Shown here: in pieces, positions 1-64,000 of the stretch
Layout: each line of letters opens with the position of its first letter
How positions within the stretch are numbered: position 1 is the stretch's first letter
Origin: Phorcus lineatus
Taxonomy: Eukaryota; Mollusca; Gastropoda; Trochida; Trochidae
Assembly: GCA_921293015.1 (NCBI GenBank)
Contig: OV121088.1
Span: 2,356,001-2,420,000, forward strand
Direction: 5' to 3'
DNA length: 64,000 nt
Position numbers and translations under genes: made by a program
Notes under the pieces: model-generated
The model's input: the letters and a program-made list of their open reading frames with translations, nothing else
Told to the model about the DNA's origin: nothing
Database searches by the model: none

Positions 1-349
1 GCCAATTTCTTTTTTTAAGATTTCAGTTTTTAAAGGTTATAACAGACGAAATACTTTGGACATGACCGGGTGGCCTTAGGTGAGGGTACCTATGTTAACA
101 TCTTCACGATTTATGATCTGGAAAAGCAATGTCTTACAATGTATTATCCCTTCTCTTGACAACATTGGGGCATTCATAAAGGGAAGAGATTGGTCATACT
201 CTATGATTTGTTTTCTGACGTGTCCAATCAATATTCAGAATTAAATCCCAACCATTATAGTCACTTTTAGGTCTCATGTCAAAGAAACAAACAGATAACT
301 CCTCAACGGACATAGCGTCTTGCAATTTCGCACAAGTTACAGTCAAGGA

Positions 350-422
350 TTCTCTCCCAACAGAGGTAGCTCCGTCATAAATGTATAGAACTATATGACG
401 GAGCTACCTTTGTTGTGAGAGA
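350..422. repeat. Foldback MITE, family A, copy 1
   Basis: A nearly perfect hairpin. AGGTAGCTCCGTCAT at 364-378 is inverted at 395-409, and the arms extend outward to ATTCTCTC and GAGAGAAT. The loop is about 16 nt. Related copies lie at 22983-23060 and, interrupted, at about 24251-24546. The size and build fit a non-autonomous DNA transposon. The superfamily is not identified. Confidence 0.75.
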
Positions 423-1810
423 ATGCAGCCAAGAGGTTACTCAAGAAGGGAAATTGTGATTTACAAAATCATGTGATTCGTATCAGACAGCCAGTAATAA
501 GTTAAAACCTATTACACTGCCGTGATACTCATGGTTGGCAAATGTTGTCACTCTACGGGTCGTAGGCTGGCATATGAAAGAACTTTAAACTACCCTTGCC
601 AGACTAAACGAGTTAATGCGAGAGCTCCAAAGTCAATCACAGTTGAAATAAACTCTATCTGAAAACGATACATATTGGCAGGGATAATCTTAGCATTTTT
701 AGTTATATATTTTAATACATGTCAACAGCATCCCACCTGTAAAACAGGTACCACTCAAAATAGACAATAGTTCCTGAATGTTATGTAGTGAGATGGAAAG
801 TAAGTTAGAATATGGGTTTTTAGGAAATATTCAGTATGTTTAAAATAAGGTTAGAATAGTGAGATATTATTTGAAAGTAGCAAATGTGTAGACAAAAGAC
901 ATAATAGGGCAGGTGATCAAAAGGTGCGTGTTCTTTATTTATCAATTATGAGAAACACGGATGAGAAATTAGTTTAGGCCAAGTAATCTGATAAATGTGA
1001 CATTTGGTCAATTGGAATTTACGACCAAGCCTAACACGTAATTATTTCTTATGTCAAATACACCTTGGTAAGAAGAATAAATGAGAGATAAAATGCATTA
1101 TCGTGACGTAATGAATTACTGAGCATTTGCTAAAGTGTGTTATCCAATTAAAGAGCGTCACAAAAAGGTTATGTTTCGAAGTTATCGAGGTCGAAGGTCA
1201 GAGTACACTTCTGACTGACGTATGTCATAGGGTGAAGTAAAGGAATGATTGGTCAAGAGAAAAACACACCCATAAGATGATAAATGTGTTCAATGGTTAA
1301 AGGGGGATGCACGAGCAGTTAGAGTTAGGTTGGTGAAGTCAGTTAGTGAAGTAAGCAATGGAGTAAGTTTAGGAAGAGCAGAACTGGACTTGAAAGAGTA
1401 GGAAGTTGGACAACGTGGTGCCAACAACGGCAAGGATAGATAAAGTATTATGGGAGTAGAGTAAGTATGGGTATGGGAGGGAGAGTAGGTAAGATTAGGA
1501 ACTGTCTATTCATGTAAAATACTTTATTTGTTTTTATAATAAAATTATGAAAATCCTTCCTTTCTCGTAAGCGAGTCCCAAACATCAAGCCAGTAAATGA
1601 GACATGGCGAGAGGAAATAATATATGAAAATGCGATTGGTAATCCTGACTGGTTGCTTTCAAAGCTGGTACTGCAAATAGCGTGACATTTTATGCAAGAT
1701 CCTTTTTTAATATTTTTTAGAAATAAGGGAAATCCTTTGAAAAAAATTATCACTATTTTTTAAGAGCCAAAATTATTGCCCATTTGTACCATATTTTACG
1801 TGGAAAGCTA

Positions 1811-1890
1811 ACCTTTACTAAGGTGAACCTTAACTCTCATTCTTTAAAATTGCACTAAGGTTACCTTGGTGACTTGATTTCACCTTAGGG
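1811..1890 (-). repeat. Relic of inverted-repeat family B
   Basis: This stretch matches, in reverse orientation, the ACTAAGGT..ACCTTAGT element at 13848-13990 and its relative at 63669-63785. The terminal parts are eroded. It is probably a non-autonomous DNA transposon relic. Confidence 0.45.
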
Positions 1891-2439
1891 CTTTGTGAAA
1901 GGAGGTCATGGTTCACTATGACTTGTAAGAAATAATAAGAGAATAAGTAGCTGAGTTTCTGAAATATCCACAGGAAGGCTTATAGTAGCCAATCGCAGAA
2001 CAGAAGCAGGTTATGCCTTGTGGCAAGTTGTGGTGGAAGAAAGGCCTAAAGAATCTTAGATAATGGCGTGAATTGGAGAAACGCTGTTTTCAAGAATATG
2101 CATATTGATCAGAATAAAAGAGCTATGAAAATATTATAAAGGCAAAATTAAAACCCTATAGGTCCTCTGCCTGTAATAACCACTTTCTTAGATATCCATG
2201 GTTGTCTCGCATGTCTATACTTATATATGTATTTATATTGTCCTCACTGAATGAGGACTCCTAATTCTCGTTCTTGCCGAGGACAGACAAACATGATAGT
2301 TGCCCTTCTTATCAAACTCGTACGCTATCACGTTACCGTTGCATAAAAAGTTTTCAAATGTTTAATCTTTAAAGATAGTAACCAGTAACAATGACAAGAT
2401 AACTATTGTTAGCGATACCTCATGAAATATCAATTCAGG

Positions 2440-2735
2440 TTAAACCAACTCGTGCATAATGACTGTTTTAACATTAAGGAGACGTTTATGCAGTCTAAAA
2501 CATTCCTTAAGAAAGTTTACATCGCTGTATTTTTTCCAAAAACTTCCAAAATTTTCCAAAAGTTTTATCCTAACTTTTTCAGTGTTAGAAAATAATATTG
2601 GAGACGTAATACAGTCAACATCTGCACTGCGTAGGATGTCGAGTGCACACAGATAGTATGACATTGCAGCTCCTACCGGGTATATGGGGTCAAAGTTCAA
2701 ACACTGGCTGATAAGGGACACCAGGACATCCCGAT
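2440..2735 (-). CDS. Unrecognised open frame, possible terminal exon
   Basis: A minus-strand frame of about 97 codons ends in TAA at 2440-2442. It can be entered from an AG acceptor-like site just upstream (CTAATGTGCAG on the minus strand), which leaves two bases of a split codon before RDVLVSLIS. The product is helix-like with regular leucines. It has a GAAMSYYLCALDILRSADVD segment and a Lys/Leu-rich C-terminus (KECFRLHKRLL). The composition looks more protein-like than the other open frames in this region, and there are few low-complexity runs. The family is not recognised. No partner exons were found upstream on this strand. It may be a last exon, a fragment of a decayed gene, or chance. 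Confidence 0.3.
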
Positions 2736-4844
2736 CTGCACATTAGATCAGCTGCGCACTGGCGCGGTAACACTGTTTACATAGGGAAGTATACGAGTAG
2801 TTATCTGTCAAATCACGTGAAGAAAAGTTTTAAAACGAAAAACACACGGGTTGACATGCAGCTTGATGGGTAAGTACTAAATTAAAGCTTATCTTCATAT
2901 GTGGGTCATGTAAATGGTGAATTTAGGTAATAGCCCTTACTTGTATCAGCGAGTACACTATTAGAAATTTGGTGTTTTGAAACGGTGTATACGTGAGTGT
3001 ATGCATCTTGTTGGCGTCGCATTACCAGAGGTGCATCGTATTTCCGTATTTCTCAATGGGTCATCAGTGGCCCATAACTAAGTTATGTATTTATATCTTC
3101 ATTGCCGTCGTATTCAGGTTATCCACTAGAGTAGGCCCTGGATTCTTCAAAGCCTGACGCTCCTCTAGCGTTGGTAAGTTCATAAGGAGCGGATTCGTTA
3201 AGGAATACCGAGTAATGATAACATTGTGGGTAACCAGTGAAGACAAATCCATGATTTTTTAATGGGGGATTGATCTATTGAAAAAGGGGTTACACTTTTT
3301 GCGGGCGATTCCGAGGAACCCCCTCGACACCCCTCACTTTCCTCAAGATACGCAACTGTGAATGCTTGGTAAAATCGTGCGCGTATGATACATATGACAC
3401 TGACTGTGTATACGTTTCAGAGGAAGCAGTGTGATTTATTACCGATAGAAAAATTCCGGGCATTCGTAATTAAGGAGCACCAATTCCAGATATGATAAGA
3501 AACGAACGCATAATTCACAAGACCCAACATTCTCCCACCAAAGTATGAATACCGACAGAGGCGTGAAGTCTGAACGTCAACAGAGACAACCGAACTCAAG
3601 TCTTCCCACCTTGCCTCTGTCAACCGTAAGCAACGTTTCTCGCTTCTATCTGTATCACTTGTGTTGAAAATATCAATCACAAACACCGTCATTAATTTTC
3701 ATGCAATCAGGCATCATCTCATGTCTAAGTGACATGTCAATAAGTGAGAAAAATGTGAGCATGGCTTTTCAACATTTCCATGGACAGTTCAATTGCGAGT
3801 TTGATATGATGTCATTGACTGCAAAACTAACTGAGATTGCAGCCAGTGAGATATCTATATTTCTAGCCAAGAAAGTATTCACTTGTAAGCTCGGAAGAGA
3901 CTGAAAATTAAGCAACTTGATATAGATTTAATTATTCTATCCCCAAAACTTTAAAACTAAAAAGAAAGTTGTCTTTATGGTTCATTAATTCTTTCTCAGT
4001 CCAGTTGTATCGTAAACCCAATCATAATGCATAGCATAGAAATGTCAGAAGGACCGTTAGGATTTGCTTGCTTTCAGGGCAAAGGAGTCACCTGTTGCGT
4101 CTAATGTCGTTATCCAAAAGATTAACTCGTGATGTTTAGGTATGGCAAAACAGGTTTAACCCCAACAGAGCCATAGCCATATTGTCCTGGTAACGTGGGT
4201 GCGTATCAATATCGGGGATAACACATGCTTAACATCTGGGTAATTTGCTTGTTCAAAGCTTTATCTTACAGGGCAACTCGATGACTACAAGTATTTTTCC
4301 ATGATCAAAAGGTTTAGGAGGTCCCCTACTGTGTTTTTCCTTATAAGGTATTTAAAAAATACTACAATTCTGGTTTGTCTGACGTGTCGAGGGTGTTTTA
4401 TCAGTAAGAAAGCCCCACTCCAAAACCTAGGGCTATACATTGTATTTCAAGTTGTTTACATTTATGAAAGTATTTCAAAAGGAATTCAAATATGCAGCCA
4501 TAGTTTGTTCGAATACATGTATGTGGTTATAGTGCTGCTCAGTCTGATTAGAATCGATCGTGTTCCAAGGGATAGAAGTTTTTAAATATCTATAGCGGGA
4601 TTCGAACGTACTCTATCAGGGGCTGTCCTCTCCACAACGGTCTGAAAGCACCCTAGAAGCTCGCACGTTCTGAAACCAGTTTAGCGCAGACAAAACTTAG
4701 TCATTAGCGGACCAATCACATCATCGCATTTAAAATAAGGATAGCGGCAATCAATGTTAACGAATGGTAAACGGGGGGCCGGATGCATTGTGATTGGCTA
4801 GTTGAGATCGCGTCAAAAGGTACGAGCTAAAGCCCTGGCCACAC
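2736..4844. other. No gene recognised
   Basis: AT-rich DNA. Short open frames on both strands (for example minus 3417-3692 and plus 4301-4585) show no family motif and no supporting splice pairs. Confidence 0.5.
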
Positions 4845-5513
4845 AGCCCAAAAGTCGCGTAAACGCACGATTCACGCACAAAGTTTGGTTGTGCGTGCCT
4901 GCCCGTCGAGAATTTGACCATTTTCACTGATTTACGCGATTAAAAATCACCAATTAATTGCGCAAGAACTACGGAAAGAGCACGCACAAATCACTAACAA
5001 ACCACGCACTTCAGCGCATAGGCACGCAAAAAGAGCGAATACGTGGTTGTGAGCGACGAAAGGTCCGCTGAAAAAACATGCAAAATCGGCGCACTTGCAC
5101 AAATGAACTGCGCATGATTCACGTATGAACTGCGCACAACGGGTTACATGTGCGAACCATGCGTCGTATGTCTGCTAATCGTCAGTGGAAAGCCGTCGAT
5201 GAATGCGATAGCGGCAATATGTTCGCGAAGGATTACTGACATTCCACGCATATTTTACGCACTGTCCACGTAAGAACTAGGCACACTACGCAAAACTTAC
5301 GTAAAACAGCGCAGTACTGCGTAAACTTTTACGCGAAGCCGAGTTTTGAGCTGCTCAAAACTCGGAATCGCGTAAAGCGCCGATCCGACGAACATCGACG
5401 GACAACTACGGAGGTTCCACGTCAGACAAACTAATGAAATGCGCAAATCGCACATGTATCGCGTAAGACTCGAATCGTGTGCGTGATTCATGCGCTTACG
5501 CGACTTTTGGGCT
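4845..5513. repeat. 669-bp MITE with ~36-bp terminal inverted repeats
   Basis: The left end AGCCCAAAAGTCGCGTAA (from 4845) is the inverse of TTACGCGACTTTTGGGCT, which ends at 5513. The arms continue through CACGATTCACGCACA and TGTGCGTGATTCATG for about 36 bp with few mismatches. The interior is unusually GC- and CpG-rich for this region and is packed with GCGCA, GCGTA and CACGCA words. It has no meaningful open frame; the short minus frame at 5297-5491 is composition. It is most likely a non-autonomous DNA transposon. Confidence 0.75.
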
Positions 5514-5624
5514 GCGTTAAAAAGACTCCGTAACCATTGTATTCGAGTATAACCGACTTTAGAACGCAGGTACAGCTCTTATGTTGTCACTCGAGACACC
5601 AGGAGAGGTATGTAAAGTGCGTAT

Positions 5625-6464
5625 TTAAAGAGCCACTCCGTGAGTTGTTGGAGTCATATATGGCAAACTTAATCAATGGTGTCATTTGATCGCGAAGTAT
5701 CGACTGTTACGAAAAAGAAACATTTTAGAGCTAATTTGTTTTGTACAGTGACAACATGAAGGTAGAACGTCGCAATTATGATTGAAAACTGGACAGTGGC
5801 GCGCGTCAAATAGTCAAACGTAATTTTGGAGACTTATCTAAAACAGCCAGGAGGGCAGTTAGGAGTTGATAGTGTTTTTTAGGCTATAAAACTAGTATCG
5901 ATATATATTGGACGTGATATCTACACCTCTGTGCATTTGTAAGGCTGTTTTTAGATTTTCATGGAAAACAGTATACCGTATTCGACTTAATAACCGCCCA
6001 CTCCCCTATAAGCGCCCACCCACCACGTTTTTGAGTGAACAATATGCGTCCTGATTTAGCGCCCACCTATCAACATTACTTACCTTGTATGCTGATTCAT
6101 TGAGGAAGGTTTTTCAGTCTTGCAATAAGTCTTTTACTTCCACTAAAGTGAAGAATACAGGGTATTTTTGAAGACCCCCAGCCACCACCAAAATGATAAA
6201 ACTTATAAAACCATATTTCAAAGACATGTGTATCGTAAGAAAACACTTTCAAGATTAAACTTGAGGACAATTTTTACCGTTATAATTAGCGCCCCCTTTT
6301 ACCAATTTTTTAAGCGCCCCGGGCGCTTATCACGTCGAATACGGTATGTCATATTTGTGTCTTTTGGACATGGGAAGTTAAGATGGTTTCATTGACATTG
6401 ACATAATACATTTAGTATCAAAGGTAAATAATATGTTATGAAAATCACGGAGTGGCTCTTTTAA
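5625..6464. repeat. MITE family C, copy 1, with nested insertion
   Basis: The terminal inverted repeats are TTAAAGAGCCACTCCGTGA (from 5625) and TCACGGAGTGGCTCTTTTAA (to 6464). A second copy without the insert is at 17591-18018, and the two share long stretches such as ATCAATGGTGTCATTTGAT. Removing the nested element at 5973-6347 leaves about 465 bp, close to the 428 bp of copy 2. Confidence 0.8.
5973..6347. repeat. Nested 375-bp MITE inside family C copy
   Basis: The ends ATACCGTATTCGAC and GTCGAATACGGTAT are perfect inverse complements. Just inside them are matching GCGCCC/GGGCGC-rich parts (TAAGCGCCC at left, GGGCGCTTA at right). It interrupts the family C element, so it inserted later. 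The target-site duplication cannot be set apart from the TA-rich ends by eye. Confidence 0.75.
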
Positions 6465-9400
6465 ATTATCATTGTGATCTGAAACTAGACAATCACACCA
6501 TCCATGGTTGGCTCTACACAACTGTACAGAACAACAGATAAACTTTCAACCTCAAAACGTTCGTCTTACACATGCCGAAAACAGACACTTATTATCGGTA
6601 TTCAAATAAAGGTTGTGATTAATATAATCTAGGATTATTTCTTTTTAAAAAACAAAGCACATTTCTGCCTTTGAAAGAAAACCCAATTCATTTCCGTCTC
6701 TGAAAATTGGAAAAAGAGGAAAGCTAATAAATAAAATACACGTAAGTGTTGATATAAATAAATCATTCTCAAGGGGAATGAACACTTAATCTGTCATTGC
6801 ATAAATTACGATCGCAAACAGGTATAAGAATATGTATAGGCCAGTGAAGCCAATTTTATTCGAAGAATTTGAATCCATGCATTGAACGTCTATTTTTAGT
6901 CAGTGTTGAGTCCATGCGGCATTTTCAATAAGCACTTTACTGCTGTATTGTGAAAAATATACTGCCTGCATCAAAGAGTTATTCCTAGACTAGTGCGCAA
7001 AAGAACGTACAAAGTGTTTTTGGCAAAACTAAGAAGTAGTCGTAGATACCATTGGACTGACACCAACAGAGATGTGCTATCATGATATGTAGATTCACAT
7101 GATATACAAGACAATGTCATGGATGACAACTTCTTATTTATTTCACACCTGATGAAGGGGCGAGAAGTAGCCCCTGAAACCTGATGTGAACAAAATTAAG
7201 AGGTTGTCATGCATAACATTGTCTTGTATCACTACACCAACTTCTAAATGCCTTTGAAGAATTAAATTAAATTCACATACACCAACGGGTTTGTATTTCT
7301 TGAAAAAAGAAATCAAATTTTATATTGATGACAATTGTGACAACCATAGGTGTTAATAAATGAAACAACAAGATGGTGAATTGACAACGTAGATCTACGG
7401 TTGACATTAGGCGTGATCTGTTGCCATCATTGTAGCAGCCACTGTTCCAGTTGTTGATTGGTTGAGTGGCATTGGGAATCTTCATATTTGTCGTTTCATA
7501 TAGTCCCATACGTGTTGTAAAGGATACCTGTCTGGAGATCATGCTGTCCATGGTAAAACAACGATGTTGGCGTGAAGCAAAGGACTTTTTCAGTAGAGCT
7601 GCATGTGTGACGGCCTTGCGTTATACCGGTGGTGGACAATGCAAAGCAGTTGTTGCTGGATCAATGGGATAACAATAGGTCGTAAATTATCCTCGTCTTT
7701 CCGTGCATTCTGGAAACCAGAAGTCCATATCCAAAGGTACGGACTTATTAAAAGCAACTTATAGTGTCAATCGGTCACTGACACGTCTTTAGACATGTGA
7801 TCGGCTGTCAAGACATTATATACCCTCGTCTGTGAACACTAAGCATTGTCAATCCCAATCTGGCCACGTCTTACACGCCTTGCCCATGTCAATTGACGTC
7901 ACTGTTTTGAGAGTCAGATACATATCGTGTTACGTCCAGTCTGCTAGAACCCCTATTGTCTTAGTTGCCAATACACGCTGTGTCGACTTATAAGGTGCCC
8001 TAGTGCCGTCGTTGCTTTAGATGTTGCTCTAAACATTTCCACAGATAGATTGACCCCATGTGTTGACCATCAGCGTGCGTAATCACACGAGATCGACCAC
8101 TCCTTGGTTAGTCTGCTCCATGGCCAGTATTTCTAAATCATTTGAACAAGTCTGAAGAAAGGTATAAGCGTGTAGGTAGTGGCGGTGTTTTCCCTACCTA
8201 ACTCTCTTCCTCTCAAAGTCAAATATTGTATGATTGCTGTCTTCATTTTACTTCTGTGTCGTTGGTGTCGTTACCAAGGTGTCGTGTTTGCTGTTTTATA
8301 CCGTCAAAGTTCAAGCGCATTTCGTGATAAATAAGAAAAGGCGAATTTCGAATTTTACGTTAAGAAAATGTCATGCGTTGACCTTTTTCGACCTTTGTTT
8401 GCATAAAGGATGGGTCGTCCTTTGTGTAACATGATTCATCACGGTTTACCAGTTACGTTTTATTTCTAAGAATTTGAAGGAAATATTCAGAGGTTTATAC
8501 TTTCTTTTGAGCACTAGTAAGTGTATGTGCTCTTTATCGATAATTTCATCCTTTCAAATAGGTCTAAAAGGTCCTTTCTGGTCGGACACTCAAATAAGTT
8601 TGAATAACACAAGCTTCTTCATTAGCGACTGCCGAACCGGATCTATGCTGGACTACAAAGCTATTCAAATGAATTCTGTCTGTTTATCCCGTAATACCTT
8701 CCTGCAAAGTTAAGTCTAACATTTCACTTTTTCAGGAAAATAACTAAAGACAACCAGACATTTGTTTTCAAAGGGTGATAAACCTTTCTTTGTTATCTGA
8801 TATTAAATAGGTCCTTTGCTGGATACGCAACTCAAGTGGTTTCAATAATACTTTGTATTTGTTATGATAAATTAAAAGATGTTTGTGATTTTCAAACACT
8901 TTAGGTTTGTTTCATAATTAATTTTTTTTTAAAGATTTTTCTTCGACAACAAGTTAGCCTAATGGAAAGTTTTATTAACAAACGTATTTGGGACATTAGC
9001 ATGTTGAAGAAGATAATGAGTATCAATGATAACATCCATCTTGAGAAAAGAGTTGATCAACCAATCGTCTCTCCACACACAGGATAAATAACTGAAGTGA
9101 TCTCCTTCAGGGCGATAACAGTGCAATAAGCGAGTGATGTTATTCGCTTAGTATTCTTGTATACGATAAAGTCTATCTTTAGCCAACCACAACCAATGTA
9201 TCAAGACATCACAAGGATCACTTGGCGGTAAGGGGGTTAAGAAGATTGGGCGCATTCATATGATTCGCCTTGTCTGATAAAGTTTCAGATAGTTTTGTCC
9301 ATACGTCAAAAATCATAATAAGTTTTCGATAATCAATTTTTATGAGTAAGCCAATTGTTTTCTATAAATATTGATTACAGGGAGTTAATAATGAGACGAG

Positions 9401-9854
9401 TAGGACTACAATGAGACTCTTGTATATTATATTTTATTATTAACATAGTTGCAATCTGAAAAGTGAGAGAGTTATTGTTTAATGGCCGCTTGGGCATAAG
9501 CGGTGTTGCAATGTGAATATACATGATACAAGTCATTTCATATGACCATTGCATTTAGCCATGGACCTGGTGTTTGAAACCACTTTCACTAAGCTCAATC
9601 AGTCATTAGTGATCTTCTAGATTTACTTATGTATTATTAAAAATATTAGCAAACATCTATGCAGTTTAGATGAATTGGAAGAACTGTTTTTTAAATTGCT
9701 GTCTTAAAGGGACACAGAGTATGTTGTAGGGTACAAATATGACAAACTTCATAAATAGTGTTATTTGATCGATAAGTACATGTCGTTCCTGAAAATCAAC
9801 ATCTTAATTCAGTACAGTAACAATAAACAAGTTACAGTCGAGATTTGTAATAAC
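6465..9854. other. No gene recognised
   Basis: AT-rich non-coding DNA apart from the foldback at 7101-7233. At about 9710-9850 there is a stretch distantly similar to family C (ACAAACTT..ATTTGATCG..AAGTA words), also echoed near 19245-19430 and 25437-25530. Confidence 0.5.
7101..7233. repeat. Foldback MITE, ~133 bp
   Basis: GATATACAAGACAATGTCAT with GGATGACAACTTCTTA at left is inverted at right as AAGAGGTTGTCATGCATAAC with ATTGTCTTGTATCAC. The arms are about 35 bp with few mismatches. The loop carries a second small stem, GGGGC..GCCCC. Confidence 0.65.
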
Positions 9855-11670
9855 AATAATAAATATAGTCGCAAGCGACGACGACAGGATTCAGCGCTGT
9901 AAAAGCACATTCAGTACAAACATAGTCATGTTAGCAATCAACCCTGAAAGTTTCATGAAGATTGGCTCACGCATTAGTCCACAACAGCATGTTTTATGTG
10001 ACCAAGTTTCGTAACCAAACTGCGATTATTGCAAAGAAGTTGATAATGCTAAAAAAACCATGACACATACGAATTCGTCATGATTTACTTTTTTGTTTGA
10101 ATTGATATTACGCTTCTTTCAAAACAGGTTTCAAGTCTCTAAGTCAATTTTGAAAAATTACCCCATGTTAATTTTGAAAAAGGTATTTTTCCCGATTTTG
10201 ATCGATTATTGTGAACGGAAATGACTGTTCGCGACCAATGTTTTTATTGATTTGTAAAGTGCCCATAGTGGTTTCACATTCCTGAGAAAATGGTGCAGTT
10301 GTGAGTCTAATTTTTTGGGTTATCGCCCCTTGAACATGCTCACATGTGCTAAGTCGCCCGACTTCGAAGGGTTGCTGAGTAAAAAGTATTAAAGTTTGAG
10401 GAAAAATTTATAGTATCCTTTTCTCCTCAGTACTTCAGCTACAACATATGTAACTTTCAGCTCTGAGATGCTAGTATCTTCGGAGGAGAAGATTCTCAAA
10501 GGTGCGTGGGATCCGAAAATTTCAAAAAGTCAAAAAAAGTAATATGGCGGCGTAAGTATGCATGCTACGAAGTCGCCATGATTTACTTTTTTGCTCCAAA
10601 TGTGACTGCCTATCATTTAAAAAAAGTTTCAGGTCTCTAAGTGCATTTTGAAAAAAAATTCCATGTTAATTTTTAAAAATTTGAGTGGTACTGTGCCTTT
10701 AACGCTTAATCCGATTAAGCCCAAAAGCTTATTAGAACCCCTTCTCATGAAGTTCTACCAGACTGCGAAGTTTGGCTGTTGTATCTTTAGCGGTTTGGGC
10801 TAAATCGGGTCCACAAAATCGGTGGGAACAAATATATATAGTCGCAAGCGACGACAAACGGATTCAGCGCATTAAAAGAACATTCATTACGTACATAGTG
10901 ATGTTAGCAATCATCCCTGAAAGTTTCATGAAAATTGGCCGACGCATTTGGCTACAACAGCATGTTTCCTCTGACCTATTGTGTGATTATTGCAAAGAAG
11001 TTGATAATGTGAAAAAACCATGCTACTTATGAATTCGTCATGTTTTACTTTTTTGTTTATACTGTTACTGCGCATCTTTCAAAACAAGTTTCAACTCTCT
11101 AAGTACATTTTGAAAAAATAGCCCATGTTAATTTTGTTCAAAATGATTTTTCACATTTTTGATCCGTTATTGTGAACGAAAATTATTGTTCGCGAGCAAT
11201 GTTTTGACAGTTTCATCAAGTCCATATATTGTTCTTATATCCCTGAAAAATTGGTGCAATTGTGAGTCTAACTTTTTTAATTATCTCCCTTTGAATATGC
11301 TTACATGAGCAAAGTCGCCCGACTTTGAAGTGTTGCCGAGAAATAAATATTTGACTTTCATCAAAATCTGAATCACCCTGAAATTGCCAATGTCTCAGCT
11401 ACATTATTGGAGATTTTCAGCTCTTAGACGCAAGTATCTTCAGAGGAGTTACATTTCAAAGATGCATGGGGTCCGGAAATTTCAAAAAGTCAAAAAAAGC
11501 AATATGGCGGCGAAAGTATTCATGCTATGAATTTGCCATGATTTACTTTTTTGCTTGAAATGTTATTGCGCATCGTTTAAAAAAAGTTTCAAGTCTCTAA
11601 GTGCATTTTGAAAAAATTTCCAATGTTGATTTTGAAAAGTTTGAGTGGTACTGAGCCTTTAATGCAGTGT
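9855..11670 (+). repeat. Two ~970-bp direct repeat units with internal half-repeats
   Basis: The unit starting AGTCGCAAGCGACGAC near 9864 recurs about 972 bp later near 10836. Long shared words include CCCTGAAAGTTTCATGAA and TGCAAAGAAGTTGATAATG. Inside each unit, the block CATGATTTACTTTTTTG..GTCTCTAAGT occurs twice about 500 bp apart, so the array is built from diverged half-units. The open frame at 10772-11032 is a translation of this repeat. The family is not recognised; the repeat is non-coding. Confidence 0.7.
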
Positions 11671-11816
11671 CCGAATTGGCTGAAAAGCTTCGTGTCGCGA
11701 GGTCTTTGTAAGGGTTATTAGATTGTAAAGTTTGGTTGTAATTGAGTCGCTAGTTTTGGCTGAATTTTGTACACAAGAATCGTGGAATAATAATAAAAAA
11801 CACGCCAATAACAATA

Positions 11817-11844
11817 AGGATTCAGCAAAATTGCTGAATCCTTA
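11817..11844. repeat. Short perfect hairpin at the end of the duplicated block
   Basis: AAGGATTCAGCAA is followed, after a very short loop, by its inverse TTGCTGAATCCTT. The same GGATTCAGC word stands near the head of each ~970-bp unit (9892 and 10860), so the hairpin is probably part of the same repeat family. Confidence 0.55.
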
Positions 11845-12618
11845 ATAAACCGGACAATGGCGCTCGCCAATGGCTGAAACGTAATTTTGGAAACTTATTC
11901 ACAGCAGACACAACGACTAGACTAAAATTTAGTCTATGAAAAATTTTAATGATTAAATGTTCCTTCACCAATAATTCATTTTTTTGGGCTCCGTGATTTC
12001 AGTCAATCTAGACTTGCTGTATGAGGAACTAGACTGTATTAAAGGCTCCTTTATATACACAGTCATGAAGCAGGACTAACACAACGACAAATATAGGTTG
12101 GTAGTGGTTAGGAGATCATTCACCTAATGTACACGTAAAGTTGGCGCAAGACTTCAACTTCTTAACATCTATTTGGCCGTTTTTCATTTGCAATTAAAAA
12201 GGGAAAATGCCATAAGGATTTTGGTCTTTAAGAAAAAAAGATGCATCTTTAGATAAATGATAAACATAAACATAACTCAGGTCGTTTGGTATTTTGGCTC
12301 TTATATAGGCCACATGCATATTTTGGAAGCATATTTTGTGTCACTTTAATGGAAGATGTGCTATATCACATGATATCAATATATCAAACTATCGTGACGG
12401 AACGTTTATAGTTAGATTAGGATATGTAGATTTGGGAACAACAGAGTATTTTAAGTTGAGCTTTAGATCCACCCGTTCAAGTGTGCTACTTAATCTCTTG
12501 AGTGTCTATTTGGGAAATATTAACATCATTTGTTTCACCATAAATCTATTGCTTATTCAGTACCACTTTAGCTGAGCCGATTTCTATTTTGACTTTAATT
12601 GTCTATTTCGTATTGCAG

Positions 12619-13754
12619 AGGAGTGCCGGAAGTGCGAGGAGGTGGTGCGCAGTGTTGAACGGCGCAGCCAGGAATCAAGCTTCCTGTGTGTAGACATAGC
12701 CGTCACTCTGCTGAATAACCGACCCCGCCGCGCAAAGAACACGGCAAACCGGAAACAGGACCGAATCCGTAAGTTAGAAGAACTGCTCGAAAAGGTCACA
12801 GCCTTGAGAAACTCCAAAGGCGGGATTCTGCTCGTTCACATTACCGGACTTTCAAAAGGGGACCGTTTCCTTGGTTACTTTGATGAGTTTATTGACGAAA
12901 AGCTGAACAGGCTGATAGAAGACGGTAAGCAGTTTGTGGACACGTACAGTCGGTTCTGGCTGAATGAGAAACCAGGATTCACAGACTACACGGACTTCGT
13001 CTGTCTGACTGTGAAGGCTTCCTGTAGTATCTCAACCTGCGACTTCAAAACCAAAATCTTACTGGACAGCGCAATAGAGAACCCGTCAACCACCAACATC
13101 CTCTCGCTTCTTTCAGGACGGAGGAAGTTTTCTGACCAAGCTCCAACAATTCGAGGATCGCCTGAGACTCTGAGCCAGCTGAACGAGAGCAGGAACATCC
13201 AACTGAAAGCCTTTAAGGGCAACGAGGAGAAGCAGAAAAGCCTTCTCCAGAATATCCAGAGTCTTGCTGAGTACATCTGGGAGTCCCTCCGTCTCAGGGA
13301 GTACATCACAGCTTACACCAAGCTGGAGGGAGGTGGGTCCTACTTTGTGGGCATAGAAGAGATCGAGGTCGAGAGAGATTCTCCAAAGGGTCAGTACTTT
13401 ACCAAGACACTGGACATCCACGGGGTGCCTGTTTCTAAGGCCAGCAGTTCTTGCTTTAAGTCGATATTTGGACGTTTGATAGAGAAAGACATCCTTGTTT
13501 ACAACTACGACGGACAGAAATTGTTAACTCCACCCAATCTGATTGAGGTCGAGTTTCATCCAATCAGTGACGTAAACAACTCTGACGTAGTGGTTATCGA
13601 GGTAGCGGTGAGGCAGACGACAGGACTAGTATTTTATGACAGCAAGGGACCCAAGTCGTTTCGTCTGCACAACCAACAGCTGGTCCCAGTTCCCGGCAAG
13701 AGATGGTTTCAGATGATAAGGAAACTCGCTGACAGCTTCAAGGAAGTCAAATAG
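12619..13754 (+). CDS. Schlafen-family core exon (two AlbA_2-like lobes)
   Basis: This internal or terminal exon encodes a Schlafen (SLFN) core. The acceptor TATTGCAG ends at 12618, and two bases complete a split codon before ECRKCEEVV. There is no in-frame ATG except near the C-terminus, so the start codon must lie in an unseen upstream exon. Counting from codon 12642, lobe 1 has LRNSKGGILLVHI (55-67) and GDRFLGYFDEFIDEKL (73-88). Lobe 2 has the SLFN-type NESRNIQLKAF (181-191) and LREYITAYTKLEGGGSYF plus VGIEE (218-240). The segment ends with VFYDSKGP..SFRL..WFQMI, as SLFN cores do. In SLFN11/13 this fold binds and cuts tRNA through an E/E/D site. The matching positions here read E182, Q187 and E239 or E240, so the site is altered. 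The frame ends at TAG 13752-13754. The family call is firm; catalytic activity is doubtful. Confidence 0.8.
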
Positions 13755-13847
13755 ACAATGGAAAGCAGTCCGGGTTAGTTTTCACATTTCATCTAAACCA
13801 GGGGGGATACAGGGTGTCACAAGTTACAAGTTAGTTAACTATTATGC

Positions 13848-13990
13848 AGGGTCCCGTTGCGCAAAACACTAAGGTGACCTTATATCACTAATACTAAGTG
13901 ATATACCTTGATAAAAAGGTAGCCTTGTGGAATGTTAAAGGATGACACTAAGGTTAACTTTGGTGCTAAGTTGCTTCGTGCAACGACCCT
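13848..13990. repeat. Inverted-repeat element, family B, 143 bp
   Basis: AGGGTCCCGTTGCGCAAAAC with ACTAAGGT at left is the imperfect inverse of GTGCTAAGTTGCTTCGTGC with AACGACCCT at right. Relatives are at 63669-63785 and, eroded and inverted, at about 1811-1890. It is probably a MITE. Confidence 0.7.
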
Positions 13991-14159
13991 CAGATTCTGT
14001 TAATTATGTGTGTATGAATATCTACATAATTTTAGATCCCTGTCCTATACACTTTCTTTGTATACTTTTATGATGTATATGAGAAATAGACTCTCAACAT
14101 TTACTATATATCGAGCTCTCATCGGTGGGTTACAACCCCAACCTTGGATACACTAGTCT

Positions 14160-14291
14160 CAGGCCCGTAGCACCAATTTCACGTCACTCACATAGTCATT
14201 ATTGCCTGTTGTGCTCAATGTCAGTGTCTGTTTCACTACTTGTATCGTGCAATCAAAAAAACATTTTTCCCCTAAAGTTGCTACGGGCCTG
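14160..14291. repeat. MITE with CAGGCCCGTAGCA ends
   Basis: CAGGCCCGTAGCA begins at 14160 and its perfect inverse TGCTACGGGCCTG ends at 14291. The pentamer AGTCT flanks both ends (14155-14159 and 14292-14296), a likely target-site duplication. The CAGG start recalls hAT elements, but those make 8-bp duplications, so the superfamily is left open. Confidence 0.65.
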
Positions 14292-16936
14292 AGTCTGTAG
14301 TCCGGTCAGACCCTGAAATAAGGTAGAAGCCTAAGCAAGTCTATAAAAAGACTTTAGATCTTGATTTCAGTCTCCATTTCATCTCATTTAATATTTTAAA
14401 AGTTTTTCGACTGACTGATACATTTTAGACTATAGATACACCATTGAAACCACTTTTGTCAATACCACTGCTGCTGTCCCTGCACTCGTAGCTACATTAA
14501 ACTTTTCCCCAAGTATTTGATAAGTCGATTTTCATGGACAGTCGTACAAGACAACTAGTACAAAATCTAAAATCCTCAAAGTAAAGGCATTTACATGATT
14601 TGTTGGACAAAGGAATTTATATTCCGAATCATTTTGTTAAGTGAGCTATCAAAGAATTTAAACACAATATCGGTGATATACGATAATAACATAAATGTAT
14701 CAATCATATCGGATGGAACATCGGTAGGCACTTAGGAAGAAACACCATTAATTTCCGTGAATACTCGGTCGACTACGGAAGCAAACTCACCTCAAAATGG
14801 CGAAGCTTGAACAGTTTTCGATTTTAACAAATTTAGTTTTATGTTCTCTTCGATTTTTAGATGTATTTAGTTTAATAAGCTCGCATTGAAAGGGGATATG
14901 AATAGGGAACCACGGGTTTACATATAAATGAATTGAGTTATTACGGCGCTATTTGCAAATAGTTGGGCTTCTGGGGCGCTATCATTAATCGGCCTCGGTA
15001 AATTATTTCACGAGGTACTTCATTGCAAATTCTAAAAAATAATATATCGTGAGATGTTTTGATTGTTGATTAGTTTGGCGATGTCTTGTATAAGTTAGGT
15101 TGTTGGTACAAAACAACGTAGGCCAAACAGGATCACGTGATGTTTGGTTGATGACCGACCTTATTGGTCGATATCAAAAATACAGATAACAAGCTGGAAC
15201 TATTTTCTGACGCGCTACGACAAAGTGCAGACGTTCATCGTTCCTAGAGTGATCACGTGACACAAATCCATTGCAATTTGTTTTGCTCCCAAGATCGTTC
15301 GTCAGGAGTTGACTTATCTTCCCCGGTGTTGACTAATGTTCGGATCATTGCATAGATTTTGAATAAGAAAAATAGAATAGTTTTACTTACCTGAATTATT
15401 TATACATTCTTAAAATCCAACAATAACAATAAACACGATTTTGGTATACATTTTGTAATGGTAAATACATTCAAAACATTTTTTTTAAATGATTAAATTA
15501 ACATGAAAATGTAACTTTCAGTAGTTATTGTTGTATATTCATATTGATGAAACCTTATGACTATCTTTACGAATTCAACTACAGCAATTAGAATTGCCTT
15601 CATAGGCATCTCGGATTGGTTTGAGCTTTTTTTTAAATTATTTCTATGAATTCTGCTATATCATTTCAAGATCTTGCCCTAAATCGTAACACATAGATAA
15701 CAATAAATGATGAATTTGTTGCTTGTTTCGTTTTTGAATACTCAAACGACAACAACGAAAAAAAATGAGCAAGAAATGTATCTATATTCCAACTCGTCTA
15801 TGCCGCCATTTTTGTTCATGAATACCTGTTATTAACAATGCATACAAAATTCATTAACATAATTCACAAAATTAGCTAAACATAATCTGTAAGGTCTCTT
15901 GTGATTTATCGTAATCACGACGATAAACGTTGAAAGCGAAAGCGATACAGCATCACCTGACAATATACCAAACCTTAACAAATGGAAATATCGACACAAT
16001 TACTCAAATTCATAACATTAATCTATAACCCCGTCGGTACATATGCTTTCAATGCGAGAACATAAAAATGAATGCATCAAAATTCGCAGAAGAGAACGAA
16101 TTGGGACGATATCCCTTCCGATAAGGACGGACATTTTCTGTTAATACTGTTTATCAATATTGACGTGTTTGTTTCGCGATTTAGCTGCGTTTTTATCCAT
16201 AATGGAAGCTTTTCCTTCAGTTAAACACTGTCTTTCAAATTCGTTGCGTTTCCTTCGCTTATTTAGGTGTTCATGTTTTTACAATAAATGCAGCGGTATT
16301 CTGAAATTGGTCTTTGTCTATATTTACAAATAAAGAATAGACTACACCTCATTATTTATTTGAAATCAAGGACATTATTGACACCTTGGCACTAATTAAC
16401 ATTAAGAATTAGCAACATTTGTTTGATAGTTAAAAGTAATTTTCAGTTAGAACGTAAAAATTGAAATGATTGCAGGGTATGATTGACAATGACTTACATT
16501 AAAGGGAGATAATTCATTTCTGAAGGACAAAATCTGCAACATATTTGCCATTTATCTCCTTAAAAAAGGTTAATATATATGTTTTTTGGCCATCAAAATA
16601 TTTTGAAAATACATATTTGAAGCACTGTAAGTAATAAACATTATTTATTTTTGACAATTCTTTTCAATCATCAATGAGTTTAATAAAATGTAAATGAGTG
16701 ACGCAATTTCCCCCTAATTGCCCTTACTTATAAAGCAAAAAATTCCCCTCTCACTCATTGCATTGAGAAAAGTTTTTCTTTTAAATTTATCCTGGGCTGA
16801 ATATGAAGGTTCGGCCAGAAACAATAGTAAAGATAGAAACGGCTTGTATTCATAGTAATGTCGCATTCGGGTGACCACTATGTTAGATTTGGGATTTGTT
16901 TGCTGAGTATGTACGATGGTTCTTTCAAAGTAATCG

Positions 16937-17254
16937 GGGGCGGGATAGCGCAGTGGTTAGCGCGTTCGGCTTCGGATCAGGAGGTCCGTGGCTCGAATCC
17001 CGCCAGGGGCTCGGCAACTTTGTCTGCAGTAGAGAACTGTTCTACACGCAGTCAGGTTTGGGTGCAATGCTACACTGAAATTCAGCGCAGTACCACCCAT
17101 GGTTCGCTAGTTCCAGCCGATGCTCGCAGGTTTCACCGCAATGCATAGCCACAATAGTGTTGCAGGCTTTCTCCCTGCCATGATACTAGCAGCCGCGATA
17201 TAAGTGAAATAATCTTGAAAGCGGCGTTAAACAACATCTCACTCACTCACTCAC
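16937..17254 (+). mobile_element. tRNA-headed SINE, full length
   Basis: The head has a pol III A box (TAGCGCAGTGG, 16946-16956) and B box (GGCTCGAATCC, 16990-17000, one mismatch to consensus), in a sequence resembling a tRNA-Arg(TCG)-like ancestor. The body follows, then a GAAATAATCTTGAAAGCGGC-type 3' domain and a (TCAC)n tail. A 12-bp target-site duplication, TCAAAGTAATCG, flanks it (16925-16936 and 17255-17266), which proves insertion as a unit. Such SINEs are common in molluscs. The frames at 16858-17148 are translations of the SINE. Confidence 0.9.
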
Positions 17255-17590
17255 TCAAAGTAATCGTCTTAAAATTGCAAACGACAATTTTATTTTAATG
17301 ATAATTGGTCTTGTATCGTTATAATACCGGAAACGTGCCTCGACACCCACGCACAAATTTGTCACACGTTATTTTGGATATTTATAAAATACAGGGGACA
17401 TAAAGACCAAATTTGGTTGATTAAATAGATTATCTTGTCTTGTAAATATATGTAAATAGGACGAGTGGTTTCGGCCTCTGCTAGTTGTATTGAAAACTTT
17501 TTGGGTAATCGGTGACGATAAAGCAAGCCGAGTGGAATTGTGACACGTTTGACAGACATATTGTCATATCATGAAAAGAAGGGAAAACCC

Positions 17591-18018
17591 TTAAAGAGCC
17601 ACTCCGTGAATTGGTGGAGTCATATATGCCAAACTTAATCAATGGTGTCATTTGATCGCGAAGTATCGACTGTTACCAAGAACACAGTTTAAAGCTTGTT
17701 GTTTTATTACAGTGACAGTATGAAGGTAGAACGTCGCAATTATGATCGAAAACCGGACAGTGGCGCGCGTCAAATAGTCAAACGTAATTTTGGAGACTAA
17801 AACAGCCAGGAGGGAAGTTAAGAGTTGAACGTGTTTGTTAGGTTATATCACTTGTATCCATGTATATTGGGCGTGATATCTACACCTCTGGCTGTTTTTA
17901 GATTTTCATTTGTCATATATAAAAGTTAAGATGTTTTGATTTATATCACCACATATGATATTTAGGTTCGTTTCAAAGATAAATAATATGTTACGAAAAT
18001 CACGGAGTGGCTTTTTAA
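17591..18018. repeat. MITE family C, copy 2
   Basis: The ends TTAAAGAGCCACTCCGTGA and TCACGGAGTGGCTTTTTAA are inverse. The 428-bp body matches the copy at 5625-6464 outside that copy's nested insert, for example CGTAATTTTGGAGACT and GGCGCGCGTCAAATAGTCAA. Confidence 0.8.
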
Positions 18019-18056
18019 GATAAAGAACCATAATAACGAGGCAAATATTTGATGCA

Positions 18057-18148
18057 GTAAAATAGCTTATAATGGAGAAGTAAAATAGCTTATAATGGAG
18101 AAGTAAAATAGCTTATAATGGAGAAGTAAAATAGCTTATAATGGAGAA
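18057..18148 (+). repeat. 23-bp tandem repeat, 4 copies
   Basis: GTAAAATAGCTTATAATGG followed by AGAA is repeated four times without visible mismatch, just upstream of the second group of SLFN exons. Confidence 0.9.
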
Positions 18149-18517
18149 GGCATTTATATGTTAGTAATTGCGGACCTTTTTGGTTCTACTGATTGACAGA
18201 TTCAGTGAGTATGTTTGTAAGAAAGAATGGCTTCAGAAACAATAAACATGTTGAGGTTCGATGGGGTTTAGATTCGGATATAACACGGGACTGTAGAAAA
18301 CTGTGGAGATAGGATCCGGAAGTGAGTTAAACAAGAAAAAAACATTCCTCATTGAACAAATGAAGTAAACTTTAGACTAACCTTAAAACTAACTTCTTGA
18401 AAAGCAACTCTAGAATTGGGATAAAAACTTTAATTCCTTTACCTAGGTTATTTTTCCTATTTCCCATTCTAAGGAAATATTCTGTATGAATTTGTATTTG
18501 ATTCCTTGTGACAACAG

Positions 18518-18583
18518 GTGCGAGCAGACATGGCGAGGAGAAAACACCCGAGAACAGTTGTCAGGGGGTTGTCGATATGACAG
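18518..18583 (+). CDS. Small SLFN exon (linker start), provisional
   Basis: A 66-nt symmetric phase 1-1 exon between acceptor GACAACAG and donor CAG/GTGCGT. Only one frame is open and phase-compatible with the next exon; it reads ASRHGEEKTPENSCQGVVDM. The exon is hydrophilic, as expected for a flexible joint between the SLFN core and the linker domain. It could receive the phase-1 donor at 13773/13774. It is supported by splice signals and phase only. Confidence 0.45.
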
Positions 18584-18908
18584 GTGCGTGTTCATTATAT
18601 CGATCTATCACAACATGATGTTTCATGGCATGGGAAGTGATGGCAGTAGTTTAACACAGGTAGCGTGCTGTCTAAGTACATTAGTTCAATTCCAGTGTAT
18701 TCTTTGTTGTTACCATTCTTGCAATTGTCTTAAGACAACTGTATTGAATGATTGGTCCTAAAATTAAAACTTTGCATCGAATTCTCAAAATTTTCGCCAA
18801 GTTCTATTTTCACTCATACAATTATTCATCTGGTACTGTGTTTTCTCATTTTCAGTTTCATGATTCTGTCAAAAACCAATGAGTAACAACCGCATTTAAC
18901 TGTTTCAG

Positions 18909-19031
18909 GTGTTGTTGACATAACTCAAAGCCGAGTGTTTGAGTTGCCTAGCAACGACCCCTTCCTGCCACAACTAAATCAGCTTGGTGATAGTCTAGAC
19001 AACATCACGTCACATTTGACAACCAACAAGG
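18909..19031 (+). CDS. SLFN linker-domain exon
   Basis: A 123-nt phase 1-1 exon: acceptor TGTTTCAG, donor AAGG/GTACGT. It reads VVDITQSRVFELPSNDPFLP and then LNQLGDSLDNITSHLTTNK. It joins in frame to KDGVKFYPRNLM of the next exon through a split Asp codon. Its place between the core and the SWADL-like region matches the start of the SLFN linker domain. Confidence 0.65.
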
Positions 19032-19645
19032 GTACGTTACTCTTCTGTATCGTTTCGATTTTATGATTGACACAATTTACGTCGATTGACAGCTGTTTAA
19101 GAAGATTGTCACAAGATTTATGCATAAAGATGATTTGTGATTTGTTTTCTCTGAACATTGAAGAGTTTGGTAATGGTGAATGCTAATAGGTTAGAATACT
19201 AGTATGTAGATCCTTTCAGTTAACAATCAATAGAACGTATTTTCTTACAACCTTTTAAATCTTACCTCTATGGGGTAAAGTGTCAAATATGTTGTTATTT
19301 TATGGAGAAGTAGTGGTTGTTTCGGGAAATCAACATCCCCATTCCAATCAGTTAAGTATAGTGATAATAGACAGGTTTCAGTCTTGATTTGTGATTGAAG
19401 ATCGGACAATGGCGTGCGCCAGTAACTCGATTTGAACTTAACTAAGGACATGTTGAATTTCGGGTCTTACCAAAATCATCAAAAATCTTAAAACTTTCCC
19501 TTTGGGACCTCAATAAGGGCTCAAAGAGTTATATATACACTTGGTGCCTTTTTTCAGGTATCGCGTCAGATTATTTTGGTTGTTCACCAGTTTGTTATTG
19601 CTAAACGACTAGTATGTGTTTGATGGAGCCCACTACTGTTTACAG

Positions 19646-20408
19646 ACGGTGTGAAGTTCTACCCTCGGAACCTGATGAGGAACGCGTCCTTGACGATGAA
19701 GCAGCTTTGTGAGAGACTGGAAGAGAGATATAACAGGGATAGTCACACCCTGGTCTACCTCGCCCACTGCCTCTCTGTCTCCCTCAACATCACCTCGCCG
19801 ACAGGTGCCCGTCAGGCTCCCCCTAGCACCGTGTGTGACGTCGTCGTTCTGTCTCAACACGCACCTGTTCTTGTTCTCACCGTGGGTTCCAAGAGTCCGG
19901 ATTCCAAACACCACAACCTCAGCATTGCCAAGGGTCTCGTTTCAGCTGTCCGGAACTTCACCAGCGAGCACTTCAGTGCGTTGTGTGGAGTTCTGGAAGA
20001 CACAGACCTGGACTCTTCGATGACCTTTGACACTGCCCTCAAAGACATATCCGAATCCTCCTCCTCCTTCTGTAACCCAGACTCGCTCAGTATGACGGAG
20101 TCCAAGTTCAAACACATCCTGAAGGCGTTGGCTGCTGTCGTCTCTGTATCTAAAGGTGCACAGGTTGTGAGGTCATTAACTGAGATTGATTCGTCCAAGG
20201 ATGAGGTTGAGGATGAGGATTTGTGGTTTCTGACTAAGGAACAATTCCTTCTCTTGACAGAGAATATAGACACATGTGATCTTGTTGTGGTGTGGGCGGG
20301 GCCAGGAACTGGATCCAGCACGCTGATGGTCGAGGTGGCGATCAGGCTGGAGAGGAGGGGACGAACTCTGCTGGTGGCCCATTCTCGTAGGCTCTGTCAA
20401 TCAGCCAG
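19646..20408 (+). CDS. SLFN linker and helicase P-loop exon
   Basis: A 763-nt exon: acceptor GTTTACAG, donor CAG/GTAAAT. The first part matches the SLFN linker: KFYPRNLM, then LAHCLSVSLN in the place of the family's SWAVDL motif, then VCDVVVLSQHAPVLVLTV. A Ser/Asp-rich stretch follows. FLTKEQFLLLTENID then leads into the SF1-type P-loop at 20299-20322, which reads GPGTGSST. The invariant Walker A lysine is Ser (TCC, three base changes from either Lys codon), so ordinary ATP binding is unlikely. RRGRTLLVAHSRRLCQ follows, like the strand after the P-loop in SLFN helicases. In the full family this domain acts on nucleic acid. Here it is probably structural or degenerate. Confidence 0.75.
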
Positions 20409-21035
20409 GTAAATAGACTCAAGTTTAGTCTACGATTTTTAAAAAAAATTAACAAAACGCTTTTGTGAATTTTAATATCTTGCTCTTATGTTGTCATGGT
20501 AAAGTGTAATAAGGCTGAATGAGGATCTAAGTTTATCGAAGACTCCTATTTCATCGAAGTCGAGCAACACTACCAGAGGAATATATACTTGTGTTGATTA
20601 GAGGGTTGCATGTTTTTTTAATTAAGGGACATAATACACATGCCCGCAATATATTTGTCATTTACATTATAATCAAGTGCAATCTATTATTTTTTTGTTA
20701 GCTAAAATGTAAATATGTTTTTATTACTAGAGCTCTGAAATTATATCCTGATCTTCATGCAATTAGTTTTGTTTTGATTAAATGTTTAACAGGAAAAGGA
20801 AATGAGTGACGGCTCTGTCGCCTGTGAAGTTTTCCAATTAAAGAGAAAATACTTCTCAACCTCAACGGAATGATAATTTATTCCTGTCGAATATCATGCC
20901 GAACATAATTATTCTTTAGTATAGGAGACGATATATTGTTATCAATATTTGATATAATCTCGTGTGCATTAGTTGTGTTGCCTCATATAAAGTAGATTTG
21001 CCCTCTGGAAAGATACAATAATCGTTTTATTTCAG
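20409..21035 (+). other. Intron of the SLFN gene
   Basis: 627 bp of AT-rich DNA between the donor CAG/GTAAAT and the acceptor TTATTTCAG. No other feature is seen. Confidence 0.65.
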
Positions 21036-21216
21036 GAAGCACAAAGTTTGTTACCGTGTCGTGGTGAGAGAGGATTTCCTCGCAAACCAAGAGGACTCCA
21101 GTGCAATGTTGGAACATGTTGATCACGTGGTAGCTGAGGACGTGCCAGAAGATCTTCTCTGTCGGGAGGGCAGAAAGGTTCACACATGGTTGTGTCTAAA
21201 GGTCAAAGGTCACTGA
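21036..21216 (+). CDS. SLFN helicase motif II exon, truncated end
   Basis: The acceptor TTATTTCAG gives a phase-2 join (split Arg codon) to the previous exon. It reads KHKVCYRVVVREDFL, then LEHVDHVVAEDVPEDL in the place of Walker B (usually DHIFVDEAQ-like), then REGRKVHTWLCLKVKGH and TGA at 21214-21216. Helicase motifs III-VI are missing. Either the protein ends here, or a weak donor before the TGA (for example AAAG/GTCACT, phase 1) joins a later exon. That donor would be phase-compatible with the propeller exon at 21591. The upstream part is well supported and the 3' end is uncertain. Confidence 0.6.
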
Positions 21217-21590
21217 CAGGCATCTTTTAGGGTGCCAATTATCATATGTAACGTAAATGGCGCTTCCAAATGTTGAGGCTTGTAAACATTAATAATCAAC
21301 GGATAACAGTGAAACGAAATAATGCAAATTATTTTGGGTATCGCAAAAGATTTTGAAGATTCTCGAAGATCCTATTTCTAACATTTGATTCCTACGTTTG
21401 AATTCATGTTATTTTCATCGCAGGGTCGCGTGTCGCTTTGAGGCAGCAGCAGAAAGTTGTACATTCCTATATAAAGAAATTCCACTTGGTGATAGGGTGG
21501 GCGGCAATTACACTTTTCTTACAATGTTAACGAAACACGTCCCTGTGTTTATCAACAATATCAGAGTACCAAAATGGTTTTCTTTTCCAG

Positions 21591-22633
21591 ACAAAACATA
21601 TCCGAGCAAAACGACAACCACCCCCAAATCTCCCATCTACACTTCTGATGTAGCTGCTGTATCACCACGGGCACATGCCTCTTCAATGACACCTGTATTC
21701 ACCACGGGGGCAATGAGAGCTGAAGTCAGGACACCTGCCAGGGCACCTTCCTTCACGACACCAGAGACCGAGGACACAGTAGTGTCTGAAGCACGGGCAC
21801 CTGCAGTTTCCATAGCAATGAAAACACCCAAGCTTGTCGATACCATTAGTTTCCGGATGGACGGGGACACGAAGGACCCTAGGATTTATGACTTCCTGGT
21901 ATTAAGGGTAGATAACTCTCAAGTCATTGTGGCTGTGGATATTGATAACTGTAAGATAAAAACTTTTTTCTCAGAGAAAGGTGAACCGAAGACTGGTTTC
22001 ATGACAATAGACAAGGACGCTGCCGGCATTACCAAACTTGGAAACATGGCCGCCGTTACAGTACCTTCCTCTCGTATCATACGGGTCATCGAGGTGACCC
22101 CTTACCTCAAGCCACATAGTGTTATTCACACAGAGAGACGCTACAGTGATATTGCCAGTCTTTGCGATAACAAGATGGCAGCATGTGCCCCAAAGGATGG
22201 TTTCGCATGTGTTGATTTCATTGACTACACTGGCAAGATTTACAATTCCATTTCCCGTGACCCGGAAGGACATTTTCTCTTTACGAACCCTCTTGTCATA
22301 GAGCCAGTGTCACCCTCCAGTGTCCTCGTGTATGATAAGGAAAGGAACTCAATCCAGTGCGTGACCGACCGGGGCCTTGTCCACTTTCGGTACAAGTCGG
22401 ACCGGAAGTTGAAGTATCCATGTGGGATGACGGTTTTACCGACGGGCGAGGTGTTGGTGGCTGATTCAGGACAACAGAAGGTCACCATGCTAGATCGGGA
22501 GGGGAACTACGTGAGAGACGTCCTCACACGACAGGACAATACCGCATTCCCCTACAGAGTGGCGTGCGACCAAGAGGGGCGACTTTATGTCGCATTGTTT
22601 TATAAAGAGTTGAAGGTGTTTGAATTTACTTGA
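21591..22633 (+). CDS. TRIM/NHL-type beta-propeller, 3'-terminal exon
   Basis: The acceptor TTTTCTTTTCCAG ends at 21590. The frame starts with a split codon (phase 1) and runs to TGA 22631-22633. The same frame is open back to 21398, so a longer exon from the AG at 21423 is possible. A Thr/Pro/Ala-rich linker (about 70 residues, several TP and AP pairs) precedes some 260 residues of blade-like repeats: VIVAVDIDNCKIKTF, MAAVTVPSSRIIRVIEV, FACVDFIDYTGKIYNS, VLVYDKERNSIQCV, GEVLVADSGQQKVTMLDREG, RLYVALFYKELKVFEF. This is the C-terminal propeller of molluscan TRIM2/3/56/71-like proteins, which binds RNA or protein. No RING, B-box or coiled coil is seen upstream; only SLFN exons are. It may be the end of its own gene, the 3' end of a SLFN fusion, or an orphan exon. 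Confidence 0.75.
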
Positions 22634-22982
22634 TAATCAAAATGACTACATTTCCGCCTTCAATGGTTGGACCTTTACCGTGATATCATCTACCTATACC
22701 ATTTTTTTGTTTTGAGAAACACGTGACAAGGCACATCGCCGCTTTTCAGAGCTGTGCTTATTTAATGATATCATCTGCATGTTTATTATTTTCAATAAGG
22801 CAAGACAGAGACGATACCGATGACCACTGATTATGTGCTTATAACAAAACTATGATCATGGACAACCTCCGGTAATTAATTACGGAGATCATTTGTAACG
22901 CTGTATAATGAGCTTTGTGACTTAAAACTGACAAAGCCTCTCTCCAGAGCCGGCTCAAAATCATCATAATTAAGTAGAATTC

Positions 22983-23060
22983 ATTTTTCCCCAGCAGAAA
23001 TAGCTCCATCATAAATTCCTATACATAAAGTGACGGAGCTACCTCTGTGGGAAGAGAATG
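22983..23060. repeat. Foldback MITE, family A, copy 2
   Basis: AGCTCCATCATAAATTCCTA and TGACGGAGCTACCTCTGTGG with AAGAGAATG repeat the plan of the element at 350-422, with more mismatches between the arms. Confidence 0.65.
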
Positions 23061-24250
23061 AGTAGAAATGTGACTCTAAAGAAATGTCGATGCACATCAC
23101 GAACAGCTTCATTTTTTGTGAAATCAAAATCCAATGGTACATTTCTCAAAACAGATCGTGAACGTTTACAGTACTCGATACTATGATATATTGTTACAAC
23201 AATGGGTCGTTTTAGTGAAAAACAATTTTCAGCGGAGCACATATACATATACCAGATCACATACCATCTACCGCTCTTTCCCGACGGAATTAGCTCGCTC
23301 TGTTCCTATTGCAGCGCCTTATAGACTACTAGAGGTTCACCAGCTTTAAAAATATCGCACAAAAAGTAGCTGCTGAATTTTAGCAAATGAAAAACATTTT
23401 CTGCATAGATGGCTTTCTCGCTTTCAACGAAGTATGATGTCATGATCCTGTTACCGACCAAGACTTGCAAATGATTTTATTAAATCGCAGTCATTGATTA
23501 CAAATCAGAAATCCTCAAATTAGATCAGATTTTTTACCTGACCTTCCTCTGTGCGGAGAAAATGACCATCAACTGGCAACTTGAACGTTGAAACCCTTTC
23601 GAACCCGCGTGTATCCTATGTGTGTATGACACTCGACGCACCTGTCACGTTTATTCCTATAGCAATATATGTAGCATGGCTGTTATACCATGAAAGTGCA
23701 AAGAACGAGGGCCGAAAGACTTGCGCAATATGAATGCGGCATAAATAATATTGTTGAAATATCATATGCTTGTGTATATTTGAAAATTGAACGGCTTTTT
23801 CACAATTGGTTTAGAACAACTATGGTCTATTAAGCATATGTCAAAGTTTGTATGTTTTCAAGTTCTTTTTCTAAAACGATCATGTCAGAACTGATATTTT
23901 CGTATCTTTTATATAGCTTCGATTATCGTTTGAAATGATTAAAATTGTCCGTAAGTTGTTGTTGAATATGAAGGCAAGGAGAAGATTGTTACACTACTTT
24001 AGCTTGCCTTCACCTTCAAAGGTTCATGGTCTGTGAAATCTTATAAAACCACAGTTCATGGTCTAATGTTTTATTCATCATTTCCCCAAATAATTTGTTT
24101 GTATTCAGTAATATTGAACTATACAAACAAACTTTAATAATTAATCATCATGATAACTGAAAATAATTGTTGAATAAAGAACAACGCAATATGTCGCTAG
24201 TTGTGCAAGTGTTTTTTCCCTTCATTTCTTTATTCTCAAGATGAAGACCA

Positions 24251-24546
24251 TTCTCTCCCTTACACAGAGTTAATTTCGTTATGAATTCCTATACAACCTC
24301 TGTCATTTTACGAACGTTTCTCGGTCTAGAGAGTAAAGTTAGTTGTGCGATCAGCAACGTCATCATTTAAATCGTCTTAGTTATGTATTCGGTGTTTTCG
24401 TTGGTTGAGATATTGCAAGGTAGTTTAAGTTGCAATAATGTGCCGCTAGGGGAAACTGCCGGAAGCTCGAGAAGATCTTATGTTATATAACAGAAGTTGT
24501 ATTACTAGGAATTAATGACGGAGTTACCTCTGTGGAAGAGAATGGA
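24251..24546. repeat. Interrupted family A element
   Basis: A left arm, ATTCTCTCCCTTACACAGAG with GTTATGAATTCCTATA (24251-24294), and a right arm, TAATGACGGAGTTACCTCTG with TGGAAGAGAATGG (about 24512-24546), are separated by about 215 bp. Other copies have a 16-20 nt centre. It may be one element with an insert, or two solo arms. Confidence 0.45.
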
Positions 24547-25561
24547 AGAAGACAGAAATAAAGGTTTTAAATTGTTTGACCTCCTTTGCCTTAGTGGCAG
24601 ACTCGCACAATTCATAATTTCAATCTATATTGCAATTTGTCAGATAACATAAATTCTTTGATAATGTCACTTAATTTTTTTCAGGAAGTCTTTAAACCTA
24701 CACCACTTTTAGATGGAGTATAAGTGTAGGTATATGTTTTACCGACGTTTTTCTTACGTTATATGGACTCCGGGGAATTTGCATCGTCAGAATAAATTGA
24801 TTTAAAATTCAAACGAAATATGCTTGAATACATATTAAATATGATTGTACATAACGAGGTCACGTGGCGGGTGCATATTCCCCAATTCCACGAAACCCGA
24901 CGTTATAAATCAAATAAAAGCATATGTTGGCGATAACACAAAATAAACTTCAGGACTACAAGCTTTTTATCTTGAATGAGTCAAAATGACAAGTGAAGCG
25001 AACGTAAAATACCGTCACGTGCCATATTGCTTAGGTCGTGTTAGCGTCTCACACCAGTGACGCCCATGGTAACCCGGCACCTTTTCACACATTACTTAAG
25101 TTTGCAACTCCGTGTATATTTTTACAAATCATGTTTTTCATTGAATTTTAAGGATCATTGTCAACAAACGAATAATTGTCAATGCATGTGGCTAGAAACC
25201 AATCAGGTTCGATAACTCTTGCAGCCCTGTTTAAACTGCTTAATGAATGTACACAAATTCACTTTTAAAAGAATCTGATTAAAATCAGATGGAATTCCGC
25301 TTGTTTAATTTCGTTTCGTTTTATTTCCGTTTCGATTCGTTTTGTTTCAGTTTAACAAGCTATATTCCCATATTGATGATAGATGGACAAATGTTAAGCG
25401 CGCGATACGTCATCTGATTTTAATCAGATTGCTTTTAAAAGGCACACAGGGTATATTATTGGAGTCGAATACGTCAAACTTTATAATATTGTTATTCTAT
25501 GGAGAAGTAAAGGTTGTCTTTGAAAAAAAAACCCATCATATTGCTGATCAAATTTGGTATC

Positions 25562-25587
25562 TGTTTGTTTGTTTGTTTGTTTGTTTT
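25562..25587 (+). repeat. (TGTT)n microsatellite
   Basis: Six uninterrupted TGTT/GTTT units. Confidence 0.9.
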
Positions 25588-28500
25588 TATTCGACCTCTT
25601 TCATATTAAAATGTAATATATAGCGTTTACTTGTGCTTTATGCATTGAGGTAACACTGATGTGATATTCATTTATGCTTTCTACAGCTTATTAATGACAT
25701 ATTTCAAAAACAAGACAACACATTTGACAGGTTTGTGGCCATGTAGTATTGTAATTATCACAGGGTTCAGACGCTAAGTGTATGCTGTTGGCCATCTCAA
25801 TATTGAGTACCTTGTTCATAAGGAGGATAAAACTGAATCAAACATTAAAAGCTCAAAACTCTGTAGAAACTCTGATGGGTGACCATCACTTTAAGTCATT
25901 CCTTTATTGCGGCGGGGGACATGGTCACGTTTGTGACAGATACTTGTCCATGTCGAAACAAAACGACAAATGCCGCGTGACGTGATATTGGACGAGAGAC
26001 GTGGACAACACTCCATATCTGTCTACGTCATATCAGTTTCTTTTCATAACAGTTGAGATAAATTTTCACTTGATATACAATGGCAAAAAATAATGAATTT
26101 CCACTAGCCCAAGTGGTCATCCTAAGGCTATGCTTAAGACGTTGGTTCACGGTTGTTCTAAGGACAAGGGTCGGTTTCTGGAACGATCCCTTCCAAGGAT
26201 TAGGAACTTAACTGTTCTCGTGCATGGACAAGCTGCGGCCAACTCCGCGAACCCTATGCGAAGAATGAACGAGATTAGCACGTGCTGTGCGCAGTAGGTG
26301 CACGTGCTGCCTATTATAGAAACATCAAAGAGGTGCCGCCCACAGGTCAGGGGTCACCGAGGCGTAGCTGATGGCGCCATCTTGTTGCTGACCAGTTTAT
26401 AGACTTCATTTAAGTCGTGGATTTTTTTTTACTATTTTCAATAAACTTAATATATTCTGTATCTTAAGAATTTTTAAAGTTACGTATGTGAAATGTTTTC
26501 CTTAAATTTGCAGAATTATTTTTATGATCTTTTATTTTCATTACCTTTTTTTGATAGATTGACATTTTAGGTCAAAGAAGATGATGCGTATTGTTTTTCC
26601 CTATAACTGTATAATAAGTCTTAGCCTCTTAAAGCTGATAAAGAAAACTTTCCATAAAGCATCTAAGCAGGATGATACATTACCGCCATCTTCCAAAAAG
26701 AACCACATGTCGTGTCAGTAAGACTGCTTTGTGAAACGGTACCCAGATATGAGCGGTATGCTTGAGATAAGCGCGGAATAGTCATAATTAAGCTAGGAAC
26801 CTGCACATCAATCGTGGACAAGTGAAGAACATTATATAGTCATGAATCGGTTGGAGTACAAAAATACGGTTTAATTCGTATCTATAAGAAATGTGATTTA
26901 ATGAATGTATTTAATGAAGATCTATGTTGCCATGTAAAGCGATTGTTTGTCTTTATTTTCAAGTTATTGTTTGATTGAGACCCGATTTTTCCGTCTGTTT
27001 TTGATAGACGTTTCTTGCTCGACAAAACGATTGTGTGCCTCGTTACGAAATCATGATACATTATTTTGATATGGATTGAAATGTAAATAAAAAATTATAT
27101 AAAAATAAACGAAACAAGTAAGTATGTGATTTTGTAAAAATAAAACTGACCTCTAGATATTTATATTAGAAATAAATCTGAAAAAAGTTACACCAGCACT
27201 AATCCAGGGCATGTCAATTAAATCTTTAAAAAAAAATTTTGGCGAAAATTGTTTTAATACACCTATCATAGTAACAGAAGAACAAGTTCAAAAGTTCTAT
27301 CGGTGTATTTTTTGTGGAAACGAAATTCTAGGGAACAATCCTGTTTATTCACTTATGATTTGAGTACATGATTATAACACAAAGCTATTGACACATAACA
27401 CTAAGGGTAACATTTTTGTGGATAAAGTTTTAATAACTTAATAACTTAGAGCGCTCACTCTTTGAAAAAACCCACAACAATGAGAAGTGAAGCCATTCAT
27501 CGGCGCTAAAAGTGTGAAATGCCTTGGTACACATTACATGGCATTTCTAATAACTGTTATCGTAAATCAGTTGTTAATATGTTGATATTCTACCAATATA
27601 TATTTTTTATAATGTTGTAAAATTAGTAAAAGTAAAGCGCCTTTTTCAATGTCATTCTTCGAAAATAACAAAATGGCTGACCGATTGCCGATAGGACGGG
27701 GTCTTTAAATGAGGATATGATCAAGATGTAAATGACTAGCCGGATGGGGTTTAAGCCAGTATTAATGTAATAAAATACAGGAATTTCGATTAAACAGTGC
27801 TGTAGTTTCGATTTCGATTTCATTTCGACCCCCTTTGTTTACGAAAGTCTTATATACCGGTATATATATATTTATATACGTAGTAATATTTGCTCCTTAC
27901 ATTGTTTCATTGTTTCAAGAGAACCACGTCACCAAACGCTTATATTTTCCAAAATGTTTAACACCTTACCCTATTATCATAACCGAAAAACGTTTCACAC
28001 GAAATTCTTCGCACTTAGGTGCAATCACAATTTAACACCAATTGTCATGAGCAGAAACTTTTCACATGAAATTCGTCTCGTAGGTGTGATCACAATATCA
28101 CACCTTCCTTCTTCGATCACCTGTAATTAGGGGCCTTTGTTGTGAAAGAGCCTCTGCCCCTTTTCTCTCCTCAACATGAACATCTCAGAGAAACCCTTGG
28201 GGGTCTTCGCCACTGCGTCTCGACCATTGTCTACAACTCATGCCCCTTATATATACGTCACTGTGCTAGCAACGACGTCATAGATGTATTGTCGAAACGT
28301 CGAAATTTCCTTGATTGTTGATGGCTTTTCAAGGACTTTGAGTAATTCAGGGATCTCCCCTCTTCATTGTCAGTCAAATCTATTATTTTCGTTTCCTTTG
28401 ATCAAATGGCACCAATGTCGTTGCATTTAGATAAAGATAGAAAAGGTTCTGAACGGGTAACACAAAAACACAATAAATAACATGGGAATTTTCTGTGACG

Positions 28501-29312
28501 TGTGTTCCCGCTCATTCTGTTATGTCGAACCAAATTGACTGCGTTATACTGAACTAAATTACTCTAGAATCATAGTTAAAGCAGAAGACAGGACCCTAAA
28601 ATAAATTACATATGCTTAACATTTAGATAGCAATGATATTTAACACTGATGACGTCACTATCGTTGACTTACTCCATCTGTGTTAACCAAATTGCTGCCA
28701 CCGTGCCTAAACATAATTAATGACATGTTAAGTAATATTTCATGTTACGATATCATTGCAAGTCTTCACCGTGCATTGCTCACTCTGTGATCACTGATTT
28801 CCTTCAAATAAAATTAGCTAGAAGCTATATAGAATAGAACAGTAGAACGCCATACCGCTAGCTCAGTTACAATAAAAGACTAAATGATTTCCTACCAGTG
28901 TTATTTTGTAAGTATAAAATTCATTTTTAAATATTCGTCTATGCCGGTTTATTATTCATGTCTCACATAAATAAAAATTTGACATTTACATGTATGTAGA
29001 TATTCTCTATTTGTTCAGATGATTCGGAGCTTAATCCGCGGTTCATGGGCGTACACTTTTCGTTACTTGTCCTAACTCCTTTGATTTGCGTTTGCATTAA
29101 AATCCGTATTCCAATCTGAATACCTTTATCGCCGCCCATTCAGTCAAGAAGCAGTTAAAGGGCTAGAAGAGGCTTATCTGTTCTAGGTGTGAAATGTGAC
29201 AGATTCTGGGAGGCCCTGGACTCTAAATAGACAAACTTGAGCGTAACAAGCGGTCATGGCTTCCAAGTTAATGGCAGAATAAATACTGACGTTGGTTTAG
29301 TTTCATTTTCAG

Positions 29313-29432
29313 ACGCGGGTCGCTGCGTTTCATTGTGAAGCTGCCTCGAAGATATACAATCCTGACGTGGGATTAATGCCACACACAAAATCGTTTTATC
29401 CCACCGTATTGTTTACCACTGGTCTGCGCTGA
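29313..29432 (+). pseudogene. Possible decayed exon resembling the 21424 frame
   Basis: After an acceptor-like TTTCATTTTCAG the frame reads TRVAAFHCEAASKIYNPDVG and on to a TGA at 29430-29432. The first residues resemble RVACRFEAAAESCTF, encoded just after another acceptor-like AG at 21423 in the SLFN-propeller region. Both pieces start right after an AG and share RVA..F..EAA. This may be a duplicated and decayed exon of that locus. The match is short and could be chance. Confidence 0.25.
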
Positions 29433-29499
29433 CCAATCAGATTTGGTGCCTCGAGTTCTGACCTCGTGACGTCACAGGGTCAGTGAAAATCAAGATGGC

Positions 29500-30157
29500 T
29501 CACTTGGGCAAAGGGAGAATAATTTTGCACATTTTGAGCGTTTGCTATGAGGCCTAGACGTGCAGAATGGAAGTGTGCAATTGAGCTGGATCTTACCGTT
29601 ACTCTCAATTATAAGATCGGGCGTGATTTCAACATATTTGTGAGCCGAAAAGAAGCGAAGCGTTGAGAAATAGCAACCGGAGCGTCGACTGTATCTGTGT
29701 GTGGCTCCCAGTGCAGTTGTGAGTGTACAGCGGCTTGAGGGAGGGACATGCTTTACTCGGATTCAGGGAGGATGCGCTAGCAAGGCCGGCAGACGGGGCG
29801 CAGTGTGCTGAGAGGTAGAGATACAGAATCACCTAGCATGGAACAGACAGGGGCATAGGCAACAAGATTGGTCTAATATTTGGAGAAATGCCTCGATCCC
29901 CTAGCCTGCTTTGTTCACCGGCCGTGAGTTACCTTGTGGGATCGCGGTCAGTATTTATCTTCTGACAATGAAAACATGCGTTGTGTTTCTAGTGAGAGCA
30001 GTGGATCAGTTTGGAGCGAGGGTTGACTGTGTGGATACCGAGACGACGGCAACCCCTCCACCCGACCTGACCAGGTTGTGAGACTACACAACAACATACA
30101 GTCAGTCAGTCGGTCCGTCCCTCGACCAGCGAGCAGTGCCGTGTACTGCATGCCACA
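29500..30157 (+). promoter_or_regulatory. Probable promoter/5' leader of the LRR gene
   Basis: GC and CpG content rise clearly from about 29600 compared with the AT-rich flanks, and stay high until the end of the first coding exon. No TATA box or transcription start can be fixed by eye. Several short upstream ATGs occur (for example in ACATGC near 29748 and GCATGG near 29838), none in a long frame. Reading it as leader plus CpG-type promoter is inference from its position. Confidence 0.4.
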
Positions 30158-30369
30158 ATGGCACTATTGGCGAGGCGCACTGTTTTGACTGCACTATTCC
30201 TCTGCATTGCAACTCTACTCGATATAGGGAGGGCATGTCCCCCGAATTGCCAGTGCACCATGGTGGGCTCGAAACCCAAACCCAAGGTACGGAAGGTAGA
30301 CTGCTCCAAGCACCATGCCCCCTTCACAAGCCTGATGGGGATTACCTTTCCACTGGATACCGTCTTGCT
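30158..30369 (+). CDS. LRR protein, first coding exon (signal peptide + LRRNT)
   Basis: The ATG at 30158 has a good context (CCACAATGG). Residues 1-26 form a signal peptide: Arg-Arg at 6-7, then the hydrophobic core TVLTALFLCIATLL. The mature part starts with CPPNCQC, and the next Cys is in VRKVDCS, giving the C-x3-C-x-C-x15-C plan of an N-terminal leucine-rich-repeat cap with a Lys/Pro-rich insert. The exon ends at donor CTTGCT/GTGAGT in phase 2. The next exon continues as the first repeat. The product is secreted or a surface receptor. The long cap spacing and the first repeat recall adhesion GPCR subfamily A (GPR124/125-like). Peroxidasin, Slit and Trk-type proteins are alternatives. Confidence 0.75.
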
Positions 30370-31561
30370 GTGAGTAGCTATTTTTAACACAAACCGACCC
30401 TCCACAAGTGTAAATAAACATCTCACACTGCATTAGCTCTCAAAAACATAGGGACAAAACATTATTTTTGATAAAATTTAAACTTAGAAACTTTATTCAT
30501 TTTTTTCTTTAACAGCCCATCCCCCTTTCTCTGAATAACTGCTGTCAGCAATATAAAGTTATGTATAGGTACAGAATATTATGTATGTCTTGGTTCATGA
30601 AATAATTGCCATGAATAAGGAAAAAATAAGTCCCTTCAATAATTTTATTAACAAAGTGATTCTTTGAAAACGATAATAATCTTATTTTCAAAGGTAAACA
30701 TGTTCATCGGAAATTTGAATTGTTTGTGGTCACTATTAGGAAGATAATTAAGTAATCAGGAGCAATAAAAGTCATTATACAATATTGGCATAATTTCTTC
30801 TCATTATACCACATCAGTCAGTGTGAGTTATGTCTCGGTTATGTTGTATATTAACCGACTCATCAATATGACTAATCATCAGTATCCCTGCCAAACCTGT
30901 ACACAAGGCCAGGGCGAGACCATTTTACAGTTAATTAGCATTCCTAACTCTTCCTAATAAACAAGGAACCGTGATTGCACCTTGCAAATTGCCCCTGGCC
31001 ATGTGCACCGAGTTTTGATTGATGGGGGGCTATAACACTTGTAATGACATCTGGGACTAGCCAATGAGTGGCCCTTATGTAATGTTGTGTAACATTGTTA
31101 TCACCAGTAATAACTTGTAATAGGTCTGCCCTTAGGTGCCTAACACATTGTGTTTACTCTTTGATACATTGTGTTTGTGTTTGATACATTGTGTTTGCTC
31201 TATACTACATTGTGTTTCATTGATAAACAAAGCCGCTTTTGATGAAAATGAAAATAGATGTGTTGTGTAATCTGTGATTTTGAATCATTAAGTGTAAATT
31301 TTCTTCAATGTTGAGTTTGTGCTACCTTCTTGCCCCCACATTTTATCATGTAGAATTAACAAAATCTCCACTGCGAAGCACTTAAAATCTGATGTAAACT
31401 CTCTTAACCATAGCGTATTGGTAATTTTTATAGTTGATGAAATAAAAAGGATACATCTTTGTTTAAGTATGTTGAATTGTGTTAGATTAGATTATATGCT
31501 AGGAATTTTGTAGTTGAAGTGAACATGATAATTACTCTCAACTTTGTTCTTTTCTTTGCAG
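30370..31561 (+). other. Intron 1 of the LRR gene
   Basis: 1,192 bp between donor GTGAGT and acceptor TTCTTTGCAG. It holds a short diverged run of GATACATTGTGTTTG repeats (about 31148-31218) and nothing else recognised. Confidence 0.7.
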
Positions 31562-31633
31562 GGATTTGAAGAAGAATGATCTGACATTTTTAAAGCGCAA
31601 CTCATTCATGGGACTATCAAAGCTTGCAAAACT
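31562..31633 (+). CDS. LRR protein, exon 2 (one leucine-rich repeat)
   Basis: Exactly 72 nt with phase 2 at both ends, joining in frame to the first exon. It encodes one 24-residue repeat: with the split Leu, L-DLKKNDLTFLKRNSFMGLS followed by KLAKL. This fits the LxLxxNxLxxLxxxxFxGLxxLxxL consensus. One repeat per 72-nt symmetric exon is typical of several metazoan LRR receptor genes, adhesion GPCR subfamily A and peroxidasin among them. The donor is ACT/GTAAGT. Confidence 0.75.
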
Positions 31634-34600
31634 GTAAGTAACCTCTAATCTACTGAAACACTATGTATGAACACAGAATTTGAAAAAATGACAGAAGTCT
31701 ACTAAGCTAATTCATAGACTTGAATTTAATTCTAAACTATACATGACACTTTTTTAAATTTCCACAAATTATTCAGTATATGGGTAAATACCATTTTTTT
31801 TCAGAGCTTCAGATAAGCTTTCGCCCATTTGGGTATGAGACCCACAATTTAAATATTCATCGGGTATTCAAATTGAAAGTGTGTATTCACACTTTTTGAT
31901 ACCCACCATATTTTTAAGTTTGTGTATTGATTTTTACAAGCAAAATATATTTTACAATTAAATCCAGACTAATCTGTACAAGTACTTTAAAATGTTGATA
32001 CAAAAATAATTACATAAGTCAAAATTGATAATAAAATATGTAAAATTCTATAAACTACTTTGTATCATATGTTTAGTATATAATTATTATCAACTATAAT
32101 CACCGATACAATATCTATATAAAAATTATCTGTTGTCAACTCATCTGTTAACCAAACATTTGAATTTTAAGAAATAGATTAACTATAATTCATGCTGGTA
32201 CACATGTGTCAAGAAGCCCCGAAATCAGATGACAAATTGGTTTTCAAACTCCTCTTGCAACCATAACTGAACATTTGCATTTTTGCATTTTAAACAAATT
32301 CTATCGGTATACATAAATATGAAATGCTTTCTAAGTTTAAATGTCTCCATGTATCTCTAATAATATCTGTGTGATATGAAACCCATGTTTTTAAACTTTT
32401 GGGCAAATTTGCATTTTTATTTTTTCAAGCGTATAACTTTTTAATGTTTTTTTTTGGTATACAAGCATTTATAACATTTGCGTATTTCATATTTATGTTG
32501 CGTATCATACGAAAATACACATCTTATCTTGAGCTCTGCTTTTCCTACAAACATCTGAGTCTCTGTTAAAACAATTTACAAGACAAATTCTCTAAATGTG
32601 AATTTTTCACTATTTCCAAACTAAAAGACAATTGCCTTGTTGCAACATCATGACCAAACAGAACAAATCAATTTATTCATCTTAATGTTCCAGTTCTTTA
32701 GTATATGACTCCCTTCTGTCTACATGATGATGTGCTGCCTCGGGCAGTGTTGTGACAAGTTATAAACAGTCACAATTATGTATGAAAATGTCGGTTTGTT
32801 GTTTCATTCTGTATTTTCACAAAGCGAACAATGATTCAGAGTTCTATATGTAAATGTCAATTATTTGTTAAAATGTCAAATCTCTTTTTCTCAATTCTGA
32901 ATACAAATCTACCGCTGATTCACATCATGTAGAGCACACTGGATCTCGCCAGCAGCTTAGCATTACACACGAGAATGCATGTTGCTGTGTGCACACTGTG
33001 TGACGTTGAGGGCGGTATGTGTGGTGACATCGGAGCGCATGCTGTCTCCCTTATACAATGTACTTCATCTTAACCGCGGCTTATCAGTCATGCTCATCAA
33101 CCTCTTTATAAGTTTGGTGGAGTAAGTACAGGCCTTGCTTGAGTTGGTGTTATGCTTCAAAGCTTACGATGATAGGGAGGGTGTTGTATGGGGTGTATGG
33201 GAGGTGTGACATAGGGGTGAAGTCTGGTCTATCCAGGACTACATTACAGCAATTTGTTTAGTGAAGGGAAATGTCTTTGATGACTGGAATCATTTTTATG
33301 TTTATATTTTTTTTGTTATTACTAGTTTTTGTACATGCACCTACATACAAATGAGTACTGACTATACATATTGATTTCAACAGGATATACAACATCGATA
33401 TTAAATTTGGACATAATCTGATAGCATGCCACATCATGCTGGCCAGTGTTACACAGTCTCTGCCTTCCCGTGCTGTCAAGCTCCTATTGCTAGGAATGGA
33501 ACTTGCTTGATACAGTATGAATTTTTTATTTGAAATGTCTCTTGGATGCAGTTTGATTTTCTCCATTAGAAATGTTATGCAGATTTCCTCTGTACCATCA
33601 TAAATGCTCAGGGATGCAAATATTCAGCTGAATTCAGCCAGTTTTGGGTTATCATGAGTTTGCACCTTGAGTTCCTGAGTTTAATTTGGCCATTGTTTTG
33701 AAATATCTACCTGTGGGCTTATGGAATTCAGCCTTTTCTTCAAATTTGGTTGAAGGTTATCTTAATTTATTTCTCAAGGGGAGTTTTTGTGTGGAGGCCC
33801 GAGAACCTCACTGCCGATGATTTTTAGAGTCCTACTCTTATGTTGGGTGAGGTAAATATCTGAATAACTCATCTACCCGAGTCGTTTGAGACTGTGCTGC
33901 CACCTAGTGTAGACAAATTGCTCATGACAGTTCTAATTACAAGCATAATGGAAGGCATTCTCATGTGGGTATTACATGAGACAGATATCCAGACTGAATA
34001 CTGTATGTGTTATCAGGTTACCGTTCAAAACTGAATTAGGAATGTTACTTTTGAAATTGGTTACAAAGACTTTGGTGTCATTTTGAATGTAATTAAGAAG
34101 CCCTTGTTCATACAGAAATATCTTTGAGTGTTGCTTTACTCTGCTCCATGTGTAATGTTGCCTTTACAAAATTGTCTGAAATGGTTTCATTTGAGCTGAT
34201 TTGGAAATGACAAAGGTACTAATGTTGCATTTGACAAAAAAGCCTTGGATCAAGGTCACCTGATCAAGTTAAGATTTTTCGAAATTCGAGAGCTATCTAT
34301 TCAGCAGTGTTTGAAAAAAGGCCTCTCTACCATGCTATAACCTGGTTACTTTTACGTTCGGTGGCTAATTTTGGAAGTTTTGCTTTAATTTTGCACATCA
34401 ACCGACAAAATCATACACTTGGTCTGTTAACTTCTCAGGCTCATTTCATAAACTGCAATCAGATATGAATGCTGTGAAATTGTTTTGGACAAGAAGTAAT
34501 ATTACAAGTTGAAAGCTTGGTTCATGAATACTGCAATGGTGTATACATACAGATTTTTTATGGATGGATTCTAAAATGGAAGTTAATGAAATTAAATTAG

Positions 34601-37600
34601 TTGAAATAAAGTTTATATGTGGCTTTCAAGAAATTGTCAATGTTCATTGTAGGCCAAACAAATAACATACAGGAGCATGTACTGTCACAGGTTATAACAA
34701 ACCCTCTATTATGTACCTTATGTGTAATAATCACACCTATATTATCTAGGGAAGTTAATCATTGAAAATCTTCTGGTGAATATTACAACATAGTGTGACT
34801 TAGTGATATGGCAATAACTGTATCATATCTGACCATTAGTGAGAATGAAATAGTATGATATGAGGCATAGGTTATGACTTCTCAATGGTAATGTACTGAC
34901 TGTTCATTAATCCATAATTATAACCACACCACAACAGCCCTTACACGGCCAATTGATGATGTAACATACCTGTAACATATTGTCGCTAAGCAAGTGTAAA
35001 CATCTGTCCCAGGGTTTGACCCCAGATAGTTATCGGGAGCTGGCTAACATAACCTCTAAGTGGCCTATTTCCTTACATCACAGGGCGATCCTAACCTCTA
35101 ACATGGAGCTCTTGACACAGATATTTCTGTCCACCCTTACTGACCTTAATTTCATATCAGAAAATTTTCATTTTGGTCGCCAATATTAAGATAGTTTAAT
35201 TGTTTTGAGAGATGATAGCATATGTAATGATTGTGCCGAGTTATACTGATGCATAGTTACTGTAAAATTATATGTTTCGTGTTGTACTTTATTATTCATT
35301 TTTCTAAAACAAAATTTTGTATATAAATGATTGATTTGGATGAAAAAATACATCCACATACATTTACAACTTCATTCTTCAAGAACTTGAAGAAAGAAAT
35401 TTTAGAGTTGGTATTTTCAGATTGTGTGATATGATAAGATTGGGATAATTGATACATGAAGAATCTTGAGTCCTTGCTCAATATTTTATGTCCAGCCGAG
35501 TTGCAATGATAAATGTTTGATCTAGTTTTATCAATGACTTTTATAATGGAAGTTGTGCAAGTCCTCTTTTTCCTCTGCTAAGGTCAACCTTTCTTTATCA
35601 TTATACACCTGAGTGCCATTTACCCATCCTTCACAACATTGAGTTTACCATCACCTTAGGCTGAGAGCTCTCTGCCAGTGGACTCTGGTATTATTTCACT
35701 AACCAGAAGATGATCTGTAAAGTAACTTCAGCATAATGTCACTAATGGTTTTAAGTCTACCCAAGTGTTAAGGATGTTTTGTGAAGGCTAGTCTCGGACT
35801 ATAGGGATATGGATGTGTCCAGCTGTTTTGACATCAGTATTAACATTCCATCCTTTAATAAGCTTATCCAAGCAGACATTTCATACAACAGCAAGGGAAA
35901 TCATGGACCCAACTAATCATGGTGTTACAGTAGATATTCCCGACTGAGCGTGGTGTTATAATGGATATTCCCCAGCCCTTGGCACATATTGACAGACAGG
36001 ACAGGAGGATGCTGCGACTCTGTGCTGTGCTGTGGTGTGGATAGAGCTGAGTGTGACCTGCTGTCTTGTCTCGCTGACAGGGGCTGTACCCGCTCACCCT
36101 ATCACTCGGTCTCATACGACCTTTTGGGCGGGCTGGTGCTTGGTCTGTCCTCAGAATTTTGGTCTCCTGTCCACCTACTGTCTCAACCAATCTTCCCTAT
36201 CTCTCATGACCTTACCAGCTGGCTGGTTATAGGTCTGTCCCCAGAGTTTGCTCTCCAGTGGATCTGTTGATTAGCTTATAAGTCCAACCTATAGACTAGT
36301 TCATTACTTTGTAACCTAAAAATTTGTTCACCCAATCTTCCCTGTCTCACATGACATTTTCGGCTGGTTGTTACTCGGTCTGTCCCCGGAACTATGGTGT
36401 GTATCCGTCTCCTCTCTCAACCAATCTTCCATATCTTACAATCCTCAGAAAATAAGCCAAAGAAAAACAATTCAGACAAATCTTTATACATGATTATAAA
36501 AAAGAATTAGTTTGATTGGGACTGTTACCTGTTATTTTTGGGCCGAGTAACCAAAACTATAGAAACGGAGACAAGGTGAGAGTCTATGCCCCAAATGGGC
36601 AGAGGGATAGGAGAAAAAAACAGAAGCATCTTCTTGCCTCAAGTCAATCACATTGGCTAAACTGGGTTCGAAACTGAATACCCTTTCCTCAGTATAAGGC
36701 AGCAGTCGGGAATCAGAATATCTCCCTCATTAAAACGCATTTTATCTGTGATGCTAAAAACAGAATCATTGTAGTGATCATGTGGATGTTTGTTGTTAGT
36801 TAAACATATTTTACTGATTATAGGTTAAATGTAAGGATATTTAATGTTTGCTCTGAATTTCAGACATGATTTTAGGCTAAGGCATAGAAAGCATGGCAGA
36901 ACACTTACAAGATAAAGATGGTTTGTACTCCATAAAATTTACCCAGCTTTGGATGAGCGTGTATGTGTTGAATCTAAAACCCAAAACTCATGTATGAAGT
37001 TCTAGTATCCCTGACTTTACCATTAGTTCGCGTCTTTAAATCTGCCTGCAAACAACATTAGACTGTTAATGAGTCTCTGAAACATATATTTCCCTAGATG
37101 CGTTCATAAATTCATAACTTTAGTCTGTTTAGTTTTGGAAACGGTCTCTTCTTATGTTATCCTCTTCTTGTAAACATTAAACCCCACTATCTATGTGTTT
37201 TGGAAATATCATTTTGTTAGTCTGAGACCAGATTTCCATTGTATCTTAGTTTTAAGAATGTGATATCAAATATTAAAACTGTCTCTTGTGATGTGTAGTA
37301 ATTAGTGCTATTCCACTTTCAGAAACCAATTTTAAAAAATAACAATTCAAAAGTAAAAAAAATACCCAGGAATGACCACTGGTAAAAAGTAGGTAATCTT
37401 GATATACTCAAGCACCTTTTATCACAGTGTGATTGTATGACTTTTTTTGCTGATTGAACTTTTAAAATCTGAAGCTAAGAGATCAAAGAAATTCATTTTG
37501 CTTTTTCAACTCCCTGAGGAGTATGGAAACATACCAGAATATGATCATGCATATTTTCCACACTTGACTTGAAGTATATGTTTCTCTGGATTTATCATCA

Positions 37601-39051
37601 GTGCTTAGCTACAGCAGGGGGATAAGAAAGATAACAAGATATGGAATATTATTGAAATGATATATTTTGAGCATGCGCGATGATATCTTAGGGCTTTGGG
37701 AGACAATTTGAACTAAGGGGCTTGAAAATGAAACAGTTTTGTGAAGTCTAGTGTTTCTACAGTATCCTTTATAGAGAGTTGCATGAAAGTTATTCATCAG
37801 TTTACTCATAGAAGCTTCTCAGTCAATCCCATGATTAGTTTCACCTTTTGACCACAATACTTAAGTATAGTATTAGAAATCTATTTTATACATATATTAT
37901 TTTTATACTTTGGGTAAGATTTATACAAAAATAGCTCATATATTCTTATCATAATGTGAAATTTCGTATCTGTTGTTGTATTCCATTGAAGAGAGGACAC
38001 CCATTTTATGGCTGATAGCATCTTTATTAACACAAGGTAGACGTTTGATATTGTTCCTTTCATGTATGTGAAGGCATAAGGATCTACATAGAAACATCGC
38101 TACTGTGAAAATAATGCAGTTCTTCATCCATAAAATTCTCATAAATTCTATGCTTTTAACTTCTTAAATGTCACAAAAACCTTTCTTGCAAGTCTCAATA
38201 CTTGCATCTTTGGCCAGGTATTCTAAAAATGATATAGCTCCTTCTAAATAAAAAAATCATTATATCTCATAACTTACTAAAATCACCAGTTGGAAGATTT
38301 GATGTTCTGTTGTGAATCGTTTTTTAACTCTCAATGTTTAACTTGAGATGTGGTAATGTGGTAACTTAATATTTGACACCATAATGTCTGACAAGCCATA
38401 GGATGGACAGACACTGAAATAGACTATAACATGCATCTATTTATATCCAGCATGCACATGAATCACGAGCGCTGAGTCTTTGTGACTGCACTGTGTGCTT
38501 GTGCATGCACACACGTGCAATGCGTTCGTGCAACAGCTCAGGGAATGCAGGCTAACTAATCTGGGGAATACTGGCCGGGAATACATACCTATATCTGTGT
38601 GAGGGAGAAAAGAATGATAACTTTGTTCAACAGTGTTTTCTTTCTGTTAATTGCCTCCCAGCTTCACAGCAACACAGGGCAGGAATCTGGTCTAATCTCA
38701 CCGCTGATTTGTATCAGGATTTCTCTAATCACAGACTTCTCGGATAGAAGTTAATTGCTTTCTGGAGAGTTTGTTTGTGATTTAGGTGATTTTGAAGCTT
38801 CGCTTACTTCTAATAAAAAGTTGGGACCATCTATGTGAACTTACTGTCGACTGGAAAGTAAATATTGTCCATTGATCTCTCTGTACATCTCAATCTGCTG
38901 GCTGAGTCTGCTTCTAATGAAGTACCAGCCTGTCACATAGACTCTCTCTCAGGCTCTTGAAGCATTGCATGTAATAATCAGTAAAGGAGTCTTGTTTCTC
39001 TTTGATAGGAATTCTAGAAGTTGGTGATATGAACATTAAGGACAATTTGTT

Positions 39052-39290
39052 GCTTGACAACGACATTAGAATCTTTGTCGAAACGTGGCTTCCACAGAAT
39101 AAAGAAGTTACTTATCCATAAAAATTGACTAGCTTGACAATGACATTAGAATCTATGTCGAAACATCGCTTCCACAGAATAACAAAGTTGCTTACCCATA
39201 AAAATTGACTAACTTGACAATGACATTAGAATCTTTGTTGAAACGTCGCTTCCACAAAATAAAGAAATTGCTGATCCATATAAAATTGTC
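39052..39290 (+). repeat. 80-bp tandem repeat, 3 copies
   Basis: Units begin at 39052, 39132 and 39212 (GCTTGACAA / ACTTGACAA), each containing GACATTAGAATC, GAAACGTCGCTTCCACA-like and CATAAAAATTGACTA words, with a few percent divergence. Confidence 0.85.
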
Positions 39291-42200
39291 CGAGTCTTGT
39301 TTCTCCGTGTCCGTGTAGGAACATCTATGGGGGAGTCTCATGGTGACGTTACATCTCTGATGAATTAGTCGTATGATTGCTGGTAGAATGTTCTTAGGTA
39401 ACTTTTTATTAAATTGAAAGTTGACATTCTAATCTATATCAGTCCTTGAACTTTCAACTTCTCCACTGATCATATACTGGTAAACTTTCATTGTCTACTG
39501 AAGCAAAACTGTTATCAGAAAGGGTTGTGTTAAGATGATTTATGTTGGTGTTTTGATATTTCAAAGAAAGTTGTTTTTTGAAATTCAAGTTTATCCACAA
39601 TGGAAGATCAGATGCATGGGGGTTAACAAGGTATTTTTCACACTGGAGGATGTCATTCAGGATGTTTCTCCGCAACGGTAGTCTATATTCGAAGGTTTAT
39701 TCTGTTGCTTTAATGTTTGAAGGAAGGATATTATTCAATAGAAACATTTCCCCAGTATGGTATAAGTGTGTTAAGATAATCACATTTTCTTGAAGACAAA
39801 CTGTCAGTCTTTGAGAAATTTGCTAGATATGTGAGGTTTATGGGGTGTTAACAGTGGGTCAAGGGAGGCCGTCAGTGTAGCAGATTTAACGAGTGTGAAA
39901 TCAAAGTTAGTCACGAGCATCCCAATACTAAATGACTCAACGTTGACATGGTCTTATCATAAAGAAGATTTATTTTCCAATTTGTCTGAATTTCCTTGGA
40001 AGTTAAGGAATCAATGGAGTGAACTGTTGCAGTTTGTGTAGGAAGGTTTTGTAGTGCAGTGGAATCTAACTATAGAATGGGAGATTTAAGCTGTTGATGA
40101 ATTTCAGCAATATGCTTGATATTTATATCAGACTTTACATCAATTTGATTTACAATAGTCAGTTGAATTTCCTATTAAGTATATTGTTACATGAATGACA
40201 TGATACATTTTATCTAAAAGTTATGCATTTTTTGTTTATAAATGAATACAGTTACATAATTCTTTGAGAGATAAAACTTCAAACCTATTTATGAGAGCTG
40301 TTTCCAAAAAAATACTCTCTTCATAAGATATGAAATAGAGTTGAGTAGACTTATACAGGAACTTCTATATGTCTTGAATTATTGAAAAATATTTCAAACA
40401 TGAGGAAGTGTATGGAATTTGTCATGGTTTGGTTTGAAATGAGAATATGTAGTTCATGTATGGAGTAAGGACTGTTTCAAGATTGGCAGATTAAAGCTAC
40501 GGAAACTATAATCAACATTTAACATTCAAAGATCCTCAAGTGCAATTTTCTTTTTCTGTTTGCCTTGATGGGAAATGGAACCCGGCCATGCCATCTCCAA
40601 CCGAGTTCAAATTGAATTTACTTTGATCAATTCGCAACACGGAAAGGTTCAAAATTTAAGGAGGAATGGTACACCACTTGCGGTTGAAGATAAAAACTAT
40701 GCGCAGATACCTCACCAGGATCAAAGGTTTAGGTTCCGAGTTGGATAGGAATTGAAGATTATTCGAAATAAAACATTCGATGCTGCACTTACTCACGGAA
40801 GAATATTATTGGCAGATCTCTCTATTTGCTTATACTCTCATCAAATTTGAAAATTAAAATCCAAATGGGATTTTAGAAATGTTTTGTCTTTGTGAACAAG
40901 AAAAGTGATTTCTTAGCACTATAAGTGATTAGAATAGCAAGCAATGGGTTGATTTGAAACGTTTTGGAAGAATATTGTTTCCTAAGATAATCAAATTATC
41001 AAATTGGAAAATTGGGAAATCATAAAGTATTCATCATTTTTATGAACTAATCAAATTGTTTTCAGACTCTGGGAGTTAACAAAATTTAATATCAAGTTCA
41101 TGAAGTACATTACATTTTTGAATTCAAGTATTTAATTACTTTATGAAGCTGAATGAAATTAATTGTTCAGAAGATATGAAAATGTTTTTTCCGTTTTATT
41201 TTCAATTCCAAATGCTCAAATATCAAATCATTTTTAAATATTTGATGAAAATTCAAACTTGAATTAGATTTTCCATATGAATTCATAATCATTGTGTGAA
41301 ATTCTTCCATTGCTCTCTCTGATTGAAAGAATAACAGTCTCCAATAAATTTGTGAAAAAGTAAATTAAATGTCATAAAATAGTGTTTAAGATTTTTTTCT
41401 ATGTATAGAGTTGTAAAAAAAGAAATAAAATGTCATGAAATCATGTTCAACCTGATATTTTTGTTATCCATTTGTTCGATTTGAAAACAAATTTCAAATC
41501 TCGAAAAGATTTCGCCCTTTAGCGAATGTAAAACTACACTCGCAACGCTGCTATCTGTTTAGTTGACAAACTCGCGCTTGTATCTCCACTCAGGCCCAAT
41601 CTGAATAGCTTGTTACGAGAAAGAAAAACTGGATTTCCTTCTCCTCAAGCTTGCCTTCTGTTCAGGCTGATAAATCTTAGCCAACATTTGCCTGTTTTTC
41701 CTGGCTGAAACTTTTTGTAATCTTGAAAATACAAGCGCTTTGGAGATGGATAATTCAGGTTTGAAGATTGTTTGAGGTTATTTTAACCTGCAACTGGTTT
41801 ACTTTAACCTCAGAGTCCCTGAGTAGGTTCCCCTGAGGGACTACCTTCCTTGGTAATTGTTTTCTTGTTTTGTTCGTGTCAGTTATGTTTGATGGCTCTT
41901 GTCAAAGGAAAGTTTAGTGACCAAATGTTAGGCTTCCCTCTCATGTATCAAGTCGTTCCCCATTGTGTGATAGCACCAACCTTTGTTTTCTCATTGTAGG
42001 AATTATCTTTCTCATCATTCACCCTATCTCTGCATCTTACAAACTGTGATTACCCCGACACTTAGCGTCTGACATAAAACATTCTATCCTGCTTGTTTGA
42101 GTTGTTTAGTTTATTCTGGTTGAGGGCTCCAGTCATCTTCCTGCTGACATGCACTATGAACTAAACAATTTGGATATTCATTGCAATCCTTAAATTCTGA

Positions 42201-42374
42201 TCTCTTAACTGAACTTTACAGGATGTTTATCAGTCTGAAGACAAAATTAAAAGATGATCATTTATAAGGCTCTTTCCTATCAGTTTTGATTGTGCAGGCC
42301 TATTTGGATTGATTACCTTTTTTCACTGTCACATCTCTGAAAATTGGTAAGAATTATGTAAAAGAACATCATCC

Positions 42375-42740
42375 ATGTTAAATTCTTTTGAATATTTTGT
42401 ATCATGCACTGAGTGTCCTAATATGTATAAAGCCATCTCACATCTCTTTGCACTCTTTTACATTGTTGAACATTGTTTCACCACAAAAACATTTCATGGA
42501 TGTGTAACAAGTTTACAATTTATAACATCTGTCTTTGTTACAACACATCACACTGTTGTACTTTTCATTTCACTATTTCACATTGTTGAACATTGTTTTT
42601 CTTCGTATCAATCAGACAGGTAATTGTTACAATAGCCTCAATGTACAGTTCATCATGTAAAAGTATTACCTTCCATTGTGGCACAGATTCACATCTTGTT
42701 TCTTTATCATTATTACACTGTTGATCACTGTTGAACATTG
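42375..42740 (+). repeat. Diverged ~130-bp repeats with ACATTGTTGAACATTGTTT
   Basis: The word TTGTTGAACATTGTTT recurs near 42462 and 42583, and as CTGTTGAACATTGTTTC near 42727, embedded in similar TTTCAC-rich surroundings. The open frames over it are by-products. Confidence 0.5.
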
Positions 42741-45530
42741 TTTCAAACTGTGTCACCGCGACATTCACTTTATGCAGAAAACCATCTGTATCATCTAAAG
42801 AAGCTGCTAGACACTTTAGATGCAATTATAACACCACTGTTTGTATACTCTAGCTGTGGATACAAGAACTGGCAAATCAATAATTAGAAGTACATGTGAG
42901 TAAATGAAATAAAAATCATCCCTGCATGATAAATTTCAAAATTGCTTTAACAGCTTGCTGAGTTTATTGGTATGTTTTTTTATTCTCACTATATGCAATA
43001 GCAGTTTGTGAGTAAGAGTTTCCACTTGGATGTGTACACTTACAAATGATTGCAAGGAGAGCTGAGTATGCACGGAACACTTGCCCTCATGGATGTAAGT
43101 CTGTAGAGTTAAGCGTTACAGGGTCTATGCAACCTGAGGCAAACATGATACTTATTTCTTTGTGTTATCATTTTGTATGTAAATAGTACTTATTATTCTT
43201 TCAAGTGATTCTGAATCCAGATGGAGGGTATCCTTGAAAGGACTCGACAAAGTAAAGCAAATACTGTCATTTCACTCCTTAAAGAAACAATAGCCATTCC
43301 TAGCCTGAAATGGGGATCTGGTTTTGTCATCTAGGCTTGTGTGTAGGGGTGCAAACGCTTTCATCTTGGTTTATTGCCTCCCTTCAACGACATGGGACCT
43401 CGTAAAAAGAGAGGGGGAAGAAAGACGGAGCATGTGTGTGCGACTGGCTTCCTTCATTCATAGATTGGACTAACATTGGGGGTAGAGGGACAGAAGGGGG
43501 GCTTGATTTACAATTTGTACTTCTCCTTATGACGCCTGCAGATATATAAAAATCAGGCAGCAAATTTTTTTATTAGCTAGATTTTATGCTTGGCTCGATT
43601 CACTGGTTTGTTGCTGGAGGAGGGAGGTGGAGTTAGAAGACAAGTATCTTTTTCTTCATATGAAGGAGTTCAGACTCGTAAAAGTTTTTGGCCAAGAAAT
43701 GTTTTTCAAGGCAGGAGGGTGCAACTTTATCCATTGTCTTGTTTCCAAATGGTGACATTGCACGTGCACAAAGATTGTTTTTGATGTTGAAGTTAACATG
43801 CAGACCAAAGGGTTTGGGAAGGCGTGGAGTTCAGCTTTATAGATGCATGCAGACTTTGGGAAGATAAAACCTTTATTTGCGAGCAAGCTTCAATTCACAA
43901 ATTGGGCTAATTTCTGGGAAGGGGGATAATGGATGGGGGAAGGGAATGCTAGAGCCTTGGTAGGTGAAGGAACATTTATTTTTTCACGTGGGAGAATTGT
44001 ATATGCATAAAAACTTCCTGAAGTTAAAAGTATGCAGTTGAAGATCAGACAGTCTCAATTCATTAGTAGTTTTAAGAGTGTGAACAAGAGAGTTTTCACA
44101 AGAGATGCCAATGTTTTGACTTTTGATGTAGTTCAAATAAATCTACTTGGAACAAATTATTTACTTCGTTTCCATTCTGAACTGACTCTTAACATTTGTT
44201 GAGCCTACTTAGATATGAGGCCAAAGCATTTATTTTTTTAAATTATATAGTTGATCATAGAACCTCATTGAAAGGGAATAATCAAAGGTTAATTCTGTGT
44301 TGAGAATAATCTAGTAAACAAGCAATCACAAAAATGTAGTTTTAACATTAGGTTTCATCCTGGACTAAACATAACTTAATAGAACATAACTTTATATGCT
44401 GTACTATACTTCTTTAATCCCTTTGAAAACCAATGAACATTGTTCTGTATGTGTAGAAGATACAGAGGACTACAACCAACTACAACAGTGTCATTTCATG
44501 ACTGCTTGACTAGTGATTTGATTTGGTCTATTAAACCTTAGATAGTGTAAAATATTTTATTCTAATGGATTCGGCATGTCTGACACTATTTAACTGTCTG
44601 CCATTAAGTATCATAAAAGACCAGTTATGAAAAAACAAAGTTTTTGGTACATGCATTTATTAAAGTATGACTAAAGCTAGGCTATGACAGTTTGGCCGAT
44701 GTATGGCCAGTGAATCAGCAATTGGTCAATACAGGGGCTGACCGACCAGACCAGGTCTAGCGTGATGTGAGTCTCGTAAATCAATTAGAGAACTGCATCC
44801 TTGTCAGATGGCCGTGTTAGCATGTGAACAGGAATTCTTTTCCTTCCTTCCCCACTGGAGAGTTACAAGTCTGCCCATCTGGCCGGCAGGAGATGAAAAA
44901 TCAACTTGTTTGGATGAATGTGATGTTTTTGAATGTAATTCCTCAGATAAAGTGTATGATTTTCTGTGAGAATTGTTTGTAGCTAGTTTACATTAAGTTT
45001 TACAAATCTTATACTTAGGGAATATAAAAATATTTGTTTACCCGTAAATTGAAACATCATTTGTGACATAATTTTAGTATGTGTACATGTGTCAGTCTAG
45101 CCAAGAAAATGTTTCTACACAAGAGCTCCTATAATTCTTTACCTGTGTTTTTAATATTTGTTCATGAAGTCACTGTTGCGGCCTTTAGAAAGAACAAGGG
45201 TCATTTTCTGGATATATTTATACATGTCTTATCTAGTAGGATGACAGATGACAGATCTGGTTTTTGATCTGGTTCATTGATTACCATAGTGATAAACTTC
45301 AGTACTCATCTGTATAAGGAAGCATGTAAATCTGCATGAAGGGGGAACCATCCAGTTCTCAGCAGGTGCTTGTCATTAACCCAGCAGCTTTGTGCCGTCC
45401 TGAACAAATATTACTTTTTGCTCATGCAATAGTCGGCCTCGCCCCTCAAAGCTTACATCTCGGCATAAACAGAAGGAAAACAATCCACCAAATGCTTTGT
45501 TTTCTCCTAAAGAGTGCAGGTCCTGGTGTG

Positions 45531-46454
45531 AGTTAGAATGCAAGTGGAACAGGGCAAGAAATCAGCCTGAAGTGCATGTGGTAGAGATTTGAAGGTTGAG
45601 GAATATCCCCCATGATGCTTAGCCCCGTATTTGCAAACCTTTGCAAAACCTCTCTTAGTACTGGAATAGCTGTAGGTGGTGTAGTTGGCATAATCCTAAT
45701 ATACAGATACATAACGACTATACCTTTGGACCTTATACTTGTGGTATTTGCTGTTAATTTGTGTAATTGAGTCTTTTTTCACTCTTTAAGAATAACACAT
45801 GTTACATATGTAGTAGGGAGACTGGTTAGGGTAAAAATTCTGCATGTGAAATGTAAGATATGGAAGACTTAAACCTTCATAGCAATAATTTGCTATTTGT
45901 TAATGTAGTTTTTCTGGTTAAAGCAACAATTCGGTCGAAAGAGAGAGGGAATTACCTGCCTGACAGTTTGTGTTGAGACTACTGCAGATTAGAGTTAGAA
46001 TGCAAGTGGAACAGGGCAAGAAATCAGCCTGAAGTGCATGTGGTAGAGATTTGAAGGTTGAGGAATATCCCCCATGATGCTTAGCCCCGTATTTGCAAAC
46101 CTTTGCAAAACCTCTCTTAGTACTGGAATAGCTGTAGGTGGTGTAGTTGGCATAATCCTAATATACAGATACATAACGACTATACCTTTGGACCTTATAC
46201 TTGTGGTATTTGCTGTTAATTTGTGTAATTGAGTCTTTTTTCACTCTTTAAGAATAACACATGTTACATATGTAGTAGGGAGACTGGTTAGGGTAAAAAT
46301 TCTGCATGTGAAATGTAAGATATGGAAGACTTAAACCTTCATAGCAATAATTTGCTATTTGTTAATGTAGTTTTTCTGGTTAAAGCAACAATTCGGTCGA
46401 AAGAGAGAGGGAATTACCTGCCTGACAGTTTGTGTTGAGACTACTGCAGATTAG
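45531..46454 (+). repeat. Perfect 462-bp tandem duplication
   Basis: 45531-45992 and 45993-46454 look identical from AGTTAGAATGCAAGTGGAAC to GAGACTACTGCAGATTAG. No mismatch was seen on reading. The last part (GACAGTTTGTGTTGAGACTA) occurs a third time at about 46599. It is either a very recent duplication or an assembly artefact. Confidence 0.9.
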
Positions 46455-46714
46455 GGTAATAGTATGAGAATGTGGCTATGTGACATACTGTGTCGGTAGA
46501 ACTTAACATTAAAAAGTGGTATTTTGTTCATTTAAAAGCCAAGTAACAGACTGCTAATATAGAGTTAAGAGTTTCAGAGTATTACAAAGTATTACATGAC
46601 AGTTTGTGTTGAGACTAGGAGGGGAGAGTTATTTACTGTGCCCGGTATCAGTAGGGGCCGCAGATTACTGCAGGGTGAGTCTCTGAGCGGAGTTGTATGT
46701 ACTGAGACAAAGAG

Positions 46715-47165
46715 TGGGGGTTGAGGGGGGGGGGGGGGGGGGGGGGGGTTTATAACTGTATATGTTTATCAGGGGAGGTGAGGGCAAGTTGTGAATATTG
46801 AGTGGGAGTTGGGATAAGAGGTGGGGGTTGAGGGGGGAGGGGGTTTATAACTGTATATGTTTATCGGGGGTGAGGGGTGAGGGCAAGTTGTGAATATTGA
46901 GTGGGAGTTGGGAGAAGAGGTGGGGGTTGAGGGGGGAGGGGTTTATAACTGTATATGTTTATCAGAGGGAGGTGAGGGCATGTTGTGAGTCTCCAAGTGG
47001 GAGAAGGGAGAAGGAGTGAGGGGGGAAGGTTGCTGATAACTGTATGTTTATCAGAGGGAGGTGAGGGCATGTTGTGAGTCTCCAAGTGGGAGAAGGGGGA
47101 AGGGGTGAGGGGGGAAGGTTGGTGATAACTGTATGTTTATCAGGGGGAGGTGTGGGCAAGGTGTA
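46715..47165 (+). repeat. G-rich minisatellite, unit ~89-98 bp, 5 copies
   Basis: Copies are marked by GTTTATAACTGTATATGTTT at about 46748, 46843 and 46941, and by GATAACTGTATGTTTATCAG at 47035 and 47124. Between them are GGGGGTTGAGGGGGGAGG-like and GTGAGGGCAAGTTGTGA words. The minus-strand frames here are translations of the repeat. Confidence 0.8.
46725..46748 (+). repeat. Run of 24 G
   Basis: An uninterrupted poly-G run inside the G-rich minisatellite. With the neighbouring G4-G6 runs it could form G-quadruplexes. The exact length is likely to be unreliable in sequencing. Confidence 0.9.
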
Positions 47166-47980
47166 GGAATGTTGGAGCAAGGCCCGAGATGTTCATCATC
47201 AGATAATGTCAGGCGAGGAATGCCTAGTGCATATCTCATTCATTACTGGAGAGGTCACATTCAAGCTGATTCAAAACACTGGAGTTAAAGGGACTTCTAA
47301 ATATCTGCCTCAAACCAAAAACAGTTTAATGGAGGATTTTGGTCCTTGGATCTCATTAATTGAAATACCATAGATCTATAATTCAAAACACTGAAATCTG
47401 TCAACATTCCCTCGTGTTAAAGACCTGGATATGATCCTAAAGAATGAAGTGGGACTTACGAGAGTACCTTATGATGGCCTGGGATGGAATCTTCCATGTT
47501 ACCTACACTGGGGATAATGTTCTCCAAGCAAATAACAATATCAGAGAAGAAAAACAATTAATTTCTATTTTGGCTAACTAATGTTTCTTTTGAAGAGCAT
47601 ATCCACAGACCACACAGTTTATACAGTTACAAGATGTATAATGTATGTATTCTTTCTCACAGTTAAATAGTAATTTACATATCATCCTAATTAATGTAAT
47701 CATTGAATGCATTACTAAGCAGAGCAGACATTGAAAAGCCTCAACAAATGTTCCTTTCAAATAATGTTGCAGGATATGACAACATATGCCTGGATATTTC
47801 TGAATGATTAGATCCACAGATTATAATTGAGCTGCAAATCCTTATTTGATAAGTCGTGTCAATATTGAAATATTCCCCATATCTGTCTGATTAATGTTTA
47901 TAGAGCATGAATAAATCCACAGGACATCTATCAGGAGGTCTCTTAGTCCATTTCACTTTGGAGCAGATAACATGCTGATA

Positions 47981-48912
47981 CATTAGCCGCACTTTAGTTC
48001 ATCAGGCCATTAGCCACACTGTTTAGTTCATCAGGCCATTAGCCGCACTGTTTAGTTCGTCAGACCATTAGCCGCACTGTTTAGTTCATCAGGCCATTAG
48101 CCGCACTGTTTAGCTTGTCAGACCATTAGCCACACTGTTTAGCTCATCAGACCATTAGCCGCACTGTTTAGCTTGTCAGACCATTAGCCGCACTGTTTAG
48201 TTCATCAGGCCATTAGCCGCACTGTTTAGTTCATCAGACAATTAGCCGCACTGTTTAGCTCGTCAGACCATTAGCCGCACTGTTTAGCTTGTCAGACCAT
48301 TAGCCACACTGTTTAGTTCATCAGACCATTAGCCGCACTGTTTAGTTCATCAGACCATTAGCCGCACTGTTTAGTTCATCAGACCATTAGCCGCACTGTT
48401 TAGCTTGTCAGACCATTAGCCGCACTGTTTAGCTCGTCAGACCATTAGCCACACTGTTTAGCTCATCAGACCATTAGCCGCACTGTTTAGCTCATCAGAC
48501 CATTAGCCGCACTGTTTAGCTCATCAGGCCATTAGCCGCACTGTTTAGTTCATCAGACCATTAGCCGCACTGTTTAGCTTGTCAGACCATTAGCCGCACT
48601 GTTTAGTTCATCAGACCATTAGCCGCACTGTTTAGTTCATCAGGCCATTAGCCGCACTGTTTAGTTCATCAGGCCATTAGCCACACTGTTTAGTTCATCA
48701 GGCCATTAGCCGCACTGTTTAGTTCATCAGGCCATTAGCCGCACTGTTTAGTTCGTCAGGCCATTAGCCGCACTGTTTAGTTCGTCAGGCCATTAGCCGC
48801 ACTTTAGTTCATCAGGCCATTAGCCAAACTTTTTAGCTCATCTGGCCATTAGCCAAACTTTTTGGCTCATCAGGCCATTAGCCAAACTTTTTGGCTTACC
48901 AGGCCATTAACC
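47981..48912 (+). repeat. 29-bp minisatellite, about 32 copies
   Basis: The unit is CCATTAGCCGCACTG followed by TTTAGTTCATCAGG. The variable positions are few (TTCAT/CTCAT/CTTGT/TTCGT, G/A in CCGC, GG/GA before CC). Central units are homogeneous. Units at both edges are degenerate (ACTTTAG at left; AAACTTTTTAGCTCATCTGG at right), as usual for arrays evolving by unequal exchange. Confidence 0.95.
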
Positions 48913-49469
48913 ATGCTGAGAGACTTATGTACAGTACAGGAATTGCACCTCGTAGAAAACATCATGCATTGACTGAAAATAGGACATTGATTATCTGATG
49001 AGATCATTTTGGCCAATTCTGAACGGATGGGACTCAATGCAATAAAAAACAAACTTCTGACATTTGACTATAAATACAATGTTGATCGGCTGAGAGGATA
49101 ATTTTGTCTGATTTTGACGAAGGTAAAAGTATACGTCATCTTACAATCTAAAGGACACAAAACAAAATGATGGCCAAATTTCCCCAGCATCTCTTCCAGG
49201 AACAGCTTGATCAGATTCACAGGAAACTATTCCATTTTCTGGGAAAAGTTATTTCAGCTTCTGAAAAAAGCCTGTCAACCAACCTGTCTTCTTCAGTCTA
49301 TTTCGTATTTCTGATTGTTTTATGTCCTCCAATCTACTTGTCCCTATCAGACTAAGACACAATGTGTGCAGCATCAGCCATGTGTTCCCCGGCAATGCTT
49401 GAGGTGTAGACTCAATGTTTACTCTTCTAATGATTTCACCCATACTCTTGTCTCCCTGTGGAGCACCTT

Positions 49470-49596
49470 GCTCCTCCAGTCTCCAGACTGTGTGTCAGTC
49501 TCCATAGACGATGTTGGTCTCCACAGACTGTGTGTCAGTCTCCATAGACTTAGTCAGCCTCCACAGACTGTGTGTCAGTCTTCACTGACTGTGTGT
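49470..49596 (+). repeat. Short diverged repeat of CAGACTGTGTGTCAGTC
   Basis: CAGACTGTGTGTCAGTCTCC occurs twice exactly and CTGACTGTGTGTC and related forms follow, in units of roughly 30-40 bp. The frame over it is a by-product. Confidence 0.6.
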
Positions 49597-50828
49597 CTTT
49601 GTAACATTAGGTAAGAAAAGACCAGATGAAAACAAACTGTGTATGTCTTTGAAAAGATCCTTGATGAAGATCTCATGTCTTGTCTTGGACTTTTTTTTTT
49701 TTGAAAATCGAAATGGAGGGTAGACATGATGTACCAGGAAGAAAGCTTGTCTCCACTATAAGCATAAAAGACCAAAAATGGGAGAAGCTTCTTGAAGCTG
49801 GCTTTAATGGCATTTAAATGATGAACAAGTACGATACGTCTTTCATCAGTTCCAAGATAAATTTTGTGATAAGTATAAATTTCTCGCTACTCAGATGTTT
49901 CACAAGTTTATTAAGAGGACTCTAAATGAACTCCTTAAACACCCCTGGTGTCCCCTGTGATGTCTTAAATTGCTCATTTGCGGAACTGTAACTCATACCA
50001 GGTTTGCCAACCCATCATAAGGGCCCGTGAGGGGAATTGCTGGGCCCTGATGTTGGATTATTTCGCAAGTATTTGGTATCCAGCGATTGCAGGCAGGGTG
50101 AAGTTTGCACTGAAATAACCTGTCTCGCTGTCTCCTTGACTTTTATGTTAAAATAGAACATTTTGGGGTCACATCCAGCTACAAAGTTGATTAAATGCAA
50201 AATACAGAGTATGCTTGATTTTCAGTTTCAGGATTACAATAAGCTGATTTCATAAACCTTCAGTCACATAAACTGATAATATGATTATTTCAGTGTAAAG
50301 GAGACTAACATCAAGGCTAAGTTGTGATGGGATAGTGTTTTCCACAGCTATTTTGGTGAAGACTTACCCCTGTGGAGTCTGACATTTCTATTATAGAAGT
50401 CGATCCCCTGAAACATACTCTCACTCTTCTAACTATCTCTCGCCATCATCTCTCCCTTTCTCTCTATCTCTCTATGACTCTTCCATCTATCATTTTTTCC
50501 CTGTATTTTCTCTATCTGTCTATGGCTATCGCTGACCAAGTTGAGTTTAAGCTTTGTGCAGTCCTGATCACCTGTTCCATGGAATTATCAGTGTAGCCCC
50601 AGCTATATAGACTTGATGTCAGTCTTCCATACATTATTTGTTTAGGTTTAGGTTGTTAGGTTTTGCAGACTTTTCAAGAGTATTTTGCTTTTGGATGATG
50701 TTGTGTAGGTAGATACGCCTTAATCTAAATTTTCATTTGGTTGAGCAGAATCCTACAATAGTTGACAGAAACTAGCAATCAATGGAGGGATCTGTGATCA
50801 TCATCATGAAGCATCTTACTCAATCTAA

Positions 50829-52304
50829 TTATACCCCCGCCTTACAGCGTAAGCGGGGGTATATAGCGTTCATTCTGTCCGTCCGTCTGTCCGTCTGTCC
50901 GTCTGTCTGTCTGTCTGTCTGTCCGTCTGTCCGTCTGTCCGTCCGTCACAAATCTTTGTCCGGAGCATATCTCCTAAACTATAAATGCTAGCTTCACCAA
51001 ACTTCATACACTTATCAACCATCATCCCTAGATGTGCCTTTTGAGGGTTAGACCAACAAATGATTTTTATTTTTTGCCGTTTCCATGGAAACATGACTAA
51101 AACAGTGACTCTTTGACCAAGTCTTTTATCCGGAGCATATCTCCTAAACTATACATGCTAGCTTCACCAAACTTCATACACTTATCAACCATGATCCCTA
51201 GATGTGCCTTTTGAGGGTTAGACCAACAAATGGTTTTTATTTTTTGCCGTTTCCATGGAAACATGACTAAAACAGTGACTCTATGACCAAGTCTTTTGTC
51301 CGGAGCATATCTCCTAAACTATACATGCTAGCTTCACCAAACTTCATACACTTATCAACCATGATCCCTAGATGTGCCTTTTGAGGGTTAGACCAACAAA
51401 TGGTTTTTATTTTTTGCCGTTTCCATGGAAACATGACTAAAACAGTGACTCTATGACCAAGTCTTTTGTCCGGAGCATATCTCCTAAACTATACATGCTA
51501 GCTTCACCAAACTTCATACACTTATCAACCATGATCCCTAGATGTGCCTTTTGAGGGTTAGACCAACAGATGATTTTTATTTTTTGCTGTGTCCATGGAA
51601 ACATGACTTGAAATGTAACAAAGTCCTTTGTCCGGAGCATATCTCTTAAACTATACATGCTAGCTTCACCAAACTTCATACAATTATCAACCATGATCTC
51701 TAGATGTGCCATTTGTGGGTTAGACCAACAAATGATTTTTATTTTTTGCCGTTTCCATGGAAACATGACTAAAACAGTGACTCTAAGACCAAGTCCTTTG
51801 TCCGGAGCATATCTCCTAAACTATACATGCTAGCTTCACAAAACTTCATACACTTATCAACCATCATCCCTAGATGTGCCTTTTGAGGGTTAGACCAACA
51901 AATGATTTTTATTTTTTTGCGGTTTCCATGGAAACATGACTGAAACAGTGAATTTTAATTAAGTCCTTTGTCCGGAGTATATCTTCTAAACCGTACATGC
52001 TATCATCACCAAACTTCATACACTTATCAACCATGATCCATATTGGTGCTCCTCTTGAGGGTAAGAGCAAAAAATTATTTTTATTTTTTGCGGTTTTCAT
52101 GGAAACGTTACTAAAACAATGACTATCTGACAAAGTGCTTTTTCCTGAGCATATCTCTTAAACTATACATGCTAGCTTCACGAACTTAATATACTTATCA
52201 ACCATGATCCCTGAGTGAGCTTTTTGAGGGTAAGACCAACAAAGAAAGCTAGACTATAGTTTGAAGCGGGGGTATGTGAGCTGTGCTCACTTCTTTACTT
52301 GTTA
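50829..52304 (+). mobile_element. Pearl/HINE-like tandem-repeat element, copy 1
   Basis: The head is a hairpin, TACCCCCGCcTTAC-agc-GTAAGCGGGGGTA (50832-50861), followed by TATAGCGTTCATTCTG and a (CYGT)n tract. Eight ~170-bp units follow (TCCGGAGCATATCTCCTAAA at 50959, 51129, 51299, 51469, 51631, 51801, 51971; TCCTGAGC at 52143). Each unit carries CAAACTTCATACACTTATCA and TTTCCATGGAAAC. The tail is GAAGCGGGGGTATGTGAGCT with a GAGC..GCTC mini-hairpin. A microsatellite plus ~160-170 bp core repeats between short unique ends is the plan of mollusc pearl/Helentron-derived elements. Membership of that family is inference. The frames over it are by-products. Confidence 0.65.
50874..50947 (+). repeat. 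(CYGT)n microsatellite
   Basis: Alternating GTCC and GTCT tetranucleotides at the head of the tandem-repeat element. Confidence 0.95.
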
Positions 52305-52577
52305 GATAAACATTGAGCACTTCTATTCTGCAAATTAATTTCTTAAGTTCATTGTAGGACTCCTGTCTTCACCTCTGTTAGAGAATAAATATATAAGAAA
52401 TAAGTTAAATAGTTGACAGAAACTAGCAATCAATGGATGGTTCTGTGTTTCATCACTCATGTACTCATGTAAACATCGAGCACTTCTTTCTTGCCAATTA
52501 AATTCCTAAGTTTATTGTAGGACTCTATCCTTTACCTCTGTAAGAGACAACTTTTTAGCTCATCAGGCCATTAGCCA
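52305..52577 (+). repeat. Spacer between the two arrays, built from duplicated pieces
   Basis: AGTTGACAGAAACTAGCAAT with CAATGGA near 52410 repeats the sequence in front of copy 1 (50758). AACATTGAGCACTTCT..ATTGTAGGACTC at 52307 recurs at 52472 as AACATCGAGCACTTCT..ATTGTAGGACTC. The last 29 bp (52549-52577) are one unit of the 47981-48912 minisatellite, of the variant seen at its right edge. Confidence 0.7.
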
Positions 52578-54022
52578 TTACAGCGTAAGCGGGGGTATAT
52601 AGCGTTCATTCTGTCCGTCCGTCTGTCCGTCTGTCCGTCTGTCTGTCTGTCCGTCTGTCCGTCTGTCCGTCCGTCACAAATCTTTGTCCGGAGCATATCT
52701 CCTAAACTATACATGCTAGCTTCACCAAACTTCATACACTTATCAACCATGATCCTTAGATGTGCCTTTTGAGGGTTAGACCAACAAATGATTTTTATTT
52801 TTTGCAGTTTCCATGGAAACATGACTAAAACAGTGACTCTATGACCAAGTCCTTTGTCCGGAGCATATCTCCTAAACTATACATGCTAGCTTCACCAAAC
52901 TTCATACACTTATCAACCATGATCCCTAGATGTGCCTTTTGAGGGTTAGACTAACAAATGATTTTTATTTTTTGCGGTTTCCATGGAAACATGACTAAAA
53001 CAGTGACTCTATGACCAAGTCCTTTGTCCGGAGCATATCTCCTAAACTATACATGCTAGCTTCACCAAACTTCATACACTTATCAACCATGATCCCTAGA
53101 TGTGCCTTTTGAGGGTTAGACTAACAAATGATTTTTATTTTTTGCGATTACCATGGAAACATGACTAAAACAGTGACTCTATGACCAAGTCCTTTGTCCG
53201 GAGCATATCTCCTAAACTATACATGCTAGCTTCAACAAACTTCATACACTTATCAACCATGATCCCTAGATGTGCCTTTTGAGGGTTAGACCACCAAATG
53301 ATTTTTATTTTTTGAGGTTTCCATGGAACATGACTAAAACAGTGACTCTATGACCAAGTCCTTTGTCCTGAGCATTTATCCTAAACTATACATGCTATCT
53401 TCATCAAACTTCATACACTTATAAAACATGATCCCTAGATGTGATTTTGAGGGTTAGACCAACAAATGATTTTTATTTTTTGCGGTTTCCATGGAAACAT
53501 GACTTAAACAGTGACAAAGTCCTTTGTACGGAGTATATCTTCATAACTATACATGCTATCTTTACCAAACTTCATACACTTATCAACCATGATCCATTGA
53601 TGTGCCTTTTGAGGGTTAGACCAACAAATGATTTTTATTTTTTTTGCGGTTTCCATGGAAACATGACTAAAACAGTGAATTTATGACTAAGTCCTTTGTC
53701 CGGAGTATATCTTCTAAACCGTACATGCTATCATCACCAAACTTCATACACTTATCCATATTAGTGCGTCTCTTGAGGGTAAGACCAAAAAAGTATTTTA
53801 ATTTTTTGCGTTTTACATGGAAACGTTACTAAAACAATGACTATCTGACAAAGTGCTTTTTCCTGAGCATATCTTCTAAACTATACATGCTAGCTTCAAC
53901 AAACTTAATACACTTATCAACCATGATCCCTAAGTGAGCTTTTTGAGGGTAAGACCAACAAAGAAAGCCAGACTATAGTTTGAAGCGGGGGTATGTGAGC
54001 TGTGCTCACTTCTTTACTTGTT
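52578..54022 (+). mobile_element. Pearl/HINE-like tandem-repeat element, copy 2
   Basis: The plan is that of copy 1: TTACAGCGTAAGCGGGGG, a (CYGT)n tract (52610-52674), eight ~170-bp units (starts at 52687, 52857, 53027, 53197, about 53366, 53527, 53699 and 53861) and the same GAAGCGGGGGTATGTGAGCT tail ending CTTTACTTGTT. The left arm of the head hairpin is missing and replaced by minisatellite sequence. In both copies the last two or three units are the most diverged, in the same order, so the copies share a recent multi-unit ancestor. Confidence 0.65.
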
Positions 54023-55705
54023 TTATTACCAGGGGATAAGTTGACACTGATATTTTTTCATAAACATTGTGTCGGGCTTCTTGTGCTGATGTCACGATGG
54101 ATGATATAAAGAGTGAAACGAGAACAAATGTTTTTGATGGTATGCAATTTGCCTCCCAATTATCTCCACTGAAATGAATTTTATGATATTATTGTGAAGA
54201 CTATGAGAGAGTCTGGAACAATTAGTAGGTCTTATCATACACCTACTTCACCTGATAAACCAAGGACTTGCCCTTAAGAAGCTGCTGTAGACTGTTGCCA
54301 TCAAGATTGCAACATCTGATAGTGTAACTCTTGTAGCCATAACAACTCCACAATTAGAGATTTCTTATTTAGAAACTCTCTACCTTTCTACAAAATTGAG
54401 ATAGGGGTTAAACTATGATGGGTTGGTTCTGGAAAAATGTCCTTATATGTCATTTTCTCTTTGGACAGACCTTTTTGGACAGTTCATTCATTAGGAACAC
54501 AAGGGTTTTGGTTTTACCTATGGTTTCATGATCTTGTGGGATTATCTATCTTACACAGTGGCCAACCTTAAAGTATCCCCTATGTTAATTATTTGTAATT
54601 CTGTAAATTGGCAACTGCATATTGTTTGGGTTCACATTGTTTGACACTCAACCCAGAGGAAAGCAAGATAACTTCACCGTTGGGAACATTCGCATCATTT
54701 CAGATTGTATCCTTACTCCTTCAGCTGGTGGAATGGCAGCAGCTTGTTTGTTTATAAACCTGCCAAGTGTTAACCCTTTACCTAGCGATACAATCGAGAA
54801 ATTCCGCTGCCAATCTTCAAAGAATGTTTTACACAAGTTAACAAAGATTCAAAATGTACATCAAGATAAGTTTCTTGCCACTCAGATGGTTTACAGGTTT
54901 CTTTCAAGAACTCTGCAAGACTCTGAAAAACTCTGAAAATGGCTTATGACCAAGGTATTTTGTATTTAATGGTTGCAAATCCTATAGAATAGATTTTTCC
55001 GGGTATTTCTTTTGAAGCTGAAGTATTAAGGACAAACATTTAACCCTAAATTTGCAAGCCCTGGTGGAATCCTGGCTGACGTTGATGGAATGGAAGCAGT
55101 TGTGACCTGCACCATCTTGTGCTGCAGATTGTTTGTTATTGCCAAGAGATCAAGTGTCCTCATGACACCGATGCATGTAAGCTTGGATTGTTTGTTTACC
55201 TCTTTAGAAAAACCCCACTTGCACTTCAATTTCAAATCAACTGAAATGTCATAACCACAGCTATACACGGAAATTGATAGTGAAACCTTCCAGAATTTGA
55301 CAGCTGCACATGTATTCTGCATTGGAGTTTGTGATGGTTTACACTTCAATAAATTATTTCAATAGCAAGCCACAAGCTAGAGATTCAAAACTGGATAAAC
55401 ATCATATAAACCACCCAATTAGTCAGCTCCATGACTATGTATGAAAAAGGAGCCTGAAAACAGTCTAGGTCCTCATTCCGCAGGTGAAGATTCTATGGAG
55501 TCCATGGATACGCAAATAAAAAATTTTATTATAAAAAGTACAATAACTGCTGAAAATGGTTTCATATAATTAATTTGATTCAACTCCGAAATGGTCCCCT
55601 GTGTGCGCCAACTTTACATACTCCATAGACTAAGGTGATCGTAACTCACTGTTATAACTATGGGTTAAGGGCACCCTTAGCAATACGGGGGCTTTGAGAA
55701 ATAAG

Positions 55706-55822
55706 GGCCTGGGTCTAGATTTTCGAAGCTCTCTTAGCACGAAGATAGTCATAAGTACCATACATTAACATTGGCTTACGATTATCTTAGAACTATGAGA
55801 GCTTCGAAAATCTAGGCCCAGG
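55706..55822. repeat. Foldback MITE, family D, copy 1
   Basis: CCTGGGTCTAGATTTTCGAA with GCTCTCTTAG is inverted as GAGAGCTTCGAAAATCTAGG with CCCAGG. The centre has GATAGTCATAAGTACC..GGCTTACGATTATC, itself partly inverted. A relative is at 62059-62171. Confidence 0.75.
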
Positions 55823-56730
55823 TCTATATTTTCAACCAAACCTTGAGCCTCCCAGAATAGACTCTCCGCCTCCATGCTCCTCTGTACATGTGATCTGTGA
55901 CAGTGTGTTTACCCTGTGAGATTGAGGGTCCTCACCGAGCAAGCACCTGCTAATACTGTCACTCCATGCAGCTGGTGATGGATTCAAACCAATTTTGTTA
56001 ACTTACTTTAATATTTAATCAGAGTTGGTCTGGCTTGATTTGAGATTACATGCTCCAATGCAAACAGTGTTGGGTTTCAATCTGCCTGTGATATGTGTAG
56101 ATCTTATCTGGCCACATAAATCAACAGCACTGAAGTCATTGTCAAATACTCGCCATGATCTGAGTTATTCTTGAATAAGTTATTACAATCTTTGTTGATT
56201 TAAAAGTCAAAATGACGTGAATTCTATCATGTCTGTTGTGCTGTTTCTATATCACATTATGGAAATAACATAGCTTTATTTCAGTTCCACAGACAATTTT
56301 TTTTTTCAATTCAAGAATCTAGCTTTACATTTGCCTAGTGAAAAAACTTATAGGATCTGAATTGACAGAAATCACAACTCTTAAACAGGGTGAGTCATTG
56401 GGAGGTGGGCATATGCCAATCCTGACTATCGTGGATCATTCAGGACACATAGGTGAATGGTTAATCTTAAATAACATTCCTATCTTTTAATTCATATGAA
56501 AACTCTCAAAGTTTCTCCATTTCTCTATGTTGTCAGGCTCTTAATTAAAAGCTCTCAGAACTGTCATGGTGGACGGAGTATTCCTGAATAAGACATTACC
56601 GTCTTTATTTATTTTGCGAGTCAGGCAATGAGACTGATTCTAGATAAACAGACATGAGGATGTCAATAGGAAGTTGGGCTGTCTTTTACTGAACATTGAT
56701 CCATTTTTTAGTACAATAACGCAATATTGA

Positions 56731-56786
56731 AGAGGTATCAGATTGTCAGCAGAGGTATCAAATTGTCAGCAGAGGTATCAAATGAC
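56731..56786 (+). repeat. ~20-bp tandem repeat, 3 copies
   Basis: GAGGTATCAAATTGTCAGCA repeated with one or two differences. Confidence 0.85.
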
Positions 56787-58002
56787 ACAGAGACATAATA
56801 AACTATCAACAGGTTATCGTGAGGTAGTTTGTGATTGATGTCTCTCTTCACTGATGTTGTGACCAGGATTATTTCAGAGTTAGGCTCCGACATCTTTATT
56901 TGTTTCAAGAATCGGCCAATGAGAGTGATGCTTGTTTAACAGATCAAGCTGTCAACGTTCAGACTAAATAATAAGTATAGAGATGATTTTCGGTTATCTA
57001 CACATCTACGTGTGCCTTATTCTCTTCATAGGGCTTTCTATTCCTTGGTGGCTAGGGTAACTATTTCAAACTTTTGAGATGTCATATCGGTAAATTCAGT
57101 ATCAAACGACTGAAGTTGTATTTTATCGGCTGAACAGAGTTCAGTATGGAAACGGGGAATGAAAAAGGAATGTTTAAAGAAGTTTTGAACACTTAGGGGG
57201 TATTGAATAGGTAATGGCAGTCTTGATTTTTAAAGTAGAATTTCAACCTGGTGATAAAGTTGATACTGCTTAAAGACCCCTCTTGATATTCAAAGATTTT
57301 TGCTAGATGAATCCAGGATCAAATTGTGTGAAAGATTCTCAGAGGAGAGTAACAAGGAATTAGTTCAGCAACTAAGTTACACATCTGAGTAAAGATTTTA
57401 ACATCTTTGAAATCATTTAAACGTGTAAAGGGTATTGATAATAGGACAGCAATTTTATTTTATTAACAAAATTGTATCACAATCTAGTGCTGTATGAGCA
57501 GAATGATATGGCGAAGTTATTGGATACTTTAAGATCTGCTGGGAATTTTGGAGGAATTAAAGAGAGCAGGGGCAGCCATCTGAAAATATGTTTAGTAATA
57601 CTTGAAGATTAAAGGTATATTTGATAACATAAAAACAGATGGTGCTAATTAAACGTGTTGGACAGCTGTCGATGATATCTAAAACTGTTTTGAGGAATCT
57701 TCCTATCCATGTAATAACTCAACTTTTATATTTCTCATCTCAAAATACATTTCCCATCTCCCATTATTTTGTCAAGATGCATTTACTCTAAGAGAGAAGT
57801 TATATATTTCTTAGATTAAAAAAAATATCTTTTTCTGTGGAATTGAAATAAAGCATGTTAATTTATCATGACATGTTTTTAAAAGACGCTAAGTTAAGAT
57901 GCCAACTCAGCAGATTTTGTTCCAATGTTATTCTCCTTCCTAATGGCTCTATTCATTTGCCACCTGTCTGTCATTCTACATTCATACTACCCACTTGTGC
58001 AT

Positions 58003-58005
58003 CTG

Positions 58006-58038
<33 letters not shown>

Positions 58039-58063
58039 GTCTCTCTGTCTCTCTGTCTCTCTG

Positions 58064-58154
<91 letters not shown>
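58003..58154 (+). repeat. CT-rich microsatellite, (CTGTCTCT)n then (CT)n
   Basis: Mixed CTGTCTCT units pass into about 40 uninterrupted CT pairs. The plus-strand frames of Ser/Leu/Cys runs here are translations of it. Confidence 0.95.
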
Positions 58155-58157
<3 letters not shown>

Positions 58158-58564
58158 ATGACTCTCGGATAAGGTCTAATAATATTCCTCCTCCTGTCTC
58201 TCTCCCACTCCCTCCTTCACTTGCCCGCTCTCCGTGTAATCAAAACAGACTCTCTAAAAGCCTGTCACTTTACATTTTATATTCAGACTGCTCAAGATGC
58301 TGCTCTATCTCCCAATAAAAAAGAAGTTCTGTACTTTCTTCGGAGTAGTTAAAGTTGTTATTGATTTGGAGGCTGAAGCTATTAAAGTTTGAAACTTTTC
58401 TTGTTTTGCTAAAGGACAATGACTTTGGTTACATTTTGCAAGTAAATTTTCACTTGTGGATGATGAAGCTTCTTGTTTAGTTGAGAGATTTGAAATCTCA
58501 CTTTTATTCCCCATATCCTCCATCTTCAATCTCTCAGTTATTTCTTCCGTCACTTTCTTCCATT

Positions 58565-58950
58565 TGTTTACCCCAAATTGTCTTCTCTCTTTGCCATTTT
58601 ATCTCCCTTACTTTCTATCTCTCTTTCTCTGTCTTACTTTCTCTCTATCTCTCTTTCTCTCCTTTACTTTCTCTCTATCCTTCTTTCCCTCCCCTACTTT
58701 CTCTTTATCTCTCGTTCTCTACCTTACTTTCCCTCTCTTTTCCCCTCTCTTACTCTTTCTCTCTCTTACTTTTTCTCTATCCCTTTTCCCTCCCTTACTT
58801 TCTCTCTATCTCTCCCTTACTTTCTCTCTATCCCTCTTTCCTCACCTTACTTTCTCTTTATCCCTCTGTCCCTCCCTTACTTTCTCTTTATCCCTCTTCC
58901 CCTCCTTTATTTTCCCTCCATCCCTCTTTCTCTCCATCTATTAGTCTCCC
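58565..58950 (+). repeat. Polypyrimidine minisatellite
   Basis: Nearly pure pyrimidine on the plus strand, made of diverged ~30-45 bp units such as CTTACTTTCTCTCTATCCCT. All three plus frames are open only because of this composition. Confidence 0.85.
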
Positions 58951-61020
58951 CCGAATGATCTCATGAATGAAGCAATGTTCTAATGAAGAGCAGCTAGTCC
59001 CTTGAACCTGACCGCTCCCACTCTCACAGACATACAGTCTTCGGATGTTGGGAGGGTAACAAGTGGTATATGGAGATTGGAACAGAACCATATGCATCTT
59101 GGCCCCACGGGGAATAAAACCTCTCGATGAATATTCAGAGGCTCGTTGATATAATTGGAAGCCCCCACCTCTCGCCTGGCCTTGTTTTGATGCTGTTTTG
59201 TGCCACGTTTTGTCACTGTATGCAATCTGTTTTATTTCTAGGTTATGTCCGATGGGGCCTTTATATATGTAAAGCTACCGTATACTGGAAATATTATTTA
59301 TCATTACAGAACTCATAATGTTGTTATAGTGATACTGGGAGTCTGGAACTCTATCAGGCTGGGTTTTATTTTATGGCAAATATGAAATTCAATCATTTGA
59401 GATGTGTTTTATTTGCATATATTATTGCATATTTGGATGAGTAACCAAGAACAATTTTGATCATGAAGTCCTCAGGAGACACAACTTCTCTTGGTCTTCA
59501 GTCTCTGTGTGAGTGATTTAAACCTGTTCCACTGACACCAGAATGCTCTGCCTTTGCAAGTTATATATGTACTCGTAGAATTACTAATACCAAATGGTCA
59601 ACATTATATATAAGATGTTAAATAATATTTTCTCAGTTCATTTTTTCAAAGTAAAAACCATTAACTTTCTCACTGCTACAGTAAGCAAAGGGTGACAAAC
59701 CTGTACACCTTAACTTCTTATATCTCACCTTGATAATGCTATACGATATGTCTGTGTTATGAAGTAATGGTTCTATTAAATTATTAATGTAAGTCCAAAA
59801 CTATACAGAGTGAGTTTTGATTATAACACATCCTTAGCTTGAGATGAGACTAGTCCTCTGCCAACCCTGAGTTGAGGATGTTCTTTCTGTTCATACAAGT
59901 CTATATGAACAACTGCTTGGTTTTTTTGTTGGTATGAATACATGAATGATTACTAACTTCATAGGGCCTGCCTTCTAGATAGAATTTAACTGCTCGGGAG
60001 CAAAATATTGAAATGAGTGAAAAAGTTATGTCTGTAGATGACAAAAGCCTTTTCATCTTGAGAAGTGTTTAGAAGTTCAGATAACAATAATGGAAAAAGC
60101 TATATACATGGAAAACTACTTTCTCATTCCCATTGTGAAATGTTTAGCCACAGATTCTTGTGTAATCGTCAAATCTCCTGGTAACAAAATAAGAAGTTGT
60201 TAACTTTCTATTTTGCCATTATCGAGGATTTTGTTTTACAATTTCTGTTGTTGAGAAACAGAGCATTCTAAAGTTTTAGGGGCAATGAAACCATAGATAT
60301 TTCCAATCCACGGATACTTGCTTCAAGTCTATTCATGAGCCTCTCATCACTTGAGTTGGGCATTCACTGCAGATGGTTCATTTCCGCAGTAGACTTGACT
60401 CGGAAAAAGTGCTCAGCTTCATTTCAAGTACTCCTTCCCACAATGCACCAGTCTTCCTGTCCGTTCAAGTGCCGATACAAGAAGCTGCTATTACTGCTAT
60501 GGTGTAAGGGACTCAATATCAACACACTGGGTCTGTGTATACGGGAGTTATCTGTATACTTACTGTGCGATTATGAAGATAGGTTCAATATCAACACATT
60601 TGTCTGTGTGTAAGAGACTAGTTTATATGGTTCTTTATCAATAATGAAATCGTATGATAAGGTATTCATTTTAATGAATGTACAAATTAATGCATGATTT
60701 CTACAATTTTATTTTTTCGTCCTGGTTTAAAGTTTACTTTTTGGTTAATTCAAGTGCAAACTTTAGAGCTTTTTTTCCCACTTTATTTCATTGTATATTT
60801 TGTATATATAATTGTTTATGTTTGTTGAACTATATTTCTATTAACATGTCATCCTGAAATTTGTCTTGAAAAGCAAAATTAAACATGACATTAAGTGTCA
60901 ATTTGGAAGTCTTAAAATCTTAAATCATTTGTTATAATATGATCACTGCAAATTGTTTAAAGATTTTGAATGGTTTCTAATGACAAAGTTGATATGAAAA
61001 TATGATTTTATGTACATAAG

Positions 61021-61395
61021 ACCTCCCCAAAGCAACAAAATGTTTTTGTACCTGAAACCTCCCTAAAGCAACAACAGTGCACATATGATTGTTATGTACC
61101 TAAGACCTCACTAAAGCAACAACAGTACACATATGATTTTGTACCTGAAACCTTGCTAAAGCAACAACAGTGCACATATGATTGTTATGTACATTAGACC
61201 TCACTAAAGCAACAAGAGTGCACATATTATTGTTATGTACCTTAGACCTAACTAAAGCAACAACAGAACACATATGATTTTGTACCTAAAACTTCCCTCA
61301 AGCAACATACGTACACATATGATTTTGTACCTAAAACCTCTCTAAAGCAACAACAGTGCACATATGATTCTTATGTACCTGAGACCTCACTAGAG
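61021..61395 (+). repeat. ~46-bp tandem repeat, 9 copies
   Basis: Units of 37-49 bp (mostly 44-49) of the form ACCTCACTAAAGCAACAACA followed by GTGCACATATGATTGTTATG and TACCTAAG. Starts are at 61021, 61058, 61105, 61150, 61198, 61246, 61290, 61335 and 61384. Confidence 0.85.
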
Positions 61396-62058
61396 CACTA
61401 GAGATTACTCCTGCCATCAACAGAGGCCAAGGTTTTCATGCGAAGCTTATGCTGCCTTGTTAAGAGGACATTTTTTCTGACCGATTTAACAAACTGACTG
61501 GCCCAGAAAGACCCCATTGTCAAGCTGTAATACCTGTCTAGTAAAGGGGACGGCTGCAAGCCTAATAGACTTAATTACCAGACGTGGACCAGAAAGAAGG
61601 GATTATTGGTTCCTCTCCTCCAGCCTATCCTCTTGAAACTAGAGCAAATATACCATACGACCAAGAATTTTACAAGTCTAGTTTCCTGATCCTTGAATTG
61701 GTGTCCATCTTTAAACTTAAGAATAAAACTTTCATTCAAGTCTTTGTGATAAGGAATTTCTGTACATTGCTCCATGCCCATCACGTTTCTAGGGTATGAA
61801 AGAGACAAATTTTTTTTTAATCATTTTAAACATCTGTTGTGAGTGTTTATATCAGCACAAGGGGTGAATTATGAACATTTTGATGCAATCCTAAATTTTC
61901 TTCGATTTTACTTGAGATATTGTGCAGGTCGGACTAATGAAGTGACTGATTATGTCACAGAGTTCTACTTCTTCATCTGACACAATAAGATAAGCTATCT
62001 GATGATGAAAGTCATCGTCGTTAAACTCGCTCTTGTACAAACTGTAACCTTCAAATAA

Positions 62059-62171
62059 CCAGGATCTAGATTTTCGAAGCTCTCTCAGCACTAAGATAGT
62101 TGTAAATACCATCCACTAACATTGGCCTACGACTATCTTAGCGATAAGAGGGCTTAGAAAATCTAGACCAA
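62059..62171. repeat. Foldback MITE, family D, copy 2
   Basis: GGATCTAGATTTTCGAAGCT..AAGATAGTTGTAAATACC at left and TACGACTATCTTAGCG..TTAGAAAATCTAGACC at right follow the plan of the element at 55706-55822. Confidence 0.7.
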
Positions 62172-63668
62172 AGATCAAGAAACAAAAACAAGCAGTGAGA
62201 AATTTAAATTAATAACTTTTGAATATTGTTCTATTTCCTGATGAAACACCTGAAAAAATGTGAATCATGAATTTACATTGTCTCTGATTTAAAGTGTCTC
62301 CTTGTTGTAATGTTTTAGTTGTTGTTACTATCAAAAGTTTAATTGTGTAACGACTTGCTTTTCCGTTGATGTCGGTTCCTACCCTTTTTACTTACTTGCA
62401 AAATCAGTGCTGTCAACCGCCATCTCCACCGTGGAATACGTCATTGCAGTAGTGTTCTTGCGTGAGTTGACCTTGAGTAGATCTGGATAGTAAGACCTCT
62501 AATGGTATCCACTGATTCCGGCAGTAGCAGTTAAGCGCTAATAATGTTCATTATACAAGAATGTCTACTTGACTTAGACCAGATGGTGGGATTTAGGCTG
62601 AATAGAGACGTCTTCAGATTGTTTATTACTAATTTGAACTGAAAGGTATCTTCTAGTATCAATGAATAGGGTCTAGACCTGAAAGTACATGCTTGTCAGA
62701 TTAGTTTTTTTCTCAGTTCCATTCCTAGGAAATAGCTTCAATAAATAAGACCCAATTCCTTGTCTTTGTTAAATGAGACCCAAGACTTGAAATAATACGA
62801 GTTTTCTGTCAGCCAAATCCGAAAATTAGTTAAAAACTTAACCTGAAAGCTTGATATTTAGAAAATGAAGAAATCTTAGTCTCCTTTTCATTTTATTTAA
62901 TATTTCTTCTTTATTGGCAGAATTTTCATATCAATTTCATATAAATTGTTAGGCTATGGTACACGTGACAAGGATCAAAGATTTGAAAACAGGAGCTCTT
63001 TCATACTGTTTCTTAATCACTGGAGTTCAGTGTATTTATAGTTAATAGGAGAAAACAGGAGCTCATTTGGACAATTTCTCACTCACTGGAATTCTTAGCT
63101 GGTAGTCATGTATACAAAGCTCAGTACCTGAAGATAAGGGCTCATTTGGTCTGTTTCTTTCCAGTGGAATTCAAGGGTGGTAGGCACACAATTAGGCCCA
63201 AAGACCTGAAAATAGGGGTTCTTTGAGACTAAACCCCCTTGCATGTATTAGCTAAGTGTTTTTGTAGTGTATGTTAGCAGTATGAATAAAGAAGACAGTT
63301 GAGGGTGAGAGCGGGGGCATTGGACTGGAATAAGTCGTATGGAGGACGGTATGTCAAGCAGAAAGGCTGGTCCAGGAAGTGAAGAAGCCATTTGTAATAG
63401 TCAAGAAGGGGAACAATGGTGGTAATCTTTGGCCTGCTTCATCATTTGTGTTAAAAAGGGGAGAATTTGTTAACTTGTTTATTATGGAGGCAGAGTTGAG
63501 CTAGAAAGACATTTGTTGCATTTTAGGTTTTCAAAATTTATTTGATTCAGGATCGACTTTATTTTTAAGTTTGAAATTGAAGTCAATGGTTCTTGATGAA
63601 ACATTGAAGATATCGTCATGTTTGTTTTACAGTCATTGTAAACTGCTGTAAGAATGATTTGACCATAT

Positions 63669-63785
63669 CAGAGTCCCCTTGCATTAAACACAAAGGTAAC
63701 CTTAAATCACTGAGATAGCCTTATAGTGTGATGTTAAAGAATGGAACTAAGGTTAACCTTAGTGTTAAGTTGGACCACTGACCCT
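63669..63785. repeat. Inverted-repeat element, family B, further copy
   Basis: GAGTCCCCTTGCATTAAAC, ACAAAGGTAACCTTAAATCA, GGAACTAAGGTTAACCTTAG and GTTGGACCACTGACCCT correspond in order to parts of the element at 13848-13990, diverged. Confidence 0.6.
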
Positions 63786-63846
63786 GTTAAATACCTGCTA
63801 ATTCAGCAAGATGGAGATTGAGGGGGATGGCTATAAGAGGAGTAGC

Positions 63847-64000
63847 GCGGGATAGCGCAGTGGTTAGCGCATTCGGCTTCGGATCAAGAGGTCCGTGGTT
63901 CGAATCCCGCAAGGGGCTCGGCAACTTTGTCTGCAGTAGAGAACTGTTCTATACGCAGTCAGTATTGGGTGCAATGCTAAACTGAGTTTCAACGTAGTAC
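63847..64000 (+). mobile_element. tRNA-headed SINE, cut by window end
   Basis: Same family as 16937-17254: A box TAGCGCAGTGG and a consensus B box GGTTCGAATCC (63897-63907), then GGGGCTCGGCAACTTTGTCT and the body. The 3' part lies beyond the window. Confidence 0.88.

Follow-up and report, generated by a model that had tools for sequence, protein, structure and literature searches.

A Schlafen relative of the gastropod Phorcus lineatus apparently encoded in two linked reading frames

Organization of the locus

The window analysed here is the whole stretch of 64,000 nucleotides from Phorcus lineatus. Its molluscan origin, which the earlier note had read from the letters, is borne out by 16 matches to the haemocyanin family PF14830, arranged in two clusters of eight. 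On the + strand, positions 12619-22633 hold a relative of the Schlafen genes that apparently consists of two reading frames, one for the Schlafen core (ORF1) and one for a chain that includes the Schlafen linker (ORF2).

ORF1 corresponds to an exon at 12619-13754, with a phase-1 acceptor at 12619, coding sequence up to 13751 and a TAG stop codon at 13752-13754. This exon has no internal start codon, and an upstream first exon is therefore missing. A search for a conserved first exon, over about 9.5 kb upstream of the paralogous loci L019 and L020 and over the window, gave only repeat-like or chance matches.

The candidate start exon of ORF2 (13758-13773, peptide MESSP-) is short and has a weak phase-1 donor (CCGG/GTTAGT, score 2.9). 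It is followed by a spacer exon at 18909-19031 (VVDITQSRVFELPSNDPFLPQL.., phase 1 to 1), conserved with L026 and L027, by an exon at 19646-20408 that encodes the linker and the start of a helicase (phase 1 to 2), and by exon C at 21036-21208, whose borders are our own reading and lie below the splice-score limit, and whose peptide resembles those of L014 and L012. The probable last exon (21424-22633, starting at 21424, 21447 or 21450) comprises a unique N-terminal part, a Thr/Pro-rich stretch and an NHL propeller at about 21818-22630. A likely last exon thus extends to 22630, past the end at 21216 given in the earlier note. The peptides cited in the earlier note were all found on the + strand in the order given there, with NESRNIQLKAF and EYITAY..EGGGSYFVGIEE in 12619-13751, whereas 19646-20408 contains HCLSVSLN, CDVVVLS..PVLVLTV and a P-loop region. 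Searches with the exons and their profiles (below) show that these resemblances go beyond chance.

The Schlafen core and its catalytic residues

The core exon alone matched the Pfam family SLFN_AlbA_2 with an E-value of 4.9e-4 (21 bits for a cut-off of 25.3 bits), and 13 out of 21 paralogous core exons matched it at E up to 0.01. The 14 PDB sequences that a profile of the 21 cores retrieved at E up to 1 are Schlafens without exception. The core of the window shows the two-lobed Schlafen fold (two AlbA-like lobes), and Schlafens ranked first when it was compared using Foldseek and VIA-align, the next rows being SAMD9 and RecG-like AlbA folds. Within the same genome, the core exon finds 81 matches; rather than standing alone, the locus belongs to a large family, with dozens of such loci in P. 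lineatus. An open frame of 1966 amino acids in one paralog proved to be an artefact of a run of N.

The active-site region lies at 13185-13361 (residues 189, 194, 196 and 247 of the exon read from 12621). It carries a glutamate at the place of E209 of SLFN11, a glutamine at that of E214, a lysine at that of K216 and a glutamate at that of D252. Among the 21 aligned cores, E209 and K216 are always kept, the E214 place is occupied by glutamine in 15, and all three residues are retained in 6. At the zinc site, formed by the paired cysteines C321 and C322 in SLFN11, no CC was found in any of the 21. For tested Schlafens, the part of PMC9482658 consulted states that losing any one of E209, E214 and K216 stops cleavage. 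Since glutamine replaces E214, the cutting site in the window is most likely inactive, and the core would bind RNA without cutting it, as a regulator or decoy. A use like that of SLFN11 and SLFN13, in tRNA cleavage and antiviral restriction, is not supported for this locus. Because they retain the three residues required for tRNA cleavage by SLFN11, the 6 other cores may cut RNA.

The linker and the helicase remnant

Searched alone, the linker exon retrieved no Schlafen. At the linker position, a profile of 16 linkers matched SLFN12 (0.0028), SLFN14 (0.033) and SLFN11 (0.16), so that a Schlafen linker follows the core by profile only. Pairing was counted within 20 loci, 15 of which carry the linker exon downstream of the core and on its strand. 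A divergent, multi-exon arrangement of core and linker in Schlafen order, as first described, is therefore upheld, by direct matches for the core and through the profile for the linker. The outcome that the earlier note had named as a refutation, namely that neither exon group would match a Schlafen, was thus not seen for the core.

The SWADL/SWAVDL motif is absent from the window linker, which reads CLSVSL at that place (motif position according to the part of PMC9482658 consulted), and the P-loop at 20299-20322 reads GPGTGSST, with no lysine at the Walker A place. The GK[ST] signature was found in none of 13 sequences. The Walker B place, in exon C, reads VVAEDV (HVVAEDV with the preceding residue). 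The joined helicase piece matched no Schlafen and no helicase of the SF1-like Schlafen kind, and its PDB search gave two weak RadA rows only; accordingly, no SF1 helicase bearing both Walker motifs was recognized. Exon C stood above background only in the window, L014 and L012 (score of 43 vs. 38 and less), and was recognized by eye in L019, L020 and L027. Judged from these residues, the helicase N-lobe is decayed and devoid of the ATP-binding lysine.

The last exon and the exchangeable C-terminal modules

The last exon of the window contains NHL repeats, with matches to TRIM2 (5.1e-11), Thin (4.3e-10) and Brat (8.6e-8), and a Pfam NHL score of 19.3 bits for a cut-off of 20 over 21389-22633. 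The Pfam scan of this same interval revealed no RING, B-box or coiled coil, and no STAND NTPase was detected in the scanned exons of the window. A single-sequence model of the NHL part (pLDDT of 43) was too poor for a structure search. Four of the 20 paralogous loci (L010, L014, L015 and L023) have an nSTAND3-ankyrin last exon, and a weak SPRY-like exon lies near L027 (15.8 bits for a cut-off of 26.3).

We infer that the NHL exon is probably the C-terminus of ORF2. Instead, the NHL exon of the window and the nSTAND3-ankyrin exons of other loci might be separate neighbouring genes, ORF2 then stopping with the linker and the helicase remnant. Such exons are very common in the genome (543 NHL and 382 nSTAND3 candidates at first look), L010 has a Ser/Asp-rich ATG exon directly before its nSTAND3 exon, and no donor scores well where exon C would be joined to the NHL exon. 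However, the best acceptor of the last exon is in phase 1 in L010, L014, L015, L017 and L022 (in L023 it ranks only third). Moreover, the NHL exon begins some 215-240 nt past exon C, and its similarity to other NHL genes starts at residue 135, except for two that match from 101 and 75. In about 170 kb downstream of 20 cores, approximately 0.03 same-strand nSTAND3 exons would be expected by chance vs. four observed above the Pfam cut-off, an estimate that gene clustering makes too favourable. Separate genes are thus a possible, if rather doubtful, explanation.

The core stop and the start of the second frame

A continuous frame over core and linker, as expected of a long Schlafen, is absent; the core frame is closed by the TAG at 13752, with no donor scoring above 2 ahead of it. 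Among 41 loci, 16 (from 9 of 31 near-copy groups) have a Ser/Asp/Glu-rich ATG exon with a phase-1 donor after the core stop, according to a criterion set after examples had been seen and which the other 25 loci did not pass. As controls, shuffled sequences gave a mean of 0.2 and a maximum of 1, phase 0 gave one, and phase 2 and the reverse strand gave none. The ATG exon of the window (16 nt, three bases past the core stop) shares the frame of the core and was therefore left out of this count. When it is added to the 16 matches, a purine is found at position -3 of the ATG in 16 out of 17 loci, and the ATG is in a different frame from the core in 13 out of 17. The stop is therefore real for the family, and readthrough was rejected on the same ground. 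In L017, stop and start overlap as TAATG. Within the ATG exon, nonsynonymous codon changes outnumber synonymous changes (8 to 3 between L013 and L037, 3 to 1 between L013 and L039), which counts against the two-frame reading. The second chain (spacer, linker and helicase start) apparently begins at its own ATG after the core stop.

Alternatively, two isoforms of one gene could share an upstream exon that ends in phase 1, joined in one of them to the core as its last exon and in the other to the ATG or spacer exon. Phase 1 is indeed the phase of the best core-exon acceptor in 12 of 21 loci, the spacer of the window also starts in phase 1, and the core stop TAG of L013 doubles as a fair acceptor (2.5) before the ATG of ORF2. 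Nevertheless, a common acceptor ahead of this ATG, sought across loci, was present in some only. In L015, L023, L024, L028 and L038, the open stretch upstream of the ATG contains no AG, and therefore no coding exon could be joined there. The shared upstream exon was also missing from the searches around L019, L020 and the window. We consider this explanation unlikely.

It is more improbable still that the window holds a continuous core-linker gene with an in-frame TAG (due to decay, polymorphism or assembly error), the core extending as far as the phase-1 donor at 13773 before the spacer: the in-frame ATG at 13758 and the phase-1 donors just ahead of the core stop in L010 and its near copy L052 (5.8), with a weak one in L012 (2.0), would fit, but the second ATG is mostly off frame, and phase-1 donors of at least 3.5 occur in the last 25 codons of 3 out of 41 cores vs. 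8 out of 9 spacer exons. Three loci with such a donor (L010, L052 and L049) therefore look fused. DNA does not tell a bicistronic mRNA from a second promoter or from alternative splicing, hence our wording of linked frames. The single continuous gene with the SLFN11/13 layout put forward in the earlier note is thus not supported: the core frame is closed by a stop, the linker chain probably begins separately, one of the three cleavage residues is replaced, Walker A has lost its lysine, and an NHL propeller stands instead of the helicase C-lobe.

Proposed functioning and significance

Under our preferred reading of two linked frames, ORF1 would provide the core, and ORF2, initiating at its own ATG at or soon past the core stop, would provide the spacer, the linker, the helicase N-lobe without lysine and an exchangeable C-terminal module. 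Both proteins would be made from the locus and rejoin in the cell, where ORF2 may sense or hold a target via its C-terminal module and control the core. The core of the window would act as a non-cutting regulator or decoy.

For this locus and its family, the case for an expanded, shuffled, receptor-like set of Schlafens encoded as linked frames appears evenly balanced, with splicing, translation and function predicted from genomic DNA. We propose only tentatively that this repertoire pairs an effector-like core with a sensor-like partner, perhaps on one bicistronic mRNA, its sensor end being shuffled among NHL, SPRY-like and nSTAND3-ankyrin modules. Resembling NLRs, it would serve intracellular immunity and be built on a tRNA-nuclease fold, its dead helicase preceding a working STAND NTPase or giving way to one. 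Schlafens have been studied chiefly in vertebrates. If this is true, the family, with dozens of loci next to receptor-type domains, some keeping every cutting residue and more of them not, would illustrate how a tRNA-cutting immune effector can be dismantled and rewired. The natural E-type and Q-type cores offer a way to ask what a non-cutting core does, and the family would also allow animal genes made of two linked frames to be studied. Mollusc Schlafens are upregulated after Vibrio exposure in mussel gills, according to the part of PMC7772429 consulted.

Comparison with known systems

The locus shares with the vertebrate long Schlafens (SLFN5, SLFN11, SLFN13 and SLFN14) a two-lobed core, a linker and an SF1-like helicase start in the same order. 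It differs from them by its separate frames for core and linker, the changed E214, the lack of zinc-site cysteines and of the Walker A lysine, and the replacement of the helicase C-lobe by another module. SLFN5 and mouse SLFN2 also lack one of the three active-site residues (PMC9482658, in the part consulted), one essential cleavage residue being absent as in the window core; here, however, the copy is from an invertebrate, has glutamine at the E214 place, and 6 of 21 relatives retain all three residues. The AlbA-type tRNase domain of SAMD9 has no two-lobed Schlafen core, and Foldseek ranks all Schlafens above it. The NHL propeller is shared with TRIM-NHL proteins, whereas no TRIM N-terminal part was seen in the window exon. 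Finally, oyster has an expanded set of DZIP3-type HEPN proteins with ankyrin, according to the part of PMC3710099 consulted. Some paralogous loci, although not the window copy, end in nSTAND3 plus ankyrin like these receptor-like mollusc proteins, but their upstream neighbour is not HEPN but a Schlafen core and linker.

Proposed separation of the Schlafen core from a second frame

All splice donors were scored with a single donor model. The core exon (window 12619-13754, + strand) ends in a TAG stop at 13752-13754, and the counts below cover 41 loci of this genome, comprising the 21 aligned cores and 20 of 36 further loci. Within the last 25 core codons, a phase-1 donor reaches a score of 3.5 or more in 3 of these 41 loci (L010 together with its near copy L052, and also L049) and exceeds 1 in 4 of 21 (L010, L012, L017 and L022). 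The proposed second frame (ORF2) would start with a short ATG exon and continue through a spacer exon (18909-19031 in the window) to an exon carrying the linker and the helicase start (19646-20408). Eight of nine spacer exons end in a phase-1 donor scoring 3.5 or above; of the 16 linker exons, 5 end in a phase-2 donor at that same limit and 12 when it is lowered to 1.

An ATG exon ending in a phase-1 donor lies at most 430 nt past the core stop in 16 out of 41 loci, using a criterion (at least 25 nt, at least 30% S/D/E, phase-1 donor at the end, within 430 nt of the core stop) that was fixed only after examples had been read. With near copies grouped, the 41 loci form 31 groups and the 16 positive loci form 9. 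Dinucleotide shuffles gave a mean of 0.2 (maximum 1); a single case turned up in phase 0, and neither phase 2 nor the reverse strand yielded any. The distance from stop to ATG is -1 in L017 (TAATG), +8 in L013 and four near copies, +14 in L014, +16 in L055, +25 in L021 and L045, +79 in L015 and L038, +210 in L009, +282 and +285 in L020 and L046, and +362 in L023. In addition, L044 has a similar ATG exon at +405, which by our reading overran the length limit of the test, and L024 has one of 16 nt at +114, resembling that of the window. The window ATG (13758; exon 13758-13773) lies three bases past the TAG in the frame of the core, and its 16-nt exon ends in a weak donor (2.9); as a start of ORF2 it is suggestive only. 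Counting the window, a purine occupies position -3 of the ORF2 ATG in 16 of 17 cases, and this ATG is the first past the core stop in 10 of 17. Silent versus replacing codon differences in the ATG exon are 8 to 5 (L015/L038), 4 to 3 (L021/L045), 1 to 1 (L020/L046), 1 to 3 (L013/L039) and 3 to 8 (L013/L037); given these mixed ratios, constraint on this exon is therefore not uniform.

Linker, helicase remnant and last exon

Within about 10 kb per locus, 15 of 20 loci have a linker exon downstream of the core and on its strand; none was recognised in L011, L015, L016, L025 and L028. Its profile matches SLFN12 (0.0028), SLFN14 (0.033) and SLFN11 (0.16), always at the linker position. None of the 13 rows covering the Walker A place of the helicase start has GK[ST]. 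For exon C (window 21036-21208), which has a degenerate Walker B place, the signal rises over background in L014 and L012 as well as in the window. As the joined helicase piece (185 residues) found no Schlafen match in the PDB, the helicase assignment rests on position. In L017 (4521-9899) and L030, an 1815-aa open frame of Ser-rich minisatellite-like repeats lies 3' of the linker exon.

The probable last exon of the window locus (21424-22633) encodes an NHL propeller (TRIM2 match, 5.1e-11); the borders of exon C and its junction with this exon score weakly. The NHL family of this exon has 543 first-look and 101 scored places in the genome. Since the other NHL rows align to it only from residue 135 or later, with two exceptions (101 and 75), its initial portion is mostly unique. 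Related single-exon frames with NHL, about 555-577 aa long, form a large cluster at C16:10.18-11.29 Mb.

Four paralogous loci carry nSTAND3 and ankyrin over Pfam cut-offs (nSTAND3 bits: L014, 96; L023, 45.5; L010 via L031, 36.1; L015, 31.5), and in 16 of 20 loci just about 7.3 kb downstream was covered, so that absence of last-exon modules there means little. Weak matches were nSTAND3 in L022 (14.1 bits) and SPRY in a stretch near L027 (15.8 bits). The top-ranking acceptor of the last exon is a phase-1 one in five loci (L010, L014, L015, L017, L022); in L023 the phase-1 acceptor takes third place. The nSTAND3 exon of L010 may be a third frame, as another ATG exon rich in Ser/Asp lies ahead of it. 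By eye, the nSTAND3-ankyrin frame 3' of L010 (L031 4441-6999, - strand) ends in an apparent membrane-spanning helix.

Active site and possible role

Cleavage by SLFN11 depends on E209, E214 and K216; relatives without one of them are described as deficient, and D252A slightly raises activity (PMC9482658). Among the 21 aligned cores, the E209 and K216 places are invariant (E and K, respectively), the E214 place has Q in 15, including the window core, and E in 6, and the D252 place has E in 20 and Q in one. Six cores thus retain all three essential residues. Given this pattern at the essential places, SLFN11-like RNA cutting is not expected in most of these cores; glutamine might still function within an altered site. 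The Q/E label requires three changes on the core tree, where the window clusters weakly (79/72) with L024, L026 and L027. None of the 21 cores has the zinc-site cysteine pair, and 18 have a CxxC at the core start.

The pair would most likely act as a two-piece Schlafen, in which ORF2 is predicted to recognise some target through its C-terminal module and to control or carry the core. In mussel gills, Schlafens are listed with the genes most strongly upregulated after Vibrio (PMC7772429), in keeping with an immune role. Among the titles listed in searches of an open-access library, none concerned split Schlafens or Schlafen combined with STAND or NHL.

Genomic setting

The genome searched comprises 958 Mb in 74 contigs, and the window lies at C13:2356001-2420000. 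Schlafen cores are densely clustered at C29:8.94-9.24 Mb (L013, L036, L037, L039, L041 and L048), some being recent near copies with an identical placement of the ATG exon 8 nt past the core stop. The haemocyanin beta-sandwich family (PF14830) has 16 matches in the genome, as two clusters of eight, consistent with a mollusc and probably with a gastropod. Right past the core stop of L027, the final stretch of its core exon recurs in tandem (unit of about 60 nt). Dispersed repeat copies at about 5534-6051 and 17484-18112 of the window also occur in L013, L027 and L034. Finally, the window has tandem arrays at 45530-46454 (a perfect 462-bp duplication), 47981-48883 (31 copies of a 29-mer) and 50954-53962 (17.6 copies of a 170-mer).
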